Below the pieces are notes generated by a model. The model was not told the origin of the DNA. It searched no databases and was given only the letters and a program-made list of their open reading frames with translations. Below are positions 1 to 64,000 of a stretch of 64,000 nt of DNA, piece by piece. Each line of letters begins with the position of its first letter. Position 1 is the stretch's first letter. The stretch is taken from contig JACEUQ010000001.1 in NCBI GenBank assembly GCA_024998815.1, positions 62,001 to 126,000 on the forward strand. The letters are read 5' to 3'. The translations under genes were made by a program, and so were the position numbers. Source of the stretch: Opitutus sp. GTDB taxonomy: Bacteria; Verrucomicrobiota; Verrucomicrobiia; Opitutales; Opitutaceae.

Positions 1-1
1 G

Positions 2-289
2 ACTCCCGCCCAATGGCTGGAGGTCAATATTGCGCACTGGGGAATCGAAACCGGTTTGCATGCCCGCCTCGACGCCTCGCGCCAGGATGATCGCTGCCGA
101 TTACGCCGCCCGAACGCTGTACGCATCCACGGCATGTTCAACCGCTGGGCCAACAGCCTGTTCATGCACTGGCGCGGTCAACGAACCCAAAAACGCCACC
201 TTTATACCTCTGACTTTATCTCCCACATGTCCGAAAATCATGACCGTCGCGCGCTCCGCGCACTTACCTCGGTAAACTTCCCGCTATGA
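2..289 (+). CDS. ISAs1-type transposase, C-terminal end (5' partial)
   Basis: An open frame enters from the left window edge and stops at a TGA at 287-289. The translation contains HWGIETGLHARLDAS, then DDRCR, then MFNRWANSLFMHW. This order (HWGIE with the catalytic glutamate, a DD-R segment, then a hydrophobic helix) is the normal C-terminus of DDE transposases of the ISAs1 / H-repeat-associated group. Only about 95 codons are visible, so the other catalytic residues cannot be checked. It may be a complete gene cut by the window edge or a remnant. No terminal inverted repeat was identified downstream before the SNF2 gene. Confidence 0.7.
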   Translation, partial: TPAQWLEVNIAHWGIETGLHARLDASRQDDRCRLRRPNAVRIHGMFNRWANSLFMHWRGQRTQKRHLYTSDFISHMSENHDRRALRALTSVNFPL

Positions 290-353
290 ATCGGCGCTGG
301 GGATTCGGCGTGGCTGTTAATTAAGAGTTGCCGGACACCGCGCGCGTCCTACC

Positions 354-3086
354 GTGGCCCCTTTACTTTGGATGCAAAACCACGGTCCGAAACGAGTCTA
401 TACCCCGCAGTCGCTTGAGTTCTGGTTCGGTAAACTCGAACACGACTGGGAGCGGCATTTCAGCGACACCCAGCTGGAAGAAGGCCATCGCATCTATCGC
501 GACGGCGAGGTGCGTGAACTGGAGTTGACCGCCGCCGACGCGATCATCCACCGCCGCGTCGATAAAAAGGACGAGTACGCCGTCGTCGAATGGAGCTCGA
601 AGGGGCTTTCGGTGCGCTCCTCGTCCACTGATACGGATTACGCCCACGCCCTAGCGGTGGCTGGTCTGCATGAAATTGAGGAGCTGGTTGCAGATGAGAT
701 TTCTCCGCTGCCCGAACCGGTGCCCTTGAGCCCACCTGCTGCGGCACCGGCTAATGGCAACGGTAGCGCGGCAGCGCGCGCCAGCCACACCCCGACGCAC
801 GCGCCTTCACACGGCACTGCTGCCCACGCCGCCAGTCACTCTGTGGGCAAGGGGCTTGCCCATGCACAGGCGCAGGCCGCCAAAACCGTTCCAGTCACCG
901 CCAAGTCGGCCCGCATCCCGTCGGGCGCACGAAGCACGCCTGCCGGTGCCGTTGCACGCGAAGCCTCGCGTACGCTGATCCTGGTTTTCACCACCACCAT
1001 CGAGGGGCTTACGTTTCAGGCCAATTGGATCAATCCCGGAAAAAAGCGCGTGCCCGCCTTGGGGCTCGCGTCGCAGGCCGCCGGTAACTGCCACGCCACG
1101 GTGAGTTCAAGCGAGCGCGCGAAGTTGATCGGCTTGGCCGCTTACGCCCGCAAGGCGCACTTCACCTATAGCCAGCAGACCGGCCTGTACCTCTTGGCCT
1201 CGGTGGTGGAGATCCCCAATTTCCTTCGCTCCACGCTGTCGGCTTGGAAAAAACTCTTCGCCGTCGAACTCGATGCGCAGTCGGGCATGTTGCTCAACGG
1301 GATTAAGGAAATCTCCGTCGAGGCCGTGGCCACTACGCGTAAGGGTAAGGGCAAGGCCGGTAGCCTCGGGCTGGACTTGCGCTGGATTTTCAAGGCTGGC
1401 GAACGCCTGCTCACCGACGAGGAGGTTTCTTTGCTCACGCGCAAGGCCACCTCGACGATGATTATCCCCGACATCGGCATCGTGTCGTTGCCGGTGGAAC
1501 GGCTGGCCTCGATCAGTGCCTGGCACCGCTCCGCAGCTGAATCGCGTACCCACGGTGAACTCTCGCCCTACTTGATTTTTTCGCTCTACAGCGACAATCG
1601 CGTAAAGCTTACCCTCTCGCCGGAACTAGAAACGTGGCGCAAAAACGTGCTCAGCGCTTCCGCCGCCACGCCGCAGTTACCCGAGCTGCTTCGCCCCTAC
1701 CAACGGCGTGGCGTCGAGTGGCTGCATCATCTCTGCGACATCGGTTGCCACGGCCTGCTCGCCGACGAGATGGGTCTGGGTAAAACCCTGCAAGTTCTCA
1801 GCTTGCTTGCGACGCGTCCGCAGACGGACCGCCCCAGCCTGATCATCTGTCCTGCCAGCGTTGTTCCGGTGTGGCAGGAGGAGATCCATCGGTTCTTTCC
1901 ACATCTTGCCGTTGATGTGCTCAAGAACGGTCATGACTTCAGCGCACGCAAAGATGCCGTCATCTGGATCGCCAGTTACACCCAGATGCGCAAGCACCGC
2001 CAGCTGCTCGAAAACCACGAGTTTGCCTATGCCGTGCTCGACGAGGGCCAGTTCATCAAAAACCCCGACGCGAAGGTAACCCAGATCTGTTTTGCGGTCC
2101 GTGCCCGTCATCGCCTCGTGCTCAGCGGCACGCCGCTGGAGAACCGCCAGCTCGATTTGTGGTCAATTTTCCGCTTTTTGCTGCCAGGATTGTTGGGGAC
2201 TCGAGTGGGCTTCGAGGCCTCGCTGACCAACGACCGCGCCGGAACGATGGACCGGTTACGCGCGCAGCTTGCCCCGTTTATTCTTCGCCGCACCAAGAAC
2301 GAGGTCGCCACCGAGTTGCCCCAAAAGGTCGAGATGGATCTGCTCTGTCCGCTCACCGAAGTGCAGCGCGCTGAGTACGCCAAAATTTGCGCCGAGGGGC
2401 TCGATCGCTTGGGCGACGACGTGGGCGCTGCGCTGCGTGAAAAGTCGTTTGGCTTCCTCGCGTTGCTCACCCGTCTGCGCCAGGTCTGCTGCGACCCCGA
2501 CATGCTTCCCTGGATGAAGTCACCGCTCGCCGATTCGGGTAAAATCACGCTGTTGGTGGAGAAGCTCGCCGAGGTCATCGCCAGCGGGCACAAGGTCGTG
2601 ATCTTTTCGCAGTTCGTGATGCTGCTCGACCGGGTTCGTGCCGCCTTGGCGGAGAACTTCCCCGAGCTTCCCCGTTACGAGCTCACCGGTATGACGCTTG
2701 ATCGCCTCAAGCCGGTGCAGGCCTTCCAGAATGCCAAAGGCGCGGCGGTGATGCTCGTCTCGCTCAAAGCGGCCGGCACGGGCATCACCCTGCATGCGGC
2801 CGATTACGTTTTCCTGCTCGATCCGTGGTGGAATCCGGCCGTGGAGGCGCAGGCCGTGGATCGCGTTCACCGTATCGGCCAAAAAAGCACGGTTTTTGTC
2901 TATCGCATGGTCACGTCAGGAACCATCGAGGAACGAATTCAGGCGCTGCAAGCGTCGAAGAAAGATCTGTTCGATCGCATCGTCGGCGGCTTGGGCGGCG
3001 ACTTCGATTTGAGCCAGCACTTCTCCTCGCTGCGCGATCTGGTTCAGCTCACGGCGACGCAGGAAGAAGCCGAGACCGTCGTTTGA
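354..3086 (+). CDS. SNF2/RapA-family DEAD-like helicase
   Basis: This is a 910-residue Swi2/Snf2-type ATPase, expected to translocate on double-stranded DNA and remodel protein-DNA complexes. Walker A is DEMGLGKT (about residues 471-478), the Walker B/DEAH-equivalent is DEGQ (563-566), SGTPLENR follows, and the C-terminal helicase domain ends with DRVHRIGQ (about 836-843). The N-terminal 450 residues are family-variable. They include a low-complexity Ala/His/Pro stretch (about 130-205) and a region resembling the SWIM-adjacent part of bacterial SNF2 proteins, but no clear CxC...CxH zinc motif was seen. The annotated start is GTG at 354; ATG at 372 is a good alternative and neither has a strong ribosome site. 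The gene is convergent with the zinc-ribbon gene, 10 bp away. The partner or target is unknown. Confidence 0.9.
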   Translation: MAPLLWMQNHGPKRVYTPQSLEFWFGKLEHDWERHFSDTQLEEGHRIYRDGEVRELELTAADAIIHRRVDKKDEYAVVEWSSKGLSVRSSSTDTDYAHALAVAGLHEIEELVADEISPLPEPVPLSPPAAAPANGNGSAAARASHTPTHAPSHGTAAHAASHSVGKGLAHAQAQAAKTVPVTAKSARIPSGARSTPAGAVAREASRTLILVFTTTIEGLTFQANWINPGKKRVPALGLASQAAGNCHATVSSSERAKLIGLAAYARKAHFTYSQQTGLYLLASVVEIPNFLRSTLSAWKKLFAVELDAQSGMLLNGIKEISVEAVATTRKGKGKAGSLGLDLRWIFKAGERLLTDEEVSLLTRKATSTMIIPDIGIVSLPVERLASISAWHRSAAESRTHGELSPYLIFSLYSDNRVKLTLSPELETWRKNVLSASAATPQLPELLRPYQRRGVEWLHHLCDIGCHGLLADEMGLGKTLQVLSLLATRPQTDRPSLIICPASVVPVWQEEIHRFFPHLAVDVLKNGHDFSARKDAVIWIASYTQMRKHRQLLENHEFAYAVLDEGQFIKNPDAKVTQICFAVRARHRLVLSGTPLENRQLDLWSIFRFLLPGLLGTRVGFEASLTNDRAGTMDRLRAQLAPFILRRTKNEVATELPQKVEMDLLCPLTEVQRAEYAKICAEGLDRLGDDVGAALREKSFGFLALLTRLRQVCCDPDMLPWMKSPLADSGKITLLVEKLAEVIASGHKVVIFSQFVMLLDRVRAALAENFPELPRYELTGMTLDRLKPVQAFQNAKGAAVMLVSLKAAGTGITLHAADYVFLLDPWWNPAVEAQAVDRVHRIGQKSTVFVYRMVTSGTIEERIQALQASKKDLFDRIVGGLGGDFDLSQHFSSLRDLVQLTATQEEAETVV

Positions 3087-3096
3087 AGTGGTGCGC

Positions 3097-3402
3097 CTAG
3101 GGCCGCAGGCCTAGCGCACCGAGGCCGAGAACGAGCAACACCGCGATCAGCGTCGCGAACCAATACCAGCGCAGGCCCGCAGCGTTGTTTGGATGACGCC
3201 GGTTACGGTTGGTGCCGGACTTGTTTTCGGAGGCCGGTTCATCGTCCTCGTCGGGCAGGTCGAGGCCGTCGTAAATCGAGGTCTCTCGCCAGCCGGTGCG
3301 TTCATCGGCCCCACAACTGGGGCAAGCGTGGGCGTTGCGCGGAATCGGCTCGCCGCATTGGGCGCAGTCTTCGGGCGGCAGTGGGCGTTGCGCAGCGGCC
3401 AT
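3097..3402 (-). CDS. Zinc-ribbon single-pass membrane protein
   Basis: A 101-residue protein with a zinc ribbon near the N-terminus (CAQC at about 14-17, CPSC at about 28-31, typical CxxC-x10-CxxC spacing), an acidic DLPDEDDE segment, and one hydrophobic helix near the C-terminus (WYWFATLIAVLLVLGLGALG). It ends in a short tail. The topology suggests a cytoplasmic zinc ribbon tethered to the membrane. It lies 9 bp downstream of the AI-2E family gene on the same strand and is probably co-transcribed with it. No specific function can be assigned. Confidence 0.75.
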   Translation of the reverse strand: MAAAQRPLPPEDCAQCGEPIPRNAHACPSCGADERTGWRETSIYDGLDLPDEDDEPASENKSGTNRNRRHPNNAAGLRWYWFATLIAVLLVLGLGALGLRP

Positions 3403-3411
3403 GGCGTGCGC

Positions 3412-4602
3412 TCAGATTTCGGAGGCGGCCTCGGCGGCGGCTTCAGGCACGCCAAAGTATTTGCGTTTAACCAGGCGCCAGGCGGTCACGATGAAGGCGG
3501 TCAGGGGAATCGCCAGCACCATGCCGAGGATGCCGTTGAGCGCGGTGCCCCAGAAGAAAATCGAAACCATGATCGCGATGGGGTGCAGGCCGGTGCGATG
3601 TCCCATGATCTTGGGGGTGAGGTACCAGCCCTCGGTGGCTTGCACGCAGCCGAATACCAGCAGCACCAGTCCGACCAGCGACATGCCGCCGCCGGGTTGC
3701 AGCAGTGCCAGCGGTAGCGCCACGCTCATGCCGAGGATCGTGCCTAGGTAGGGCACGATGTTGAGGATTCCGAGCATCATGCCGATGATCAGTCCAAATT
3801 TGAGTCCAACCAGCGAAAATCCGGTGGCCAGCAGCGCTCCCATGATCAGCCCGATCATGAGCTGTCCCCGAAAAAAGGAGACGACGATGGAGATGAACTC
3901 CCGGGCGAGAAATACCACGTCGTCGCGCAACGCCGGCTTAAGAAACGGCAGTTGTTTTTCGAGATTGTTGGTCGGCTCGCGACTCGAGAGCAGAAAGAAA
4001 AACAGGTAGATCGGGACCACCGCCAGGTGGGTGATAAAACTGAAAACGTTCAAGACGCCCAGGCCCGCGGACTTGAGCGAGGGCAGGGCGAGCGCACCCA
4101 GTTCGTCGGCTTCGCCCGCCAGCCGACTAACGATGGCGTGCACGGTTTTGTTTTCCATCTGCCGCTGGGCAAGGGCGACCCAATCGGGGTAGTGTTGTTG
4201 AAAGTAGGCCAGCGCGTGGTTCCAGAACTCCGGGACGAAGGCGATGAAGGCGAAAATCTGCTGAATCAGGGCGGGGGTGACGGCAAAAAGCACTGCGGCC
4301 ACCACGAGAGCAAACAGGCTGTACAGGGTCACCACCGCGCTTGTCCGGCGCAGTTTCAGTTTTCGTTCCAGCAGCTCGACGGCCGGACGCATGATGAGCG
4401 CGATGATACCGGCAACGGCCAGCGGCCAAAGCACGCCGGAGAAATGGCCCACCAAAAAGGAGAGCACGATAAATACACCGACGAGCAGCGCGATGGTGGC
4501 AACCAGCGCGGCCAGTCCGAGCGAAAAGCCCACCATGCGGCGCTGACTCGGGGTTAATAGCTGCGGTTCGTGCAATTCAGACATGCGGGCAACATCACGC
4601 AT
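3412..4602 (-). CDS. AI-2E family transporter (PerM/YdiK-like permease)
   Basis: A 396-residue multi-pass membrane protein with paired hydrophobic helices near the N-terminus, a central soluble segment, then a helix-rich C-terminal half containing the family-typical GLKFGLIIGMMLGILNIVPYLG segment (the conserved N-x-(I/V)-P-Y-x-G motif). This fits the AI-2E/PerM exporter family, whose members export small molecules or ions. The family name reflects one member, and autoinducer transport should not be assumed. Starts at Met1 or Met7 are both possible. It is divergent from uvrA, with an 88-bp gap. Confidence 0.88.
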   Translation of the reverse strand: MRDVARMSELHEPQLLTPSQRRMVGFSLGLAALVATIALLVGVFIVLSFLVGHFSGVLWPLAVAGIIALIMRPAVELLERKLKLRRTSAVVTLYSLFALVVAAVLFAVTPALIQQIFAFIAFVPEFWNHALAYFQQHYPDWVALAQRQMENKTVHAIVSRLAGEADELGALALPSLKSAGLGVLNVFSFITHLAVVPIYLFFFLLSSREPTNNLEKQLPFLKPALRDDVVFLAREFISIVVSFFRGQLMIGLIMGALLATGFSLVGLKFGLIIGMMLGILNIVPYLGTILGMSVALPLALLQPGGGMSLVGLVLLVFGCVQATEGWYLTPKIMGHRTGLHPIAIMVSIFFWGTALNGILGMVLAIPLTAFIVTAWRLVKRKYFGVPEAAAEAASEI

Positions 4603-4690
4603 CTGCGGGCGCAGACGCCAGCCGAAAGGCGGGCGCCGACTCTGCCGCCTTGCGTTCGAGGCGAATTGATTACGGTGTCGTTTTTAGCAC

Positions 4691-7552
<2,862 letters not shown>

Positions 7553-7686
7553 GCGTGAGGGAGTTGGCGAGATTGATCGGGCTCAAGGCGGGTGTTGCTA
7601 TCGGTGTTGTGGGATGCGCTGGGGCCCATGTTGGCCAACCCGACGCCGGACTTGCCGAGCGGCATGAAGACGGCACTATTGCCGCC

Positions 7687-7920
7687 ATGCCCATGACCCT
7701 GGATCAAATCGTGGAAGAGACCCGTTCATTACCGCATGATGTGGTTAATGATTTGGTGGATCGTATCCTGTTCGCTGCTCACGGGGGGCAGGATCCCGTG
7801 CAGTCGCGGGCTTGGTCGGACACGGTGCAACGTCGTATCGGAGAGATTGAGAGCGGCCAGGCCCAGCTGATTCCGCTTGAGGATGCACTGGCGCAGGCCC
7901 GCCAACGCATTGGCCGGTGA
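7687..7920 (+). CDS. Addiction-module antitoxin (unstable antitoxin family)
   Basis: A 77-residue protein beginning MPMTLDQIVEETRSL and ending with a charged amphipathic region containing RIGEIESGQAQLIPLEDAL. This pattern (N-terminal helix, W-x5-RR/RI-E-x-SG, then PLEE/PLED) is typical of the putative addiction-module component family that pairs with ParE/RelE toxins. The reading frame is open back to 7549, but the upstream part is unlike the family, so ATG 7687 (or 7693) is preferred. The stop overlaps the toxin start by 4 bp (ATGA at 7917-7920). The antitoxin probably neutralises the toxin and may repress the pair. Confidence 0.8.
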   Translation: MPMTLDQIVEETRSLPHDVVNDLVDRILFAAHGGQDPVQSRAWSDTVQRRIGEIESGQAQLIPLEDALAQARQRIGR

Positions 7921-8210
7921 AACGGGAAATTCATGCGGAGGCGCAGGCCGAATTTCTGGCGGCGCTCGATTATTATGCCGGGATAAGTCCGGTCTTGGCT
8001 TGCCGATTTTATGACGAGATTGAGCGGTTGATGATCGAGGTAGGCGCGGCGCCTAAACGGTTTCGTCTCTATGATCCTCCTGCACGTCGGCATATCGGCA
8101 GGGATTTCCCTTATGCCGTCATTTATCTGGAGCGGTCTGATCACGTTTGGATCATCGCGGTGATGCCGCTCCATCGGGCACCCGATTACTGGAAGCAGCG
8201 CCTCACCTGA
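7917..8210 (+). CDS. ParE/RelE-superfamily toxin
   Basis: A 97-residue basic protein that starts with A-E-A-Q-A-E-F-L-A-A-L-D-Y-Y, continues with FYDEIERL and P-K-R-F-R, and ends with FPYAVIYLERSDHVWIIAVMPLHRAPDYW. These are the hallmarks of RelE/ParE-fold toxins: two N-terminal helices, a beta sheet with the FPY-x-V-Y strand, and a C-terminal R-x-P-x-Y-W. ParE proteins poison DNA gyrase and RelE proteins cut mRNA. The form R-x-P-x-Y-W is more often called ParE, but the target cannot be told from sequence. It is translationally coupled to the antitoxin. Confidence 0.82.
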   Translation: MKREIHAEAQAEFLAALDYYAGISPVLACRFYDEIERLMIEVGAAPKRFRLYDPPARRHIGRDFPYAVIYLERSDHVWIIAVMPLHRAPDYWKQRLT

Positions 8211-8243
8211 CGCTGCATCCGTCGTTGAGACCGCCTGCCTAAC

Positions 8244-9848
8244 CTAGTTTTTGACCACGCGGGAGTCGCGCGCGACTTTCTTGGTCTTGGGGTAATCGGC
8301 GATGGCGTGCAGGCCGCGGCTTTCTTTGCGCTGCAACGCGCAGGCCACAATCATCTCGGCGACTTGCGTCAGGTTGCGCAGTTCAAGCAGGCGGGCGTCG
8401 ACCGAGAAATTCCAGTAGTAGTCCTGGATTTCGCGGGACAGGTTTGCGATGCGCGTGCGGGCCCGTTCCAGCCGGCGCGTGGTGCGCATGATGCTCACGT
8501 AATCCCAAAGCGTCCGGCGCAACTCGTCCCAGTTGTGGGAAACCACCACGCGTTCGTCCACGTCACCGCCGCCGAGGTCCACCCAAGCGGGCACCGCAGG
8601 GACCGGCAGGCGCAGGGCTTTTTTGAGGTAGCGGTCCACCGAGAGTGAGCCGCGGTGGGCCATGACCACCGCTTCCAGCAGCGAATTGGACGCGAGGCGG
8701 TTGGCCCCATGCAGGCCGGTGCAGGCGACCTCGCCGCAGGCATAGAGGCCGGGAAGCGAGGTTTCGGCCGAGAGGTTGGTGGCGACCCCGCCGCAGGTGT
8801 AATGGGCGGCCGGCACCACGGGAATCATCGCCTTGGCAATGTTGATGCCGATGTCCTTGCAGGTCTTGTAAATCAGGGGGAAACGGGTGCGCAGGAACGC
8901 CTCGTTGCGGTGCGTGATGTCGAGCCAGACGTGGGCCACGCCGCTTTTCTTCATTTCGGTGTCGATGGCGCGGGCCACGATGTCGCGCGGGGCCAAGTCG
9001 GCCATCGGGTGGTAGTCCTTCATGAAGGCCTCGCCGGCGGCGTTGCGCAGGATGGCGCCTTCGCCGCGCACCGCCTCGGTGATGAGGAAACGCAATCCGC
9101 TGGTTGAATACAGCGCGGTGGGGTGGAACTGGATAAACTCCATGTTGCGCACCTCGATGCCGGCCCGGTACGCCATGGCGATGCCGTCGCCGGTGGCGAT
9201 GTCGGGATTGGTTGTGTAAAGGTAGGCCTGGCCCGCGCCGCCGGTGGACAACATCACCACCGGTGCCTCAAAGGTGAGCACGTGCCCGTCGCGCACATCG
9301 AGGGCGTAAACCCCCAGCACGCGGTCGTCACGTTTAGGGGTTTTGGGCGCGAGTTTGCGGCGCGTAATTATGTCGATCGCGAACATGTGCTCGTACATCG
9401 CGATGCGGGGCTCCAGCGAGAGCGCCTTGATCAGCGCGGACTCGATGGCCTTTCCGGTCATGTCCTTGACGTGCAGCACGCGGCGCTCGGTGTGGCCGCC
9501 TTCGCGACCGAGGTCATAGCTGCCGGAGGCGTCCCGAGAAAATTCCAAGCCGAGCTCGACCAACTCCTGAACGCGGGCCGGGCCGTCGCGCACGATTTCG
9601 CGCACCACTTTTTCGTCACACAAGCCGTCGCCGGCCACGAGGGTGTCCTGCACGTGCTTATCGACGTCGTCGGTTTTGCCGGTGACCACCGCGATGCCGC
9701 CTTGGGCATAGTTGGTGTTGGATTCGGCCTGGTTTTTCTTGGTCAGGATCGCCACCGAACGGCCCAGCCGAGCGGCCTTCAGCGCGAAGCTCAGTCCGGC
9801 GATGCCGCTGCCGATCACCAGGACGTCAAAAGAAGGTCCGGTGCTCAC
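8244..9848 (-). CDS. nadB: L-aspartate oxidase
   Basis: A 534-residue flavoprotein of the succinate dehydrogenase/fumarate reductase superfamily that oxidises L-aspartate to iminoaspartate, the first step of de novo NAD synthesis. The FAD dinucleotide fold is at the N-terminus (VLVIGSGIAGLSFALKA). Other family motifs are NYAQGGIA, GGHTERRVLH, STGGAGQAYLYTTNP, FIQFHPTAL and HYTCGGV near the catalytic region, followed by GANRLASNSLLE. Length is normal. It overlaps panC by 4 bp (9845-9848) and lies downstream of it, so the two cofactor-biosynthesis genes probably form one transcript. Confidence 0.96.
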   Translation of the reverse strand: MSTGPSFDVLVIGSGIAGLSFALKAARLGRSVAILTKKNQAESNTNYAQGGIAVVTGKTDDVDKHVQDTLVAGDGLCDEKVVREIVRDGPARVQELVELGLEFSRDASGSYDLGREGGHTERRVLHVKDMTGKAIESALIKALSLEPRIAMYEHMFAIDIITRRKLAPKTPKRDDRVLGVYALDVRDGHVLTFEAPVVMLSTGGAGQAYLYTTNPDIATGDGIAMAYRAGIEVRNMEFIQFHPTALYSTSGLRFLITEAVRGEGAILRNAAGEAFMKDYHPMADLAPRDIVARAIDTEMKKSGVAHVWLDITHRNEAFLRTRFPLIYKTCKDIGINIAKAMIPVVPAAHYTCGGVATNLSAETSLPGLYACGEVACTGLHGANRLASNSLLEAVVMAHRGSLSVDRYLKKALRLPVPAVPAWVDLGGGDVDERVVVSHNWDELRRTLWDYVSIMRTTRRLERARTRIANLSREIQDYYWNFSVDARLLELRNLTQVAEMIVACALQRKESRGLHAIADYPKTKKVARDSRVVKN

Positions 9849-10690
9849 AGGATTTCGTTATCGATTAAACGCACTTCGTCGACCCAGACGGCGATGGTCA
9901 TCACGCCCTTGCCCAGGGTGATTTCGCCCTTGATGGCTTCCATCGTCAGCCGGTCGACAATCGACACATAAATGATGCGTACGCGGCGCTGTTGGCCGAT
10001 GAGGTGGGTGGCTTCGGCGATCAGGCGGTCCACGCGGCGTTCGCCGGCGGCAACCATGTCGGCGGCTTTGCGCAGGGCGCGGTGGATCACCAGGGCCTCA
10101 CCGCGCTGGGTCGTCGTCAGATAACGGTTACGCGAGCTCAGGGCCAGTCCGTCGACTTCGCGCAGGGTCGGGCCGACCACGATCTCGACGTTAAAATTCA
10201 AATCGGTGACCATCTTGTTGATCACCGCGACTTGCTGGGCGTCTTTCTGGCCGAAAATCGCCATGTGCGGGCGCACGATGTTAAACAGTTTTGCCACCAC
10301 CGTGGTGACCCCGCGGAAATGTGCCGGCCGTGACGCGCCTTCGAGCGGCTTGGCGATGTGCTCCTCGATCACGTAGGTCGAGTAATTCTTCGGGTAAATA
10401 TCCGCCGCTTCCGGTGCGAATACGTAGTCCACGCCCGCCGCTTCGCATGCCGCCAGATCCGCGTCGAGTTGCTTCGGGTATTTGGAAAAATCCTCGTTCG
10501 GTCCGAACTGGGTCGGGTTGACGAAAATCGTCACCACCACGACTTGGGCGAGCCCCTTGGCGATCGTGACTAAGCTGAGGTGCCCCGGGTGCAATGCGCC
10601 CATGGTGGGCACGAGGGCGAGGCGTTGGCCTTGGGCGCGCAGGCCCTCGGCGAGCGACTGCATCTGGGAAACGGACGTGATGGTTTGCAT
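9845..10690 (-). CDS. panC: Pantoate--beta-alanine ligase (pantothenate synthetase)
   Basis: A 281-residue enzyme that joins pantoate and beta-alanine through a pantoyl-adenylate in vitamin B5/CoA synthesis. The nucleotidyltransferase HIGH-type motif is seen as MGALHPGHLSLV and the KMSKS-like loop as SSRNRYL. FVNPTQFGPNEDFSKYP and FGQKDAQQ are also typical. Length fits the family. It is the first gene of a probable panC-nadB operon, transcribed divergently from dapL across a 106-bp gap that must hold both promoters. Confidence 0.96.
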   Translation of the reverse strand: MQTITSVSQMQSLAEGLRAQGQRLALVPTMGALHPGHLSLVTIAKGLAQVVVVTIFVNPTQFGPNEDFSKYPKQLDADLAACEAAGVDYVFAPEAADIYPKNYSTYVIEEHIAKPLEGASRPAHFRGVTTVVAKLFNIVRPHMAIFGQKDAQQVAVINKMVTDLNFNVEIVVGPTLREVDGLALSSRNRYLTTTQRGEALVIHRALRKAADMVAAGERRVDRLIAEATHLIGQQRRVRIIYVSIVDRLTMEAIKGEITLGKGVMTIAVWVDEVRLIDNEIL

Positions 10691-10796
10691 GAAACGGGTG
10701 GGGCGCGCGGAACAACGCGAGGCTTGAACTAAGCTTCGCCGCCGCGCTTATTCAAGTTTTTCGCCCAGTACTACGCACTTTTTAAACCCACCCACC

Positions 10797-12026
10797 ATGA
10801 TCCGCATCAACGAGAACTACCTGAAACTGAAGGCCTCTTACCTGTTTTCCGACATCGCCAAGCGCGTGACGGCCTACACCACCGCCAATCCCGATAAGCC
10901 GATCATTCGCCTCGGCATCGGCGACGTCACCGAGCCGCTCGCTCCCTCGGTGCTCAAGGCCTTCCACGCCGGCGTCGACGAAATGGCCCAGCGCGCCACC
11001 TTCAAGGGATACGGCCCCGAGCAGGGCTACGCCTTCCTGCGCGAAGCCATCGCCGCCCACGACTACACCGCCCGTGGCTGCCCGATCGCCGCCGACGAGA
11101 TTTTTGTCTCTGACGGCTCCAAGTGCGACTGTGGCAACATTCAGGAAATCTTCGCCACCGAGGGCCTCAAGCTCGCGATACCCGATCCGGTGTATCCGGT
11201 TTACGTGGACACCAATGTCATGGCTGGCCGCACCGGCACCAATCTCGACGGTCGCTACGCCGGTATTACCTACTTGGATTCGACGCCCGCCAACGGCTAC
11301 GTGCCCGCGATTCCCGGTGTTGCCACCGACCTGATTTACCTCTGCTTCCCGAACAACCCTACCGGTGCCGTCGCCACCCGCGAGCAGCTCACCGCCTGGG
11401 TCGCCTACGCGAAGGCGAACAAGGCGCTGATCCTCTTCGACAGCGCCTACGAGGCCTACATCCGCGATCCGCAAATCCCGCACTCCATCTACGAAATCCC
11501 CGGCGCCGACGAGGTCGCCATTGAGTTCCGCAGCTTCTCCAAGACCGCCGGCTTTACCGGCACGCGCTGCGCCTACACCGTGGTGCCCAAGAAGCTCATG
11601 GCCTACGACCTGGCGGGTAACGCCCACTCAGTCCACGCGCTCTGGAACCGCCGCCACACCACCAAATTCAACGGCGTCTCGTATCCCGTGCAGAAGGCCG
11701 CCGCCGCGATCTTCACCCCCGAGGGTCAGGCCGAAGTGAAGGCGATGACCGACTTCTATCTGGCCAACGCCGCGCTCATCCGCAAGGCGATGACCGACCT
11801 CGGGTTCAGCTGCATCGGCGGCGACAACGCGCCCTACATCTGGATCAACACCGGCACCGATTCCTGGGCCTTCTTCGATAAACTGCTCAACGAAGCCCAG
11901 GTCGTCTGCACCCCCGGTGCCGGCTTCGGCAAATGCGGCGAAGGCCACGTGCGCATCAGCGCCTTCAACAGCCGCGAAAACGTCGAAAAAGCCCTCACCC
12001 GCATCGCCGGCGCGTTGAAGAAGTAA
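10797..12026 (+). CDS. dapL: LL-diaminopimelate aminotransferase
   Basis: A 409-residue fold-type I PLP aminotransferase. It starts [24 protein letters not shown], as DapL proteins do, and carries [24 protein letters not shown], the PLP-lysine segment [13 protein letters not shown] and a C-terminal [14 protein letters not shown]. It converts tetrahydrodipicolinate directly to LL-diaminopimelate, bypassing the DapC/D/E steps of lysine and peptidoglycan synthesis. This route is known from plants, Chlamydiae and other PVC bacteria and supports the taxonomic guess. A hairpin terminator follows at 12076-12105. Confidence 0.97.
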
Positions 12027-12075
12027 ATTCGCCCGCAGGCTGTTTTTGGGTAATTCAGCGCGTGTTCATCCCGCA

Positions 12076-12105
12076 AAAGCCCCGACCGTTGGTTGGGGCT
12101 TTTTT
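12076..12105 (+). terminator. dapL: Rho-independent terminator after dapL
   Basis: AAAAGCCCC, GACC, a 3-base loop, then GGTT, GGGGCTTTTT form a strong stem with one G-U pair, followed by a T run. It lies 50 bp after the dapL stop codon on the + strand. The A run before the stem would also let it act for the minus-strand DUF456 remnant. Confidence 0.85.
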
Positions 12106-12156
12106 ATGCGCAAGCGGCGACCGTCTTGTAGCGTAGCGTCCGACGTCGCGCCTGTT

Positions 12157-12645
12157 TTATCCCGCGTTGGCGACGGCCATCACAAACAGCACGATCATCG
12201 CCAGCGCGCAGAGCAACCGGCCGATCGTTGAAAGCAGGAAACCCACTGCCGCGCCGACCCCCGCCAGCAACGACGCCCGGTTGGTTTTTTGCGCGATGAG
12301 TTTTTCGGCCACGACCGCGCCGAGCACGGTGCCGAGCAGCAGCATCGGCAGGGAGAAAAACATCCCGATCACCGCGCCGCCACCCGCGCCGAGCATCCCC
12401 CACTTGCCGCCACCGAAGGCTCGTGTTCCCAGAATCACGCCGACGAAATCGACGAGCACCGAAAGCAGTCAAAAACCGGCGATCCAGCCGAGCACCGCCC
12501 ACGAAATGTCACCCGGCAGGAGCAGTTTGTGCACAACCATCGCCAGTAGGATCAGCGTGGTTCCCGGCAACAGCGGAATCACCACCCCGGCCAGGCCGAT
12601 CAGCGTGAACAGGGCCGTGAGCGTCCAAACGACATAGGTTTCCAT
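12157..12645 (-). pseudogene. DUF456 family membrane protein interrupted by an in-frame stop
   Basis: Reading the minus strand from ATG at 12645-12643 gives a protein beginning METYVVWTLTALFTLIGL, with GVVIPLLPGTTLIL, up to GWIAGF at residue 58. Then comes TGA (12469-12471), and the same frame continues LLSVLVDFVGVILGTRAFGGGKWG to the stop at 12157. The full frame is 162 codons, the size of DUF456 proteins, which are small multi-helix membrane proteins with a glycine-rich central repeat and no firm function. Codon 59 is normally hydrophobic in this helix, so a single substitution (for example from TGC, TGG or CGA) explains the break. Alternatives are a sequencing error, or a shorter protein restarting at GTG 12459. 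Confidence 0.75.
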
Positions 12646-12699
12646 AAAAAGAGGGACAGCGGCGGGAGGTTAAAAGTAGCGCAGGTTTTGCCGCCAAAA

Positions 12700-12772
12700 A
12701 GTAGCGCAGACTTCCAGTCTGCATTGTTTTCGTAGGGCAAGTCCCCGAGGCAGACTGGAAGTCCGCGCTACT
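12700..12772. repeat. Palindromic hairpin repeat, copy 1
   Basis: Arms of 23 bp (12700-12722 and 12750-12772) are inverted copies with one mismatch around a 27-bp loop. Each arm begins AGTAGCGCAGACTTCCAGTC. A third partial copy (AGTAGCGCAG) lies at 12675-12684. The same arms occur at 15109-15167, so this is a dispersed repeat family. Intergenic location and symmetric arms fit a REP/MITE-like element. Confidence 0.85.
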
Positions 12773-12815
12773 TTTCGGGCAATTTAATCGGCGCCCCGCC
12801 CCGCGCCCCCACGCC

Positions 12816-13217
12816 TCAGCGCAGGTGGCGCTCGATGAGCTTATAGAGCTCGATGGAGTTCTTTTTGTCGCCGCCGGTTCCCCAGCGGATCTTGAGGATC
12901 GTCTGGCGGCTGTTGATTTCGGCGATGCTCACGTAAACCTTTTCGTCCTTGGTTGTTCGCGCAAAAAGTTCGCCAGAAAAGGTCTCCAGTTTGCTGCTTT
13001 TGATCTCGAACAGGCCGAGCTCGCGAAACGCCTTTTGGGTGGCGGCATAGGTGGCCGGCGCAGTCGAGTTCACCACCATGCGGAATTCGTTGAGTTGGTA
13101 AACCGCCGTGGTGTCCCCGGAGGAGTCGAGGTTGACCGTGCTGCAGCCGGCGAGGGCGAACACGATCCCAGTGGCCAGGAGAGCGGAACGGAGGATTGGA
13201 ACGGAGGTGATCTTCAT
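12816..13217 (-). CDS. Small putative lipoprotein (DUF3568-like)
   Basis: A 133-residue protein with a lipoprotein signal: MKITSVPILRS, a hydrophobic core, then LAGC as lipobox with the lipidated cysteine near residue 25. The mature part, with Y-x-L-N-E-F, T-Y-x-A-T-x-K-A-F-R-E-L-G, then T-x-D-E-K-V-Y-V and a C-terminal E-L-Y-K-L-I-E, resembles the DUF3568 family of small bacterial lipoproteins. The ATG at 13217 is chosen because the signal peptide begins there; a longer frame extends further upstream without a sensible N-terminus. It is divergent from purE. Role unknown. Confidence 0.75.
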   Translation of the reverse strand: MKITSVPILRSALLATGIVFALAGCSTVNLDSSGDTTAVYQLNEFRMVVNSTAPATYAATQKAFRELGLFEIKSSKLETFSGELFARTTKDEKVYVSIAEINSRQTILKIRWGTGGDKKNSIELYKLIERHLR

Positions 13218-13319
13218 ACGATTAGGGGCTAAGCAAGTCGCACTCGGCACGGGATTCAAGCTATCCACGTGAAAACCAGTTTGCGGTCGGCCCTCGGGTT
13301 GGTTTATCGCTTTCCGCCT

Positions 13320-13808
13320 ATGGCAAAGCCACTTGTCGGCATCATTATGGGAAGCACCTCCGATTGGAGCACGATGGAACACGCTGCACAGACGCTCAAA
13401 GCGCTGGGTATCGCCGCCGAGCATCTGGTTGTGAGCGCTCACCGCACTCCGGAAAAAATGTATGACTACGCCAAAACCGCGGAAAAACGCGGGCTGAAGG
13501 TCATCATCGCCGGTGCTGGCGGCGCCGCTCACTTGCCGGGCATGACCGCCGCGCTCACCCCGCTGCCCGTGCTCGGGGTTCCGGTGGAGTCGCACACACT
13601 CAAGGGCGTGGACTCGCTGTATTCGATCGTGCAAATGCCCGGCGGTATTCCCGTGGCGACCTTCGCCATCGGCAAGGCCGGGGCGATCAACGCGGCGCTC
13701 TTTGCCGCCGCCATCCTCTCAACGGGTGGCGACAAGAAGGTTAAACAAGCCCTCGACGCTTTCCGTGCCGAGCAGACCTCCAAAGTCCTCGACGCCAAAC
13801 TCCCCTAA
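13320..13808 (+). CDS. purE: N5-carboxyaminoimidazole ribonucleotide mutase
   Basis: A 162-residue class I PurE, which converts N5-CAIR to CAIR in purine synthesis. Motifs seen are [10 protein letters not shown] at the N-terminus, [21 protein letters not shown] and PVLGVPVES, all active-site elements of the octameric enzyme. The start is ATG 13320, giving the usual N-terminus MAKPLVGII; the frame is open upstream but unlike PurE. purK follows after an 81-bp spacer filled with a heptanucleotide repeat, so the two act in sequence and are probably co-transcribed. Confidence 0.96.
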
Positions 13809-13813
13809 ATCCC

Positions 13814-13884
13814 AGCTAGTAGCTCTCAGCTCTAAGCTAATAGCTCCCAGCTCCCAGCTCCAAGCTCTCAGCTCCCAGCTCCTT
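13814..13884. repeat. Heptanucleotide tandem repeat (AGCTCCC type) between purE and purK
   Basis: About ten units with a 7-bp period: AGCTAGT, AGCTCTC, AGCTCTA, AGCTAAT, AGCTCCC, AGCTCCC, AGCTCCA, AGCTCTC, AGCTCCC, AGCTCC. Each keeps AGCT and varies in the last three bases. It occupies nearly the whole purE-purK spacer. The same family occurs inside the giant uvrA gene (20.3, 21.6, 22.0, 23.5 and 24.1 kb). Confidence 0.95.
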
Positions 13885-13889
13885 TCCCC

Positions 13890-15032
13890 ATGATTATTCA
13901 TCCCGGTAAAACGATCGGTGTCCTCGGTGGCGGCCAACTCGGCCGCATGTTCGCCCACGCGGCCGAGCGGCTCGGCTTTCGGGTGCACATCTATGAGCCC
14001 GAGGCCAACGGTCCTGCCGGCGAGGTGTCCGCTATGGAGGTTAATCGCCCCTACACCGACCTGGTCGCGCTGAAGGCCTTTGCCCACACCGTCGATGTGC
14101 TCACTTACGAGTTCGAAAACATCCCCACCGAGCCGCTGGGTGAGATCGGCCACCACGCCCAGTTGCGCCCGCATTGGAGCGTGTTGGAAACCTGCCAGAA
14201 CCGCATGCGCGAGAAAAACTGGCTGCGTAAAAACGCATTCCCTCACGTGCCTTTCGCTGAGGTCGAGGCCGGCGACGACCTCGCCGCCGCCATCCGCCGC
14301 ATGGGCCTGCCGTGCGTGGTGAAAACCGCCGACTTTGGTTACGACGGCAAGGGCCAGATCAAGGTCGCCGACGAGGCCTCGCTGGCCAAGGCGCTGGCCG
14401 CCTTCAGCAAACAACGCTGCGTCATCGAGAAATTCATCGACTTCAAGTGCGAGCTCTCGGTCATCGTGGCCCGCTCCAGCATTGGCGAAGTGAAGGCCTT
14501 TCCAGTCGCCGAAAACATCCATACCCGCCACATCCTCGACTTCTCCATCGTGCCGGCCCGGGTTAACGCTGCGGTGCTGGCCGACGCCGAGAAACTCGCC
14601 CTCGCCATCGTCGAAAAACTCGACGTCGTCGGCCTGTTGGCGATCGAACTGTTCCTCACCGACCGCGGCGAACTCTTGGTCAACGAACTCGCGCCGCGCC
14701 CGCACAACTCCGGCCATTGGACGCTCGACGCCTGCGTGACCTCGCAATTTGAGCAACACGTGCGCGCCGTGTGCGGCCTGCCGCTGGGCGATGTTTCGGT
14801 CGTCTCGCCCGTGGTGATGGTTAACATCCTCGGCGACGCCTGGAAATGGGACAACGGTTACCTCGCCGGCGACGCCAACTGGGAGGCGATTCTGGCCGAG
14901 CCCCGCGCCAAGTTACACCTTTACGGCAAAAAAGAGCCGCGCATCGGCCGCAAGATGGGCCACTTCACTGTCACCGCCGCCACCGCCGACGCCGCGCTCG
15001 ACGCAGCCCGAGCGCTCAAGGCCAAGCTCTGA
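13890..15032 (+). CDS. purK: N5-carboxyaminoimidazole ribonucleotide synthase
   Basis: A 380-residue ATP-grasp ligase making N5-CAIR from AIR, bicarbonate and ATP, the substrate of PurE. It opens with a Rossmann-like IGVLGGGQLGRMFAHAA, then has VVKTADFGYDGKGQ in the ATP-grasp region, and ELAPRPHNSGHWTLDACVTSQFEQH, the signature C-terminal part of PurK. Length is normal. A palindromic repeat follows at 15066-15201 and probably ends the transcript. Confidence 0.96.
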   Translation: MIIHPGKTIGVLGGGQLGRMFAHAAERLGFRVHIYEPEANGPAGEVSAMEVNRPYTDLVALKAFAHTVDVLTYEFENIPTEPLGEIGHHAQLRPHWSVLETCQNRMREKNWLRKNAFPHVPFAEVEAGDDLAAAIRRMGLPCVVKTADFGYDGKGQIKVADEASLAKALAAFSKQRCVIEKFIDFKCELSVIVARSSIGEVKAFPVAENIHTRHILDFSIVPARVNAAVLADAEKLALAIVEKLDVVGLLAIELFLTDRGELLVNELAPRPHNSGHWTLDACVTSQFEQHVRAVCGLPLGDVSVVSPVVMVNILGDAWKWDNGYLAGDANWEAILAEPRAKLHLYGKKEPRIGRKMGHFTVTAATADAALDAARALKAKL

Positions 15033-15065
15033 TTGCCGGCCGCTCGGACCCGCCAAGTTCTTAAG

Positions 15066-15201
15066 CCTTAGAGCGTTTTAAATAAAGCTATAGCCACAAG
15101 TGGCCTGAAGTAGCGCAGACTTCCAGTCTGCATTCTCAGTCAAAGCAGACTGGAAGTCTGCGCTACTTCAAACGGCTACAGATTAAATTAAGACGCTTTA
15201 G
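15066..15201. repeat. Palindromic hairpin repeat, copy 2 (longer element)
   Basis: Inner arms at 15109-15131 and 15145-15167 are 23 bp, the same arms as at 12700-12772. Outside them, imperfect arms continue: about 15068-15095 (TTAGAGCGTTTTAAATAAAG) against about 15174-15201 (AATTAAGACGCTTTAG). Together they form an inverted repeat of about 135 bp with no coding potential, as expected of a MITE or folded repeat after purK. Confidence 0.8.
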
Positions 15202-15310
15202 GGCGGGCCCTGTGCAGCTCGGTGTAACCCCTCCGCAGTTTGTTTTTCCACCTCCAAAATTGCGCCTTGGATTCGGCGCCAGCGCCCGCCACCGTGTCGG
15301 CTTTTAATTT

Positions 15311-16669
15311 ATGAAAATCTGCTGCATTGGCGCTGGTTACGTGGGTGGTCCGACCATGGCGGTGATCGCCCTGAAGGCTCCGGATATCCAGGTGACGGTC
15401 GTGGACATGAACACCACCCGCATCGCGGCTTGGAACTCCGACACCCTGCCCATCTACGAGCCCGGCCTCGACGCCGTCGTCAAAGAGGCCCGCGGCCGTA
15501 ATCTCTTTTTCTCCACTGACGTGAAGGGCGCCATCGCCGCCGCCGACATCATTTTTGTCTCCGTCAACACCCCGACCAAGACCTACGGGGTCGGCGCCGG
15601 CCGGGCCGCCGACCTGCGTTTCATTGAGTCGGTTGCCCGCACCATCGCCGAGGTCTCGACCACGCCGAAGATCATCGTCGAAAAGTCCACCATCCCGGTG
15701 AAAACCGCCGAGACGATTCAGCAGATCCTCGCCGCCAACACCAGTGGCGTGTCGTTCCAGGTGTTGTCCAATCCCGAGTTTTTGGCCGAAGGCACAGCGG
15801 TGCCCGACCTCTTTAACCCCGACCGCGTCCTCATCGGTGGCGAACGCACGCCGGCTGGCGATGCCGCCGTGGCCAAGCTCGTCAGCGTTTACGCCCGCTG
15901 GGTGCCCACCGAGCGCATCCTCACTACAAACCTGTGGTCCTCCGAGCTCTCCAAACTGGTGGCCAACGCCTTCCTCGCCCAACGCATCTCCTCGATCAAT
16001 TCCATCTCCGCGTTGTGCGAGGCGACCGGCGCCGACGTCGACGAGGTGGCCAACGCCATCGGCAAGGATTCCCGCATCGGTCCCAAGTTCCTCAAGGCCT
16101 CGGTGGGCTTCGGCGGCTCCTGTTTCCAGAAGGACATTTTGAACCTGGTCTATATCTGCGAAACCCTGGGTTTGCCCGAGGTGGCGGCCTATTGGAACGG
16201 CGTGGTGGCGATGAACGATTACCAAAAACAGCGCTTCTCGGCCAAAATCGTGCGCTCGCTGTTCAACACGGTGGCCGACAAACGCATCGCGGTGTTGGGC
16301 TTCGCTTTTAAAAAAGACACCAACGACACCCGTGAAACCGCCGCCATCAACGTGGTGCGCGACCTGCTCGCCGAGCAGGCCAACGTGGTGGTTTACGACC
16401 CCAAAGTTCCGGCCGCCGAAATCATCACCGACGTGCTCGGCAAAGGGCAGTCGAACCCGCGCCTGAGCGTGGCGGCCAGCGCTTACGAGGCGTGCCACGG
16501 GGCTCATGCCGTCGCGATCGTGACCGAGTGGGACGCGTTCAAAACCCTCGACTACGCGAAGGTGTTTGAGGGCATGCAGAAACCGGCCTTCCTTTTCGAC
16601 GGCCGCAACATCGTCGATCTGGCCGCGCTGCGCGCCCTCGGTTTCCGTGCCCACGGCATCGGGCGCTGA
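15311..16669 (+). CDS. ugd: UDP-glucose 6-dehydrogenase (or related UDP-sugar dehydrogenase)
   Basis: A 452-residue NAD-dependent dehydrogenase with an N-terminal Rossmann fold ([18 protein letters not shown]), [37 protein letters not shown], and the catalytic cysteine in [19 protein letters not shown] (Cys about 271), followed by [10 protein letters not shown]. The GSCFQKD-x-LNLVYICE form is the one shared with eukaryotic UGDH rather than the shorter proteobacterial Ugd. It makes UDP-glucuronate for polysaccharides or glycolipids. No glycosyltransferase operon adjoins it. Confidence 0.92.
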
Positions 16670-16729
16670 GCGCGGACGGGGGCGGAGTCCGGTTATCCTC
16701 ATTGGCGTTCAAGTTGAGGTATACGGCAT

Positions 16730-16799
16730 CCTTGAGCTCACGCTCAAGGCCACACGCTTGACGAACACACTCCTCGTGGCCTTGAGCGTGAGCTCAGGG
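16730..16799. repeat. Inverted repeat of the CTTGAGC family, copy upstream of the 190-aa gene
   Basis: Arms of 24 bp at 16730-16753 and 16776-16799 are inverted copies (left arm CCTTGAGCTCACGCTCAAGG..., right arm ...CCTTGAGCGTGAGCTCA) with a 22-bp spacer. The same arms occur on the other side of the next gene at 17548-17780. Confidence 0.85.
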
Positions 16800-16851
16800 T
16801 GTTTAGATCGCCTGTCCTGCCGCTGAAGTTAAAGCGCTCCTATTCGGGCGC

Positions 16852-17424
16852 TCAGACCAGGCAAGGCGGCGGGGCAGTGAAATCTTTGTGGTAAATAACC
16901 TTGGGCGTCTCGCCTTGGTAGGCCACATACCAGCAGCCGATCTTTCCGTTGGAAGCAGTCCGGTGTAGCAGGCGGGCCACCTCGCCCTTACGGATTAAAA
17001 CGAACGAATAAATTGAGCGGGTGGGCGTCCGGGTCAGGCCGAGTTTGATTAAGCCGGTGGTGTCGCAAAAATACCGGTGCTTTAAACTGGCGCCATCGCT
17101 CAGGCGGACCACTTCAATCGGGCACTCGCCAGCGAAGTCAGGAGGCAGGTAGAGATTTACGGCGAGAAAGAGGTCGTTGGCGGTATCTGCCGGGTCAGCG
17201 GCGGTGGCATGGACCTGGTACCGGTTTTGGATCTCAATCTGGGCACTCTCCAATTGGATGCCGCCGGGGATGGCTTTTTCCGCCGCGGGGTTTTCGGCAT
17301 CGAGGTGGATCACGCAGGGGGCATTGCGGCTGCCCCAGAGTAAAGCGCGGCCGTGTTCACCGGTGACCACACGGCCCTTTAGTTTATCGAGTGTTCCGGT
17401 CCGGCTGAGAATGCGTAAAATCAT
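16852..17424 (-). CDS. Uncharacterised protein bracketed by repeats
   Basis: A 190-residue protein not recognised. It starts MILRILSRTGTLDKLKGRVV, has no signal peptide, and is rich in beta-strand-like segments (NDLFLAVNLYLPPDF, IEVVRLSDGASLKHRYFC, SIYSFVLIRKGEVARLL, KIGCWYVAYQGETPKVIYH). The pattern is that of a small beta-rich cytoplasmic protein. Coding quality (GC-rich third positions, full-length frame) supports a real gene. It stands alone on the minus strand between two sets of the same palindromic repeat. Confidence 0.6.
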   Translation of the reverse strand: MILRILSRTGTLDKLKGRVVTGEHGRALLWGSRNAPCVIHLDAENPAAEKAIPGGIQLESAQIEIQNRYQVHATAADPADTANDLFLAVNLYLPPDFAGECPIEVVRLSDGASLKHRYFCDTTGLIKLGLTRTPTRSIYSFVLIRKGEVARLLHRTASNGKIGCWYVAYQGETPKVIYHKDFTAPPPCLV

Positions 17425-17547
17425 GGGTTGTTAAAAAGGGGCGGCCACACGGTGGTCGCGGGCTGGAAGGGGTTTCACTGATTTGGGGTTTAAACAAGAG
17501 CAATGTCCGCCGGGGGCCACGAGTGCGGGGAACAGTTGGGGAAAACA

Positions 17548-17780
17548 CCTTGAGCTCACGCTCAAGGCCACCGGGATTGTGTTCACGGAAGAGCGTGGCC
17601 TTGAGCGTGAGCTCAAGGATTCCGTAATGGCGTTCACGTCAGCGTGGCTTTGAGCGTGAGCTCAAGGATTCCGTAATGGCGTTCACGGAAGAGCGTGGCC
17701 TTGAGCGTGAGCTCAAGGATTCCGTAATGGCGTTCACGGCAGAGCGTGGCCTTGAGCGTGAGCTCAAGGATTCCGTAACT
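17548..17780. repeat. 51-bp tandem repeat with palindromic core
   Basis: An inverted pair (17548-17571 / 17596-17619) runs into a tandem array. The block containing GCGTGGCCTTGAGCGTGAGC begins at about 17593, 17642, 17693 and 17744, giving periods of 49, 51 and 51 bp. Each unit carries CTTGAGCGTGAGCTCAAG (an imperfect palindrome), then GATTCCGTAATGGCGTTCAC. No coding potential. It sits downstream of the split UvrA module gene (which ends at 17811) and might affect its 3' end. Confidence 0.9.
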
Positions 17781-17810
17781 CTCAATATGTAATTGAATTA
17801 GTGTTAGCCC

Positions 17811-18905
17811 CTACCGGTTGAGCTTAGCTTTCAGGTACGGCGCGGTGGGGCTGCTCTTGAGTTTCAATAACCCGGCCAGCGGGCCTTGGTACAACAGCTC
17901 GCCGCCGTCGGGGCCGCCCACCGGGCCGAGTTCGACAATATAATCAGCCTCCGCCAGCAGGTCCAAGTGGTGCTCGATCACCACCACGGTGTGGCCTTGC
18001 TCGACCAGCGAATGCAGCACGTGGATCAACTTTTCGCAGTCGCTCAGGTGCAAGCCGATGGTCGGCTCCTCCAGCAGGTAGAGGTTTTTAACCGCGATGC
18101 CGCGCGAGCGTTCCTTGTAACTGGCCAAGCCGTGGGCCAGCTCGGTCACCAGTTTGAGCCGCTGGGCTTCGCCGCCGGAGAGCGTCGGCGAGGATTGGCC
18201 GAGCGTGAGGTAACCGAGTCCGCAATCGACCATCAGTTTGCAGACCTGGGCGAGCTGCGAGTGGAAGTCGAAAAACACCGCCGCCTCCTCGAAGGTGAGT
18301 TGGAGAACTTGGCCGATATTTTTCCCCTTCCAGGTGATGTCGGCCAGATCCGCACTGTATCGCGTGCCGTGGCACTCGTCGCACGGCAGGTAGGTGTCGG
18401 GCATGAAGGCCATTTCCAGTTTGATCCGCCCGCCGCCGGAGCAGGTTTCGCAGCGCCCGCCGGCGGTGTTGAAGGAAAACCGGCCGGCCGAGTAGCCGTG
18501 GATTTTCGATTCGGGCAGCGACGCGAAGAAGGTGCGGATCAGGTCGAAAATCCCCAGGTAGGTCGCCGGGGTGGAGCGCGGGGTTTTACCGATGGGCGAC
18601 TGGTCGACCTCGATCACGGTTTTAAAGCCCTCGGCGCCGCGCAAATCGAGGAACGGCACGGTGCCGGCCGGTTCGGGGGCGAAGCCGGTGGCGTTGAGGA
18701 ATTCGCGGCCGGTGAGTTTGGACTTCTTCTCCTTGATCGCGTGGCTGACCGCCGGGTAAAGCACGTCGCGAAACAGGGTGGATTTACCCGCCCCGCTGGG
18801 GCCGGCGACCATGATCAAGCGCCCGAGCGGCAGGCGCAGGTCGAAGTGCTTCAGGTTGCGGAAACACACGCCGTTGAGCGTGAGCCAAGTGAGTTCGGAG
18901 GGCAT
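17811..18905 (-). CDS. UvrA-type ABC module, free-standing (fourth module of a split tandem UvrA)
   Basis: A 364-residue protein equal to a second UvrA half: Walker A GPSGAGKST (35-43), VDQSPIGKTPRSTPATY (100-116), zinc CxxC pairs CETC (152-155) and CDEC (175-178), Q-loop region, and signature LSGGEAQRL (242-250). Walker B is LYLLEEPT, with glutamate (279) where aspartate is normal but the catalytic glutamate retained. There is no first half of its own. The three-module protein encoded just upstream on the same strand (19733-24934) ends exactly at the linker that would precede this module. I infer that the two genes are parts of one former four-module UvrA and that their products act together. 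Confidence 0.85.
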   Translation of the reverse strand: MPSELTWLTLNGVCFRNLKHFDLRLPLGRLIMVAGPSGAGKSTLFRDVLYPAVSHAIKEKKSKLTGREFLNATGFAPEPAGTVPFLDLRGAEGFKTVIEVDQSPIGKTPRSTPATYLGIFDLIRTFFASLPESKIHGYSAGRFSFNTAGGRCETCSGGGRIKLEMAFMPDTYLPCDECHGTRYSADLADITWKGKNIGQVLQLTFEEAAVFFDFHSQLAQVCKLMVDCGLGYLTLGQSSPTLSGGEAQRLKLVTELAHGLASYKERSRGIAVKNLYLLEEPTIGLHLSDCEKLIHVLHSLVEQGHTVVVIEHHLDLLAEADYIVELGPVGGPDGGELLYQGPLAGLLKLKSSPTAPYLKAKLNR

Positions 18906-18947
18906 GAAAACGGGGGCGATAAGTAACCGCGCTTTGGGTGCGATTGT

Positions 18948-19373
18948 TTATGAAAGCAGGTGGTAAGCAGCGGGTCCGCCGATAACGCAGGTGGTGTCGA
19001 GGCCGCGGTCGAACGTGGCTAGCCGCGCGTGCCGAGAAACGGCGAGGGCAAGCAGGTAAATGTCGGTCAGTTGGTTTGCGGTGGGTAAACGCGGGAAGCG
19101 GCGTGCGTCGAGTAGCGAGTGGTTGTCGGGCCAGAATTGGTGACCTGGGGCGGCGGTGAGTTTTACTAGCAACTCGCGGGCGGCCGCAGTGGAGCCTGGA
19201 CCGCGCGGATAGGCGGGATTGCCGAGGATGCGCATGAAAGCGTTTTCGGTCAGCGGGCAAGTGGCCCAGCCGTCGCGCACCGCATGTTCGGTGAAAAAGC
19301 GCAGCGCAGCATCACCATGGGGGTGACCGGCCTCGCCTAACGCGATGAGCAGGTTGGCGTCGAAGAGAAACAT
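18948..19373 (-). CDS. vapC: VapC-family PIN-domain toxin
   Basis: A 141-residue PIN-domain ribonuclease. The acidic metal-binding residues are in place: Asp5 (FLFDANLLI), Glu43 (LTENAFMRIL), Asp104 (LTDIYLLALA) and Asp122 (TFDRGL). VapC toxins cut tRNA or rRNA when not bound by VapB. The gene overlaps the VapB stop by one base, and the pair lies between two pieces of the UvrA-type gene system, 42 bp from the fourth module. Confidence 0.87.
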   Translation of the reverse strand: MFLFDANLLIALGEAGHPHGDAALRFFTEHAVRDGWATCPLTENAFMRILGNPAYPRGPGSTAAARELLVKLTAAPGHQFWPDNHSLLDARRFPRLPTANQLTDIYLLALAVSRHARLATFDRGLDTTCVIGGPAAYHLLS

Positions 19374-19669
19374 CAGAGTGGTCGGTCGGGGTTTAGGGCG
19401 CGGTCGAGTTCTTCTTGGTCGATGGCATCCTGAATTTTTTGAATGTCCTCCATCGTAACGACGACACCTCGATCTCGTTTGAGCCGTAGAATGCCGAAGG
19501 GCCCGGTTTCGTAGAGAGTGGAGTCGAAGGCGGGCGTGGCTGGTGCGGGCTGCTGGATTTCGCGGCGTAGGGCGTGCTCGACGATGGCCTTGAGCGTGGT
19601 GTGGCGGCGGGCGGCGACGGATTTGGCCTCAATCAGCAAATCGTCAGGAAGATCCAAGGTGGTTTTCAT
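19373..19669 (-). CDS. vapB: VapB-family antitoxin
   Basis: A 98-residue protein starting MKTTLDLPDDLLIEAKSVAARRHTT, a ribbon-helix-helix DNA-binding N-terminus (KTTLDLPDDLL then a helix with TTLKAIVEHALR), as in VapB antitoxins. The C-terminus is charged and probably wraps VapC. It is the first gene of the pair, 63 bp downstream of the end of the three-module UvrA-type gene. It likely autoregulates the pair, although no operator could be identified. Confidence 0.85.
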   Translation of the reverse strand: MKTTLDLPDDLLIEAKSVAARRHTTLKAIVEHALRREIQQPAPATPAFDSTLYETGPFGILRLKRDRGVVVTMEDIQKIQDAIDQEELDRALNPDRPL

Positions 19670-19732
19670 ATATGGGCCACGATATGGTTTTATGGGTGGG
19701 GTGCAAGTTGTGGCGCACGAGGGGCGTCGATT

Positions 19733-22700
19733 TTATGCGCGCCGAGGCTTTTGGGGTTTGGGGGCGGGTACCGGTCGATAGGAACCGCGCAAGGGGTGGG
19801 CGATGCCTTTGGCCAAAAACAGGCCAGTTAACGATTTCGCGCTGGCTTTGATTTCGGCGGGCGTGCCCTGGGCCAACAATTCGCCTCCGTGGCGGCCGGC
19901 GGCAGGCCCGAGGTCGATGATTTGGTCGGCGCGCTCCATCAGCTCGTCGTCGTGCTCGACCACCAGAAGGGTGTTACCTTTGTCGCGCAGGGTGAGCAGG
20001 GTTTCGATCAACCGGTCGTTGTCGCGGGCGTGCAGGCCGATGGACGGCTCGTCGAGTACGTAGAGTACGCCGGCGAGGTTCGTACCCAGTTGCGCGGCCA
20101 GGCGGATACGCTGGGCTTCGCCGCCCGAGAGCGTGTCGGTGGGCCGGTCCATGGCCAGGTAGCCGAGACCCACGTGGTCGAGGAATTTTAACCGTTCCTG
20201 GATTTGGGGGACGATGTCCTGGGTGATCAACCGTCCGCGTTCGTCGAGCTGGAGCGCGCCGAGCAGGGCGATGAGTTGTGCGGGCGTGCTGGCGAGCAGT
20301 TCGGGCAGGGAAACGGTGGACGGAAGCTGGGAGCTAGGAGCTCGGAGCTTTGAGCTGGTTGGGGCGTTGAGGTGCAGCCGGACGGCGCGGGCGATGCGGT
20401 TGAGGCGTTGGCCGTGGCAGTCCGGGCAGGGCGTGCCGGTGTCGGCTAGGTCGTCGCCGGAGACGATGCCGAACTCGCGCAGGCGGGCGGCGGGATCGTC
20501 TTCGTTGTCCTCAACCGGTTCGAGCATCCAGGGGAACACGCGACCATGGCCTCGGCAGGTCGGGCACCAGCCGCGCGGCGAGTTGTGGGAAAACTGCTTC
20601 GGGTCGAGCTCGGGGAAGGACTCGCCGGTTTCGATGTCGGTGCGGGTGGTGGAGAACCACGAAAGCACGTCGCCGGTGGGCAAGGCGATGAAGCAGGAGC
20701 CTTTGCCGAGCTGAAGGGCGCGGTCGAGTGCGGCGGAAGCGGAAGTTTCGGAAGAAGTCAGAGGTCGGAGGTCAGGGGTCGTGTCGGAAGGGGACGTGGC
20801 GGAAGAAGTCAGAGGTCGGACGTCAGAGGTCGGAGTTTTTTTTGCTGATGTTCGGCCCTCGGACTTCTGCTTTTTGCTCTCTGACTTCCGATTTCCGACA
20901 TCTGATGTCTGACTTCTGACATCTGACATCTGTTTCAAATCCGCGACGACCACCTCGATGTCGTGTTCAGAGTAGCGGTCGAGTTTTTGGAAGGTGTCGA
21001 CGCGCAGAAGGCGGCCGTCGGCGCGCATGAGTTCGTAGCCGTGGTCGGCGATCCAGGTGGCGATGGGCTGGTGGTGGCCCTTGCGGCCGCGGATCAGCGG
21101 GGCGCAGAGGTAGAGATGCTTCGCCTTGGTGGCTTTGGGCGAGGCGAGGACGGTGGCGAGGAGCTTTTTGAGCTGGCCCGGGGTGAGCGGCTGGACCGGT
21201 TTTCCGGTGTCGGGGTGGTGTTGCACGCCCATGCGGGCGTACAGCAGGCGCAGGTATTGGGCGACCTCGGTGATGGTGGCGACGGTGGACTTGCGCGAGC
21301 CGCGGGTGATGCGCTGCTCGATGGCGACGGTCGGCGGAATGCCGGTGAGCCGGTCGATGGCGGGGCGGGGGAGTTGTTCAACGAACTGGCGCGCGTAGGG
21401 CGACATGGACTCCATGAACCGCCGCTGACCCTCGGCAAAAACGATGTCGAAGGCCAGGGTGGATTTGCCCGAGCCAGACACGCCGGTGACGACGGTCAAC
21501 TGGCGATGGGCGATGGCGAGGGAGATGTTTTTGAGGTTGTTCTCGCGGGCGCCGGTGAGGGTGAGCTGGGAGCTGGGAGCTAGGAGCTGAGAGCTTTGAA
21601 TTGGGAGCTTTGAAGTGGGAGATGGGAGATGGGAGCTATTAGCTCTTAGCTCCAAGCTCATAGCTCCTAGCTCTGAGCTGGCTAGGGCTTCGCGGAGAAA
21701 GGGGGCGGTGGCCGTGGCGGCGTGGGCGACCACGTCGGGCGGGCCTTCGGCGATGATTTGGCCGCCGTCACTGCCGGCTTCAGGGCCGACTTCGATCAGC
21801 CAGTCGGCGGATTTTAACACGTCCAAATTGTGCTCGATCACCACCACACTGTGGCCGCGATCGACCAGCGCCTGCAGCACAGCGATCAGGCGTTTGACGT
21901 CGTGGCGGTGCAACCCGGTCGTCGGCTCGTCCAAAAGGAGCAACGCTCCTTTGAGCGGAGAGCTGGGAGCGGCGAGCTTGGAGCTAGGAGCTCGGAGCGG
22001 AGAGCTGGTAGCTGGAAGTTCGGCGCTGAGGGAATGGCTCATGGGCCTACCGGCAGACCCCGCAGCCCGTTTCAATTTGGCACTAGGCGTGTTGGGGGGC
22101 GCGGCAGAAGTGTCACCTAATAGGTGACACTCGCCGGAGAAGCCGCTGAGGTATTTGACGAGTTTTAACCGCTGGGATTCGCCGCCGCTGAGGGTGTTGA
22201 GCGGTTGGCCGAGCGTGAGGTAGCCGAGGCCAACTGACTCCAGACTGGCGAGGCGGCTGCGGATCGGCGTGTGATTTTCGAACAGCGGCAGCGCGTCGGT
22301 CACGCTCGTCGCCAGCAGGTCGGACACGCTGAGGCCGTTCCATTGGATCGCCAAGACTTCGGGTTTGAAGCGACGGCTTTCGCAGATCGGGCAGGGGACA
22401 AATACGTCGGACAAAAACTGCATCTCCACCCTTTCGTAACCGAGGCCTTGGCAGTGGTCGCAGCGACCTTCGCCGCTGTTAAAGGAGAACGACGAGCTGT
22501 TAAAACCAGCGGCTTTGGCGGCCGGCTCCTTCGCGAAAAGTTCGCGGATCAGCTCCCACGCCTCGGTGTAAAGCGCCGGATTGGATCGCGGGGTGCGTGA
22601 GAGCGGCGACTGGTCGACCAGGACAATCTCGTCGAACAGCTCGTCGCCGGTGATTGCGGCGATCACGGCCGGATCGTCGGTTAACTGGAGGCGTTTCGCC

Positions 22701-24934
22701 AGCAGGCCCTGGTGAATCACGTTGTCCAATAGCGTGGATTTGCCCGAGCCGGACACGCCCGAGAGCGCGACGAGGCGGTGCAGCGGCAGGTGGAGGGTGA
22801 CGTTGCGCAGGTTGTGTTTGGAGGCGTCGGTGAAGGTCAGCCAGGCGGGAGGTAATGCACAATGTCCAAGGTCCAATGACCGATGACCAATGGCGGAGGG
22901 GGAGGGGGGCAATGCACAATGTCCAATGTCCAATGCGCAATGACCAATGCCCGATGGGGAATGACCAAGGCCCAATGACCGATGACCAATGTCCGAAGAT
23001 TTTGGCGCGATGGGGGTTACCGGGCGGCGGGTGGCGGGGGCGGCGATGGTTTCGCGGCCGGACAGGTAGCGGCCGGTGATGCTCGCTTCGGAGGCGAGTA
23101 GGGCGGGCAATTCGCCCTGGAATACAATGTGGCCGCCGCGCGTGCCGGGTTCGGGGCCGACCTCGATGAGGTGGTCGGCGGCGCGGATCATGGCTTCGTC
23201 GTGCTCGACCACCACCACGGTGTTACCGGCGTCGGTTAACGTGCGGATGATCGCGATCAGCCGCTCGATGTCGCGGGGGTGCAGGCCGACGCTGGGCTCG
23301 TCGAGGACGAAGAGCGTGTCCACCAGCGAGGTGCCGAGGCAGGAGGTGAGGTTGACGCGCTGAACTTCGCCGCCGGAGAGGGTTTTGGAGCTGCGGTCGA
23401 GCGTGAGGTAGCCGAGCCCGACCTGTTGCAGGTAACTCAGGCGGGTGCGGATCGAATCGAGGGCGAGGTCGGCGGCGCTGGCGCCGCCGCTTGGAGCTTG
23501 GAGCTTTGAGCTTGGAGCTTCGCGCAGCCGCGCGAGTAGCTCGGCGACGGGAGTCAGGTAGAGTTCGGGCAGGGTCTTGCCCTGCCAGCGCCAGCAGAGC
23601 GATTCGGGTTGGAGGCGCGTGCCGTGGCAGGTCGGGCAGAGGTTATAGGTGCGGTAGCGCGAGAGGAAAACCCGCACGTGCATCTTGTAGGTGCTCTTTT
23701 CCAACCAGCGGAAAAAGCCCTTTACGCCGTACCAGGCGCGCGGCCATTCGAGGTCGTTCTCCCCGTAGCCGGGCTCGCCGTTGATCACAAAATCACGCTG
23801 CTCCGGCGTCAGGCTGCCAAAGGCGACATTCGTCGGGATTTTCTTCCGTTTGGCGATGCTCTTCAGGTCGTCTTTGGACGCGCCGTAAACCTCGCCTTCC
23901 CAGCATTTGATCGCGCCGTCGTCGATCGAGAGCGTCACGTCAGGGATAGCCAGGCGGTAGTCGATCTCGATGATGCGGCCAAAGCCCTTGCAGTGCGGGC
24001 AGGCGCCGAGCGGGGAATTGAAGGAAAACAGTGAGGGGGAGGCCGCGCGGAAGGTGCGGCCCGTTTCAGGCGAGTGCAGCCCGCGCGAATAGTGGCCGAG
24101 CGGCGACGAAGCTAAGAGCTGGGAGCCGGGAGCTGAGAGCTCGGCGGAGAAGACATAGAGTTGTCCCTGGCCGAAGTGCAGCGCCTGTTCGGCGGCTTCA
24201 AGGAAACGAGCGCGGGCGTCGGCGGTGAGCGTGACGCGGTCTTGGGCCACGAAGAGGGCGGCGTTCGGGGCGAGCTGGGCGTCGAGGGCTTCGGGATTGG
24301 CTAGCAGGTCGTCGATGCGGGCGACGGCGAGGTGGCCGTCGAGCGTCGGCGTGAGCACGCGGACGTAGGACTGGCCCTTGAGGTGGGTGAGGATTTCGTG
24401 CCAGGTGAGCTTTTCCGGTTTGGTGACGCGGAAGGCGACGATCACGGCGGCGTCGGGGGCGCTGGCGTGGGTTTTTTGCCAGATGGAGGCCGGGGTGTCG
24501 TCCTCGACCGGTTTGCCGGTGGCGGGGTCGAAGCAGGTGGCGACGTGGCTGAACCAGACTTTAAAGAAATCGGTTAACTCCGTCATCGTGCCGACGGTCG
24601 AGCGCGAGGTTTTAACCGTGTTGGTCTGCTCGATGGCGATGGACGGGCGGATGTTCTCGATCGCGTCGACTTGAGGCTTGTCGAGCAGGTCGAGGAACTG
24701 GCGAGTGTAGGCGGAGAACGTCTCGACGTAACGCCTCTGGCCCTCGGCGTGAAGGGTGTCGAAGACGAGCGAGCTTTTACCCGCGCCGGACAGGCCGGTG
24801 ACGACCACATAGTTGCCCAAGGGCAGGTCGAGATCGAAGCCCTTGAGGTTGTTTTGGCGAACCCCGCGCAGGCGGATGCATTCGGGCTTTCTCGAGGCGA
24901 GGGAAGGGGATGCGGATAAGGAGGGACGAACCAC
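19733..24934 (-). CDS. uvrA: Giant UvrA-type protein with three ABC modules and heptad-repeat insertions
   Basis: 1733 residues. Module 1 is about 20-630 (Walker A GLSGAGKSS 47-55, CPHC/CPTC zinc pairs, LSGGEVQRV at 519), module 2 about 695-1080 (GVSGSGKST 726-734, CDHC/CPIC, LSGGESQRL at 915) and module 3 about 1125-1710 (GVSGSGKST 1151-1159, [17 protein letters not shown] at 1602). That is one complete UvrA plus the first half of another. Chlamydial UvrA is a single tandem protein of about 1800 residues with four modules, and here the fourth is the separate gene at 17811-18905. Low-complexity inserts encoded by heptanucleotide repeats lie near residues 266-278, 474-484, 646-697, 935-995, 1084-1124, 1335-1400 and 1525-1540. 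The 935-995 insert separates signature and Walker B of module 2. All Walker and signature motifs are intact, so the gene is probably expressed. Confidence 0.9.
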   Translation of the reverse strand: MVRPSLSASPSLASRKPECIRLRGVRQNNLKGFDLDLPLGNYVVVTGLSGAGKSSLVFDTLHAEGQRRYVETFSAYTRQFLDLLDKPQVDAIENIRPSIAIEQTNTVKTSRSTVGTMTELTDFFKVWFSHVATCFDPATGKPVEDDTPASIWQKTHASAPDAAVIVAFRVTKPEKLTWHEILTHLKGQSYVRVLTPTLDGHLAVARIDDLLANPEALDAQLAPNAALFVAQDRVTLTADARARFLEAAEQALHFGQGQLYVFSAELSAPGSQLLASSPLGHYSRGLHSPETGRTFRAASPSLFSFNSPLGACPHCKGFGRIIEIDYRLAIPDVTLSIDDGAIKCWEGEVYGASKDDLKSIAKRKKIPTNVAFGSLTPEQRDFVINGEPGYGENDLEWPRAWYGVKGFFRWLEKSTYKMHVRVFLSRYRTYNLCPTCHGTRLQPESLCWRWQGKTLPELYLTPVAELLARLREAPSSKLQAPSGGASAADLALDSIRTRLSYLQQVGLGYLTLDRSSKTLSGGEVQRVNLTSCLGTSLVDTLFVLDEPSVGLHPRDIERLIAIIRTLTDAGNTVVVVEHDEAMIRAADHLIEVGPEPGTRGGHIVFQGELPALLASEASITGRYLSGRETIAAPATRRPVTPIAPKSSDIGHRSLGLGHSPSGIGHCALDIGHCALPPSPSAIGHRSLDLGHCALPPAWLTFTDASKHNLRNVTLHLPLHRLVALSGVSGSGKSTLLDNVIHQGLLAKRLQLTDDPAVIAAITGDELFDEIVLVDQSPLSRTPRSNPALYTEAWELIRELFAKEPAAKAAGFNSSSFSFNSGEGRCDHCQGLGYERVEMQFLSDVFVPCPICESRRFKPEVLAIQWNGLSVSDLLATSVTDALPLFENHTPIRSRLASLESVGLGYLTLGQPLNTLSGGESQRLKLVKYLSGFSGECHLLGDTSAAPPNTPSAKLKRAAGSAGRPMSHSLSAELPATSSPLRAPSSKLAAPSSPLKGALLLLDEPTTGLHRHDVKRLIAVLQALVDRGHSVVVIEHNLDVLKSADWLIEVGPEAGSDGGQIIAEGPPDVVAHAATATAPFLREALASSELGAMSLELRANSSHLPSPTSKLPIQSSQLLAPSSQLTLTGARENNLKNISLAIAHRQLTVVTGVSGSGKSTLAFDIVFAEGQRRFMESMSPYARQFVEQLPRPAIDRLTGIPPTVAIEQRITRGSRKSTVATITEVAQYLRLLYARMGVQHHPDTGKPVQPLTPGQLKKLLATVLASPKATKAKHLYLCAPLIRGRKGHHQPIATWIADHGYELMRADGRLLRVDTFQKLDRYSEHDIEVVVADLKQMSDVRSQTSDVGNRKSESKKQKSEGRTSAKKTPTSDVRPLTSSATSPSDTTPDLRPLTSSETSASAALDRALQLGKGSCFIALPTGDVLSWFSTTRTDIETGESFPELDPKQFSHNSPRGWCPTCRGHGRVFPWMLEPVEDNEDDPAARLREFGIVSGDDLADTGTPCPDCHGQRLNRIARAVRLHLNAPTSSKLRAPSSQLPSTVSLPELLASTPAQLIALLGALQLDERGRLITQDIVPQIQERLKFLDHVGLGYLAMDRPTDTLSGGEAQRIRLAAQLGTNLAGVLYVLDEPSIGLHARDNDRLIETLLTLRDKGNTLLVVEHDDELMERADQIIDLGPAAGRHGGELLAQGTPAEIKASAKSLTGLFLAKGIAHPLRGSYRPVPAPKPQKPRRA
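20315..20362. repeat. AGCTCCC-type heptad repeat inside giant uvrA (module 3)
   Basis: Units of GGGAGCT/AGGAGCT/CGGAGCT/TTGAGCT with a 7-bp period, encoding SSKLRAPSSQLPS-like residues about 1526-1539 on the minus strand. The insert is in frame, between the CPDC zinc pair and the module 3 signature. Confidence 0.88.
20745..20936. repeat. TCTGACA-type heptad repeat inside giant uvrA (module 3)
   Basis: Two blocks. 20756-20840 has GTCAGAG, GTCGGAG, GTCAGGG and similar units. 20876-20936 has CTGACTT, CCGATTT, CCGACAT, CTGATGT, CTGACTT, CTGACAT, CTGACAT. All have a 7-bp period. They encode about 65 residues rich in Ser, Asp, Lys and Thr (QMSDVRSQTSDVGNRK, then SDVRPLTSS), absent from ordinary UvrA. 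Confidence 0.9.
21563..21690. repeat. AGCTCCC-type heptad repeat inside giant uvrA (module 2/3 linker)
   Basis: The longest AGCT-type array in the gene: GAGCTGG, GAGCTGG, GAGCTAG, GAGCTGA, GAGCTTT and so on. It translates on the minus strand as about 40 residues of the form SSELGAMSLELRANSS and SSQLLAPSSQL, directly before module 3. No stop codon arises, although an AGCTCCT unit in one frame would give TAG. Confidence 0.92.
21955..22020. repeat. AGCTCCC-type heptad repeat inside giant uvrA (module 2 core)
   Basis: Seven-base units (GGAGCTG, GGAGCGG, CGAGCTT, GGAGCTA, GGAGCTC, GGAGCGG, AGAGCTG) encode TSSPLRAPSSKLAAPSSPL directly before Walker B (GALLLLDEPTTG) of module 2. This is part of a larger 21950-22132 insertion. 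Confidence 0.9.
22109..22131. repeat. Perfect 11-bp palindrome inside uvrA coding sequence
   Basis: AGTGTCACCTA, one A, TAGGTGACACT: two perfect 11-bp inverted arms with a 1-base centre. It lies within the module 2 insertion, encoding GECHLLGDTS, and has the look of a small mobile palindrome or binding site. No other copy was found in the window. Confidence 0.85.
22850..22995. repeat. TGACCAA-type heptad repeat inside giant uvrA (module 1/2 linker)
   Basis: Repeated CCAATGA, CCGATGA, CCAATGG, CCAATGT, CCAATGC units at about 7-bp spacing. On the coding strand they give a Gly-His-Ser/Cys-Leu peptide (IGHRSLGLGHSP, IGHCALDIGHCAL), about 45 residues between modules 1 and 2. The same DNA family occurs in the cus operon. 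Confidence 0.9.
23487..23525. repeat. Short AGCTCCC-type heptad repeat inside giant uvrA (module 1)
   Basis: Four to five units (TTGGAGC, TTGGAGC, TTTGAGC, TTGGAGC), encoding APSSKLQAPS at about residues 473-482. A matching short array lies at 24105-24145 (units AGAGCTG, GGAGCCG, GGAGCTG, AGAGCTC), encoding SAPGSQLLASS at about 267-277. Confidence 0.85.
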
Positions 24935-25075
24935 GGCGGAGACGAAGCGCAGTGATTTGCAGAAAGCAAACCGGGATGCGACCTGCGAGCAGCTCAGATT
25001 TCCCCCTCACTTGAGCCAAAAACTTAGCAGGCAGTAAATTTAAGAGTGTTGAATCAACAATCCACGGCAGTTTGG

Positions 25076-25145
25076 CCGCGAAAGAACGCAAGGAGCGCAA
25101 AGACCAAACACTGTATTTCTATGCGTTCTCTGCGTTCTTTCGCGG
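25076..25145. repeat. Inverted repeat in the uvrA-deoR intergenic region
   Basis: CCGCGAAAGAACGCA (25076-25090) and its exact inverse TGCGTTCTTTCGCGG (25131-25145) bracket a 40-bp spacer with direct GCGCAAAG / TGCGTTCTC-like subrepeats. The 24935-25297 interval otherwise shows no gene. This looks like another family of dispersed palindromic repeat. Confidence 0.85.
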
Positions 25146-25434
25146 CTAAAAGGATCGAAGTATTCCGTTGATTTTGCAGTACCGGCAGATGCGACAACTT
25201 AAATGTTACTGTCTGACAGAGAGACTGCGCTGAACGCAACGCGGCGCACTCTTCCAGCGCAGGGCACTTGTGCTTAATGCCTTGGACGAGCAGGTGCTTA
25301 GCGCTCCCCTACAATAGTGCTATCGGCCGCTTTTTCGTTGGCTTTGGGCGCGAGGGTGAGGGTGGCGCCGTTGGTCTTGATCGCGGCGGCGATCGCGGGG
25401 CTTGGGCGTTGGTTGGTGACGATGGTGAATTTAT

Positions 25435-27175
25435 CCTAAATCCGGCAATAGAAACTAGCCAAAAATCACGCAGGTGATTGTTTGGCTGTCATATGCCGCC
25501 GTTTTTACCGCCGGAAAAAGCTCACCCCGAGGGTGAGTCAGAAAACCCTGATCACAAGGCAACGCCAAGCGATGCCGCCGAGGTGTTGATTGTGGATACA
25601 CCCGGAGGACGTTTTCGTGCGCAGTTCGCCCCAGAGTTGCCGGTGAGCCCCTTGGGGGCACTGGTGTTTTTCACGCAGTACTTGTGTGCGACAGGAGGCT
25701 TCGAGGCACTGGTTGCGGACACGCCGCTTTGTTACAGCAGCAACCGCGCACACCGCCCTCGCGACGTGATTGGAACCCTGCTTTTGGGGATGCTCTCCGG
25801 GCACTATCGCTACGCGCACCTCGCGGCCCTGCGCGGCGACGACATTGCCCCGAGCCTGCTCGGACTTAAGTCGATTGTCAGCGAGGATTGTGTGCGCCGG
25901 GCGCTGGCTCGCATCGGTGCCGAGCAGGGGCAGGACTGGTTGCGGCGTCACCTCGACCAAACCTGTCATGGGTTTTTGGATAACCAGTGGATCCTCGACA
26001 TCGATGTCACCATCAAGCCCATCTATGGACGTCAGGAAGGTGCCAGCATCGGCTATAACCCGCAAAAGCCCGGACGCCCCAGCCACGCCTACCACACCTA
26101 CTGGATCGCCACCTTGCGCCTGTGTCTGGACGTGGAGGTGCACCCCGGCGATCAATCCGCCGCCGGACATGGTTTTGCGGGGCTGTGGGCGCTCATCGAC
26201 CGACTGCCAGCCGAGCGCCGGCCCCATCTTTTGCGCGGTGACTGCGCCTATGGCCAGGAGGCGCTGCTCAGTGAAGCTGAAGCGCGTAAACTCAACTATT
26301 TGTTCAAACTGCGCCGCACCGCCAAGGCCCGCGAGCTGGTGGCCGCGCTTGAACGCACCACCACCACCGCTTGGACCGACGCCGGACAAGGCTGGCAGGG
26401 CTGCGAAAGCTGCCTGCGCCTGCAAGGCTGGAACCGGGCCCGACGTGTGGTGGTCTTGCGCCGTCGCCTCAACGACCAACGCCACCCCCGGGCCCGCCGC
26501 CGCCTCGTGCGCGAGCAAGCCGACCACGCTTTGCTGCTGAACATCCCCGACGCGGCCGCCTGCGAGCCGATCATCTACGAACATCAGATCCTCGTTACGA
26601 GCCTGCCCTACGAGATCCTTACCCTTGCCACCCTGTATCGGGAACGTGGGGGCGCGGAAAACCCCTTCGACGAGCTCAAGAACCAGTGGAGCTGGTCGGG
26701 GTTTACCTCCCAGGAGCTAAACTCCTGTCAGCACGCCGCGCGTTTGGCCGCACTGGTTTACAACTGGTGGACGCTCTATCACCGCCTGCTTCAACCCGGT
26801 CAGCACCACGAGGCGGTGAGTACACGTCCCCGTCTGCTCTGCGGAGCGACCCGGCAGAGCGAACACTCCGGTCAACGCCGCCTGGACGTGCGCTTGAGCC
26901 ATGCCGAGGCACCTCGCCTGAGTGAACTCATCACAAAGCTGGCCAGATGGTTACATGGTATCCTTCATAATGCGGAGCAATGGAGTGTCGCCCAGCGCTG
27001 GGGGCAAATCGTAGCGAGGATTTTACAGGAAAACTTCCCTGTACTCGGCCCTGAACCGCCTTTGGCCACCGCCCCAAGCTGATCGCGCTTCCGTTCAGCC
27101 TGCCGCAGCACTCTCCACCCTCATCTATCCGACGGGCAACGCCCGCCGGCCGCACTTTCTATTGCCGGATTTAGG
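25435..27175 (+). mobile_element. IS1380-family insertion sequence, complete
   Basis: The 1741-bp element is bounded by 20-bp perfect terminal inverted repeats: left CCTAAATCCGGCAATAGAAA (25435-25454), and the same sequence inverted at 27156-27175. It is flanked by a 5-bp direct duplication TTTAT (25430-25434 and 27176-27180). It carries one transposase gene and sits inside deoR in opposite orientation. Confidence 0.95.
25493..27082 (+). CDS. IS1380-family transposase
   Basis: 529 residues from ATG 25493 (a TTG at 25478 would add five). DDE residues appear in family context: LDIDVTIKPIYGRQEGA, then GYNPQKPGRPSHAYHTYWI, typical of IS1380; LLRGDCAYGQE; and YRERGGAENPFDELKNQW for the glutamate. 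Length and motifs are complete, with no frameshift, so the element could be active. Confidence 0.93.
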   Translation: MPPFLPPEKAHPEGESENPDHKATPSDAAEVLIVDTPGGRFRAQFAPELPVSPLGALVFFTQYLCATGGFEALVADTPLCYSSNRAHRPRDVIGTLLLGMLSGHYRYAHLAALRGDDIAPSLLGLKSIVSEDCVRRALARIGAEQGQDWLRRHLDQTCHGFLDNQWILDIDVTIKPIYGRQEGASIGYNPQKPGRPSHAYHTYWIATLRLCLDVEVHPGDQSAAGHGFAGLWALIDRLPAERRPHLLRGDCAYGQEALLSEAEARKLNYLFKLRRTAKARELVAALERTTTTAWTDAGQGWQGCESCLRLQGWNRARRVVVLRRRLNDQRHPRARRRLVREQADHALLLNIPDAAACEPIIYEHQILVTSLPYEILTLATLYRERGGAENPFDELKNQWSWSGFTSQELNSCQHAARLAALVYNWWTLYHRLLQPGQHHEAVSTRPRLLCGATRQSEHSGQRRLDVRLSHAEAPRLSELITKLARWLHGILHNAEQWSVAQRWGQIVARILQENFPVLGPEPPLATAPS

Positions 27176-27958
27176 TTTATCGGAAAAGGGCGCCGTCAGG
27201 CTCAGGGCTTTGCGGCCGAATTTGGAGTTGTCCATGGCGAAGATCGTGCGCTCGGAAGCGGCGATCATTTTGCGCTGGGTGGCGACCACCAGCGTGTTGT
27301 GGTTCCAGATGCCCGCTTCGGTGATGCCCGCGCCGCCGAGGATGGCGATGTCGGCATGGATCTGGTCAAGGGATTGTTCGCAGAGCGGCCCCACCAGCAC
27401 GCCGAGGCGGCTGTGGACGCTGCCGCCGGTCACGATGGTTTCGAGCGAACCGATTTCACTGAAGAACCCCGCGATGGGCAGGGAGTTGGTGATGACTTGG
27501 AGGCGCTTCTCGGTGAGCAACCGGGCGACCGCGTAGATCGTGGTGCCGCCGTCCAAGATGACGGTCATGCCGGGCTGAACTTGGTCGGCAATGTGACGGG
27601 CGATGGAAAATTTTTCCTCCGACTGGCGCTGATCGCGCGAGATGAAATCGTACTCCTTGGCGACTTCATCGGTTTCCACCAAGGACGCCCCGCCGTGGTG
27701 GCGGCGCAACACCCCGCGCGACTCCAGCTCGTCGAGCGCGCGACGCACCGTGGACAAGGAGCTGCCAAACAACGTGGCCAGCGTGTGCAGGTCGGCGTAG
27801 GTGTGCTTGCGGATGTGTTTCTCGATCAGGTCGAGCCGCTGCTTGTTGGTCATGGTTTTGGTTTTTTAGGAACCGGTGCGCAAAGGTCGAGGCGCGTGTG
27901 CGGGCCTGTCGTGGATTTTTCGTTGCCCGCTGCGCCCCGCGCTGTGGAGAGTGGCGCG

Positions 27959-28390
27959 ATGAACTCTTCCTTTTTAGCCCTGCTGGTGCGCTGGTCGGTG
28001 CTGGCGCTGGGTGTGACCATCGCCACCCGGGTTATCCCAGGGATCCACTATGACTCCTTGGGGACGCTGGTGGCCGTGGTGGCGCTGCTCAGTCTGTTTA
28101 ACGCCGTTCTTAAACCCCTGCTGCTGCTCTTCAGCCTGCCCTTCATTGTGCTCACGCTCGGGATCGGCGTGTTGTTTATCAACGCCTTGCTGTTCCTTTT
28201 GGTTGGCGAATTGGTCAACGGCTTCTCGGTTGACACCTTCTGGCACGCCATGGGCGGCGCCTTGATCGTGAGTCTGACCAATATGATTGTGAGTCTGTTC
28301 ATCGGTAAGCCGCGCACAGCCGCCGGCGGCGGCGTCCCCCGCCCGCCTTCCCGGCCCAAGATCAAACCGACCGACGTCATCGACATCTGA
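27959..28390 (+). CDS. Phage-holin-4-like membrane protein (PF04020 type)
   Basis: A 143-residue protein with four hydrophobic helices. It contains VTIATRVIPGIHYDSLGTLVAVVALLSLFNAVLKPLLLL, the conserved core of the so-called phage holin family 4 / YvlD-like membrane proteins, which in most bacteria are not lysis proteins. It has a Pro-rich basic tail. ATG 27959 is preceded by GAGAG 8 bp upstream. It is divergent from deoR, and lpdA follows 85 bp downstream. Confidence 0.8.
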   Translation: MNSSFLALLVRWSVLALGVTIATRVIPGIHYDSLGTLVAVVALLSLFNAVLKPLLLLFSLPFIVLTLGIGVLFINALLFLLVGELVNGFSVDTFWHAMGGALIVSLTNMIVSLFIGKPRTAAGGGVPRPPSRPKIKPTDVIDI

Positions 28391-28475
28391 GTTTACTTTC
28401 TCTTTGACCGGCGCCCCCGCCGGCGCGACTTTGCCCCCTCCTTCAGCGGTAACTGTTCCTCATTCTTTTTTCATT

Positions 28476-29873
28476 ATGGCAGACACAATTGAATACGATC
28501 TGATCGTCATCGGCGGCGGCCCAGCGGGTTACGCGGGCGCGATTCGCGCCGGTCAACTGGGCAAGAAGGTCGCCTGCATCGAGCTCGAACGCGCTGGCGG
28601 CACGTGCCTTAACTGGGGCTGCATTCCCACCAAGGCCCTGCTCAAGAGCGCCGACCTCTTCCAGAAGATCAAAAAGGCCGAGTCCTTTGGCATCACCGTC
28701 AAGGACGTGACCTTCGATTTCGCCAAGGTCATGGAGCGCTCGCGCGGCGTGGCCGGCCAGATGGCCAAGGGCATCGAGTTCCTCCTCAAGAAGAACAAGG
28801 TTGATTATTTCACCGGCAAGGCCCGCGTGATCGCCCCCGGCATGGTCGAGATCATCGAAGGCGAACAGAAGGGGAAGTTCTTCAAAACCAAGAATATCCT
28901 CATCGCCACCGGCTGCAAAATGCGCCGCATTCCCGAGCTCGCCGTCGATGGCGTGCGCGTGATGACTTCCCGCGAAGCCCTCGCCAACACCACGTTGCCC
29001 AAGTCCATCGTGATCGTGGGCGCCGGCGCGATCGGCGTGGAGTTCGCCTATTTCTACAATGCGTTCGGCACCAAGGTGACCTTGGTCGAAATGCTCAATC
29101 AGGTTCTCCCCGTCGAGGACGAGGAAGTCGCCAAGGTGTTACAAAAATCCCTCGAAAAACAGGGCATCACCATCCTCACCGGCACCAAGTGTGAGAACTT
29201 CCGCGTCGGCAAGGACTCCGTAAAAGTGGACTTCATCACCGGCGACAAAAAGCAGGAAGTCGAAGCCGAGGTGGTGTTGTCCGCCATCGGCGTGGTGGCC
29301 AACATCGAGGGCGTCATCGCCGACGCGGTGAAGATCGATCTCGACCGCAACTACGTTAAGGTTGACCACGAGTACCAGACCACCGTCAAGGGCATCTACG
29401 CCGCCGGCGACATCATCGGGCCGCCCTGGCTGGCCCACGTTGCCACCTTCGAGGCCGTCAGTTGCGTTAACGGCATGTTCGGCCACGGCAAAGCCAAGCG
29501 CGTGACCAAGTTCCCCGGCTGCACCTATTGCCAGCCCCAGGTTTCCAGCACCGGGCTCACCGAAAAAGCCGCCAAGGAAAAGAAACTCGACTACCGCGTG
29601 GGTAAATTCCCCTTCACCGCCTCCGGCAAGGCCGTCGCCTCCGCTGACAGCGAGGGCTTTGTGAAGGTGATCACCGACGCGAAGACCGGCGAAATCTACG
29701 GCGCGCACATCATCGGCAGCGAGGCCACCGAGTTGATCGCCGAGTACGGACTGGCGATCGAGTTGGAGGCGACCGTTGACGAGATCCATCAGACGATCCA
29801 CGCGCATCCTACTCTGAGCGAAGCTGTGATGGAGGCTGCCGCGGCCTCGCTGGGTGAGGCGATTCATATCTGA
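28476..29873 (+). CDS. lpdA: Dihydrolipoyl dehydrogenase
   Basis: A 465-residue class I flavoprotein disulfide reductase, the E3 of 2-oxoacid dehydrogenase complexes and the glycine cleavage system. FAD site IVIGGGPAGYAGAIRAGQLG, redox disulfide in GGTCLNWGCIPTKALL (Cys44-Cys49), NAD site IVIVGAGAIGVEFAYFY, and C-terminal active-site His-Glu in HAHPTLSE. The start is ATG 28476; an upstream in-frame extension to 28404 is unlike the family. No E1/E2 genes adjoin, so the enzyme probably serves complexes encoded elsewhere. A palindromic repeat follows. Confidence 0.96.
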   Translation: MADTIEYDLIVIGGGPAGYAGAIRAGQLGKKVACIELERAGGTCLNWGCIPTKALLKSADLFQKIKKAESFGITVKDVTFDFAKVMERSRGVAGQMAKGIEFLLKKNKVDYFTGKARVIAPGMVEIIEGEQKGKFFKTKNILIATGCKMRRIPELAVDGVRVMTSREALANTTLPKSIVIVGAGAIGVEFAYFYNAFGTKVTLVEMLNQVLPVEDEEVAKVLQKSLEKQGITILTGTKCENFRVGKDSVKVDFITGDKKQEVEAEVVLSAIGVVANIEGVIADAVKIDLDRNYVKVDHEYQTTVKGIYAAGDIIGPPWLAHVATFEAVSCVNGMFGHGKAKRVTKFPGCTYCQPQVSSTGLTEKAAKEKKLDYRVGKFPFTASGKAVASADSEGFVKVITDAKTGEIYGAHIIGSEATELIAEYGLAIELEATVDEIHQTIHAHPTLSEAVMEAAAASLGEAIHI

Positions 29874-29883
29874 GAATGAGCTG

Positions 29884-30052
29884 AATTGGCCGGGGACGGC
29901 CAACGCTACAACGACAAGCCCTACAACGGGATCGGAAAAGTGTGGAGTTGGCCGTCCCGGCCAGGGATTGGGGGCTGAGGCAAATTGGCCAGGGACGGCC
30001 AACTCTACAGCTTCCGATCCCTTGTAGCGTTGGCCGTCCCTGGCCAAATTTC
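29884..30052. repeat. Nested palindromic repeats after lpdA
   Basis: AATTGGCC-GGGGACGGCCAACGCTAC (about 29883-29909) is inverted at about 30025-30053 (GTAGCGTTGGCCGTCCCTGG...). Inside, GTGGAGTTGGCCGTCCCGGC (about 29942) pairs with GGCCAGGGACGGCCAACTCTAC (about 29986-30008). The unit TTGGCCGTCCC or its inverse therefore occurs four times in 170 bp. It may serve as a transcription end for lpdA. Confidence 0.85.
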
Positions 30053-30091
30053 GCGCTTTGTTTTGGCCTGTGCGCGCCCAAGCGCCGTGGG

Positions 30092-30468
30092 TCAAAAAAC
30101 CTTCAGGCCGTACGAGCGGAAGCGCGTGCGGACCGCCTCGGTGGCTTCTGGCGTGGGCGGCGGGGTGTTGCCCAGCGTGTAGGTCACCCCGCACGCAGCC
30201 CACTTGGCCTCGCCCATTTTGTGAAAGGGCAGCACTTCACACGCTCCACCGCCGGCCCCAGGCTCGCCACAAATCCGGCGACCCCGTCGATGTTTGCCTC
30301 GTCATCGGTCAGCCCCGGCACGAGCACGAAGCGGATCCACAGCGGGCGTTTGCGCTCCGCCAGACGCCGCGCAAATGCGAGCGTGGGGGCGACTTCTACA
30401 CCGGTTACCTTTTTGTACGTCGCCGGATCAAACGACTTGATGTCGAGCAGCCACAAATCGGTTAACTC
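30092..30468 (-). pseudogene. pflA: Pyruvate formate-lyase activating enzyme, 3' remnant with frameshift
   Basis: The minus strand encodes LTDLWLLDIKSFDPATYKKVTG, RKRPLWIRFVLVPGLTDDEANI, then VASLGPAVERV. A one-base loss near 30237 shifts the frame. In the next frame the protein continues EVLPFHKMGEAKWAACGVTYTL and ends SYGLKVF at TGA 30092. This is the C-terminal half of PFL-activating enzymes. The radical-SAM CxxxCxxC part is missing because the sequence is cut at the end of the adjoining IS. It is truncated and frameshifted, so non-functional. Confidence 0.85.
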
Positions 30469-30582
30469 GAGCCTGTCCCGAAAGCATAAAAACCTAGCAG
30501 TGAACTATTAGCATAAGTTTAATGATGCCTAAAGAGGGGTAATTCCCTGGTTTTGGTCAAAAAAAAGCCGCTATAATCGGCC

Positions 30583-32076
30583 ATGAAGTCAAAACCCGTA
30601 TCCGCCACCTCGGCCATTGCCCTGCAACGCTGGTTGCGTCCGGCGCTAACGCCAGTCGGTGCCAATAAAGATTACGCCGAGTTTCGCCAGCAATTGGAAG
30701 GACTCGACGCGTTGTTGCGTGGCAGCCACTTGGAGACGATGGCGATGGACTTTGCCAAGGCGGGGGCAGGCCAAGCCAGTGTCGCACAACTACGCCAGCG
30801 TATGGAGTTTGCGCTCAAAGCGTTACGCTTTGAAGTGTTGCGGGTGCATTTGGGCAACATATCCTTTCGCGAGCTTTCCCGTAGCATTGCCTCAAGTGAT
30901 TTACTGGCGGATTTTTGCGGTGTTCGCACGCTTGAGGGAATCAAGGGGGCGTCCAAAAGTGTGCTGGAGCGGGCCTCGAAGTTTTTCACCGCCGAACAGG
31001 TGCGCTGGATGGGGCAAGTGTTGGTGGAGATGTGCGGCGAGAAGGATCGCGCCACTGAACTCGGGTTGAGCGCGCCGCTGGACATGGATGTTTGCCTCAT
31101 CGACGGCACGTGCTTGGAGACCAACATCCACTTCCCGGTGGACTGGGTGCTGTTGCGTGATGTGTCCAAGACTTTGCTCAAGGCCATGATTTTAATCCGC
31201 CGCGCTGGACTGCTCCACCGTATGCCTGAAGAGCCGGAGTGCTTTGCCAAGCAGATGAACAAGTTGTGCATGTCAATGACCCACGCAGGCCGCCGCAACG
31301 ACGCCAAGCGCGCGCGTAAACAGATCCTGCGCAAGATGAAGACGCTGTTACGCACGATCGGAGAACATGCCCGCCGCCACCGCGACCTGTTGGCGCAGAA
31401 GTATAGCCAAACCCATTACAGCCAACGCCAAACCAAGCGGATAACCACCCGCATCGACGCTATGCTCGGCCAACTGCCCGCCGTCATCAAGCAGGCCCAC
31501 GAGCGCATCATCGGCGGACGCCCGGTGCCCAACGACCAAAAGATCCTCAGCGTGCATGAACTTGATGTGAACGTACTGGTTCGCGGCAAAGCAGGGAGCC
31601 AAGTCGAGTTTGGCAACTCGTTGCTGTTGAGCGAGGCGCTCTCCGGTTTAATCACCGACTGGCAACTCTACCAGGGCGCGGCTCCGGCAGAATGGTGCCA
31701 ACTCGAGGAAAGCCTGGCGCGGCAGAACCGCTTTGACCTGAGTGCGCCGATTAGCGCGGTCGGCACCGACCGCGGCTTCGCCACCAAAAAAACTTCCGCA
31801 ATGCTCAAGCAACAAGACGTTTACGATGCGGTATGCCCGCGTGATCCGCACGCGCTCAAGGAGCGTTTGAGCGAAAAACGCTTCGCCCAATTGCAGCGGC
31901 GCCGTTCGGCGACCGAAGCGCGCATTGCGATCCTCAAACAACGCCTCGGCGGACGCTTGCGCTGTAAAGGGTTTGCCAACCGCTACCGTTCGGTGGGTTG
32001 GAGTGTACTCGGTCACAACCTCTGGCTGGTGTCACGAATCCTTGCCGAGGAAATAACACTTCCGCTGGCCGCTTAA
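30583..32076 (+). CDS. DDE transposase (ISNCY-like)
   Basis: A 497-residue transposase. It has a long N-terminal helical region, then CLIDGTCLETNIHFPVDWVLLRDVSKTLLKA, a helical Arg/Lys-rich middle, VGTDRGFATKKT and RRSATEARIAILKQRLGGRLR. D-G-T, T-D-R-G-F and E-A-R-I give a plausible DDE triad. The organisation matches transposases grouped as ISNCY in insertion-sequence collections; the assignment is from memory of motifs and moderately sure. The frame is intact. The IS21-type element is inserted downstream of the gene, not in it, so it could still be active. Confidence 0.8.
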   Translation: MKSKPVSATSAIALQRWLRPALTPVGANKDYAEFRQQLEGLDALLRGSHLETMAMDFAKAGAGQASVAQLRQRMEFALKALRFEVLRVHLGNISFRELSRSIASSDLLADFCGVRTLEGIKGASKSVLERASKFFTAEQVRWMGQVLVEMCGEKDRATELGLSAPLDMDVCLIDGTCLETNIHFPVDWVLLRDVSKTLLKAMILIRRAGLLHRMPEEPECFAKQMNKLCMSMTHAGRRNDAKRARKQILRKMKTLLRTIGEHARRHRDLLAQKYSQTHYSQRQTKRITTRIDAMLGQLPAVIKQAHERIIGGRPVPNDQKILSVHELDVNVLVRGKAGSQVEFGNSLLLSEALSGLITDWQLYQGAAPAEWCQLEESLARQNRFDLSAPISAVGTDRGFATKKTSAMLKQQDVYDAVCPRDPHALKERLSEKRFAQLQRRRSATEARIAILKQRLGGRLRCKGFANRYRSVGWSVLGHNLWLVSRILAEEITLPLAA

Positions 32077-32303
32077 TTCAATTTTCCGGCAAAAATGTGA
32101 ATAACCCTGGGGCTCGCCCCGGCTTTGCCGTACCTTACTACCGCGCTTGGGGGCGGGAAAAATCGATTCGGGCCGCCGTTTAACGTCGCTGGGGTGATTC
32201 GTTGTGAGCGGCGGCGCGAACACCGTCTATTTCTGGCGGTTACAAAATCACCTGTCGTAAAAGCCGATGACCGGCCCCGCCAGGGGCCGATCATCAGGCC
32301 CGG

Positions 32304-33071
32304 TCAGCTTGCAGGTTCGTCGGCTAGGCGGTCTTTCATGCGGTAGGATTTGCCCTCGATGACGACGGTCTGGGCCCGGTGCAGTAGGCGGTCCAGGATC
32401 GCCGCGGTGATGCCAGCGTCGTTGTTAAAGATCCCTGCCCAGTGTTTGTAGGCCTTGTTGGTGGTGACGATCAGCGAGCCGCGTTCGTAGCGTTGGCTGA
32501 CGATCTGGAAGAGCAGGTCGGCCCCCGACTTGTCGAGCGGCAGGTAGCCGACCTCATCGAGCACGAGCACCGCAGGGGTCATGTAACGCTTCAACTCGGC
32601 TTGCAACCGGTGCAGGGACTGGGCGGTGACCAAAGCGTTGATCGCGTCCACCGCCGTCGTAAACAGCACCGTGTAACCCGCCTGGCAGGCCGCGTAGCCC
32701 AACGCGCTCGCGAGGTGTGTTTTACCGAGCCCCACACCACCGCAAAACACCGCGTTGGTGCGCTCCTTGACAAAGCCCAGTTCGAAGAGGTGCCGCACCT
32801 GCGCTTCGTTCAACTCCTTGGGCCAGTCCCACTGGAACTGGTCGACGGTTTTCTTGACCGGGAAGCGCGCCGCCTGGATACGCCGCTCCAGCGCCCGGAT
32901 CTGGCGGTCCTGGGTCTCGGCCTGCACCAGTCGGCGTAAAAATTCGGCGTGCGAACAGCGCGCCTTGGCCGCCTCGGCGGTCAGTTCGCCGTGGTGACGC
33001 AACAGGTAACCGAGTTTCAGATACTTGAGCTGGTCTTTTAATAAATCGGGTTTTTCGGGTTCTGTTTTCAT
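32304..33071 (-). CDS. istB: IstB-like ATPase (transposition helper)
   Basis: A 255-residue AAA+ ATPase starting MKTEPEKPDLLKDQL. Walker A is GGVGLGKTHLA, Walker B VLVLDEVGYLPL, and the C-terminal RLLHRAQTVVIEGKSYR is typical. IstB, a DnaA/DnaC-like ATPase, selects target DNA for the IstA transposase in IS21. The start overlaps the istA stop by 4 bp (33068-33071), showing translational coupling. Confidence 0.95.
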   Translation of the reverse strand: MKTEPEKPDLLKDQLKYLKLGYLLRHHGELTAEAAKARCSHAEFLRRLVQAETQDRQIRALERRIQAARFPVKKTVDQFQWDWPKELNEAQVRHLFELGFVKERTNAVFCGGVGLGKTHLASALGYAACQAGYTVLFTTAVDAINALVTAQSLHRLQAELKRYMTPAVLVLDEVGYLPLDKSGADLLFQIVSQRYERGSLIVTTNKAYKHWAGIFNNDAGITAAILDRLLHRAQTVVIEGKSYRMKDRLADEPAS

Positions 33072-34533
33072 TGGGTATAGGGGCTTAAATCCGGGGGACA
33101 CAGTTCGAGTTCCAACGCGGCCAACGCGTCGGCGCGGGTGAGGTGGATCGGCCCGGCTTGCGGCAAGGCCCGCGCGCGTTGTTCGAGCAAGTTGAGGATG
33201 TAATCGCTGGAGTAGGCGCCGAGTTCATGGGCGCTTTCGATCGCCCGGCCGACTGCCTCCGTTCCATACAGGGCCACCAAACCCACGATAGTCGCCACGT
33301 GATGGCCCGCGTTGAGCCGGCGCTCCTCCAGCCCGCGTTGGTAGGCGGGCGCCGCCGGGCTCAGTTCCAAAAACCGTAGCCGCAGGCGCTGCCGCGCCCC
33401 CTGCCGTTTGCGCTCCTCGAGTTCGCGCACATGCTCGGGGTTTTCCACATCGGCGCGGCGGGCAAAACTGCGGGCGTGCTCGGCCACCAGGGTGCGTTCC
33501 GCAAAAAACCTCACCTGCGCCCCCTCGATCTGCGCGGTGAGTAGCGCCCCGGCAAACTTCGTGGGCACCGAGTAGCGGTTCGTTTCGATACTCACCCGGC
33601 ACCGCCGCGACGCCCGCACGCTTAAGGTGCGCACCGCCGGACTGGCCACCGGGTTAAGCGGCAGGAGCGCAGCGCGCTCCTCGGGCAGCCGGTCCACCGG
33701 CCGGCCCTGGGTTTCAGCGTGCACGCGCACGTTGGCCACCGTTTCCAGCCACAAGCTGGCGGCCGGCCCCAGCTCGGTAAACCCGTTCATCTGCCGCCCG
33801 CCAAGGAAGCTTTTTTCACGTAACCCACCGCGTTTTCCACCATGCCCTTGGACTGCGGATGCCCCGGCCCGCACGCTTTTATCGTAAACCCGTAGTGCCG
33901 GGCAAAGTCCAGGTACTGGGCGTTGTACACCGGGTCGGTCCCGGGCACATGCGAGAGGACGGCCGTCTTGCAGTTGTCCACCATCACCTCGCGCGGCACC
34001 CCGCCGAGTTTTTCAAAGGCGCGCCGGTGACAGCCCAGCCACCACTCCTGGCCCTGCCCGAGGGTAAATTCCACATGCAGGAACCGGCTGTACCCCAAAA
34101 CCATGACGAAAAAACTTAAAGCCCGCCGGGTGCCGTCCACCTCCACCGCGCCAAAACTGCCCCAGTCCACCTGCGCGGTCTGGCCGGGGGCAAACTTGAG
34201 GGTAAGAAACGCCTCCAGGTTCCTCGGCCGCACCCGCCGCACGTAGTCTTTCAAAATTGAATACCCGCCCGTGTACCCCCGCTCGCGCACCTTTTGCCAG
34301 AGCTGCATGGCGGTGAACGGATGGGCCTCCAGCCAGCGCGCGATCGCCGGCTTGTGCACGTCGAGCTTGCTTGGCCTAGGCACCTGCGCGGCCTGGCTGC
34401 GCACGTACTTTTCCTGCGCCTGCCAGCGCCTCACCGTCTGCACGTGCAACTGGAGCGAGCGGGCGATTTGCGGCGCACTGTGACCGGCCGCCTCCGCCTG
34501 TTTTATCCGGCAATACAGTTCGTAATCGATCAC
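33068..34533 (-). CDS. istA: IstA transposase with a -1 frameshift
   Basis: Two overlapping frames make one IS21 transposase. The first (34533 to 33787) has an N-terminal HTH (IARSLQLHVQTVRRW), DDE residues in QVDWGSFGAVEVDG, MVDNCKTAV and KGMVENAVGYVKK, then runs off as ASLAGGR to a stop. A -1 slip at the six-A run (33811-33816 region, codons GTG AAA AAA GCT) gives VKKSFLGGRQMNGFTEL and continues to 33068, matching normal IstA (family pattern YVKKNFLPGR-x-FTDL). The slip could be programmed, a recent mutation, or a homopolymer sequencing error. Total length is about 488 residues. Confidence 0.85.
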
Positions 34534-34889
34534 GCGCCCACCTCCCGGCTCGGCGGCGGCGTTGCCGCCAGCGTGTGCGTTGGCCTGCCCCGGTCCAAGG
34601 AGAGCACCTGGTAAAGTGGCGCGGCGTAGGCGATCACCCCGGCCTCGATTAACTGCCGACGCGCCTCGACCAGGCCGTCCTCGCTGAGCGTGAGCAGCCG
34701 GGCCAGGGTGCGCGTGGCGTAGTAACTCAGCCCGTCGGCGTCACCCACGGTTACCAGGACCAGATAAAGTCCCCAGGCGGGGGCACTGGCCCGCCCCAGG
34801 TAATTGCCCCGCACCAGCCGGTGGTCCAGCCAGCTAAACTGGGCCGGCGTGCGCCGGAGTTGTTCGCGATCGATCGGTTGTTTTTGCAT
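34530..34889 (-). CDS. IS21-element accessory protein, winged-helix-like
   Basis: A 119-residue protein overlapping the istA start by 4 bp. It reads MQKQPIDREQLRRTPAQFSWLDHRLVRG..., with YYATRTLARLLTLSEDGLVEARRQLIEAGVIAYAAPLYQVLSL resembling a winged helix in the style of GntR/MarR-type replication or transposition regulators (two helices, a wing with a Y-Q-V-L strand). Its place between the accessory zinc-finger gene and istA suggests a role in regulating or targeting transposition; this is inference. Confidence 0.7.
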   Translation of the reverse strand: MQKQPIDREQLRRTPAQFSWLDHRLVRGNYLGRASAPAWGLYLVLVTVGDADGLSYYATRTLARLLTLSEDGLVEARRQLIEAGVIAYAAPLYQVLSLDRGRPTHTLAATPPPSREVGA

Positions 34890-35391
34890 AATCGGGCGGC
34901 TGGACGTCGATGCCCAGGATCACCCGCCCCCGGGATTGCAGGTGTCGCAGCATGGGTTCGAGGTCCTCTTGTAACGTCACTCCGGCGAACTGCGCGATAA
35001 GCCCCACGAGCACAGGGTTTTGCGACTCCCATCTGTCTTGTAACGGCACGCAGGGATTCGGTAACGCCACCTCGGCGACCGGCTCGGCTTTAGGCTGGCG
35101 CACAACGGATTGCGTAGTTGGGATGTCTTGTAACGCCACCCGCCGTCGCGGCCCCCTCCGCCGTGAGTACCCCGGATTGGCCTTCCGCCACTCCTGCACC
35201 CGTTGGACATTTTCTGGGCCTTTCCAGTGGTCGAGGTTCTCCGGCTTCGCCAACCATTTGGCCTGACTGGCCGCCCGGCTCGCCCGTCGGCATCCCGGCT
35301 TCCCGCAGTAGCGCTGACGCTCGCGGTTATGCGCGTCGGGCAGAAAGAAATCGACACAGTGCAAACACTTGCGTGAACCGGTTGGATGCAT
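34834..35391 (-). CDS. IS21-element accessory protein with cysteine-rich N-terminus
   Basis: A 185-residue protein. The N-terminal 45 residues read KCLHCVDFFLPD..RERQRYCGKPGCRRASRAASQ, that is CxxC-x17-C-x4-C, a likely zinc knuckle followed by a basic helix. A basic middle (SRRRGPRRR) and a C-terminal segment with LVGLIAQFAGVTLQEDLEPMLRHLQSRGRVIL follow. Its end overlaps the next gene by 56 bp. Similar short CxxC proteins are known as hypothetical neighbours of IS21-like genes. DNA binding is likely, the exact role unknown. Confidence 0.65.
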   Translation of the reverse strand: MHPTGSRKCLHCVDFFLPDAHNRERQRYCGKPGCRRASRAASQAKWLAKPENLDHWKGPENVQRVQEWRKANPGYSRRRGPRRRVALQDIPTTQSVVRQPKAEPVAEVALPNPCVPLQDRWESQNPVLVGLIAQFAGVTLQEDLEPMLRHLQSRGRVILGIDVQPPDYAKTTDRSRTTPAHAGPV

Positions 35392-35705
35392 CGCTGTGCA
35401 TCCGCCAAGCGTCCCGCCGGTTCAATCTCCACCCATTCGCACCCCTCATATCCCCAGCCGGACAGGGAAGAAAACCCACCCACGGAAGAAGAGTATTACT
35501 CTTTTTAAGGGGAAGAAGATCCACCGAAGAAGAAGTGCATTCCTAACCGCCAGAAATAGACGCTTTCCCGCTCGCCGCTCACAGATTCGTGCCACCTCGT
35601 TCGCCCGCAATCCCAATGGACCTCTGCGCACTTTTTAAAAATCCGGAAATTTGGGACAGGCTCTAACTACCAACATAAAGCACACTAAACGAAGGCTTTC
35701 GGTTG

Positions 35706-35773
<68 letters not shown>

Positions 35774-36123
35774 GTTAACTCGCTCCATACAAGCGACTTA
35801 ATGAAACGGGCTGACTGGGTTGTCCAATTGACATGGCAACCTAAACATGTCCCCGACACCCTTCGTCGTTTCCCGCTTCGTAAATCCTAACGGAATTACC
35901 TCTTGGCGAGTCGATGGCCGCATCAACGGCCTGCGCATCCGCAAGAACTTCAAAACCCGCGGCGAGGCCGGTGCCGAAAAAGACGCTCTAAATATTAAGG
36001 CGGCTCAGTCCGATACCGGCATCCGTGCCACCTCCGCCCGCCTGTCCGACGAACAGCTCCACGAAGCCGAGGCCGCGTTCCGTCGTTTGGCCGACGCGCC
36101 CAAGTCGCTTGAGTTCTATTTAG

Positions 36124-36297
36124 CCTGAATTTCGAAGTTCAAACCAACCACAGATTACACAGATTGCACAGATACAATCCCTTAGGGGGTAAACGGACTC
36201 AGCTTGATCCCCTTTTTTTCATCCTGTCTTCAAATTCAGTAACACTCTGTTATCTGTGCTCATCTGTGAATTCCGTGGTTAAAACTTCGGCGTTCGG
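36124..36297. repeat. Imperfect inverted-repeat element (ACCACAGATTACACAGAT family)
   Basis: The left part CCTGAATTTCGAAGTTC... ACCACAGATTACACAGAT (36124-36173) and the right part ATCTGTG...CCGTGGTTAAAACTTCGGCG (36252-36297) are imperfect inverse copies. A TTAG lies directly before it (36120-36123) and another after the intron (38291-38294). No gene inside. This is a MITE-like repeat inserted into the integrase before the intron arrived. Confidence 0.75.
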
Positions 36298-38290
36298 GTG
36301 TGCGACCATGAAACTAACAACCATAACAGTGAAAGTCTGTTCGGCCGAATTTAACGATTCGCGGTCGAAGGGCCCGGTCACGGATGCAGGCCGCGAGGCC
36401 TCGCCGGAAAGCACGACCGTGTGCCCGAACCAGTCAGCCGCAACGAAGGTGAACCCCATCCAATGAGCTCCGTTACCGAAACAACCGACGAGTCCAGCCG
36501 CTACCTGAACGGTGAAGCCTGCAAGGATCGGAAAAGGCAGTCTCGCAAAGACGTAGGACCTAAATCGTTGATTTCCGATCAACACGTCGGCGGAGTCAGC
36601 GGGGGCGGCGGGGTGGGAAAGGTCGTTAGGTTAAGTGGTGAGACCTGCGGCGGTGGGGCGTCTTGCGATGCCTCAACCACCGGCACAAGCGCGGCAAAAC
36701 CTCGTAAGGCCGGACGGGCCGTGGCAGGAGTCGGAGACCTCCATAGTAGTGATGATCTAGCGGACATTAAAACCGCCGGGGAGCGAAGGGAGGGCACTTG
36801 TTCCCACGCATCACAGAGCGGCAAAGGACCCGACGATGGCTGGGGTGATGAACTCTGGATAAAAACGTCACCGAAGGTTCGGAAGCTGCAACGTGTGCTA
36901 TATCGGAAAGCAAAAGCGGAGCCGCATTGGCGGTTCTATAGTTTGTATGGAGAGCTGTATCGGCAGGACATTCTGTCGGATGCGCTCGATCAGGTGATCG
37001 CCAATGACGGCGTGCCGGGAGTGGACGGGTTCGAGGTGGAAACGCTCGTAAAGAACGAAGCCTATCGGGCGGCATGGCTGCTTGCGCTGGCGGAGGAAAT
37101 GCGAACGAAAACCTACCGACCCAGTCCGGTCCTGCGCGTCTATATATGGAAGGATCAGGCCAGGACCAAACGTCGTGCGCTGGGCATCCCCACGGTAAAA
37201 GACCGTGTGGTGCAAAGTGCGGCGGCGATCGTGTTGCAACCCATCTGGGAGGCGGACTTCCATGACCACTCCTACGCCTACCGGCCGAAACGCCGGACCC
37301 ATCAGGCGATGGACAAAGTTAAAGAGGCCCTGCTGAGCGGAAAGGTGGAGGTGGTGGACGCGGATTTATCGAGCTACTTCGATATGATCCCGCACCGCGA
37401 ACTCCTGCAATTGGTGGCCAAACGGGTGAGCGATGGGAGCGTGTTGCGTTTAATAAAAACGTGGCTGCGCGCACCCATCGTGGAAGAGGACCGGGACACG
37501 GGGTGCCGCAAGGTGAGCGCGAACCGGTGTGGCACGCCACAAGGCGGAGTTATATCGCCTCTGCTGGCGAACCTCTACCTCAACGACCTCGATCATGCGG
37601 TGAATGAGAAGTGCGAACAAAAGCCGACGATGGTGCGTTACGCCGACGACCTCCTGATCCTGTGCAAACCGGGTCAAGGGGCGGGGCTGCAAACGCGACT
37701 GAAACGGTGGCTGGAGGCACGTAAGTTAAAGCTCAACGAAGAGAAAACCCGACTGGTGGATACACGAAAGGAAGGCTTTGAGTTCCTCGGTTTTTCCGTC
37801 GCATGGCGGCAAGGCATGAAGAGCAAACGAAGGTATCCGCACGTGGAACCCAGTGCGAAAAGTCTGGCCAAGTTACGCGACAAAGTGCGGATGGAGCTAG
37901 ATGTGCGAACGCGCAACCAACCGGCGGTGGCGGTGGTCCGCAAGGTCAACCAAATCACTCGCGGTTGGGCGACGGCGTTTCATTACGGCAACAGCACGCA
38001 CGTGTTTAGTAACCAGCAGGCTTTTGTGCGCAACCGGTTGCGGCGGTGGCTGTGGCGAAAGTATAGCCGCACCCACGGACTCTTCGAGTTCTTCACCGAC
38101 GACCGTTTGCATGGTCAATACAAACTATGGCACTGGCCGCTTACGGCGGCTTGGAAGCAATGAACTCCGCTGAAACCAAACCGAAAGAATGGGGACTCGG
38201 TAAGCCGTGTGCGGGAAAACCGCTTGCACGGTTTGACGAGGGGGAGGGTCGCGCTGACGGGTTACCGACGCGCGGCTCTCTCTACTCTAC
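36298..38290 (+). mobile_element. Group II intron
   Basis: The 5' end GTGTGCGACC (36298) fits the GUGYG consensus. Domain V is visible at 38202-38234 (AAGCCGTGTGCGGGAAAACC, then GCTTGCACGGTTT, a short stem capped by a GAAA-type loop). The 3' end CTCTCTACTCTAC (to 38290) matches bacterial group II intron ends. It contains a reverse transcriptase gene. It lies in the same direction as the integrase remnant, exactly at the right edge of the palindromic repeat. Confidence 0.85.
36421..38163 (+). CDS. ltrA: Group II intron reverse transcriptase/maturase
   Basis: The conserved protein begins around residue 150 (LWIKTSPKVRKLQRVLYRKAKAEPHWRFYSLYGELYR). RT motifs follow: GVPGVDG, RALGIPTVKDRVVQ, FHDHSYAYRPKR, VVDADLSSYFDMI, GTPQGGVISPLLANLYLN, the catalytic MVRYADDLLILC, then KLNEEKTRLVDTRKEGFEFLGF. 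The C-terminal maturase domain has TRGWATAF-HYGNST and ends RLHGQYKLWHWPL. No HNH endonuclease domain is seen. The frame is open far upstream through intron RNA domains, so the true start is uncertain; the first 150 residues are probably not translated. Confidence 0.88.
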   Translation: MPEPVSRNEGEPHPMSSVTETTDESSRYLNGEACKDRKRQSRKDVGPKSLISDQHVGGVSGGGGVGKVVRLSGETCGGGASCDASTTGTSAAKPRKAGRAVAGVGDLHSSDDLADIKTAGERREGTCSHASQSGKGPDDGWGDELWIKTSPKVRKLQRVLYRKAKAEPHWRFYSLYGELYRQDILSDALDQVIANDGVPGVDGFEVETLVKNEAYRAAWLLALAEEMRTKTYRPSPVLRVYIWKDQARTKRRALGIPTVKDRVVQSAAAIVLQPIWEADFHDHSYAYRPKRRTHQAMDKVKEALLSGKVEVVDADLSSYFDMIPHRELLQLVAKRVSDGSVLRLIKTWLRAPIVEEDRDTGCRKVSANRCGTPQGGVISPLLANLYLNDLDHAVNEKCEQKPTMVRYADDLLILCKPGQGAGLQTRLKRWLEARKLKLNEEKTRLVDTRKEGFEFLGFSVAWRQGMKSKRRYPHVEPSAKSLAKLRDKVRMELDVRTRNQPAVAVVRKVNQITRGWATAFHYGNSTHVFSNQQAFVRNRLRRWLWRKYSRTHGLFEFFTDDRLHGQYKLWHWPLTAAWKQ

Positions 38291-38413
38291 TTAGAGTACG
38301 CTCTGGCCAACTACCGCGCCCCCGAGCGTGAAATCACCGTGGATGACGCCGTCGCCGTCTACCTTGACACCAAGAAAAAAGAGCACGCCACCGGAGAATG
38401 GGACGAAGGTGAT

Positions 38414-41400
38414 TTAAGGGACGGATGGGACGGATGCCTCGCGGGCGAGGCGGCGTTCCCAATACCAGGCGAAGAAGACGGGGACGGAGAAGAGGGACGC
38501 GATGTCGAAGATCATGCCGCCGATCACGGGCAACATCATCGGGGCCATCAGTTCGGCACCGCGTCCGGTGGCCCATAACACGGGGACAAGGGAGAGCATC
38601 GTGGTCATATTCGTCATGATCGCTGGGCGGCGGCGGCGTAGGCCGGCTTCGAAAATGCGCGCGTGGACGTCGGCGAGGTCGCGGGGGGCGGTGCGGAATT
38701 TTTCCTGGAGGTAGGTGCCGAGGAGGATGCCGTCGTTGAACATCACGCCGAGCAGGACGAGGAAACCCACCGTTACGGCGGTGGTGAGCTGCGCGCCCCA
38801 GAGCCAGACGAGGACGAAGCCGCCGGCGGTAGTGACCGTGGCATTGCAGAAAATGATGATGGAGGTGATCAGCCACGAGCGTGTGCCGACAAAGATGAGC
38901 ATGACCATGACGGCGAAGGACGCGGCGATGACCCAGCCGAGGGTGCGGTCGGCTTTTAACTTTTGCTCGTAGCGGCCGACCCAGCGGTAGGTCGCACCAG
39001 AAGGCAGGGGGAGTTCGCCGGAGGCGATGGCCGCGCGGAGACGGGCGTCAGCGGAGGTAACGATGTCGGTCTCTGACGCGCCGGGGGCGGCGTTGAACAT
39101 CACGTATTGGGTGCGTTTGCCGCCTTCGCTGCGGATGGCCATGGGGCCGATGACGTAGGTGAGGCCGGCCTCGCTCGGACGCTGCGCGACGACGTGGGGC
39201 GTGAGGGTGGCGGGGAGGTTTTCGCCGGCGGGAATGGTGAGCTCCGCGCGCTCGGCGCGCGGAATGACCAATGACGAATGACCAATGTCCAATGACGGGT
39301 CGTTCACGCTCCTCGCTACGAGATTGTCGATAGGGACGAGGTTGCGCTGGTGGGTGAGCGAGAGGGTGGCGAGGAGGGCGGAGGTGGAAGGGACTTCGAG
39401 AGTGAAGGTGGTGGGTTTGGCGAGGAGGCTCGAGAGCGGGACGGCGCCGTGTTCGCCGGTCATGCCGACTTGGAGTCCGAGCAATTCGTCGGGGTCGTCG
39501 CGGCGTTCGCGGAGGTAGCGGATGCGGACGGGGTAGCGGAGTGCGCCTTCGACGGAGAAGGTGACGGGCATGCCGCCGAAGGCGGATTCGACGCCTTCGA
39601 GCACCATTTCCTGGGTGAAGCCGAAGCGGGCGAGTTTGGCGGGGTCGAGGCGAATCTCGGCGTAGGTTTTGCCTCCTTCGCGCTGCATCTGGGCGTCGGC
39701 GGCGCCGGGGGTGGCCTGGATGATTTTTTCGGCTTTTTCGGCGAAGCGTTCGAGCGCGGCGGCGTCGTCGCCGAGGAGTTGCAGGGCCATGAGGCTGCGG
39801 ATACCGGTGGAGAGCATGACGACGCGGGTCTCGATGGGCTGGAGCCAGCTGGGGGCGACGCCGGGCAGGTCGGTGGCGGCGGCGAGGCTGGCGCGGACTT
39901 CGGCGAGGGTACGCGGGCGGCGTTCAGTGGTGCCGTCGGGGAGGAGGATGTCTTCGATGGGCCAGTCTTTGTAGGGTTTTAGGACGACGACGGTCTCGAT
40001 CATGCCGATGGGGGCTGGGTCGAGGGCGGTCTCGGCGCGGCCGAGTTTGCCCATGACCCCGGCGACTTCGGGGACTTCCTCGATGGCGCGGTTTTGAATG
40101 GCCATGACGCGCTGGGTTTCGCCGAGTCCGGCGGTGGCGGGCACGGACGGCATGAAGAGCAGGCTGCCTTCGTCGAGGGGCGGGAGGAAACTAGAGCCGA
40201 CGCCGGGGAACCAGCGGGTGAGGAGGGCGTCGGCGTGGGTGGAGCGCAGGTCGCCGCCGGCGGCGGAGATGGCGGCCCGGAGGGGCGTGCTGACGCGGGG
40301 CCAACCGAGGCCGAGGAGGTAGCCGCCGCCGGCGAGGAGGACGAGGGTGGAGGCGAAGAGGACCTTGTGGTGCAAGATATGGGTGTAGGCCCAGTCGTAG
40401 GAGACGTGGATGGCGCGGCTGGTGGGGTTTTGCTCGTAGTCCACGAGTTTCTCACGGCCGAGGCGCCAGACGGCAGAGCCGACGAGTGCGGCGAGAGCGG
40501 GGGCGAAGAGCCATCCGGGGACATGGAGCGACCAGCGGTCGTGGTCGAAGGGGAGGATATAACCCGTGTTTATATACCAGCCAAAGGTGAGGCCGGCGGC
40601 GAGGCCGGCGAGGAGGAGAAGCGGGGTCTTGCGCACCTGCCAGGGCGGGAGGAGGAGGCGGCAGAGGGCGGGGACGAGGAAGACGCCGACGAGGACGGCG
40701 CCGCTGATGGCGAGGGTTTTGGTGAGGGCGAGCGGGATGAAGAGGCGGCCTGCCTGGTCGGTGAGGGCGAAGAGGGGGAGAAAGCCGATGACGGTGGTGG
40801 CGGCGGAGGTTACGAGGGGGCGGGCGACCTCGCGGGAGGCGGTGACGACGGTTTCGGTGATTTCCTCGTTCCAGGGCGAGGTGGGCATGGGTCGGTTTTC
40901 GCGCCGGCACTTCGCCTGGAGATAGACGAGGTGTTGGGTGATGTTTTCCGTCATGATGATGCCGAAATCGACCATCACGCCGATAGCGATGGCGATGCCG
41001 GCGAGGCTCATGAGGTTCGCACTCACGCCGAGGAAGTGCATGACGAGGAACGCGAAGAGCATGCCGAGCGGCAGGCTGACGGCGGTGGCGATGCTGGCGC
41101 GGAGGTGTAACAGGAAAAGCACGACGACGAGCATCGTGGTGACGATGGCCTCGCGGAGGTTGTCGGTGACGGTGGCGTTGGTCTCGTCGATGAGCTGGGA
41201 GCGGTCGTAGAAGGCGACGGGTTCGAGTTTCTCGGCGGCGAGGGTGGGGGCGAGGTCGGCGAGGCGTTGTTTGATGCCGGCGATGACGCGTTTGGGGTCT
41301 TCGTGGACGCGGAGGGCGACGATGGCGCCGACCTGTTCCTGGTGTCCGTCGGCGAGCAGGCCCTGGCGGAATTGTCCGCCGAGCTGAACCTGGGCGATCT

Positions 41401-42163
41401 CGCCGAGGCGGATGCCGGAGCCGGTCATGCGGTCGCCGCGGATGACGATGTTTTCCACGTCCTTGACGGAGCGGATGAAGCCGGCGCCGCGGATCATGGT
41501 CTCGATGCCGCTTTGTTCGACGCTCATGGCGCCGACGTCGCGGCCGGCGGCGCGTACGGCGGTCATGAGCTGGTCGAGGGTGATGGATTGTTCCTCGAGG
41601 CGGGTGGGGTCCACGTCGATCTGGTATTCGCGGACGACGCCGCCGGCGGGGGCGACCTCGGCGACCCCGGGGACGGCGCGGAGGGCGGGGACGACGACCT
41701 GGTCGAGGACGTAGCGTTTGGACTCGGTGTCGCGCGGGCCTTGGAGGGTGAAGGCGTAAACCTGGCCCATGGCGGTGGCGTCGGGGCCGAGTTTGGCGGT
41801 GACGCCGGCGGGGAGGATGCCCTGGATTTGGGAAAGGCGTTCGAGGGTGCGGGTGCGGTTTTCGTAGAGGTCGCGGCGGTCCTCGAAGATGACGTAAACG
41901 TAGGCGGTGCCGTAGAGGGAGAGGCCACGCACGGTCTGCACACCGGGGAGGCCCTGGAGTTCGCGGGCGAGGCGCGAGGTGATTTGTTGATCGACGTCGG
42001 CGGGGGATTGGCCGGGCCACTCGGCCCAGACGATGACCTGGTTATCGGAGAGGTCGGGAATGGCGTCCACCGGCACGCGGCTCCAGGCCCAGAGGCCGGC
42101 GAGGGCGAGGGCCAGCGCGGCGGAGAGGGTGACGAAGAGGTTGCGGATGGCGAAGGCCAGCAT
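38414..42163 (-). CDS. cusA: CusA-like heavy-metal efflux RND permease
   Basis: 1249 residues from ATG 42163 (MLAFAIRNLFVTLSAALALALAGLWAW). It is an inner-membrane RND pump of the heavy-metal (HME) class that drives Cu(I)/Ag(I) or related ions out by proton antiport. DAIPDLSDNQVIVWAEWPGQSP, AIGVMVDFGIIMTEN in TM4, and VGFLVLLGVMFNDGILLGTYLQEKF near the C-terminus are family hallmarks; the form AIGVMVD resembles CusA more than CzcA. It is longer than usual (about 1050) because of an extra membrane segment after VPALCRLLLPPW and a heptad-repeat insertion at about 956-966 (DPSLDIGHSSLVIP). A frame open to 42199 exists but only reads through the upstream repeat. Confidence 0.92.
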   Translation of the reverse strand: MLAFAIRNLFVTLSAALALALAGLWAWSRVPVDAIPDLSDNQVIVWAEWPGQSPADVDQQITSRLARELQGLPGVQTVRGLSLYGTAYVYVIFEDRRDLYENRTRTLERLSQIQGILPAGVTAKLGPDATAMGQVYAFTLQGPRDTESKRYVLDQVVVPALRAVPGVAEVAPAGGVVREYQIDVDPTRLEEQSITLDQLMTAVRAAGRDVGAMSVEQSGIETMIRGAGFIRSVKDVENIVIRGDRMTGSGIRLGEIAQVQLGGQFRQGLLADGHQEQVGAIVALRVHEDPKRVIAGIKQRLADLAPTLAAEKLEPVAFYDRSQLIDETNATVTDNLREAIVTTMLVVVLFLLHLRASIATAVSLPLGMLFAFLVMHFLGVSANLMSLAGIAIAIGVMVDFGIIMTENITQHLVYLQAKCRRENRPMPTSPWNEEITETVVTASREVARPLVTSAATTVIGFLPLFALTDQAGRLFIPLALTKTLAISGAVLVGVFLVPALCRLLLPPWQVRKTPLLLLAGLAAGLTFGWYINTGYILPFDHDRWSLHVPGWLFAPALAALVGSAVWRLGREKLVDYEQNPTSRAIHVSYDWAYTHILHHKVLFASTLVLLAGGGYLLGLGWPRVSTPLRAAISAAGGDLRSTHADALLTRWFPGVGSSFLPPLDEGSLLFMPSVPATAGLGETQRVMAIQNRAIEEVPEVAGVMGKLGRAETALDPAPIGMIETVVVLKPYKDWPIEDILLPDGTTERRPRTLAEVRASLAAATDLPGVAPSWLQPIETRVVMLSTGIRSLMALQLLGDDAAALERFAEKAEKIIQATPGAADAQMQREGGKTYAEIRLDPAKLARFGFTQEMVLEGVESAFGGMPVTFSVEGALRYPVRIRYLRERRDDPDELLGLQVGMTGEHGAVPLSSLLAKPTTFTLEVPSTSALLATLSLTHQRNLVPIDNLVARSVNDPSLDIGHSSLVIPRAERAELTIPAGENLPATLTPHVVAQRPSEAGLTYVIGPMAIRSEGGKRTQYVMFNAAPGASETDIVTSADARLRAAIASGELPLPSGATYRWVGRYEQKLKADRTLGWVIAASFAVMVMLIFVGTRSWLITSIIIFCNATVTTAGGFVLVWLWGAQLTTAVTVGFLVLLGVMFNDGILLGTYLQEKFRTAPRDLADVHARIFEAGLRRRRPAIMTNMTTMLSLVPVLWATGRGAELMAPMMLPVIGGMIFDIASLFSVPVFFAWYWERRLAREASVPSVP
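39265..39297. repeat. TGACCAA-type heptad repeat inside cusA
   Basis: Units TGACCAA, TGACGAA, TGACCAA, TGTCCAA, TGACGGG with a 7-bp period. They are in frame and encode SLDIGHSSLVIP in the periplasmic part of CusA. Same family as at 22.9, 42.2 and 43.6 kb. Confidence 0.9.
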
Positions 42164-42171
42164 GGCTGGAA

Positions 42172-42200
42172 TGACCAATGCCCAATGTCCAATGACCAAT
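42172..42200. repeat. TGACCAA-type heptad repeat in the cusB-cusA spacer
   Basis: Four units (TGACCAA, TGCCCAA, TGTCCAA, TGACCAA) immediately upstream of the cusA start codon. They occupy the space where a ribosome site for cusA would lie. Confidence 0.9.
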
Positions 42201-42223
42201 GGGCGGAGGTGGTCGGTCGTGGG

Positions 42224-43552
42224 TTAGTGTTGGTGGGCGGGGGTGGGGGCGGTGGCGCCGTTCGGGAAGAGGAGGCTGGGGGTGCCGGCAAGCTGGGCTT
42301 GGCTGTCGATCAGGAAGGCACCTTGGGTGGCTACCTCGTCGCCGGCGGCGAGGCCGGTGCGAACGACGTAGAGGTCTTTGCCGTTTTCGTCTTCGAGGCG
42401 GGGGCCGAGGGCGAGCGGGGCGAGGGCGAAACGGGCGTGGCCCTTGGCGTCGCGGGAGGTGATTTTCCAGGCGACGTGGCGAACGCCGGTGGAGAGTACC
42501 GCGGTTTTGGGAATGAGGACGAATTGGCCCCAGGTGGAGCGATCGGTGGGGGCGGCGGGCTTGAGGTCTTTGCCAAGAGCGACTTGAAAACGGGCGCTGA
42601 CGAGACTGCCGGGGGAGAGAAAGGTGCGGGCTCCAGTGAGGTGGATGCGGACCTCGCGGGCGCGGTTGGAGGGGTTGATCTCGGCGGCGACTCGAGTGAC
42701 GGTGGCTTTGACTTGAGGGAGCGGGCCGGCGTCGTCGCTTTCGATTAACACGGACTGACCGGTGGCTATCCAGTTGGCGCGGTGTTCGGGGACGTGGACG
42801 ACGAGGACTAGCTTGTCGGGATCGACGAGACGAAGCAGTGGGGCGTCGGCCATGATTTCGCGGCCGACGGCGAGGGCTTCATTGATCATGTCGGTATCCT
42901 GCTGGAGGACTTGGCCGGAGAAGGGTGATGTAATGATGACGGTATCGCGAACGGGTTGGCCGGCGACGATGGCATCGGCGACCTCGGCGAGGTGCCAACG
43001 GGCGAAACGTTCGCGCAGGCTGGCGATGAGGGCGGGTTCGTTGAGTTTTAAGGCGGCTTGAAGTTCGCCTTGGGCGGCGATGAGTTCAGGGCTGTAGAGT
43101 TCGACAACGGGAGCCCCGGCTTCGACCTCCTCGCAGCAACCGTAGGTGGCTTCGAAGCGTTTGACGATGCGGCCGGCGACGCGGGGGATGACGAGTTGGG
43201 TGAAGCGGTGGTCGTATTCGGCGGCGCCGTACGCGTGGACGGTTGCGGTGGCGGGGCCGAGGGTGGCAATGAAGGTTTCGAGGCCCATGCGTCGGGTTTG
43301 TTCACGAGTGAGCTCGCTGGCGACGACTTGGGTCATGGCCATGCCGCAGACGGGGCAGGCGCCGGGTTTGGTGCCGATGAAGTCCATCATGGGGCAGGCC
43401 CAGCGTTCGCCGGCGACGGGAGCGGAGGCGGCGTCGGCGTGTTGGTGACCGGCGGCGTCATGGAAGAGCGTGGAGGATGGCAGCAGGGCGACGGTGGCGG
43501 CACCGGCGGCGAGGCCGGCGAGGGTGACGACCCAGGGAGGGAGGGAGAGCAT
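42224..43552 (-). CDS. cusB: CusB-like periplasmic adaptor with N-terminal heavy-metal binding domain
   Basis: 442 residues from ATG 43552 (MLSLPPWVVTLAGLAAGA..., an N-terminal membrane anchor or signal). Residues about 52-75 carry CPMMDFIGTKPGACPVCGMAM, the small heavy-metal-binding domain (CPM-x-CPxCGM) often fused to CusB/CzcB adaptors. After it come the membrane-fusion-protein domains (VIPRVAGRIVKRF lipoyl-like half, helical hairpin with SPELIAAQGELQAAL, second half TVIITSPFSGQVLQ) and a beta-barrel. The C-terminus is His-containing (PTPAHQH). It links CusA to the outer-membrane channel. An upstream in-frame extension to 43588 is again repeat-derived. Confidence 0.9.
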   Translation of the reverse strand: MLSLPPWVVTLAGLAAGAATVALLPSSTLFHDAAGHQHADAASAPVAGERWACPMMDFIGTKPGACPVCGMAMTQVVASELTREQTRRMGLETFIATLGPATATVHAYGAAEYDHRFTQLVIPRVAGRIVKRFEATYGCCEEVEAGAPVVELYSPELIAAQGELQAALKLNEPALIASLRERFARWHLAEVADAIVAGQPVRDTVIITSPFSGQVLQQDTDMINEALAVGREIMADAPLLRLVDPDKLVLVVHVPEHRANWIATGQSVLIESDDAGPLPQVKATVTRVAAEINPSNRAREVRIHLTGARTFLSPGSLVSARFQVALGKDLKPAAPTDRSTWGQFVLIPKTAVLSTGVRHVAWKITSRDAKGHARFALAPLALGPRLEDENGKDLYVVRTGLAAGDEVATQGAFLIDSQAQLAGTPSLLFPNGATAPTPAHQH

Positions 43553-43560
43553 GGGGAAAA

Positions 43561-43605
43561 TGACCAATGACCAATGACCAATGTCCAATGACCAATGACC
43601 AATGA
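43561..43605. repeat. TGACCAA-type heptad repeat upstream of cusB
   Basis: Six clean units (TGACCAA x3, TGTCCAA, TGACCAA x2) and a partial seventh between the YHS-like gene and cusB, directly upstream of the cusB start. Confidence 0.95.
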
Positions 43606-43624
43606 GACGGAGGCGTGGAGGCGT

Positions 43625-43993
43625 TTAGTTTTTGACGACTTCGTTGCGGAGGGCGGAGGGGCCGTAGCGGTCGGGGTCTTTGGCGAATTTGGCCGGGCAG
43701 GCGGCGCAGCCGAAGCCGACGAGTTTGCCCTGGTAGGTGGCGGGCTTGAGGTCGGGGTCCACATCCATGCTGCAGATGGCGCAGATGGTGTTTACGACGG
43801 CTGCAGGGGCGGTGGCAGTGTGGCCGGCGTGGGGATCGACGACGGGTTTGGGCGCGGGAGGCGGAGTGCCGATCTGGAGCTTGGTGTCCCCGGGGGCCGG
43901 GGCCGCGTAGGGGTCGTGCAGGGCGGTGCGGGTGGCGAAGGCTAGGGCGGCTCCGACGAGGAACGTGGCGAGGAAAAGGATGACGGATTTCAT
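43625..43993 (-). CDS. Small periplasmic CxxC protein (YHS-like) of the cus operon
   Basis: 122 residues: signal peptide or anchor (MKSVILFLATFLVGAALAF), Pro/Ala-rich spacer with DPHAGH, then CAICSMDVDPDLKPATYQGKLVGFGCAACPAKFAKDPDRY. The last part resembles the YHS/TRASH metal-binding fold (C-x2-C ... F-x-C-x2-C...KF...P). It probably binds Cu or another soft metal in the periplasm and passes it to the pump. It lies between cusC and cusB. Confidence 0.78.
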   Translation of the reverse strand: MKSVILFLATFLVGAALAFATRTALHDPYAAPAPGDTKLQIGTPPPAPKPVVDPHAGHTATAPAAVVNTICAICSMDVDPDLKPATYQGKLVGFGCAACPAKFAKDPDRYGPSALRNEVVKN

Positions 43994-43996
43994 GAT

Positions 43997-45241
43997 TTAG
44001 AAAAGGGAGGCGGGGGCGTAGCGCCAGAGTTCGGCGCGGGCGGAGCGGGCGGCGTAGTCGGCCTCGACGACCTGGAGATCGGCGTCGGTCTGGCGTTCTA
44101 GGATTTCGAGGACCATAAGGACGGAGGTTTCGCCGCCAGCCATGGCGGGGGTGCCGGCGGAGCGGATGAGGGAATCGTATTCGGCGTCGAGGCGGGAGGA
44201 TGTTTCGGCGGCGAGTTTGCGGGAGGTTGCTGCGAGGCGTTCTGCGCGCTCGGAGCGGGAGAGGGCGGAGCGGGCGCGGTGGCGGGCGGAGTCGGAGTCG
44301 GCGCGGGCGGCGGTCTCTTCAGCGCGGGCGGCGCGTTGTTCTGCGTGGGCGTAGGCGCGGGAGCGGAAGGGCAGCTCGGTCATAAAGATGACGCCAATGG
44401 TATCGGTGTTGCCCAAGCTTTCTTGCTCGCGCTCGAAGCGGAGGCCGACGGACGTCATGGGGCGGGCAGAGGCCCGGGCCATGCGGACCATGGCGCGGGC
44501 TTCGTCGGTCTTGGCGGAGGCGAGGCGGAGGGCGGGAACACTTTCCGGATCGATCTCGGCGGAGGCGGGCGCGGAAAAGGCGGGAAGCGGGGCGTCTGGG
44601 GGGAGGCCGAGGCGGCCGCGGGCGTCGGAGAGGGCATCGTCGGCCATGCGGTTTTCCTTCGCGATCATGAGGCGCATCGACGCGATGCGGGTTTGAAGGG
44701 CGAGACGGTCGGCGACGCGGCCGGAGCCGGAGGCGAGACGGGCGTCGAGGGCGGAGAGGATTTTTTCGGTTCGGGCGATCTGTCGTTCGAGTAGGTCGGA
44801 GCGGGCGCGGGCGGCGTCGGCGTCGGCGATGGCCATGGCGGTGTCGGCGGCCATCTCGCCGGCCATGACGGCATAGTCGGCCTCGGCCATGGAGAGGACG
44901 GCGGAGGCGCGGTCCCGGTCGGCGGAGCGTTCACCGGCTTTGGGGAGAGGTTGCGAAAAGGTGAGCGCCCACATGGGAAATTTTTCGCCGCCCATGGGTT
45001 GGCGGACCTGCGAATACATGCCCTCGAGGGTGGGGTCGGGGAAGCGACCGGCGGCGCCCGTGCGGGCCTCGGCCGCCTGGGCGCGGGCGCGGGCGGCTTG
45101 AAGGGTGGGCGCGCGGGTGACGGCGTCGAGAAGAGCGGTGGACGGCGGCGGGGGAGCTGTAACCGGCACGGCCTCTTCGCCACGCACGGCGGCAAACGAG
45201 AGCAACAGACTCGCGAGTGCGAGGAGGCGGTGGGGGCGCAT
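43997..45241 (-). CDS. cusC: TolC-family outer-membrane efflux protein (CusC-like)
   Basis: 414 residues with an N-terminal signal (MRPHRLLALASLLLSFAAVRG) and then the long Ala/Arg/Glu-rich helices of outer-membrane efflux proteins: ARAQAAEARTGAAGRFPDPTLEGMYSQ, a segment SVGLRFEREQESLGNTDTIGVIFMTELPFRSRAYAHAEQ, and a second helical half. It is the outer-membrane channel of the CusCBA tripartite pump. It is separated by 3 bp from the small CxxC gene, so it belongs to the same operon. Confidence 0.87.
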   Translation of the reverse strand: MRPHRLLALASLLLSFAAVRGEEAVPVTAPPPPSTALLDAVTRAPTLQAARARAQAAEARTGAAGRFPDPTLEGMYSQVRQPMGGEKFPMWALTFSQPLPKAGERSADRDRASAVLSMAEADYAVMAGEMAADTAMAIADADAARARSDLLERQIARTEKILSALDARLASGSGRVADRLALQTRIASMRLMIAKENRMADDALSDARGRLGLPPDAPLPAFSAPASAEIDPESVPALRLASAKTDEARAMVRMARASARPMTSVGLRFEREQESLGNTDTIGVIFMTELPFRSRAYAHAEQRAARAEETAARADSDSARHRARSALSRSERAERLAATSRKLAAETSSRLDAEYDSLIRSAGTPAMAGGETSVLMVLEILERQTDADLQVVEADYAARSARAELWRYAPASLF

Positions 45242-45272
45242 GGCGAAGGGGCCGGTGGGGGGGCGGATTTGA

Positions 45273-45659
45273 TTAATGGGCGTGGGCGCTGTGGGCGTCG
45301 GCCTTTGGAGCGGCGGGCGTGGGGGCGGGGGCCGTGGCGGAGGAGTCGAGTTTGGCGAGGTATTTGGCGGGATCTTTGAGGAATTTCTTCAGGCAGCTTT
45401 TGCAGCAGAGACGCACCTCGCGGTCGGGTTTGCCGGCCTCCTTGTGGATATGGATGAAGGATTCGCCCATCGAGCCGAGGGCTTCGCCGGAAACCACGCA
45501 GGTGGAGAGCGGGTAGGCGGTGGCCTGGGTGGCGGTCGATGTGGAAGGTTCGGAAAGGGGGGAGGCGCAGCAGGTCGAGGCGGCCTGAGCGGAAAGTGCG
45601 CCGAAGCATACGAGTGCGGTGGCGACGAGGGAGGAGCGGAGGAGGATTGATTTTTGCAT
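45273..45659 (-). CDS. Small periplasmic cysteine-rich protein, first gene of cus operon
   Basis: 128 residues from ATG 45659 (MQKSILLRSSLVATALVCFGALSAQAAST: signal peptide with AQA cleavage site). The mature part has STCCAS, CVVSGEALGSMGESFIHIHKEAG, VRLCCKSCLKKFLKDPAKYLAKLD and a His-rich tail (ADAHSAHAH). The C-V-V-S-G-E...C-C-K-S-C-x3-F arrangement is YHS/TRASH-like. A soft-metal chaperone role is likely. The promoter for the operon should lie in 45660-45775, but no CueR/CopY-type operator could be identified. Confidence 0.75.
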   Translation of the reverse strand: MQKSILLRSSLVATALVCFGALSAQAASTCCASPLSEPSTSTATQATAYPLSTCVVSGEALGSMGESFIHIHKEAGKPDREVRLCCKSCLKKFLKDPAKYLAKLDSSATAPAPTPAAPKADAHSAHAH

Positions 45660-45775
45660 GGCAGGAGAAAGCTTCACCTTGTTTTACGCCGTTGGCGCGT
45701 AAATCCCTCGGATTTCGAGGGTTTATTTTTGAGGCCGAACGCGTGATGGGGTTGGGCGAGACTTGGAATCGGCAG

Positions 45776-45912
45776 TTAGATGTAGGGCACGCCGTCTTTC
45801 AGATTGGGACCGAGCAGGCCGTGCCAGTGCACGGAGGATTCTTCTTTCGCGAGGCGGTTGTTGACCTGGATGCGGGCGACCTCGCCTTCGCGAAAGCGCA
45901 AGGTGTGATGCT
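45776..45912 (-). pseudogene. Multicopper oxidase (CopA-like) N-terminal remnant
   Basis: On the minus strand the frame reads HHTLRFREGEVARIQVNNRL, AKEESSVHWHGLLGPNLKDGVPYI, then TAA. V-H-W-H-G-L-L is the first copper-binding motif of multicopper oxidases (CopA/CueO). Only about 45 codons remain; no signal peptide and no later domains are present. The 45913-46203 interval beyond it holds only short frames on either strand and no recognisable gene. It suggests that a copper-oxidase gene once adjoined the efflux operon. Confidence 0.7.
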
Positions 45913-46203
45913 TGCTTACTGGTTAAATTCTTCGTGCGAGGCCTTTCCAGAGGGTGCTCCTCACCGACTGGCTCCACGGCAAGCGTTTCCGTAAGAACAT
46001 CGCCCGCTCGCTCCGAAACCCCTCGCCGCGCCTCAGGCCCTGGAAATGTAGCAGTTCAAAACCCCGCTGCTCCCAAAATTCGGGTTATGCCCCATGCGCT
46101 TTTCGCTGCTTTCGGGTTATTGTGGCATCCTAGCGTTTCCCGCTGGTTTGAGCCGCCCACCCCGCTGAGTTAAAAATCGACGCGCGCTCCGACGGGTGGG
46201 GGC

Positions 46204-46890
46204 ATGTTGTTGCTCGTGGGTTTGTTCAGCCTCTCAGTAATCAACTCAATCAAGCCCGTCATGACTGCATCCGACGCCGCTGTTGTTTTGTTCATCTTCT
46301 CCGTCGCCACCGTGAGTGCCGATAAACAGGGCGTGAATTCTGCGGCTGTGCAGCACACGGTTTTGGCGGTGCATTCGGGCAATCAGCGCGTGGACGCCGT
46401 CTTGGTGGCGTTGGCCGGGGTTAGTCTCAGTCTGGGCACGCCCGTCAAAACTCAGATTGAACGATTGGCCGCTGCGATGGATCAAATCGAATCGCTGGCC
46501 GCTGAAGTCCGTGAGCGTTCCAGTGTGATGCAATCGCAGGGGGATGGTTATTTTTTTCGGTGGGAGCAGGAGTTGGCTCAACTGCATGACGAGTCCAGCA
46601 GAGCCCGGGGTTTTAAGCGTAAGCAGGTGGTTCAGGCTCAATTCCTGAAATTGCGGGCAGGCTACATGCGGGTTAACTCCGGTTTAACCCAGTTCCTGGC
46701 CGACCTTCGGGTTGTTCGCGCCTTGTTAGACCATGACCTTACCCCGTCAGCGGTTTTGGAGATCAAAAGCGTAAGCGAAAAAGTGACGGTAAGTGCCCCT
46801 TCATTGCACGAATCCTTGGCGAAACTGGATGAGGATTTTAAGTCGCTCGGCAAAGAGCTCACGTTTGTCGGCCAACCGAGAAGTCAGTAG
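46204..46890 (+). CDS. DUF2959-like protein
   Basis: 228 residues from ATG 46204; ATG 46261 is an alternative. A hydrophobic N-terminal stretch is followed by an all-helical protein with RIEQ/QIESLAAEVRERSSVMQ, GYFFRWEQELAQLHDESSR, and LRAGYMRVNSGLTQFLADLRVVRALLDHDLTPSAVLEIKSVSEKV. The order matches the DUF2959 family (small, probably exported, coiled-coil proteins) whose function is not known. It stands alone. Confidence 0.7.
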   Translation: MLLLVGLFSLSVINSIKPVMTASDAAVVLFIFSVATVSADKQGVNSAAVQHTVLAVHSGNQRVDAVLVALAGVSLSLGTPVKTQIERLAAAMDQIESLAAEVRERSSVMQSQGDGYFFRWEQELAQLHDESSRARGFKRKQVVQAQFLKLRAGYMRVNSGLTQFLADLRVVRALLDHDLTPSAVLEIKSVSEKVTVSAPSLHESLAKLDEDFKSLGKELTFVGQPRSQ

Positions 46891-47042
46891 CGGACGCCGG
46901 GAGGAAGGTCGGATAATCTCTCTTCGCGATCCGTTCAGGCGGGGCGGAATTCAGTCGGTTCGCTGGAGGCGCGGGGCTTTGGCTTAAAATCCCTGCGCTC
47001 ACGCGCAAGGCCACCCGGAGCGTTTGCGCGCGTTCCTGGCGG

Positions 47043-47846
47043 CTACAGGGACGAACTCACCAAATCGGATTCGCTGCTGTCTTCGGCGGGCTGAGGGAAC
47101 TTGCGGAGGAAATCGACGTAGTTAATCAGCTCAAAGCGGCCGTCGTGGTGCTCGACGACGGCGGTCAGCGACTCAACCCAGTCGCCGCTGTTGAGGTAGT
47201 GAATCTCGCCGAGCATCTTGTCGGCAGCCGTGTGGATGTGGCCGCACATGACTCCGGTGCAGCCGCGCGCCTTGGCGAGCTCGGCAATGTGTTCCTCAAA
47301 ATTCGATACGTGGTTCACCGCGGATTTTACCCGGGCTTTGATCGCTTTGCTCAGCGACCAATATTCGAGCCCGCGCCAGGCACGCCAGGCGTTGTAGGCG
47401 CGGTTGATTTTCAACAGCGCGCGGTAACCCCAGTCGCCTAGGTGCGCGAGCCAGACGAAGTTTTTGGTGATGGTATCAAACACGTCGCCGTGCAGCACGA
47501 GGTAGCGCCCGCGCAGACCTTCGTGAATGTACTCCTCGACGATGTTCAGGTTTTCAAAATCAAGCGGCAGAAACTGCGAAAGGATGTCGTCGTGGTTGCC
47601 GCGCAGGTAAATGACCTGAGTGTCCTTCTTCTCGATTTTCTTCAGCACGATGCGTATAAACCGAGTGTGGCTTTTAGCCCAACTGCCGCCGCGCTGCAGC
47701 TGCCAGCCGTCGATGATATCTCCGTTGAGAATCAGCTTTTCGCAGCTCACGTGCCGCAGGAAGTGATTCACCTCGGAGGCTTTACTTTCAACGGTACCGA
47801 GGTGGACGTCGGAGAGGATAACGGTACGAACACTGAGTTTTTTCAT
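47043..47846 (-). CDS. LpxH-like metallophosphoesterase (UDP-2,3-diacylglucosamine hydrolase family)
   Basis: 267 residues from ATG 47846 (MKKLSVRTVILSDVHLG). Calcineurin-like metal ligands are SDVHLG, NGDIIDGW, YLRGNHDD, LHGDVFD and CGHIHTA, in the right order. The family includes LpxH/YbbF and many uncharacterised phosphoesterases; this one carries VMCGHIHTAADK and LNSGDWVES, which place it with the wider UDP-2,3-diacylglucosamine-type group. As the last gene of a four-gene lipid operon (4-bp overlap with the kinase) it may remove phosphate from a lipid intermediate. Confidence 0.85.
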   Translation of the reverse strand: MKKLSVRTVILSDVHLGTVESKASEVNHFLRHVSCEKLILNGDIIDGWQLQRGGSWAKSHTRFIRIVLKKIEKKDTQVIYLRGNHDDILSQFLPLDFENLNIVEEYIHEGLRGRYLVLHGDVFDTITKNFVWLAHLGDWGYRALLKINRAYNAWRAWRGLEYWSLSKAIKARVKSAVNHVSNFEEHIAELAKARGCTGVMCGHIHTAADKMLGEIHYLNSGDWVESLTAVVEHHDGRFELINYVDFLRKFPQPAEDSSESDLVSSSL

Positions 47847-48787
47847 GACGGTTGCGGGGCGAAGGCGGCGGACGGATTTTGCGTGAGCAACGCGATGGCG
47901 CGTGAGTTGGTGGGGACGACGATGCGAAGGCTTTGCGGGTGCACGCAAACCTCGATGAGGGCTGCGGCTTCGTGCGTTTCGCCATCGGTGTGGACGATGC
48001 CAGGGGCGGGGCGCTCGATGATGAAGCGAGACCCGCGTAGCCGGAGGATCGACGGACTTTGGTCGATGTTGCCGAGGAAGAGCCGCGAGCCGAGGACTGC
48101 GGCAGAGAGGTGGTTAACCGGACGAATGGCTATGAGGTCGAGCTGGCCGTCGTCCACGCGGGCACCGGGAGCAATGAAGGCGCGGTTGCCGTATTGGTCG
48201 GAGTTGGCGATGGCGATGAGCAGGATGTCGAGGGTTTCGCTGCGCTCGCCGACGGTTATCTTGCAGCGCTCGCTGCGGCGCTGGTTAAACGCCGCGAAGG
48301 CCGTGCTGGCGTAGGCGGGAAGGCCGCGCGTGGTGAGGTGATTGAAACGCTGGCTCACATCGGCATCGAGGCCCAGCCCCATGGCGTTAAAGAATGGGCG
48401 TCCGTTGACCGAGCCGGTATCGATGGCGGCGATGCGTCCGCTACTGGCAGTGACGAGTTCCAGAGCGGCAAGCGGGGCGAGGGGAATACCGAGGTGGAGC
48501 GCCAGGCCGTTGCCCGATCCGCAGGGCACCAGCGCGAGCGCCGCTGGGGTGTGAATCAGCGCTTGGGCAACCTCGTTGAGGGTGCCATCACCGCCGATGG
48601 CGACGACGAGCTGGCAACCGGACTGCACTCCGGCGCGCGCCAGTTCCACGGCGTGGCCCGGGCCGTCGGTGACGTGGAGCTCGGCGTCGAGGCTGCGTTC
48701 GCGGATGAAATCGCGAAGCATCGGCACTAAGCGGACGGTGCGTGAGTTGCGCCCGGAAACGGGATTGAGAATGAAGCGGATCTTCAT
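47843..48787 (-). CDS. Diacylglycerol/lipid kinase family protein
   Basis: 314 residues with the diacylglycerol-kinase catalytic fold: FILNPVSGRNSRT at the N-terminus, VAIGGDGTLNEVAQALI (GGDGT nucleotide loop), PCGSGNGLALHLGIPL, then a C-terminal beta-sandwich. Members phosphorylate diacylglycerol or sphingoid lipids. The gene overlaps both neighbours (4 bp with the phosphoesterase, 4 bp with the GT28-type gene), so one transcript with coupled translation is likely. Confidence 0.9.
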   Translation of the reverse strand: MKIRFILNPVSGRNSRTVRLVPMLRDFIRERSLDAELHVTDGPGHAVELARAGVQSGCQLVVAIGGDGTLNEVAQALIHTPAALALVPCGSGNGLALHLGIPLAPLAALELVTASSGRIAAIDTGSVNGRPFFNAMGLGLDADVSQRFNHLTTRGLPAYASTAFAAFNQRRSERCKITVGERSETLDILLIAIANSDQYGNRAFIAPGARVDDGQLDLIAIRPVNHLSAAVLGSRLFLGNIDQSPSILRLRGSRFIIERPAPGIVHTDGETHEAAALIEVCVHPQSLRIVVPTNSRAIALLTQNPSAAFAPQPS

Positions 48788-49977
48788 TTAAGGGCGGGAC
48801 CGGTCGGGCGCATCGTCAAAGGGCCGGTTTGGGCTGGGCGGCCGGCGGGTGCGGTGGTGACGCGGGTGTTGGCGGCGTCGATGAGGTGTTGCGCGATGAC
48901 CTTGGCGGCGTCGTTGCGGACAATGGGGGCGAGGGCGTTGCGCCACTGCTGCCAAACGGCTCCGTGGTTGGCGAAGGCGGTGCGCAGGGACTGCATGACC
49001 GCAGTTGGGGTGGTGGCGAGGGCTCCGGCCCCGGTGCGCCGCAACAACTCATAGTTGCCCTCCTCTTGGCCGGGCACGATCTGGTTTACGATCATGGGAC
49101 AACGCGCCGCGATGGCCTCCTGCGTGGTGGCGCCACCGGCTTTGCTGATCACCACATGGTGCGTCATGAGCAACTCGGGGATTTTGTCGGTCCAGCCCAA
49201 GCAGTGCACGGGCAGGGCTCGGCCCTTGGCGAGGTTTTCCAGTTCGCAGCGCAGGGCTTCGTTGCGGCCCACTGCGATCGTAATTTCCCAGGCGGTTTCC
49301 GCGATCAGCAGGCGCGCGGTTTCCGCAGCGTTGTTGGTGCCGGAATTGATGATGTAGAGAACACGCGGGGCCGCGCCGGGTACGCTGAGATCGGGTGGGG
49401 CGAGGCGAGAGGCGTTGGCGCCAAAGAAGGACGGTACGGGGAAACCGGTGACGTGCAGGCGCTCGATTGCAACGCCACCTATGCGCATCACGTCGGCCGA
49501 GTCGGTGTTGGGGACAAACCAGCCGTCGGCACCGGCGCGCCACCACAGGGAATTAATGCTGATGGAATCGGTGACGATGTTGAAGTGGGGCGGGAGGGTG
49601 TGGCCTTCGGCGCTGAGGCGTTCGATGATGAAGGCATAAACCGGATACGTGCTGCAAATCACCGCTGGTTTTTCCTCGGCGATGATCTGGGCGAACAGGC
49701 GGCGTTCCTTACCGAGCAACCAGAGGCAGCGCGGCACGATATTGGAGCGGTCGATCCACGCGTAGAGGCTGCTCCAGAGGCGCGGGGCACCGTTGATCGT
49801 GGCCAGGTAGGCGCGGCGGCTGATCTGGTTAAAACGGGGGTGAGTTAACGCAAACAGGTCGACGACTTTCGCCGTGCCAGGGCCGTGGTTTTCTTCGCAA
49901 GCGGCGGCGAGTGCGCGGGCGGCGGCGTTGTGGCCTTCGCCATAACCAGCAGTAAAAATAAGGATGCGCGTGGGCAT
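48784..49977 (-). CDS. MGDG-synthase-like diacylglycerol glycosyltransferase (GT28)
   Basis: 397 residues: TRILIFTAGYGEGHNAAARAL at the N-terminus (acceptor-side domain of MGDG synthases/UgtP), a middle with VICSTYPVYAFIIERL, FNIVTDSISINSLWWRAGADGWFVPN, then a C-terminal GT-B nucleotide-sugar domain with VVISKAGGATTQEAIAARCPMIVNQIVPGQEEGNYELL. These features match the family that transfers galactose or glucose to diacylglycerol. It lies directly after the GT4 gene with no gap. The sugar donor cannot be told from sequence. Confidence 0.88.
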   Translation of the reverse strand: MPTRILIFTAGYGEGHNAAARALAAACEENHGPGTAKVVDLFALTHPRFNQISRRAYLATINGAPRLWSSLYAWIDRSNIVPRCLWLLGKERRLFAQIIAEEKPAVICSTYPVYAFIIERLSAEGHTLPPHFNIVTDSISINSLWWRAGADGWFVPNTDSADVMRIGGVAIERLHVTGFPVPSFFGANASRLAPPDLSVPGAAPRVLYIINSGTNNAAETARLLIAETAWEITIAVGRNEALRCELENLAKGRALPVHCLGWTDKIPELLMTHHVVISKAGGATTQEAIAARCPMIVNQIVPGQEEGNYELLRRTGAGALATTPTAVMQSLRTAFANHGAVWQQWRNALAPIVRNDAAKVIAQHLIDAANTRVTTAPAGRPAQTGPLTMRPTGPALK

Positions 49978-51150
49978 TTAAAGTGAGGCGAGTTGGTGTT
50001 GGCGGGCAGCGGTATCGCTGTTTTCGCCAACAATAGAGGCCAAGTCTTGTTCGAAGCGAACAATGACCTTCGACCAGGATTGGGGTTCGACGGTGGTGCG
50101 GGCGGCGCGGCGAAGTTTTTCCCGCAGTGCGCAGTCGGTAGCCAAGCGCACGCCGGCTTGGATCAGAGCTTCGGGCTGGTCACAGGGGACACTCAGGCCG
50201 TTTTCGCCGTCGCGGATAAACTTAAAGGCGGCCGCGTAGTTAAAGCCGGCAACCGCCAGGCTGCTGGCCATCGCTTCGGTGAGCACGTTGCCAAACGTCT
50301 CGGAGAGGCTCGCGTGGATGTAGATGTCGGCGGAGGCGTAATAGCGGCCGATCTCCTCGCGTGAGAAAAATCCGGTGAAAATGCACTCCGGGTGTTCGCG
50401 CATGAGTCGTTCTTTGAGCGGGCCCTCGCCGGCGAGTACGAAGCGGCATTTAGGATTTGCGGCGCGCATCGCATCAAAGGTGCGAAACACCAGGTCGTAG
50501 TTTTTCTCGGCGGCCATGCGTCCCACGTGCAGGACAACGGGCGTGTCCGCTGCGGCGTTCCAGCTGGCGCGCAGATCGTCCGAGCGGCGCGAGGGGCTGA
50601 ATTGGCGGGTATCGACGCCGCGCGACAGGACGGCCAAATCGCGGAAGCCGACGGCGGCGAGTTCCTCGCACAGTTCAGGCGTGGGCACGAAGGTGCGGCG
50701 CGTGCGGTTGTGCACGTGGCGCAACCAGGAAAGCGTGATCTGGTGAAAGGCCCCGTAGCCGTAGGAGCTCGTGTACTTGTGGAAATTGGTGTGGAAGCTG
50801 GAGCTCACGGGCACGCCGAGGGCGCGAGCGGCGGTGACGGCGGTGGCCCCCAGCGGTCCCTCAGTCACAACATGAACGAGGTCGGGTGGTTCGGCGCGCC
50901 AGAGGCGCTTTAGTGTGCGGCCGGCAGGCAGTCCGAGTCGCAGCAGCGGATAACCGGGAATGGGCATCCCGGGTAAGTTAACCACACGGTATGCCGGGGT
51001 TGCGTCTGCTGTGGGGGGATCATCCCGCCGAGGCCGGTAAACGGTAACATCATGCCCTCGTTCCGCGAGTTCTCGGGCGATGACGCCGAAGGTCATGGCC
51101 ACTCCGTTTACTTCTGGCGGGAACGTTTCAGTGACGATGGCAAGTTTCAC
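49978..51150 (-). CDS. GT4-family glycosyltransferase
   Basis: About 390 residues from GTG 51150 (VKLAIVTETFPPEVNGVAMT); an upstream GTG at 51219 would add 23 unlike residues. GT-B fold with HVVTEGPLGATAVTAARALGVPVSSSFHTNF, VVLHVGRMAAEKNYDLVF, FVLAGEGPLKERL and the donor-binding FTGFFSREEIGRYYASADIYIHASLSETFGNVLTEAMAS. It resembles glycosyltransferases of the MgtA/DgdA type that extend glycosyldiacylglycerols. It is first in the four-gene operon. Confidence 0.85.
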   Translation of the reverse strand: MKLAIVTETFPPEVNGVAMTFGVIARELAERGHDVTVYRPRRDDPPTADATPAYRVVNLPGMPIPGYPLLRLGLPAGRTLKRLWRAEPPDLVHVVTEGPLGATAVTAARALGVPVSSSFHTNFHKYTSSYGYGAFHQITLSWLRHVHNRTRRTFVPTPELCEELAAVGFRDLAVLSRGVDTRQFSPSRRSDDLRASWNAAADTPVVLHVGRMAAEKNYDLVFRTFDAMRAANPKCRFVLAGEGPLKERLMREHPECIFTGFFSREEIGRYYASADIYIHASLSETFGNVLTEAMASSLAVAGFNYAAAFKFIRDGENGLSVPCDQPEALIQAGVRLATDCALREKLRRAARTTVEPQSWSKVIVRFEQDLASIVGENSDTAARQHQLASL

Positions 51151-51408
51151 GTTGGTGGGGGGAGAACGTAACGGAGCGTTTGAAATAGATCGTGGAAAAG
51201 TCTTGGACTGAGACGTCACCGTACAGCTGCTGTGTTACGATTGCGTGGCGATCAGGTTACGATTGAGTGATTGCGTCGCCGTCGGTCGATCGGGGCAGTG
51301 GGGGGGGGCAGCGGAGTATGAAGCGCTGGCTGAGTGAATTACTGGCATTGGCTTTACGTTTTTAGTGGTTGTGTTCGTTTGGCTGTAAATGCGCGCACCC
51401 TCCGCTCA

Positions 51409-52755
51409 ATGATCCCCGTTCCCCATACCCTTGCGGCGTTGCGCTCAGGTCAGCTCGCCGGGATAACCCGGCTCGATCTGGCCTGCGGGCTTGCGGAATT
51501 CCCGCGGGAAATCTTCGACCTCGCCGATTCCCTTGAGGTCTTGAACCTCTCCGGCAACGCGTTGTCGTCCCTGCCGGATGATTTGGCCCGGCTGGGTAAG
51601 GTGCGCGTGCTGTTCTGCTCCGAGAATCGGTTTACCCACCTGCCCGAGGTGCTGTCTTCGTGCGCGAACCTTGAGATGGTGGGGTTTAAATCGAATGCGA
51701 TCCGTACGGTTTCCGCCGCCGCGCTCGCCCCCGTTTTACGCTGGTTGATCCTCACGGATAATCAGATCGCGGAGCTTCCCGCTTCAATTGGCAGCTGTAC
51801 CCGGCTGCAAAAACTCATGCTCGCCGGCAATCGGCTCGCGAGTTTGCCCGAAGCCATGGCGGGGTGCGTGGGGCTGGAGTTGCTGCGGCTTTCGGCGAAC
51901 CGCTTCGAAGCGCTGCCGGACTGGCTGCTGCAATTGCCCCGGCTGACCTGGTTGGCCTTTGGCGGAAATCCCTTTTCGTCGGCACCGCGCGGATACAGTT
52001 CGCCCGTGGCCCGCGTGCGCTGGGCGGATATCGAGTTGGGCGCGAAGCTCGGAGAAGGCGCCTCGGGGGTGATTCACCAGGGCAACTGGCGGCCGTCGCC
52101 CCCTTTGGCCGGGCGGAGTGTGGCGGTTAAATTATTTAAAGGGGCGGTGACCAGCGACGGCTTTCCCTCCGATGAAATGGCGGCCTGCTTAGCCGCGGGT
52201 AATCACCCGAACTTGATCGGTGTGGTCGGGGAAATCACGGGGCATCCCGCCGGCACGGGCGGCTTGGTGATGCCGTGGATCGACCCTGAGTTTTGCAATT
52301 TGGCTGGGCCGCCCAATCTGGCGACGTGCACGCGCGATATTTACCCCGACGGACAGCGGTTCCCCCTGCCGCTCACGCTGGGGCTGGTGGCGGGTTTGGC
52401 GCGTGCCGCCGAACACCTGCACGCACGCGGGATTCTGCACGGGGATTTTTATGCGCACAACGTGCTCTATCATCCCACCGGCGCGTGTTACTTGGGGGAC
52501 TTTGGGGCGGCGTCTTTTTATCGGCCGCAGCAGCACGGTGCGGGTGCGGTTAAAGCGGCAAACGCGTTTGAGGCGGTGGAGGTGCGCGCCTTCGGCTGCT
52601 TGATGGGCGAATTGCTTGAGCGCTGCGTGACCGAGGCCGGCGACCGCTGCTTTGAGTCGTTAACGGCGCTGCATGCGCGGTGCGTGGCGCCGGAGGTGGC
52701 GACACGGCCGACCTTCGCGGAAATCACCCAAGCGCTCGAAGCGTTGGATGATTGA
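51409..52755 (+). CDS. Leucine-rich-repeat protein kinase
   Basis: 448 residues from ATG 51409. Residues about 10-190 hold about seven leucine-rich repeats (for example LEVLNLSGNALSSLPDDL, LRWLILTDNQIAELPASI, LQKLMLAGNRLASLPEAM). A eukaryotic-like protein kinase domain follows: glycine loop KLGEGASGVIHQG, VAVKLF with Lys241, HGDFYAHN with catalytic Asp346 (HGD in place of HRD), DFG at 364-366. The HGD form is common in non-RD-type small kinases. No transmembrane segment is seen, so it is cytoplasmic. Substrate unknown. Confidence 0.88.
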   Translation: MIPVPHTLAALRSGQLAGITRLDLACGLAEFPREIFDLADSLEVLNLSGNALSSLPDDLARLGKVRVLFCSENRFTHLPEVLSSCANLEMVGFKSNAIRTVSAAALAPVLRWLILTDNQIAELPASIGSCTRLQKLMLAGNRLASLPEAMAGCVGLELLRLSANRFEALPDWLLQLPRLTWLAFGGNPFSSAPRGYSSPVARVRWADIELGAKLGEGASGVIHQGNWRPSPPLAGRSVAVKLFKGAVTSDGFPSDEMAACLAAGNHPNLIGVVGEITGHPAGTGGLVMPWIDPEFCNLAGPPNLATCTRDIYPDGQRFPLPLTLGLVAGLARAAEHLHARGILHGDFYAHNVLYHPTGACYLGDFGAASFYRPQQHGAGAVKAANAFEAVEVRAFGCLMGELLERCVTEAGDRCFESLTALHARCVAPEVATRPTFAEITQALEALDD

Positions 52756-52767
52756 GCCGCCGGTTTA

Positions 52768-54225
52768 TTAACCCTCGGCGAGCAGGCGGCGGAGTGTTTC
52801 GTCGACCAACTTGGGGTTAGCTTTGCCCTTGGACGCTTTCATCACCGAGCCCTTAAACGCGTTGATCGCGCTGTCCTTGCCGCCTTTGAATTCGGCGACG
52901 GCTTTGGCGTCGGCCGCAAGTGCGGCGCGGCACCACGTTTCCAGTTCGGCGGTGTCGGTGGGTGCGGCCGCGAGGCCTTTGCGGGCCACGATGGCCGCAG
53001 GCATTTCACCGCTGGCCGCCATGTCGATGAATACCTCTTTGGCGGCGTTGTTGAGCAGCGTGCCGGCGTCGATGAGTTTAACCAATTCGGCGATGTGGGC
53101 CGGACTGATTTTGGAATCAGCCAACTCAAGTTTGGCGGCGCCGAGTTCGCGTTGGAGGTCGTTGACGACCCAGTTACCCACAGCCTGGGCCTTGGGGGCA
53201 CCGGCGAGTTGCACGGCCTCTTCAAAAAACGCGGCGAGGGCGTGGTCCCAGACCAGTGCGGAGGTGAGCGTGTAGGGCAGTTGGTAGGCGGTTTGAAAAC
53301 GGGTTTGTTTTACGAAGGGCTGTTCAGGGCACTCGGCGAGCAGGCGGGCTTTCCACGCCGCGTCCACCTTGACCGGCATGAGGTCGGGGTCGGGGAAATA
53401 GCGGTAGTCGTGCGCGTTTTCCTTGTTGCGCAGCGATTTTGAGGTGCCGGCTTGGCCGTCGAAGTCGCGGGTCTCCTGAACGATCACGCCACCGCTTTCG
53501 ACCACGGCGATCTGGCGTTTGATTTCGTGGGCGATGCCGTCGCGCACGTAGGAGATGGAGTTGAGGTTTTTTAACTCAACCTTGGTGCCGAGTTCCTTTT
53601 GGCCGACGGGGCGAATGGAGATGTTGGCGTCGCAGCGCATCTGGCCCTTTTCCATGTCACAGTCGGAGATGCCGCCGTAAACGATGGTGGCGCGCAGCGA
53701 GGTGAGGAAGGCGTAGGCTTCGTCGGCGCTTTTGATCACGGGCTCGGTGACGAGCTCCATGAGCGGGGTGCCGGCGCGGTTGTAGTCGACGAGAGAGTCG
53801 AAGGCCTCGTGGTTGAGTTTGCCGACGTCTTCTTCGAGGTGGATGCGGGTGAGGGCGATGGTTTTGTGTTCGCCCTGAATGTTGCGCGACGGGCCGGGGA
53901 GTTCGATTTCAACGGTGCCGTTGAGGCAGATCGGCTGGGCGGCCTGGGTGATCTGGTAGTTTTTGGGCGAGTCGGGGTAAAAGTAGTTTTTGCGGTCCCA
54001 TTTGCACAGGGGTGCGATGTCGCAGCCGAGCATCAGGCCGGTTTTGATGATGGCATCGAGGGCGGCCTTGTTCATCACCGGGAGCACGCCGGGCAGAGCG
54101 AGCACCACGGGATCAGTGAGCGTGTTCGGCGGCTGACCGTAGCCTGCGGCGACGCGGGTGAACATCTTGGAACGGGTCTTGATTTGGACGTGAACCTCAA
54201 GACCGATGACTGCTTCGTATTTCAT
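52768..54225 (-). CDS. gatB: Asp-tRNA(Asn)/Glu-tRNA(Gln) amidotransferase subunit B
   Basis: 485 residues: YEAVIGLEVHVQIKTRSKMF, the PVVLALPGVLPVMNKAALDAIIK and DRKNYFYPDSPKNYQITQ segments, VELKNLNSISYVRDGIAHEIKRQ, and a C-terminal YqeY-like helical domain ending GKANPKLVDETLRRLL. It is the kinase/tRNA-binding subunit that activates Glu-tRNA(Gln) or Asp-tRNA(Asn). It is separated from gatA by the GxxExxY element, and gatC lies 4 kb further on, so the three genes are not contiguous. Confidence 0.97.
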   Translation of the reverse strand: MKYEAVIGLEVHVQIKTRSKMFTRVAAGYGQPPNTLTDPVVLALPGVLPVMNKAALDAIIKTGLMLGCDIAPLCKWDRKNYFYPDSPKNYQITQAAQPICLNGTVEIELPGPSRNIQGEHKTIALTRIHLEEDVGKLNHEAFDSLVDYNRAGTPLMELVTEPVIKSADEAYAFLTSLRATIVYGGISDCDMEKGQMRCDANISIRPVGQKELGTKVELKNLNSISYVRDGIAHEIKRQIAVVESGGVIVQETRDFDGQAGTSKSLRNKENAHDYRYFPDPDLMPVKVDAAWKARLLAECPEQPFVKQTRFQTAYQLPYTLTSALVWDHALAAFFEEAVQLAGAPKAQAVGNWVVNDLQRELGAAKLELADSKISPAHIAELVKLIDAGTLLNNAAKEVFIDMAASGEMPAAIVARKGLAAAPTDTAELETWCRAALAADAKAVAEFKGGKDSAINAFKGSVMKASKGKANPKLVDETLRRLLAEG

Positions 54226-54252
54226 GAAAGGGGGGGGGCGGATGCGGAATTA

Positions 54253-54702
54253 TTACACAGAGGGCACGAGAGGTGGCACAGAGGTCACCGAGCCAGGCGG
54301 CGGAGGCCTTTAATCAGGGTCGTGGAGTTGAAATTGAGGAGGAGGCCGAGGTGACAGCCCGTGAACTTTAAGTAGGTGAGAACTTGGGCCTCATGTACGT
54401 CGGTGAGGGAATCGACTGCTTTCAGCTCAACGACAACCAGTCCCCCGACCAAAAAATCGAGGCGGTAGGCGTCGTCGATAACCAGAGCTTTGTATTTGAT
54501 GGGACAAAGTTTTTGCTCCTCGAACTTCAGCCCGCGAAGGGTGAGTTCATGCGACAAGGCCCGCTGGTAGGCGGATTCGAGCAGCCCGGGGCCAATCTCA
54601 CGATGGACTTCAATAGCCGCGCCAATGATCTGTTCGGTCAGTTGATTGATCTCGGTATTCATCTCCGTGGCCTCTGTGCATCCTCATGTGCCCTCTGTGT
54701 AA
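54253..54702. mobile_element. GxxExxY gene in terminal inverted repeats
   Basis: TTACACAGAGGGCAC (54253-54267) and its exact inverse GTGCCCTCTGTGTAA (54688-54702) bracket a single GxxExxY gene. The next bases on both sides are also partly inverted (CACAGAGGTCAC against GTGGCCTCTGTG). The same ends form a gene-less 98-bp element at 61281-61378. It occupies the gatA-gatB spacer. I infer a small mobile unit. Confidence 0.75.
54285..54662 (-). CDS. GxxExxY family protein
   Basis: 125 residues: MNTEINQLTEQIIGAAIEVHREIGPGLLESAYQRALSHEL has G-P-G-L-L-E-S-A-Y, the naming motif. Then Y-R-L-D-F-L-V, VVELKAVDSL and QVLTYLKFTGCHLGLLLNFN follow. D...E-L-K...Q is the PD-(D/E)XK nuclease-like core. The family is widespread as multi-copy genes in PVC and other genomes; activity has not been settled. 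The gene lies wholly inside an inverted-repeat element. Confidence 0.9.
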   Translation of the reverse strand: MNTEINQLTEQIIGAAIEVHREIGPGLLESAYQRALSHELTLRGLKFEEQKLCPIKYKALVIDDAYRLDFLVGGLVVVELKAVDSLTDVHEAQVLTYLKFTGCHLGLLLNFNSTTLIKGLRRLAR

Positions 54703-54708
54703 CTCGTA

Positions 54709-56211
54709 TTAGAGTTTCGGGGTGCGGCGGGACCAGTCGTGGGCGGAGTCGTAGGCGTTGGCGATCGCCAGCAGCTCGGCTTCCTTGAAGGGCTGGCCGA
54801 TTAACTGCATGCCGATCGGGAGCCCGCTCGCGGAGAACCCGCACGGTACGCTGATGCCGGGCAAGCCCGCCAAGTTTACCCCGATCGTGTAAACGTCACA
54901 CAGGTACATCGCCAACGGATCGGCCTTGGCTCCGCGCTTAAACGCCGGTGTCGGTGCCGTCGGCGTGATGATTGCGTCGACCTCGTTGTAGGCGTTGAGG
55001 AAGTCCTGGCGGATGAGCGTACGTACTTTTTGGGCACGCAGGTAATACGCGTCGTAGTAACCGCTGCTCAGCACATAAGTACCGAGGATGATGCGGCGTT
55101 TCACCTCGGCGCCGAAACCCTCGGCGCGCGACTTGAAATAAAGGTCAACGACGTCGTTGGCTTCGGTCGAGCGGTGGCCGTAGCGGATGCCGTCGTAGCG
55201 GCTCAGGTTTGAGGAGCACTCGGCCGTGGCGATGATGTAATAAACGCCCACGCCGTACTCGGTGTGTGGCAGGGAAACGTTCTTAATCTCGCAGCCCATT
55301 TTTTCGTAAAAGGTGACCGCTTTTTCCACCGCGGCCGCCACCTCGGGGTCGAGCCCTTCGGCGAAATATTCCTTGGGAATACCGATGCGCCACGGGCCTT
55401 TTTTCTCCTTTAACGCGGCGCGGTAGTCGGGGATTTCCGTCTTCACCGAGGTCGAGTCGTGCTCGTCGTGTCCGACGATGGATTGCAGTAGGATCGCGGC
55501 GTCTTCGACCGTGCGCGTAAACGGGCCGATCTGGTCGAGCGACGAGGCAAAGGCGATCAAGCCGAAGCGCGAAACCAGGCCGTAGGTCGGCTTGAGTCCG
55601 ACCACGCCGCACAACGCGGCCGGCTGGCGAATGGACCCGCCGGTGTCCGAGCCGAGGGTGGCAATGGCCTCACCGGCGGCGAGGGCGGCCGCGCTGCCAC
55701 CGGACGAACCGCCAGGCACGCAGTCGAGGTTGTAGGGGTTGCGCGTGGTATGAAACGCGGAGTTTTCCGTGGACGAGCCCATCGCGAATTCGTCGAGGTT
55801 GAGCCGGCCCCAAATCACTGCGCCGGCCTTTTTGAGCTTCAGGGTGACGGTTGCGTCGTAGGGCGAAACGAAGTTTGCCAGCATCTTTGACGAGGCCGTG
55901 AGCGGCTGGCCGGTGACGGCGATCACGTCCTTGATGCCGATGGGAATGCCGTCGAGCGGGCCGAGGGCCTGGCCGGCGGCGCGGCGCGCATCGGAGGCGG
56001 CGGCTTGGGCGAGGGCGTCGGTGGTGTCGTAGGAGTTAAACGCTTTAACGCGTTCCTCCACGGCAAGGGTGCGCTCGATGATGGCCTGCGTGAGGGCGAC
56101 CGAAGTGGTGGTGCCGGCGGCGAGGGCGTCGGCCAGTTCGGCGATGGATTTATAAAAAAGTGGCGTGTCGATCACGGTAAAAAACGAAGCAAAGGGTTTT
56201 GATGCGGACAT
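54709..56211 (-). CDS. gatA: Asp-tRNA(Asn)/Glu-tRNA(Gln) amidotransferase subunit A
   Basis: 500 residues from ATG 56211 (MSASKPF...); the frame is open to 56295 but that part is unlike GatA. It is an amidase-signature enzyme releasing ammonia from glutamine: [12 protein letters not shown] (catalytic Lys), [16 protein letters not shown] (Ser-cis-Ser-Ser/Lys triad region) and [25 protein letters not shown]. Length is normal. Its start region runs close to the end of the LysR gene on the same strand (59 bp). Confidence 0.97.
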
Positions 56212-56269
56212 TGCACCACCGTTTTTGCGCAAAACGCAGGGTGCTCCCACAAGGCGCGAGTTAACCGTT

Positions 56270-57169
56270 TCACTGGCTGAAAAGCCTCCGCGCACTTTCG
56301 GTGATCAGGTTCACCGCGGGATGCGAAAGCCGACGTTCGGCCGTGATGGCATACACGTTGTCCACGCAGCGCAGCGTCGTGCCGATGGCCACCAGGCCGT
56401 AGCGCGTCTTCGCCTCCGCCACGATCACGGACGGGATTGCCACAAAGCCGCGTCCATCGGAAGCGATGACCTTCATCAAAGCGCCGTCGTCAAAATCCGC
56501 CAGCACCTGGGGGCGTACCCCGATGGCCCGAAACCATTTTTCCAGGGAGCGGCGCAGTGCAGTCGATTCCCCTGCTAGCAATGCGGGCGCACCGTGTAGT
56601 GACTTGGGGAACCCGGGCTTGAGTGCGGCAGCCAATTCCGGCGCCGCACAAAAGGTAACCGACGACTCTCCGAGGTGGTGATTAAAAACCTTGCTGGTGC
56701 TCACTCCGGAGGCGGGTTCGTCGGCGAGCACGATGTCGAGCCGATGCGCCGCCAAATGCCCGAGCAGGTCTTCCGTTTTTCCCTCGCGGCAGATCACATG
56801 CACCTGCCTCGACATGGCGAAGACCGGCTTGAGGATTTCATGAGTGATCAACTTGGGCAGTGCGTCGGCGATGCCCACGTGCAGTCGGAGCGTCTGGGTC
56901 GTGGGGCCCTGCTTGATCGCGTTGGTGAGTTCACGGCCCAGATTGAAAATCTCATCGGCATAACGCAGCGCGGTCTGGCCGGCATCGGTGAGCACGTTGG
57001 CCCGGCCTTTGCGCCTGAACAGCTTTTCGCCGAGCGCCGCCTCAAGCTCGCTGATTTGCGCCGAAATCGACGGCTGCGAGATGTTTAACTTCTCCGCCGC
57101 CTGACGCAGCCCGCCCTCCTTGGCCACAATCCAAAAATAGCGAAGGTGATGATAATTGAGCCAATCCAT
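56270..57169 (-). CDS. LysR-family regulator (NhaR-like)
   Basis: 299 residues. N-terminal [46 protein letters not shown] is the LysR winged HTH in the NhaR form. The effector domain follows with [28 protein letters not shown]. NhaR activates a sodium/proton antiporter in enterobacteria, but no antiporter gene is nearby, so the target here is open. It is divergent from the hibernation factor gene, with a 162-bp gap. Confidence 0.88.
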
Positions 57170-57331
57170 GGGTTTTATGAGTTAGGTTTAAACGAACTGA
57201 AAGTTAGAAACACGGTATTAGTCGAATCTAGTTTTTCAGGCTAATATGGCTTCCGCAGACCGCTTCGAGTGCTCGCTCCTCTGGCGGTCACGTCGAAGCG
57301 GACAACAATTGCCCCCCCCAAAAAAAACAAC

Positions 57332-57676
57332 ATGCAGCTCACCATCAATAATCTGAATCTCCCCGTCGGTAGTTCCCTGGATTCTTTGGTCGAAAATCAC
57401 CTCACGGCTCTCTCTCAGCAGGTGCATATTGATGAGGCTAAAGTTGTGATCGAACGGCGCATTGAAGCTTCGCCACCTTATCGCGTTCACCTCCACATCT
57501 CTGTCCCTGGCCCGGACCTCCACACGGAACGTGTCGCCTTTACGCCGATTCAGGCCCTCAAGTTGGCGCTCAAGGAGATCGAATCCAAAATTCGGGCGCG
57601 CAGGACGATTCATTTGGCTCGTGTGAAAGCACGGCGAACCGCCGGTTCCCGTGTCGGGAGCTTCAGCTCCCATTAG
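57332..57676 (+). CDS. Short ribosome hibernation promoting factor / RaiA family protein
   Basis: 114 residues from ATG 57332. MQLTINNLNLPVGSSLDSLVENHLTALSQQ, VVIERRIEASPPYRVHLHISVPGPDLHTERVAFTPIQALKLALKEIESKIR matches the S30AE/HPF fold (beta-alpha-beta-beta-beta-alpha) that binds the 30S decoding centre in resting ribosomes. It has only this domain and a basic tail, so it is of the short type. A tract of C and A (57312-57327) sits upstream of the start with no clear ribosome site. Confidence 0.75.
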   Translation: MQLTINNLNLPVGSSLDSLVENHLTALSQQVHIDEAKVVIERRIEASPPYRVHLHISVPGPDLHTERVAFTPIQALKLALKEIESKIRARRTIHLARVKARRTAGSRVGSFSSH

Positions 57677-57787
57677 CACCAAAGGCTGCGCAGCGTGTCT
57701 CTGATTGCTTACTGCACGCTGGGTAGTGCTGGTGATGTGCAGCCATTTAAATTTATAACTTACTCCAAATGAATATTTTTTGGTTAA

Positions 57788-57889
57788 TTAGGCCTCGGGT
57801 GGGGGCAATCCGCTCAGCGGATCGAGCGGGATCGCCGACTTGGCCTTGTTCGGTTCCGTCGCCTCGGCGCACATCTTCACAAAAAGCAT
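57788..57889 (-). CDS. Possible small ORF, unidentified
   Basis: 33 codons reading MLFVKMCAEATEPNKAKSAI and ending DPLSGLPPPEA before TAA. The same frame stays open upstream for about 15 more codons (FFPLNQASADR). Composition looks protein-like (no rare runs, a plausible helix), but it is short and no family is recognised. It could be a remnant of a larger gene. It lies in the 57677-57964 interval that otherwise holds nothing recognisable. Confidence 0.3.
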   Translation of the reverse strand: MLFVKMCAEATEPNKAKSAIPLDPLSGLPPPEA

Positions 57890-57964
57890 GCGATCGGCAG
57901 ATGCCTGATTTAGCGGAAAAAACGACCGCAATTGCCGTCATGAAGTCCGTGCAGTCGTAAAGTT

Positions 57965-58417
57965 ATGAAAAACCGTAAAAATTTAATCCCTAAAGAACTC
58001 ATCCAGTACCTGCGCTCATTACCCGATGGCCCTGCCCCCACCACCGATTCCTATGTGGCCAAGGGCGGCGATTTGGTCAGCGCCGAAGCGATCCTTACGC
58101 TTCGGGAGATGCTGCCGGATATCCGTAAAAAGCTTTATCAGGTGCAAGCCCCCACCGCCTTTGTCCAAAGCGTGGAGTTGTTGGCCATTTATTTTGAAGA
58201 AACGCTGGGCTCGCCCGCCTCCGTTTGGCCCGCTCGTCAGCAGACCACCTTCGCGCTTCTGTATTTTTTAAAGGGCTACGATCGCATCCCCGACTCGATT
58301 CCCGAAATCGGCTATGTGGATGACGCCGCGGTGATCAACCAAGTGATCGAAAACCACCGGCAAACCCTGCGTGAGCACTGGGCCCATCGTAATTGGGAAT
58401 GGCCTTCAACGGTCTAG
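57965..58417 (+). CDS. DUF1232 (YkvA-like) protein
   Basis: 150 residues. The C-terminal part FALLYFLKGYDRIPDSIPEIGYVDDAAVINQVIENHRQTLREHW is the DUF1232 domain (pattern D-x-I-P-D-x-I-P-x-I-G-Y-x-D-D), usually a small membrane-associated domain. The N-terminal 95 residues are helical and family-variable. No obvious transmembrane helix beyond the domain. It is convergent with gatC (67 bp), with a small hairpin GGCGGG...CCCGCC at 58417-58435 between them. Confidence 0.8.
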   Translation: MKNRKNLIPKELIQYLRSLPDGPAPTTDSYVAKGGDLVSAEAILTLREMLPDIRKKLYQVQAPTAFVQSVELLAIYFEETLGSPASVWPARQQTTFALLYFLKGYDRIPDSIPEIGYVDDAAVINQVIENHRQTLREHWAHRNWEWPSTV

Positions 58418-58484
58418 GCGGGCCGACGTCCCGCCAGTCGGACAACGGGCGCGGTGTGCATCGCGTCCGTTTTAGGTCTGGGGC

Positions 58485-58775
58485 TTACTCGACGACTTTG
58501 GGCACCACGATCATGTGGTCACGCTGGGCAGGGGCGTTGCGTAGCGCGTCCTCAACGGACAGGCCGGGTTGGGCAACGTCGTCGGCCCAGACGTTGTAAA
58601 CCGGGAACGCATGGGCCGTCGGCTCCACGCCGGTCACGTCGACCTGGCTGAGTTTTTCGATGTTCGCCAACACGTCCACGAGCTGGGCGGAGAACTTGAG
58701 TTTTTCCTCAGGCGTGAGCGCGAGGCGGGCCAGTTGCGCGATGCGGTCGATGTTGAGTTCAGCGGGAGCGGACAT
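58485..58775 (-). CDS. gatC: Asp-tRNA(Asn)/Glu-tRNA(Gln) amidotransferase subunit C
   Basis: 96 residues: DRIAQLARLALTPEEKLKFSAQLVDVLANIEKLSQVDVTGVEPTAH, then DVAQPGLSVEDALRNAPAQRDHMIVVPKVVE, the whole GatC pattern. GatC braces GatA against GatB. It lies 8 bp after pheT and is therefore probably expressed with pheST, not with gatAB, an unusual placement. Confidence 0.95.
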   Translation of the reverse strand: MSAPAELNIDRIAQLARLALTPEEKLKFSAQLVDVLANIEKLSQVDVTGVEPTAHAFPVYNVWADDVAQPGLSVEDALRNAPAQRDHMIVVPKVVE

Positions 58776-58783
58776 GGGCGGTT

Positions 58784-61249
58784 TTATTTGCGGATTTGGT
58801 AGGGCGTGGTTTTGAGTAACTCGTCTTGGATCTGGGTGAAGACGGCGTTCACTTCGTCGTCGGTGAGCGTGCGGTCGGGGGCACGGAAGACCAAAGAATA
58901 GGCTAGGCTCTTAGTTCCTTCGGGCAGGCCTTTGCCTTGGTAAACGTCGAACACGTGCACCGCTTCGAGCGCGAATGCCGCGCCCACGGCGGCACGAGCC
59001 ACCTTGGCGAGGGCTTTTTGCACTTCAGCGGAGCTCGTCGTTTCGGGGACCAGCAACGCGAGGTCACGCAGGGCGGCCGGTTGTAAACCGAAGGGTTTGT
59101 AGCTGCGACGCTCGGCCTCGGCGCTGACCTTTTCGGATACGATGGCAAAAAAGCCTGCGTACACTTTGCCCGTGATGCCGAGGGATTTGAGGTGGGCGAG
59201 GCTCACCAGGCCGAAGGTGGACGTCCACCCGTGTTTGATGTCGCCGGCGGTGGCCGCGTGGCCTTCTTGCCAACCGTGGGCGGGCACGTGAACCAGCGAG
59301 GTGGGCTGGCGCTCCAGCTCGATGCCGGCAAAAGCGCTGATCGTCGCCGTGTGGCGCTTGGCGGTGTAGAAATCGGCGGCTTCACGGGTGCGCCAGCTGC
59401 GCTCGCCCGTGTCTTCGGCGATGATGAAGGCGGCGGCGACGCACTCGGACAGCTGACCGTTGCGCTCAATAAAAACCCGGCCGGTCTCAAAGAATTGCGA
59501 GGCGGCCACGCCACGCGATTGGTTGAGTTTGAGGGTTTCCAACAGGCCGCTCACCAGCGTGGGTCGCAGGTGCGATTGGTCTTCGACGAAGGGGTTGGCC
59601 AACGCGAGGTCGGCGACCGCCTCAGTGGTCGCCCACGCCGCGAGCTCTTTGCCTGGGCGCAGCGTGTAGTTAACCGCTTCGTTGAAACCTTGGCCCACGA
59701 GGGCGTCGGTGACGTGGCGGTTAAAGAGGACGATCGGGTCGTCGTTGCCCACCAAGCCAGGCGCGGTGATGACGCTGCTGGGGATTTTTTCGGTGCCGTA
59801 GAGGCGCACGACTTCCTCGACTAAGTCGATCGGGCGGTCGAGGTCATCGCGCCAGCTCGGCACGGAGAACGTCCAAGTGAGGCCGCCGTCTTCGGTTTGC
59901 TCTTCGCGCGCGAGCACCAGCTCCAGCGATTCGAGCGAGGTTTTGATGATATCGGCAGGAATCTCGAAGCCGAGTTTGGCGTTAATAAAGGCCGGCGTTA
60001 CGGTGATCTCACGCTCCCACGGTTGGTCGCCGCCGACACGGTGGATAGGGCCGGCGACTTGACCGCCAGCGTGGGCGAGGACCAGGTCGATGAAGCGGTG
60101 GGCGGCTTCGTCGAGCGAGTGAACGTCGACGCCACGCTCGTAGCGGTAGGAGGAATCGGAGCCGAGGCCGAGGCGCTTGCCGGTGGCGCGCACCGATTGG
60201 CGTTTGAAGCAGGCGACCTCCAGAATCAAATCGGTGGTCGTCTCCGTGACGCCGGCGTCGGCCGAGCCCATGATGCCGGCGATGACCACCGGTTTGTGAG
60301 CGTCGGCGATCACCAGCATGGGCGAGCCCAGTTCGCGTGTTTTACCGTCGAGGGTGGTGATTTTTTCGCCCTCGTTGGCGGAGCGCACGATGAGTTCGGC
60401 ACCGGCGAGTTTGTGGGCGTCGAAAGCGTGCACGGGCTGGCCGTATTCGAGCATCACGTAGTTGCCGATATCGACCACGTTGTTGATTGGGCGCAGGCCC
60501 ACAGCGGTGAGGCGCTGCTGCATCCACTCCGGGCTGGGTCCGACGTTGACGCCGGTGACCACCGTGGCGGTGTAAAGCGGGCAACTGGTCGGATTATCGA
60601 CGCGAATCGATTTTAACAGGTCGGTACGCGGCGAGGTGCCGATTGAGGCGGGCGTGAAACTGACCTCGGGATAACGCAGTTCCTTTTTGAACCAAGCGGA
60701 GAGCTCGCGGGCGACGCCGAGGTGGGAAAGGCAGTCGGGGCGGTTTGGCGTGATCTCGATGTCGAACACCGTGTCGCCGGTCGGGAGCGCGTCGTTGATG
60801 GGCGTGCCGGCGGGCAGGCCGCCGTTGAGCAGCAGCAGACCTTGCGCCTCGTGGGATAGCGTGAGCTCCTTGGCTGAGCACATCATGCCCGAGGAGGCTT
60901 GACCGCGGACCTTGGCCTCTTTGATGACAAAGTCACCGGGCAGAACTGCGCCAGGCAGGGCAACCGGCACGCTGTTGCCGACGTCGCAGTTGGGGGCGCC
61001 GCAGACGATGGTACGCACGCCTCCGTGAGCTGCGCCGACATCGACGGTGCAAACGGAGAGCTTGTCGGCGTTGGGGTGTTTGTCGCGGGTGAGGATGTGG
61101 CCAACGACCACGTTGGTAAACGCTGGGGCGCCGGTGCGAATGACCTGCTCGACCTCGAAGCCGAGGAAGGTGATGGCGCGCGAAATATCCTCGGCGGACA
61201 CACCGGTGAGATCTACGTAGGACTGGAGCCAGTTGAGGGAAACTTTCAT
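58784..61249 (-). CDS. pheT: Phenylalanine--tRNA ligase beta subunit
   Basis: 821 residues: MKVSLNWLQSYVDL, an N-terminal tRNA-binding (OB) domain with VVGHILTRDKHPNADKLSVC, B3/B4 core (PVHAFDAHKL), B5 (NAKLGFEIPADIIKTSLESL), and a C-terminal anticodon-binding FDX-ACB domain (FGLQPAALRDLALLVP). It forms the alpha2-beta2 PheRS with PheS. A 98-bp palindromic element occupies the space between pheT and pheS. Confidence 0.97.
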   Translation of the reverse strand: MKVSLNWLQSYVDLTGVSAEDISRAITFLGFEVEQVIRTGAPAFTNVVVGHILTRDKHPNADKLSVCTVDVGAAHGGVRTIVCGAPNCDVGNSVPVALPGAVLPGDFVIKEAKVRGQASSGMMCSAKELTLSHEAQGLLLLNGGLPAGTPINDALPTGDTVFDIEITPNRPDCLSHLGVARELSAWFKKELRYPEVSFTPASIGTSPRTDLLKSIRVDNPTSCPLYTATVVTGVNVGPSPEWMQQRLTAVGLRPINNVVDIGNYVMLEYGQPVHAFDAHKLAGAELIVRSANEGEKITTLDGKTRELGSPMLVIADAHKPVVIAGIMGSADAGVTETTTDLILEVACFKRQSVRATGKRLGLGSDSSYRYERGVDVHSLDEAAHRFIDLVLAHAGGQVAGPIHRVGGDQPWEREITVTPAFINAKLGFEIPADIIKTSLESLELVLAREEQTEDGGLTWTFSVPSWRDDLDRPIDLVEEVVRLYGTEKIPSSVITAPGLVGNDDPIVLFNRHVTDALVGQGFNEAVNYTLRPGKELAAWATTEAVADLALANPFVEDQSHLRPTLVSGLLETLKLNQSRGVAASQFFETGRVFIERNGQLSECVAAAFIIAEDTGERSWRTREAADFYTAKRHTATISAFAGIELERQPTSLVHVPAHGWQEGHAATAGDIKHGWTSTFGLVSLAHLKSLGITGKVYAGFFAIVSEKVSAEAERRSYKPFGLQPAALRDLALLVPETTSSAEVQKALAKVARAAVGAAFALEAVHVFDVYQGKGLPEGTKSLAYSLVFRAPDRTLTDDEVNAVFTQIQDELLKTTPYQIRK

Positions 61250-61280
61250 GGGCGGAGGCAGAGTGTTCGGAAAAGGAGAA

Positions 61281-61378
61281 TTACACAGAGGGCACGAGAG
61301 GTGGCACAGAGTTCACTGAGATGACTTGAGTTGGATTACTCCGTGACCTCAGTGAATCCTCTCGTGCCCTCTGTGTAA
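61281..61378. repeat. 98-bp MITE-like element between pheS and pheT
   Basis: TTACACAGAGGGCACGAGAG (61281-61300) is inverted exactly at 61359-61378. Inside, GCACAGAGTTCACTGAG and CTCAGTGAATC continue the symmetry. The ends equal those of the GxxExxY unit at 54253-54702, so this looks like the gene-less derivative of that element. Confidence 0.88.
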
Positions 61379-61402
61379 CTCGCCGTGGTTTTTCGTCTTG
61401 GG

Positions 61403-62446
61403 TTACGCGAATTGGCGCAGGAAGCGGGCGTCGTTTTGGTAAAAATAGCGGATGTCATCGATGCCGTAGAGCAGCATGGCGAGACGCTCTAGGCCCATGC
61501 CGAAGGCGTAGCCGCTCCAGACTTCGGGGTCGTAGCCGACGTCTTTAAACACGATCGGATCGACCATGCCGCAGCCGCCGATTTCGATCCACTCCTTGTT
61601 CACCTTGGGCAGGTGGCGGGCGGACAGATCCACCTCAAAGCTGGGCTCGGTGTAGCCGAAATAGTGGGGGCGGAAACGGGTCTTGGTGTCTTTGCCCAGC
61701 AGCGAGGCGAAGATGTAATCGAGCAGCGCCTTGAGGTCGCGCACGGTGACGTTTTTGTCGACGTAGAGGCACTCCAGTTGGTGGAAGTTGGCCGAGTGGG
61801 TGGCGTCGGTGGTATCGCGACGATAGACGCGGCCCGGGGAGACGATGCGGATGGGCGGCTGGCCTTTGAGCAACGTGCGGATTTGCACCGATGAGGTGTG
61901 GGTGCGCAGCAGGTATTTCTCGTCGGGATTTTTTTTTGCGACGTTACCGAAGCGGGCCGATTCGGGGAGGTAAAATGTGTCCTGGGCGTCGCGTGCCGGG
62001 TGGTCGGCCGGAGTGTTCAGTGCGTCGAAGCAGTAGTATTCGGTTTCGACCTCTGGGCCCTCGACCACGGTGAAGCCGACTTTACGCAGAATGCGCGTCA
62101 TCTCCTCGCGTACGAGGGTGAGCGGGTGCTGGGTGCCGAGGGCGCGGTCGGGCGAGGGTAGGGTGGGATCGATGGCGGGCCCGAGCTGGGCGGCGAGAGC
62201 GGCGGCCTCGATGCGGGCCAGCGCGGCGTCGAGGTGGGCCTGGAGGGCGGTCTTGGCCTCGTTGACCAGTTTGCCGACGACCGGCTTCTGCTCCTTGGGC
62301 ACGGAGCCCATCTGCTTCATGAGGGCGGTTAACTCACCGTTGGGGCCAACGTAGCGCGCCTTGGCGGCATCGAAGTCGGGACGCGTGACGACTGCGGGTA
62401 GTTCGCTGGCGGCTTTGGCGATAAGGGCTGAGAGCAGGTCTTGCAT
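61403..62446 (-). CDS. pheS: Phenylalanine--tRNA ligase alpha subunit
   Basis: 347 residues: N-terminal coiled-coil (MQDLLSALIAKAASELPAVV...), DPTLPSPDRALGTQHPLTLVREEMTRILRKVGF, the class II motifs EVETEYYCFDALNTPADHPARDAQDTFYL, FHQLECLYVDKNVTVRDLK, and motif 3 GYAFGMGLERLAMLLYGIDDIRYFYQND. Complete. A two-hairpin leader lies just upstream (62526-62595). Confidence 0.97.
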   Translation of the reverse strand: MQDLLSALIAKAASELPAVVTRPDFDAAKARYVGPNGELTALMKQMGSVPKEQKPVVGKLVNEAKTALQAHLDAALARIEAAALAAQLGPAIDPTLPSPDRALGTQHPLTLVREEMTRILRKVGFTVVEGPEVETEYYCFDALNTPADHPARDAQDTFYLPESARFGNVAKKNPDEKYLLRTHTSSVQIRTLLKGQPPIRIVSPGRVYRRDTTDATHSANFHQLECLYVDKNVTVRDLKALLDYIFASLLGKDTKTRFRPHYFGYTEPSFEVDLSARHLPKVNKEWIEIGGCGMVDPIVFKDVGYDPEVWSGYAFGMGLERLAMLLYGIDDIRYFYQNDARFLRQFA

Positions 62447-62525
62447 GGAAGGAGGGAAAAGGGGTGCCGACGAAACGCAGCAAAGGACACAAAAAACGAT
62501 CAGGTTTTTATGGGCTGAGCGGGCA

Positions 62526-62595
62526 TAAAAAAGGACGGCACCTCAAATGAGGCCCGTCCTTCAGTAAGACGCCCCGACTCGTGGGAGGCGGGGCG
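62526..62595 (-). terminator. Hairpin plus T-run between rplT and pheS (terminator or attenuator)
   Basis: On the minus strand AAGGACGGGCCTCATTTGAG, then GTGCCGTCCTTTTTT form a strong stem followed by T residues (62526-62561). An additional hairpin CGCCCCG...CGGGGCG precedes it (62570-62595). The position between the ribosomal genes and pheS means it either ends the rpmI-rplT transcript or controls read-through into pheST. Confidence 0.75.
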
Positions 62596-62635
62596 AGCTT
62601 AGAAGCGAGCCGGGCAGGCTCGCCTGGTTAAGACT

Positions 62636-63025
62636 TTAGACCTTCGCGGCGGCTGCAGCGGCGATCTTGGCCTTCAAAGCGGCCTTAACTTGGTTCACCA
62701 CGGAGGTGAAGGCGGCTTCGTCACGGATCGCGAGATCGGACAAAACCTTGCGGTCGAGACCGGTGTTAGCGGCGTGGAGACCCTCGATGAAGCGGCTGTA
62801 GCTGAGGTCATGAAGACGCACAGCAGCGCTCAAACGGATGATCCAGAGGCTGCGGAATTCGGCCTTCTTTTTCTTACGATCGCGGTAAGCGTACTGCCAA
62901 GCGTGTTGTACAGCGTCTTTGGCGTAGCGGAAAAGCTTGGACTTCGAGCCGAAGTAGCCACGGGCGTACTTCAGCGTTTTCTTGTGCCGCTTGCGGGAAG
63001 CGGGGGAGTTTGTTGCACGAGGCAT
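62636..63025 (-). CDS. rplT: 50S ribosomal protein bL20
   Basis: 129 residues: MPRATNSPASRKRHKKTLKYARGYFGSKSKLFRYAKDAVQHAWQYAYRDRKKKKAEFRSLWIIRLSAAVRLHDLSYSRFIEGLHAANTGLDRKVLSDLAI is plainly bL20 (conserved F-R-x-L-W-I-x-R and N-x-x-LDRKVL). It binds 23S rRNA early in 50S assembly. It has a short Ala-rich C-terminal extension. Confidence 0.98.
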   Translation of the reverse strand: MPRATNSPASRKRHKKTLKYARGYFGSKSKLFRYAKDAVQHAWQYAYRDRKKKKAEFRSLWIIRLSAAVRLHDLSYSRFIEGLHAANTGLDRKVLSDLAIRDEAAFTSVVNQVKAALKAKIAAAAAAKV

Positions 63026-63105
63026 GTTATTTTATTTGGTTTTGGAGCTTTCGGGTCGTCTCGTTAGGATTCACCCGACTAGCTGGTTATGGTTGATGCC
63101 TGGTT

Positions 63106-63300
63106 TTAGAGGCCGAACGGCAAGCAGCGTTTAAGCGGCTTAGCGTGGCCGGGAGCCACGAGCTTGTCTTTGGAGGCACGACGCTTCTGCTTCGTGCTCT
63201 TCGCGGAAAGCAAGTGACGGAAACCGGGCGTGCGGCGTATCAGCTTACCAGTTGCGGTGAGCTTGAAGCGCTTGGCGACGGACTTTTTGGTCTTTTGCAT
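63106..63300 (-). CDS. rpmI: 50S ribosomal protein bL35
   Basis: 64 residues from ATG 63300: MQKTKKSVAKRFKLTATGKL, then RRTPGFRHLLSAKSTKQKRR, ending KRCLPFGL, the standard bL35. The frame is open upstream to 63360 but that part is not bL35. infC, which usually precedes rpmI, is not seen in the 640 bp upstream. Confidence 0.97.
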   Translation of the reverse strand: MQKTKKSVAKRFKLTATGKLIRRTPGFRHLLSAKSTKQKRRASKDKLVAPGHAKPLKRCLPFGL

Positions 63301-63524
63301 GAGGAGAGCGGCCGAAAACAGAGGCAGCCTTCGCGCTTGGCAAGGGGAAAGTTTATCCATTGTGAGAATTGCTCGAATTGGATTTGCCTCAGCAGTGCGG
63401 CTCGTGCCTTTGCGCAGTCAGGGGGGCGCGCGGAATTCGCATGAATCTTAATTTCCGTTTAATGGGCCCATCCCCTTACTACCGCTTCAGCGCATTTGGG
63501 CTCCGCAATGTGTGCACTAGCGCT

Positions 63525-63681
63525 CAAACGCCCCGGATCAAAGCCGAGGGTTGCGCCAGGTTGAGCCCCTTCGCTCGTGATTGGATTTCCGGCAGCAGGC
63601 GCTCACCCTCCGAGCGGGCTGCGCCGAATAGCGCACCGCCGCCGCCCTGATTCGGGTAGCCGTGATTGATCCGGAAAAAAG
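63525..63681 (-). pseudogene. Unidentified C-terminal gene fragment
   Basis: A frame on the minus strand reads PAFFRINHGYPNQGGGGALF, then GAARSEGERLLPEIQSRAKG, and ends ALIRGV at TGA 63525. It opens right after a stop codon near 63681 with no start. Composition looks like a genuine protein end, family unknown. Immediately to the right on the + strand, 63682-63840 has another fragment (KKQVIFVAGLPRCIGSTSTR ... IEEIEPPGEWAIDFDYRYETP, then TAG). The 63301-64000 region holds no complete gene. Confidence 0.35.
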
Positions 63682-63871
63682 CAGGTCATCTTCGTCGCCG
63701 GCCTTCCCAGATGCATTGGCAGCACGTCCACTCGCCCCGCCGGCAACGGCAAAGAATCATGGTATGCGCTCAAACTGATCGAGGAAATCGAGCCCCCCGG
63801 CGAATGGGCCATCGATTTCGATTACCGATATGAAACTCCTTAGTCTTGGGCGAGCGAAGCTGCATTTTAAA

Positions 63872-63898
63872 CTTAGGCTGGAGCAGCCCCAGCCTAAG
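63872..63898. repeat. Perfect hairpin near the right window edge
   Basis: CTTAGGCTGG (63872-63881) and CCAGCCTAAG (63889-63898) form a perfect 10-bp stem with a 7-base loop. No T-run follows on the + strand; on the minus strand the stem is followed by TTTAAAATGC. It could be a weak terminator for a gene outside the window or another palindromic repeat. Confidence 0.6.
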
Positions 63899-64000
63899 TC
63901 ACCGCACAAGAAAACACCGGTCCCTTGAGCTCTGGTTCAGCTGTGCGCAGGCGTGTGGGCTTCGGATTTCTTCGGGAAAGCCAATGACCAGACTACCGAC

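Follow-up and report, generated by a model that had tools for sequence, protein, structure and literature searches.

A reverse-strand gene in Opitutus sp. encodes a UvrA-type protein that stops after its third ABC module, and a fourth module follows as a gene of its own, which raises the question of whether the two genes are pieces of one tandem UvrA and, if so, how the chain was cut and whether the pieces still act together. We addressed this question in a window of 64,000 nucleotides (the whole stretch of DNA analysed; contig JACEUQ010000001.1, positions 62,001 to 126,000) and in genomes related to it, with the window genome referred to as G000.

A tandem UvrA encoded by two genes

The UvrA-type features of the locus, in window coordinates and with residue limits of modules 1-3 as set in this analysis, are:

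19733-24934, - strand: three-module UvrA protein (modules 1, 2 and 3), 1733 aa, GTG start (open reading frame, motifs, NCBIfam/Pfam, dN/dS)
23015-24934, - strand: module 1, first-half ABC module, residues 1-640 (partial PF17755 match)
21635-22864, - strand: module 2, second-half ABC module, residues 691-1100 (repeat-derived insert between signature and Walker B)
19733-21559, - strand: module 3, first-half ABC module, residues 1126-1733 (UvrA_inter, PF17760, present)
17811-18905, - strand: separate UvrA module 4, 364 aa, ATG start (open reading frame, motifs, tree, dN/dS)

Walker A, signature and Walker B motifs each occur three times in the 1733-aa protein and once in the 364-aa protein, with H-loops found by motif search in three of the four modules and by eye in module 3. 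NCBIfam models give the module order as first half, second half, first half, with the short protein as a second half. Aligned with chain 2r6f_A, a UvrA of known structure, the short protein matches positions 628-957 over its residues 6-363. The long protein continues for 13 residues past its conserved HPLRG-YR block and stops within what is the linker of joined relatives. These observations bear out the original prediction that the long gene consists of three UvrA modules ending at the linker after module 3, and that the next UvrA-type gene on the same strand is exactly one second-half module. Against the UvrA equivalog model TIGR00630 (cut-off 729.8), the three-module protein scores above the cut-off (1352.5 bits) and module 4 alone below it (384.9 bits). 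The match of module 1 to the UvrA DNA-binding domain PF17755 covers profile positions 1-64 of 110, and the Pfam profile scan gave no PF17755 match in module 3. For UvrA_inter, module 1 falls slightly short of the cut-off (21.0 bits; cut-off 23.3). In the Walker B motif of module 4, Glu replaces Asp (LLEEPTIGL). A verrucomicrobial tandem UvrA is taken to be one polypeptide; in the window, a stop codon, a VapBC pair and a new start lie between modules 3 and 4.

Tandem repeats within the three-module gene are in frame and are read as linkers and loops, 177 residues in total. With these subtracted, the combined length of the two proteins falls from 2097 aa (1733 + 364) to 1920 aa, compared with 1859-1932 aa in six chlamydial tandem UvrAs, so that the predicted closeness to the chlamydial size holds roughly. 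The repeats are degenerate and short, mostly with 7-bp units (window positions 20734-20932, 21563-21679, 21953-22030 and 22847-22991), and arrays of 7-bp units also occur elsewhere in the window (13810-13882, 39263-39296, 42170-42201 and 43559-43605). We additionally observed about four copies of a 51-bp repeat immediately downstream of module 4 (17581-17778) and a run of 37 C (35728-35764).

Two further genes of the window are relevant, the first of which had been overlooked in the original prediction:

4691-7552, + strand: canonical two-module UvrA, 953 aa, second uvrA gene of the genome (NF001503 1173.7 bits, cut-off 1147; TIGR00630 1142 bits, cut-off 729.8)
25478-27082, + strand: DDE transposase gene, upstream of the three-module gene (Pfam PF13701/PF01609)

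Homologues of genes beyond the transposase adjoin the tandem gene in G001, G008 and G012. Searching the window genome with module 4 returned 11 matches, comprising the three-module gene, module 4, the canonical UvrA and one weak ABC match. Two candidate approaches were set aside: the structures predicted for module 4 alone, from three window sequences, had a mean pLDDT of 66 and were too poor for use, and the matches to a defence library (ABC/UvrA-like; best mad3 and mad8) are the same ones that canonical UvrA receives.

The joined form prevails among relatives

We searched with module 4 in 120 genomes of the family, drawn evenly, plus members of genera g1, g3 and g44, and counted matches of 66% identity or more as orthologous. 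Module 4 was present in 110 of the 120 family genomes: 99 have it joined to module 3, 9 have it as a separate gene (G000, G014, G057, G062, G064, G091, G110, G113 and G127) and 2 could not be classed (G045 and G049, where it lies at a contig end). It was not found in the other 10, several of which are incomplete. The joined cases comprise 83 in frames of 1830-2278 aa (classed by frame length, with which those fetched in full agree), 14 cut by contig ends (10 classed after looking for module 3 in that frame; G040, G048, G081 and G118 by frame length alone) and 2 with a frame break elsewhere (G028 and G120). One of them, G098, has its module-3 end in frame with module 4 and is an uncounted contig-end row in the module-4 tree described below.

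Both forms occur within the window's own genus (13 genomes), where module 4 is part of a frame of 1895-1978 aa in G001, G005, G006, G008 and G009, is joined to module 3 in frames that run into contig ends in G004 and G010, and is separate in G000, G011 and G012; G003 has a module 4 piece at a contig end, and only canonical-like matches were among those listed for G002 and G007. The tandem form itself was found across the window's class and, among 240 genomes, in at least five families of other classes of the phylum (G132, G184, G228, G249 and G288). Because the one-chain form prevails in the family and also occurs beyond the window's class, we regard the cut as secondary. The contrary case, in which related genomes always carry module 4 as an independent distant gene, did not occur: module 4 is set apart in all four g3 genomes and in G057 and G110 (g46), not family-wide.

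We also noticed, in nine genomes, a perfect 18-bp palindrome (6-bp arms, 6-bp spacer), a candidate operator, close to where the tandem uvrA gene begins, the gene being either intact or cut by a contig end. The sites are:

L067, 8622-8639
L284, 1519-1536
L286, 7159-7176
L287, 8307-8324
L293, 1361-1378
L331, 7258-7275
L332, 6804-6821
L281, 2007-2024
L089, 2210-2227

The 1.66 Mb of fetched, partly overlapping loci hold one other near-match, and the palindrome is absent from the window and from the whole window genome. An operator shared by the two pieces was rejected as an explanation, given this absence and given that none of the palindrome's 12 places in the fetched loci precedes a separate module 4.

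Module 4 belongs to the verrucomicrobial tandem clade

In a tree of second-half modules (92 rows), the 30 verrucomicrobial module 4s, joined and separate, cluster together (SH-aLRT 96), as do the 27 module 2s in a clade of their own (SH-aLRT 99), with the canonical second halves outside the module-4 clade. A forced clade of all module 4s and canonical rows was not rejected (p = 0.131), which bears on the depth of the clade and not on the place of the window row. Module 4 grouping with unrelated canonical second halves, the outcome that would have spoken against the original prediction, was not what we found: the window row lies within the tandem module-4 clade. The prediction had also expected it to group with chlamydial module 4; in the trees, the verrucomicrobial halves do not group with the chlamydial ones, although a single clade of both module 4s was not rejected (see below).

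Motif signatures follow the same division. The Glu-type Walker B is present in 80 of 81 module 4s from the family and order, joined or separate, the remaining row being cut by a contig end before the motif, and Asp occurs in at least 4 rows of the wider 30-row module-4 set; in canonical modules and in module 2, every motif that was matched has Asp (unmatched in 3/46 and 1/27, respectively). Five residues before the signature, modules 1 and 3 of the window carry an Arg and modules 2 and 4 a Gln, a pattern kept by nearly all rows of every group. The exceptions are His in 1/23 canonical second halves and 1/27 module 2s, and an unmatched signature in 2/27 module 3s and 1/5 chlamydial module 3s.

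A VapBC pair occupies the break

Between the two pieces lies a toxin-antitoxin pair (18948-19669, - strand) that was overlooked in the original prediction:

19373-19669, - strand: VapB-like antitoxin ORF, 98 aa (sequence; stop overlaps the VapC start)
18948-19373, - strand: VapC-family PIN ribonuclease toxin, 141 aa (TIGR00028 105 bits, cut-off 73.6; PF01850; tree)

The locus is a run of four genes on one strand (modules 1-3, vapB, vapC, module 4), with 63 nt from the three-module stop to vapB and 42 nt from the VapC stop to the module 4 ATG. Two further genomes of this genus, G011 and G012, repeat the order (end of module 3, VapBC, module 4) with alignable junction DNA, and dN/dS of VapB and VapC among G000, G011 and G012 is 0.054-0.172. 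Homologues of VapB adjoin homologues of VapC in 26 of 29 loci, some of these matches being weak.

A similar arrangement was found in genus g44 (15 genomes, 13 with module 4), where module 4 is joined in 10 (among the joined set, G439 and G464 have contig ends) and separate in G127, G447 and G461. In G127, the 1.4 kb between the parts hold a 137-aa ORF and a VapBC whose VapB and VapC are 75% and 69% identical to the window's; in G447, about 5.2 kb separate the parts, and the VapBC is 76%/77% identical to the window's. The G447 genome, with a contamination rating of 4%, carries another copy of module 4 on a different contig, where again no module 3 precedes it. Its interval between modules 3 and 4 (L399, 1144-6373) holds a secreted-looking ORF, the VapBC and two ORFs judged by eye, one of 349 aa resembling a nuclease and the other being a second PIN-type candidate.

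A VapC tree built from 29 of 39 VapC matches places the junction VapCs of G000, G011, G012, G127 and G447 in one clade (97/96) against 24 family VapCs from elsewhere, and no uvrA module was found in the DNA fetched around each of those 24. Within the clade, the G447 VapC is nearer to the window VapC than to the G127 VapC, in conflict with the module-4 tree. The VapBC-type cut may thus have had a single origin and then spread, or one VapBC lineage may have inserted repeatedly at one site. We considered recombination of VapBC together with long uvrA flanks and rejected it: in a window-by-window comparison of module 4 and the module-3 end, the identity of G127 and G447 to G000 is no higher than that of intact g44 relatives; the one exception, the final block of the module-3 end (67 and 73% in G127 and G447 vs. 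49, 55 and 51%; 67% in intact G008), is too short to weigh. The pair may have inserted by chance into a linker that tolerates it, or it may serve to keep both parts inherited together.

Clean breaks seen in other lineages fall at the same junction

Further split lineages show module 4 relocated. In all four genomes of genus g3, module 4 stands alone among other genes, with modules 1-3 on other contigs in G014 and G091. In G113 (65% complete), only a fragment of modules 1-3 was seen, and in the single-contig, 99% complete genome G062, which has module 4 (L069, 2952-4061), modules 1-3 were not found. The three-module gene of g3 has a neighbour in common with the window, G001 and G015, which argues that module 4 was the part that moved. 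Within g46, modules 1-3 and module 4 are about 780 kb apart on opposite strands in G057 and on different short contigs in G110; in G088 (72% complete), only modules 1-3 were detected. Module 4 of G064 follows an IS-transposase-like ORF (recognised by eye), with modules 1-3 on a different contig. In five genomes (G000, G011, G012, G127 and G447), module 4 still comes after the module 3 end on the same strand. The start of module 4 occurs in G012 as two similar, non-identical copies on two contigs, perhaps a strain mixture.

The module-4 tree for the family and order has 81 rows, of which 52 are intact, 13 split, 14 at contig ends and 2 frameshifted, the last two classes being uncounted. Parsimony requires at least 6 changes between intact and split on this tree; because the VapC tree conflicts with it, we claim about three origins instead, namely the VapBC type, the relocation in g3 and g46 (SH-aLRT 93, not starred) and G064, and we hold this number to be fairly firm. 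Every clean separation seen, whether by intervening DNA or by relocation, falls at the 3/4 junction. Were the three linkers all equally prone to breakage, the chance that one linker takes every break would be (1/3)^2 = 0.11 for three events and (1/3)^5 = 0.004 for six, so that a preference of breaks for the 3/4 junction is suggestive only; the query was module 4, which is best at finding cuts at its own border.

Frame breaks without inserted DNA were also observed, at the following loci:

L315 (G028): near the module 2 start
L282 (G064): near the module 2 start
L081 (G120): in module 3
L319 (G226): in several places
L318 (G179): near the module 3 end

Those away from a clean module border may be sequencing errors or decay, and the breaks in G028, G064, G120 and G226 suggest that the tandem gene is dispensable in some genomes.

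Both pieces remain under purifying selection

We calculated dN/dS by the Nei-Gojobori method, using for G012 the module 4 copy on contig C12 and not the partial copy beside VapBC on C77. For the split pair G000/G012, the values for modules 1-4 are 0.114, 0.179, 0.118 and 0.056 at dS 0.46-0.60, compared with 0.200, 0.170, 0.211 and 0.151 for the intact same-genus pair G001/G008; the split pair is not above intact same-genus pairs, except that module 2 is level with them. Module 4 gives 0.058 in both G000/G011 and G011/G012, and the frames are open over their full length for the three-module gene in G000 and G012 and for module 4 in G000 and G011. Both pieces are under purifying selection in the window's lineage.

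Module 4 values in other lineages are 0.128 (G127/G055), 0.059 (G014/G062), 0.072 (G014/G091) and 0.209 (G064/G017). The g46 values range from 0.227 to 0.466, with 0.227 for module 4 and 0.253-0.371 for modules 1-3 in G057/G110, and constraint may be loosening in this genus.

A two-chain complex and its alternatives

These sequence comparisons support a verrucomicrobial-type tandem UvrA that was secondarily cut at the linker between modules 3 and 4, and we consider it probable that its pieces re-associate. The tandem protein is a pseudo-dimer in which two UvrA units, A (modules 1 and 2) and B (modules 3 and 4), are covalently linked in the joined form; here the chain was cut at the short 3/4 linker, the position taken by VapBC in the window's lineage. 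In PMC6486640, the proximal ATP site is described as combining ATP-binding domain I with signature domain II, and the distal site as combining ATP-binding domain II with signature domain I, one of the two being marked by a Gln and the other by an Arg five residues before the signature. Because each site pairs an ATP-binding part with the signature part of the other half within one monomer, the ATP sites of unit B would need both modules 3 and 4, and module 4 would dock on module 3 to form them, with extensive native contact letting the protein tolerate a chain break at this point. As the Arg/Gln markers are kept, four ATP sites would be expected, two of them only between the two polypeptides. 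That the active complex would need two polypeptides, as originally predicted, is a reasonable inference. The tandem protein may do a second job in damage recognition, since the genome also has a canonical UvrA.

The break could in principle be an assembly or sequencing artefact, and some module 4s elsewhere do lie at contig ends (G045 and G049); this is extremely unlikely, because G011 and G012, as independent assemblies, show the same VapBC junction in the same order with alignable DNA, their coding substitutions are mostly silent, and the window genome is in 3 contigs. Alternatively, the split may have disabled unit B of a redundant repair gene whose pieces are on their way out, as the canonical UvrA, the broken frames of G028, G064, G120 and G226 and the failure to find modules 1-3 in G062 might suggest. 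We judge such decay to be very unlikely: in the window's lineage, full-length open frames in both pieces and dN/dS of 0.056-0.179 at the synonymous divergence of G000/G012 point to long maintenance after the split. Freed from the chain, module 4 might instead have ceased to act with modules 1-3 and taken up a job of its own, for example partnering canonical UvrA or serving as a UvrA-like ATPase in its own right. The G062 genome indicates that module 4 can be retained by itself, if perhaps only temporarily, and the solitary position of module 4 throughout g3, its distance from modules 1-3 in G057 and its having the lowest dN/dS of the four modules in G000/G012 would all fit. We nevertheless find an independent job improbable, given that module 4 has kept its place behind module 3 in the five genomes with a VapBC junction, that separate and joined module 4s share the same Walker B, and that the loss in G062 would be recent if its sister G014 indicates former presence (module 4 dS 0.10).

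A further alternative concerns descent, namely that verrucomicrobial and chlamydial tandem UvrAs go back to one ancient duplication and fusion in the PVC group, with the window locus as a broken member. For comparison, we searched six chlamydial MAG genomes, reached by a 16S probe: each has one tandem frame, and no second UvrA was found at E 1e-20, which, together with the model NF001885, agrees with the earlier statement that Chlamydiae carry a single four-module tandem UvrA. The module order is identical in the two groups, a single PF17755 match was obtained for each of L310, chlamydial L295, poribacterial L303 and the protein of the window, and UvrA_inter was matched twice in L295, L303 and L310. 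We then built a tree of concatenated units (53 rows, 930 columns) from 12 of 22 intact verrucomicrobial proteins plus the window and G012, 14 of 23 canonical UvrAs and 5 of 6 chlamydial ones, leaving out L296, in which one Walker A was unmatched by pattern. Verrucomicrobial units A and B are each supported at 100/100 and stand together (86/79) against canonical, chlamydial and poribacterial units. A single clade with the chlamydial counterpart was rejected for unit A (p = 0.0168) and not for unit B (p = 0.106), nor for module 2 (p = 0.187) or module 4 (p = 0.534, the constrained tree being 0.41 higher). The NF001885 cut-off of 3054 is far above the three-module protein (776.6 bits) and module 4 (237 bits), a misfit to be read with the fact that none of nine genomes reached through loci, six of them chlamydial, passes it either. 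On balance, separate origins of the two tandem forms are favoured by these trees, not settled, and a common PVC origin appears unlikely. Of the original prediction that the locus has the chlamydial architecture broken at the 3/4 junction, the tandem form and the break are upheld by the joined relatives and the module-4 tree, while the implied descent is not, being rejected for unit A and left undecided for unit B.

The stronger points of the secondarily cut tandem UvrA are the VapBC insert, the recurrent break in relatives and the continued constraint on the detached module 4. It is possible, and we put it forward tentatively, that module 4 is a detachable subunit, that a working 3+1 machine has arisen more than once at the 3/4 junction, and that one VapBC lineage, which occupies this operon-like run in two genera, is dedicated to the break, perhaps tying the parts together by addiction or co-expression. 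As nature provides in tandem UvrA a covalent dimer of a protein central to repair, the joined (4) and cut (3+1) sister forms allow comparison of the contacts that hold UvrA together and of the need for ATP-site coupling within one chain, and the locus offers a toxin-antitoxin pair within a repair gene that still looks functional. A second, tandem UvrA beside the canonical one is widespread in the window's class, and the open-licence literature searched yielded no paper on its role; among open-licence papers, as far as titles and the first part of abstracts tell, none dealt with a split tandem UvrA or with VapBC in uvrA.

Comparison with known systems

The closest known form is the intact verrucomicrobial tandem UvrA, which shares with the window its module order, the Glu-type Walker B of module 4 and its clade, and in the same genus also the neighbouring genes on the module 1 side, but which is one chain, whereas the window has two polypeptides with VapBC between them. 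In Opitutus terrae, probably a relative, REP insertions are described in both uvrA genes (in the part of PMC3733652 available); these are likewise repeat inserts, but short palindromic ones, and the split and the toxin-antitoxin insert belong, as far as that part goes, to the window. Canonical UvrA (TIGR00630/NF001503) shares with the tandem form the ABC modules, motifs and composite ATP-site markers; it has two modules per chain and, according to PMC6486640, works as a homodimer, whereas the window's tandem UvrA has four modules over two chains. A poribacterial genome (G362) encodes a 1957-aa tandem UvrA (L303, 1755-7628) beside a canonical one. Finally, the chlamydial tandem UvrA (NF001885, PRK00635) shares with the window four tandem UvrA modules and a single matched DNA-binding domain in total, but is one chain, is the sole UvrA listed in the six genomes, whereas the window genome has a canonical UvrA too, and takes a separate place in the trees, where the tests reject shared descent in the case of unit A and do not reject it in the case of unit B.
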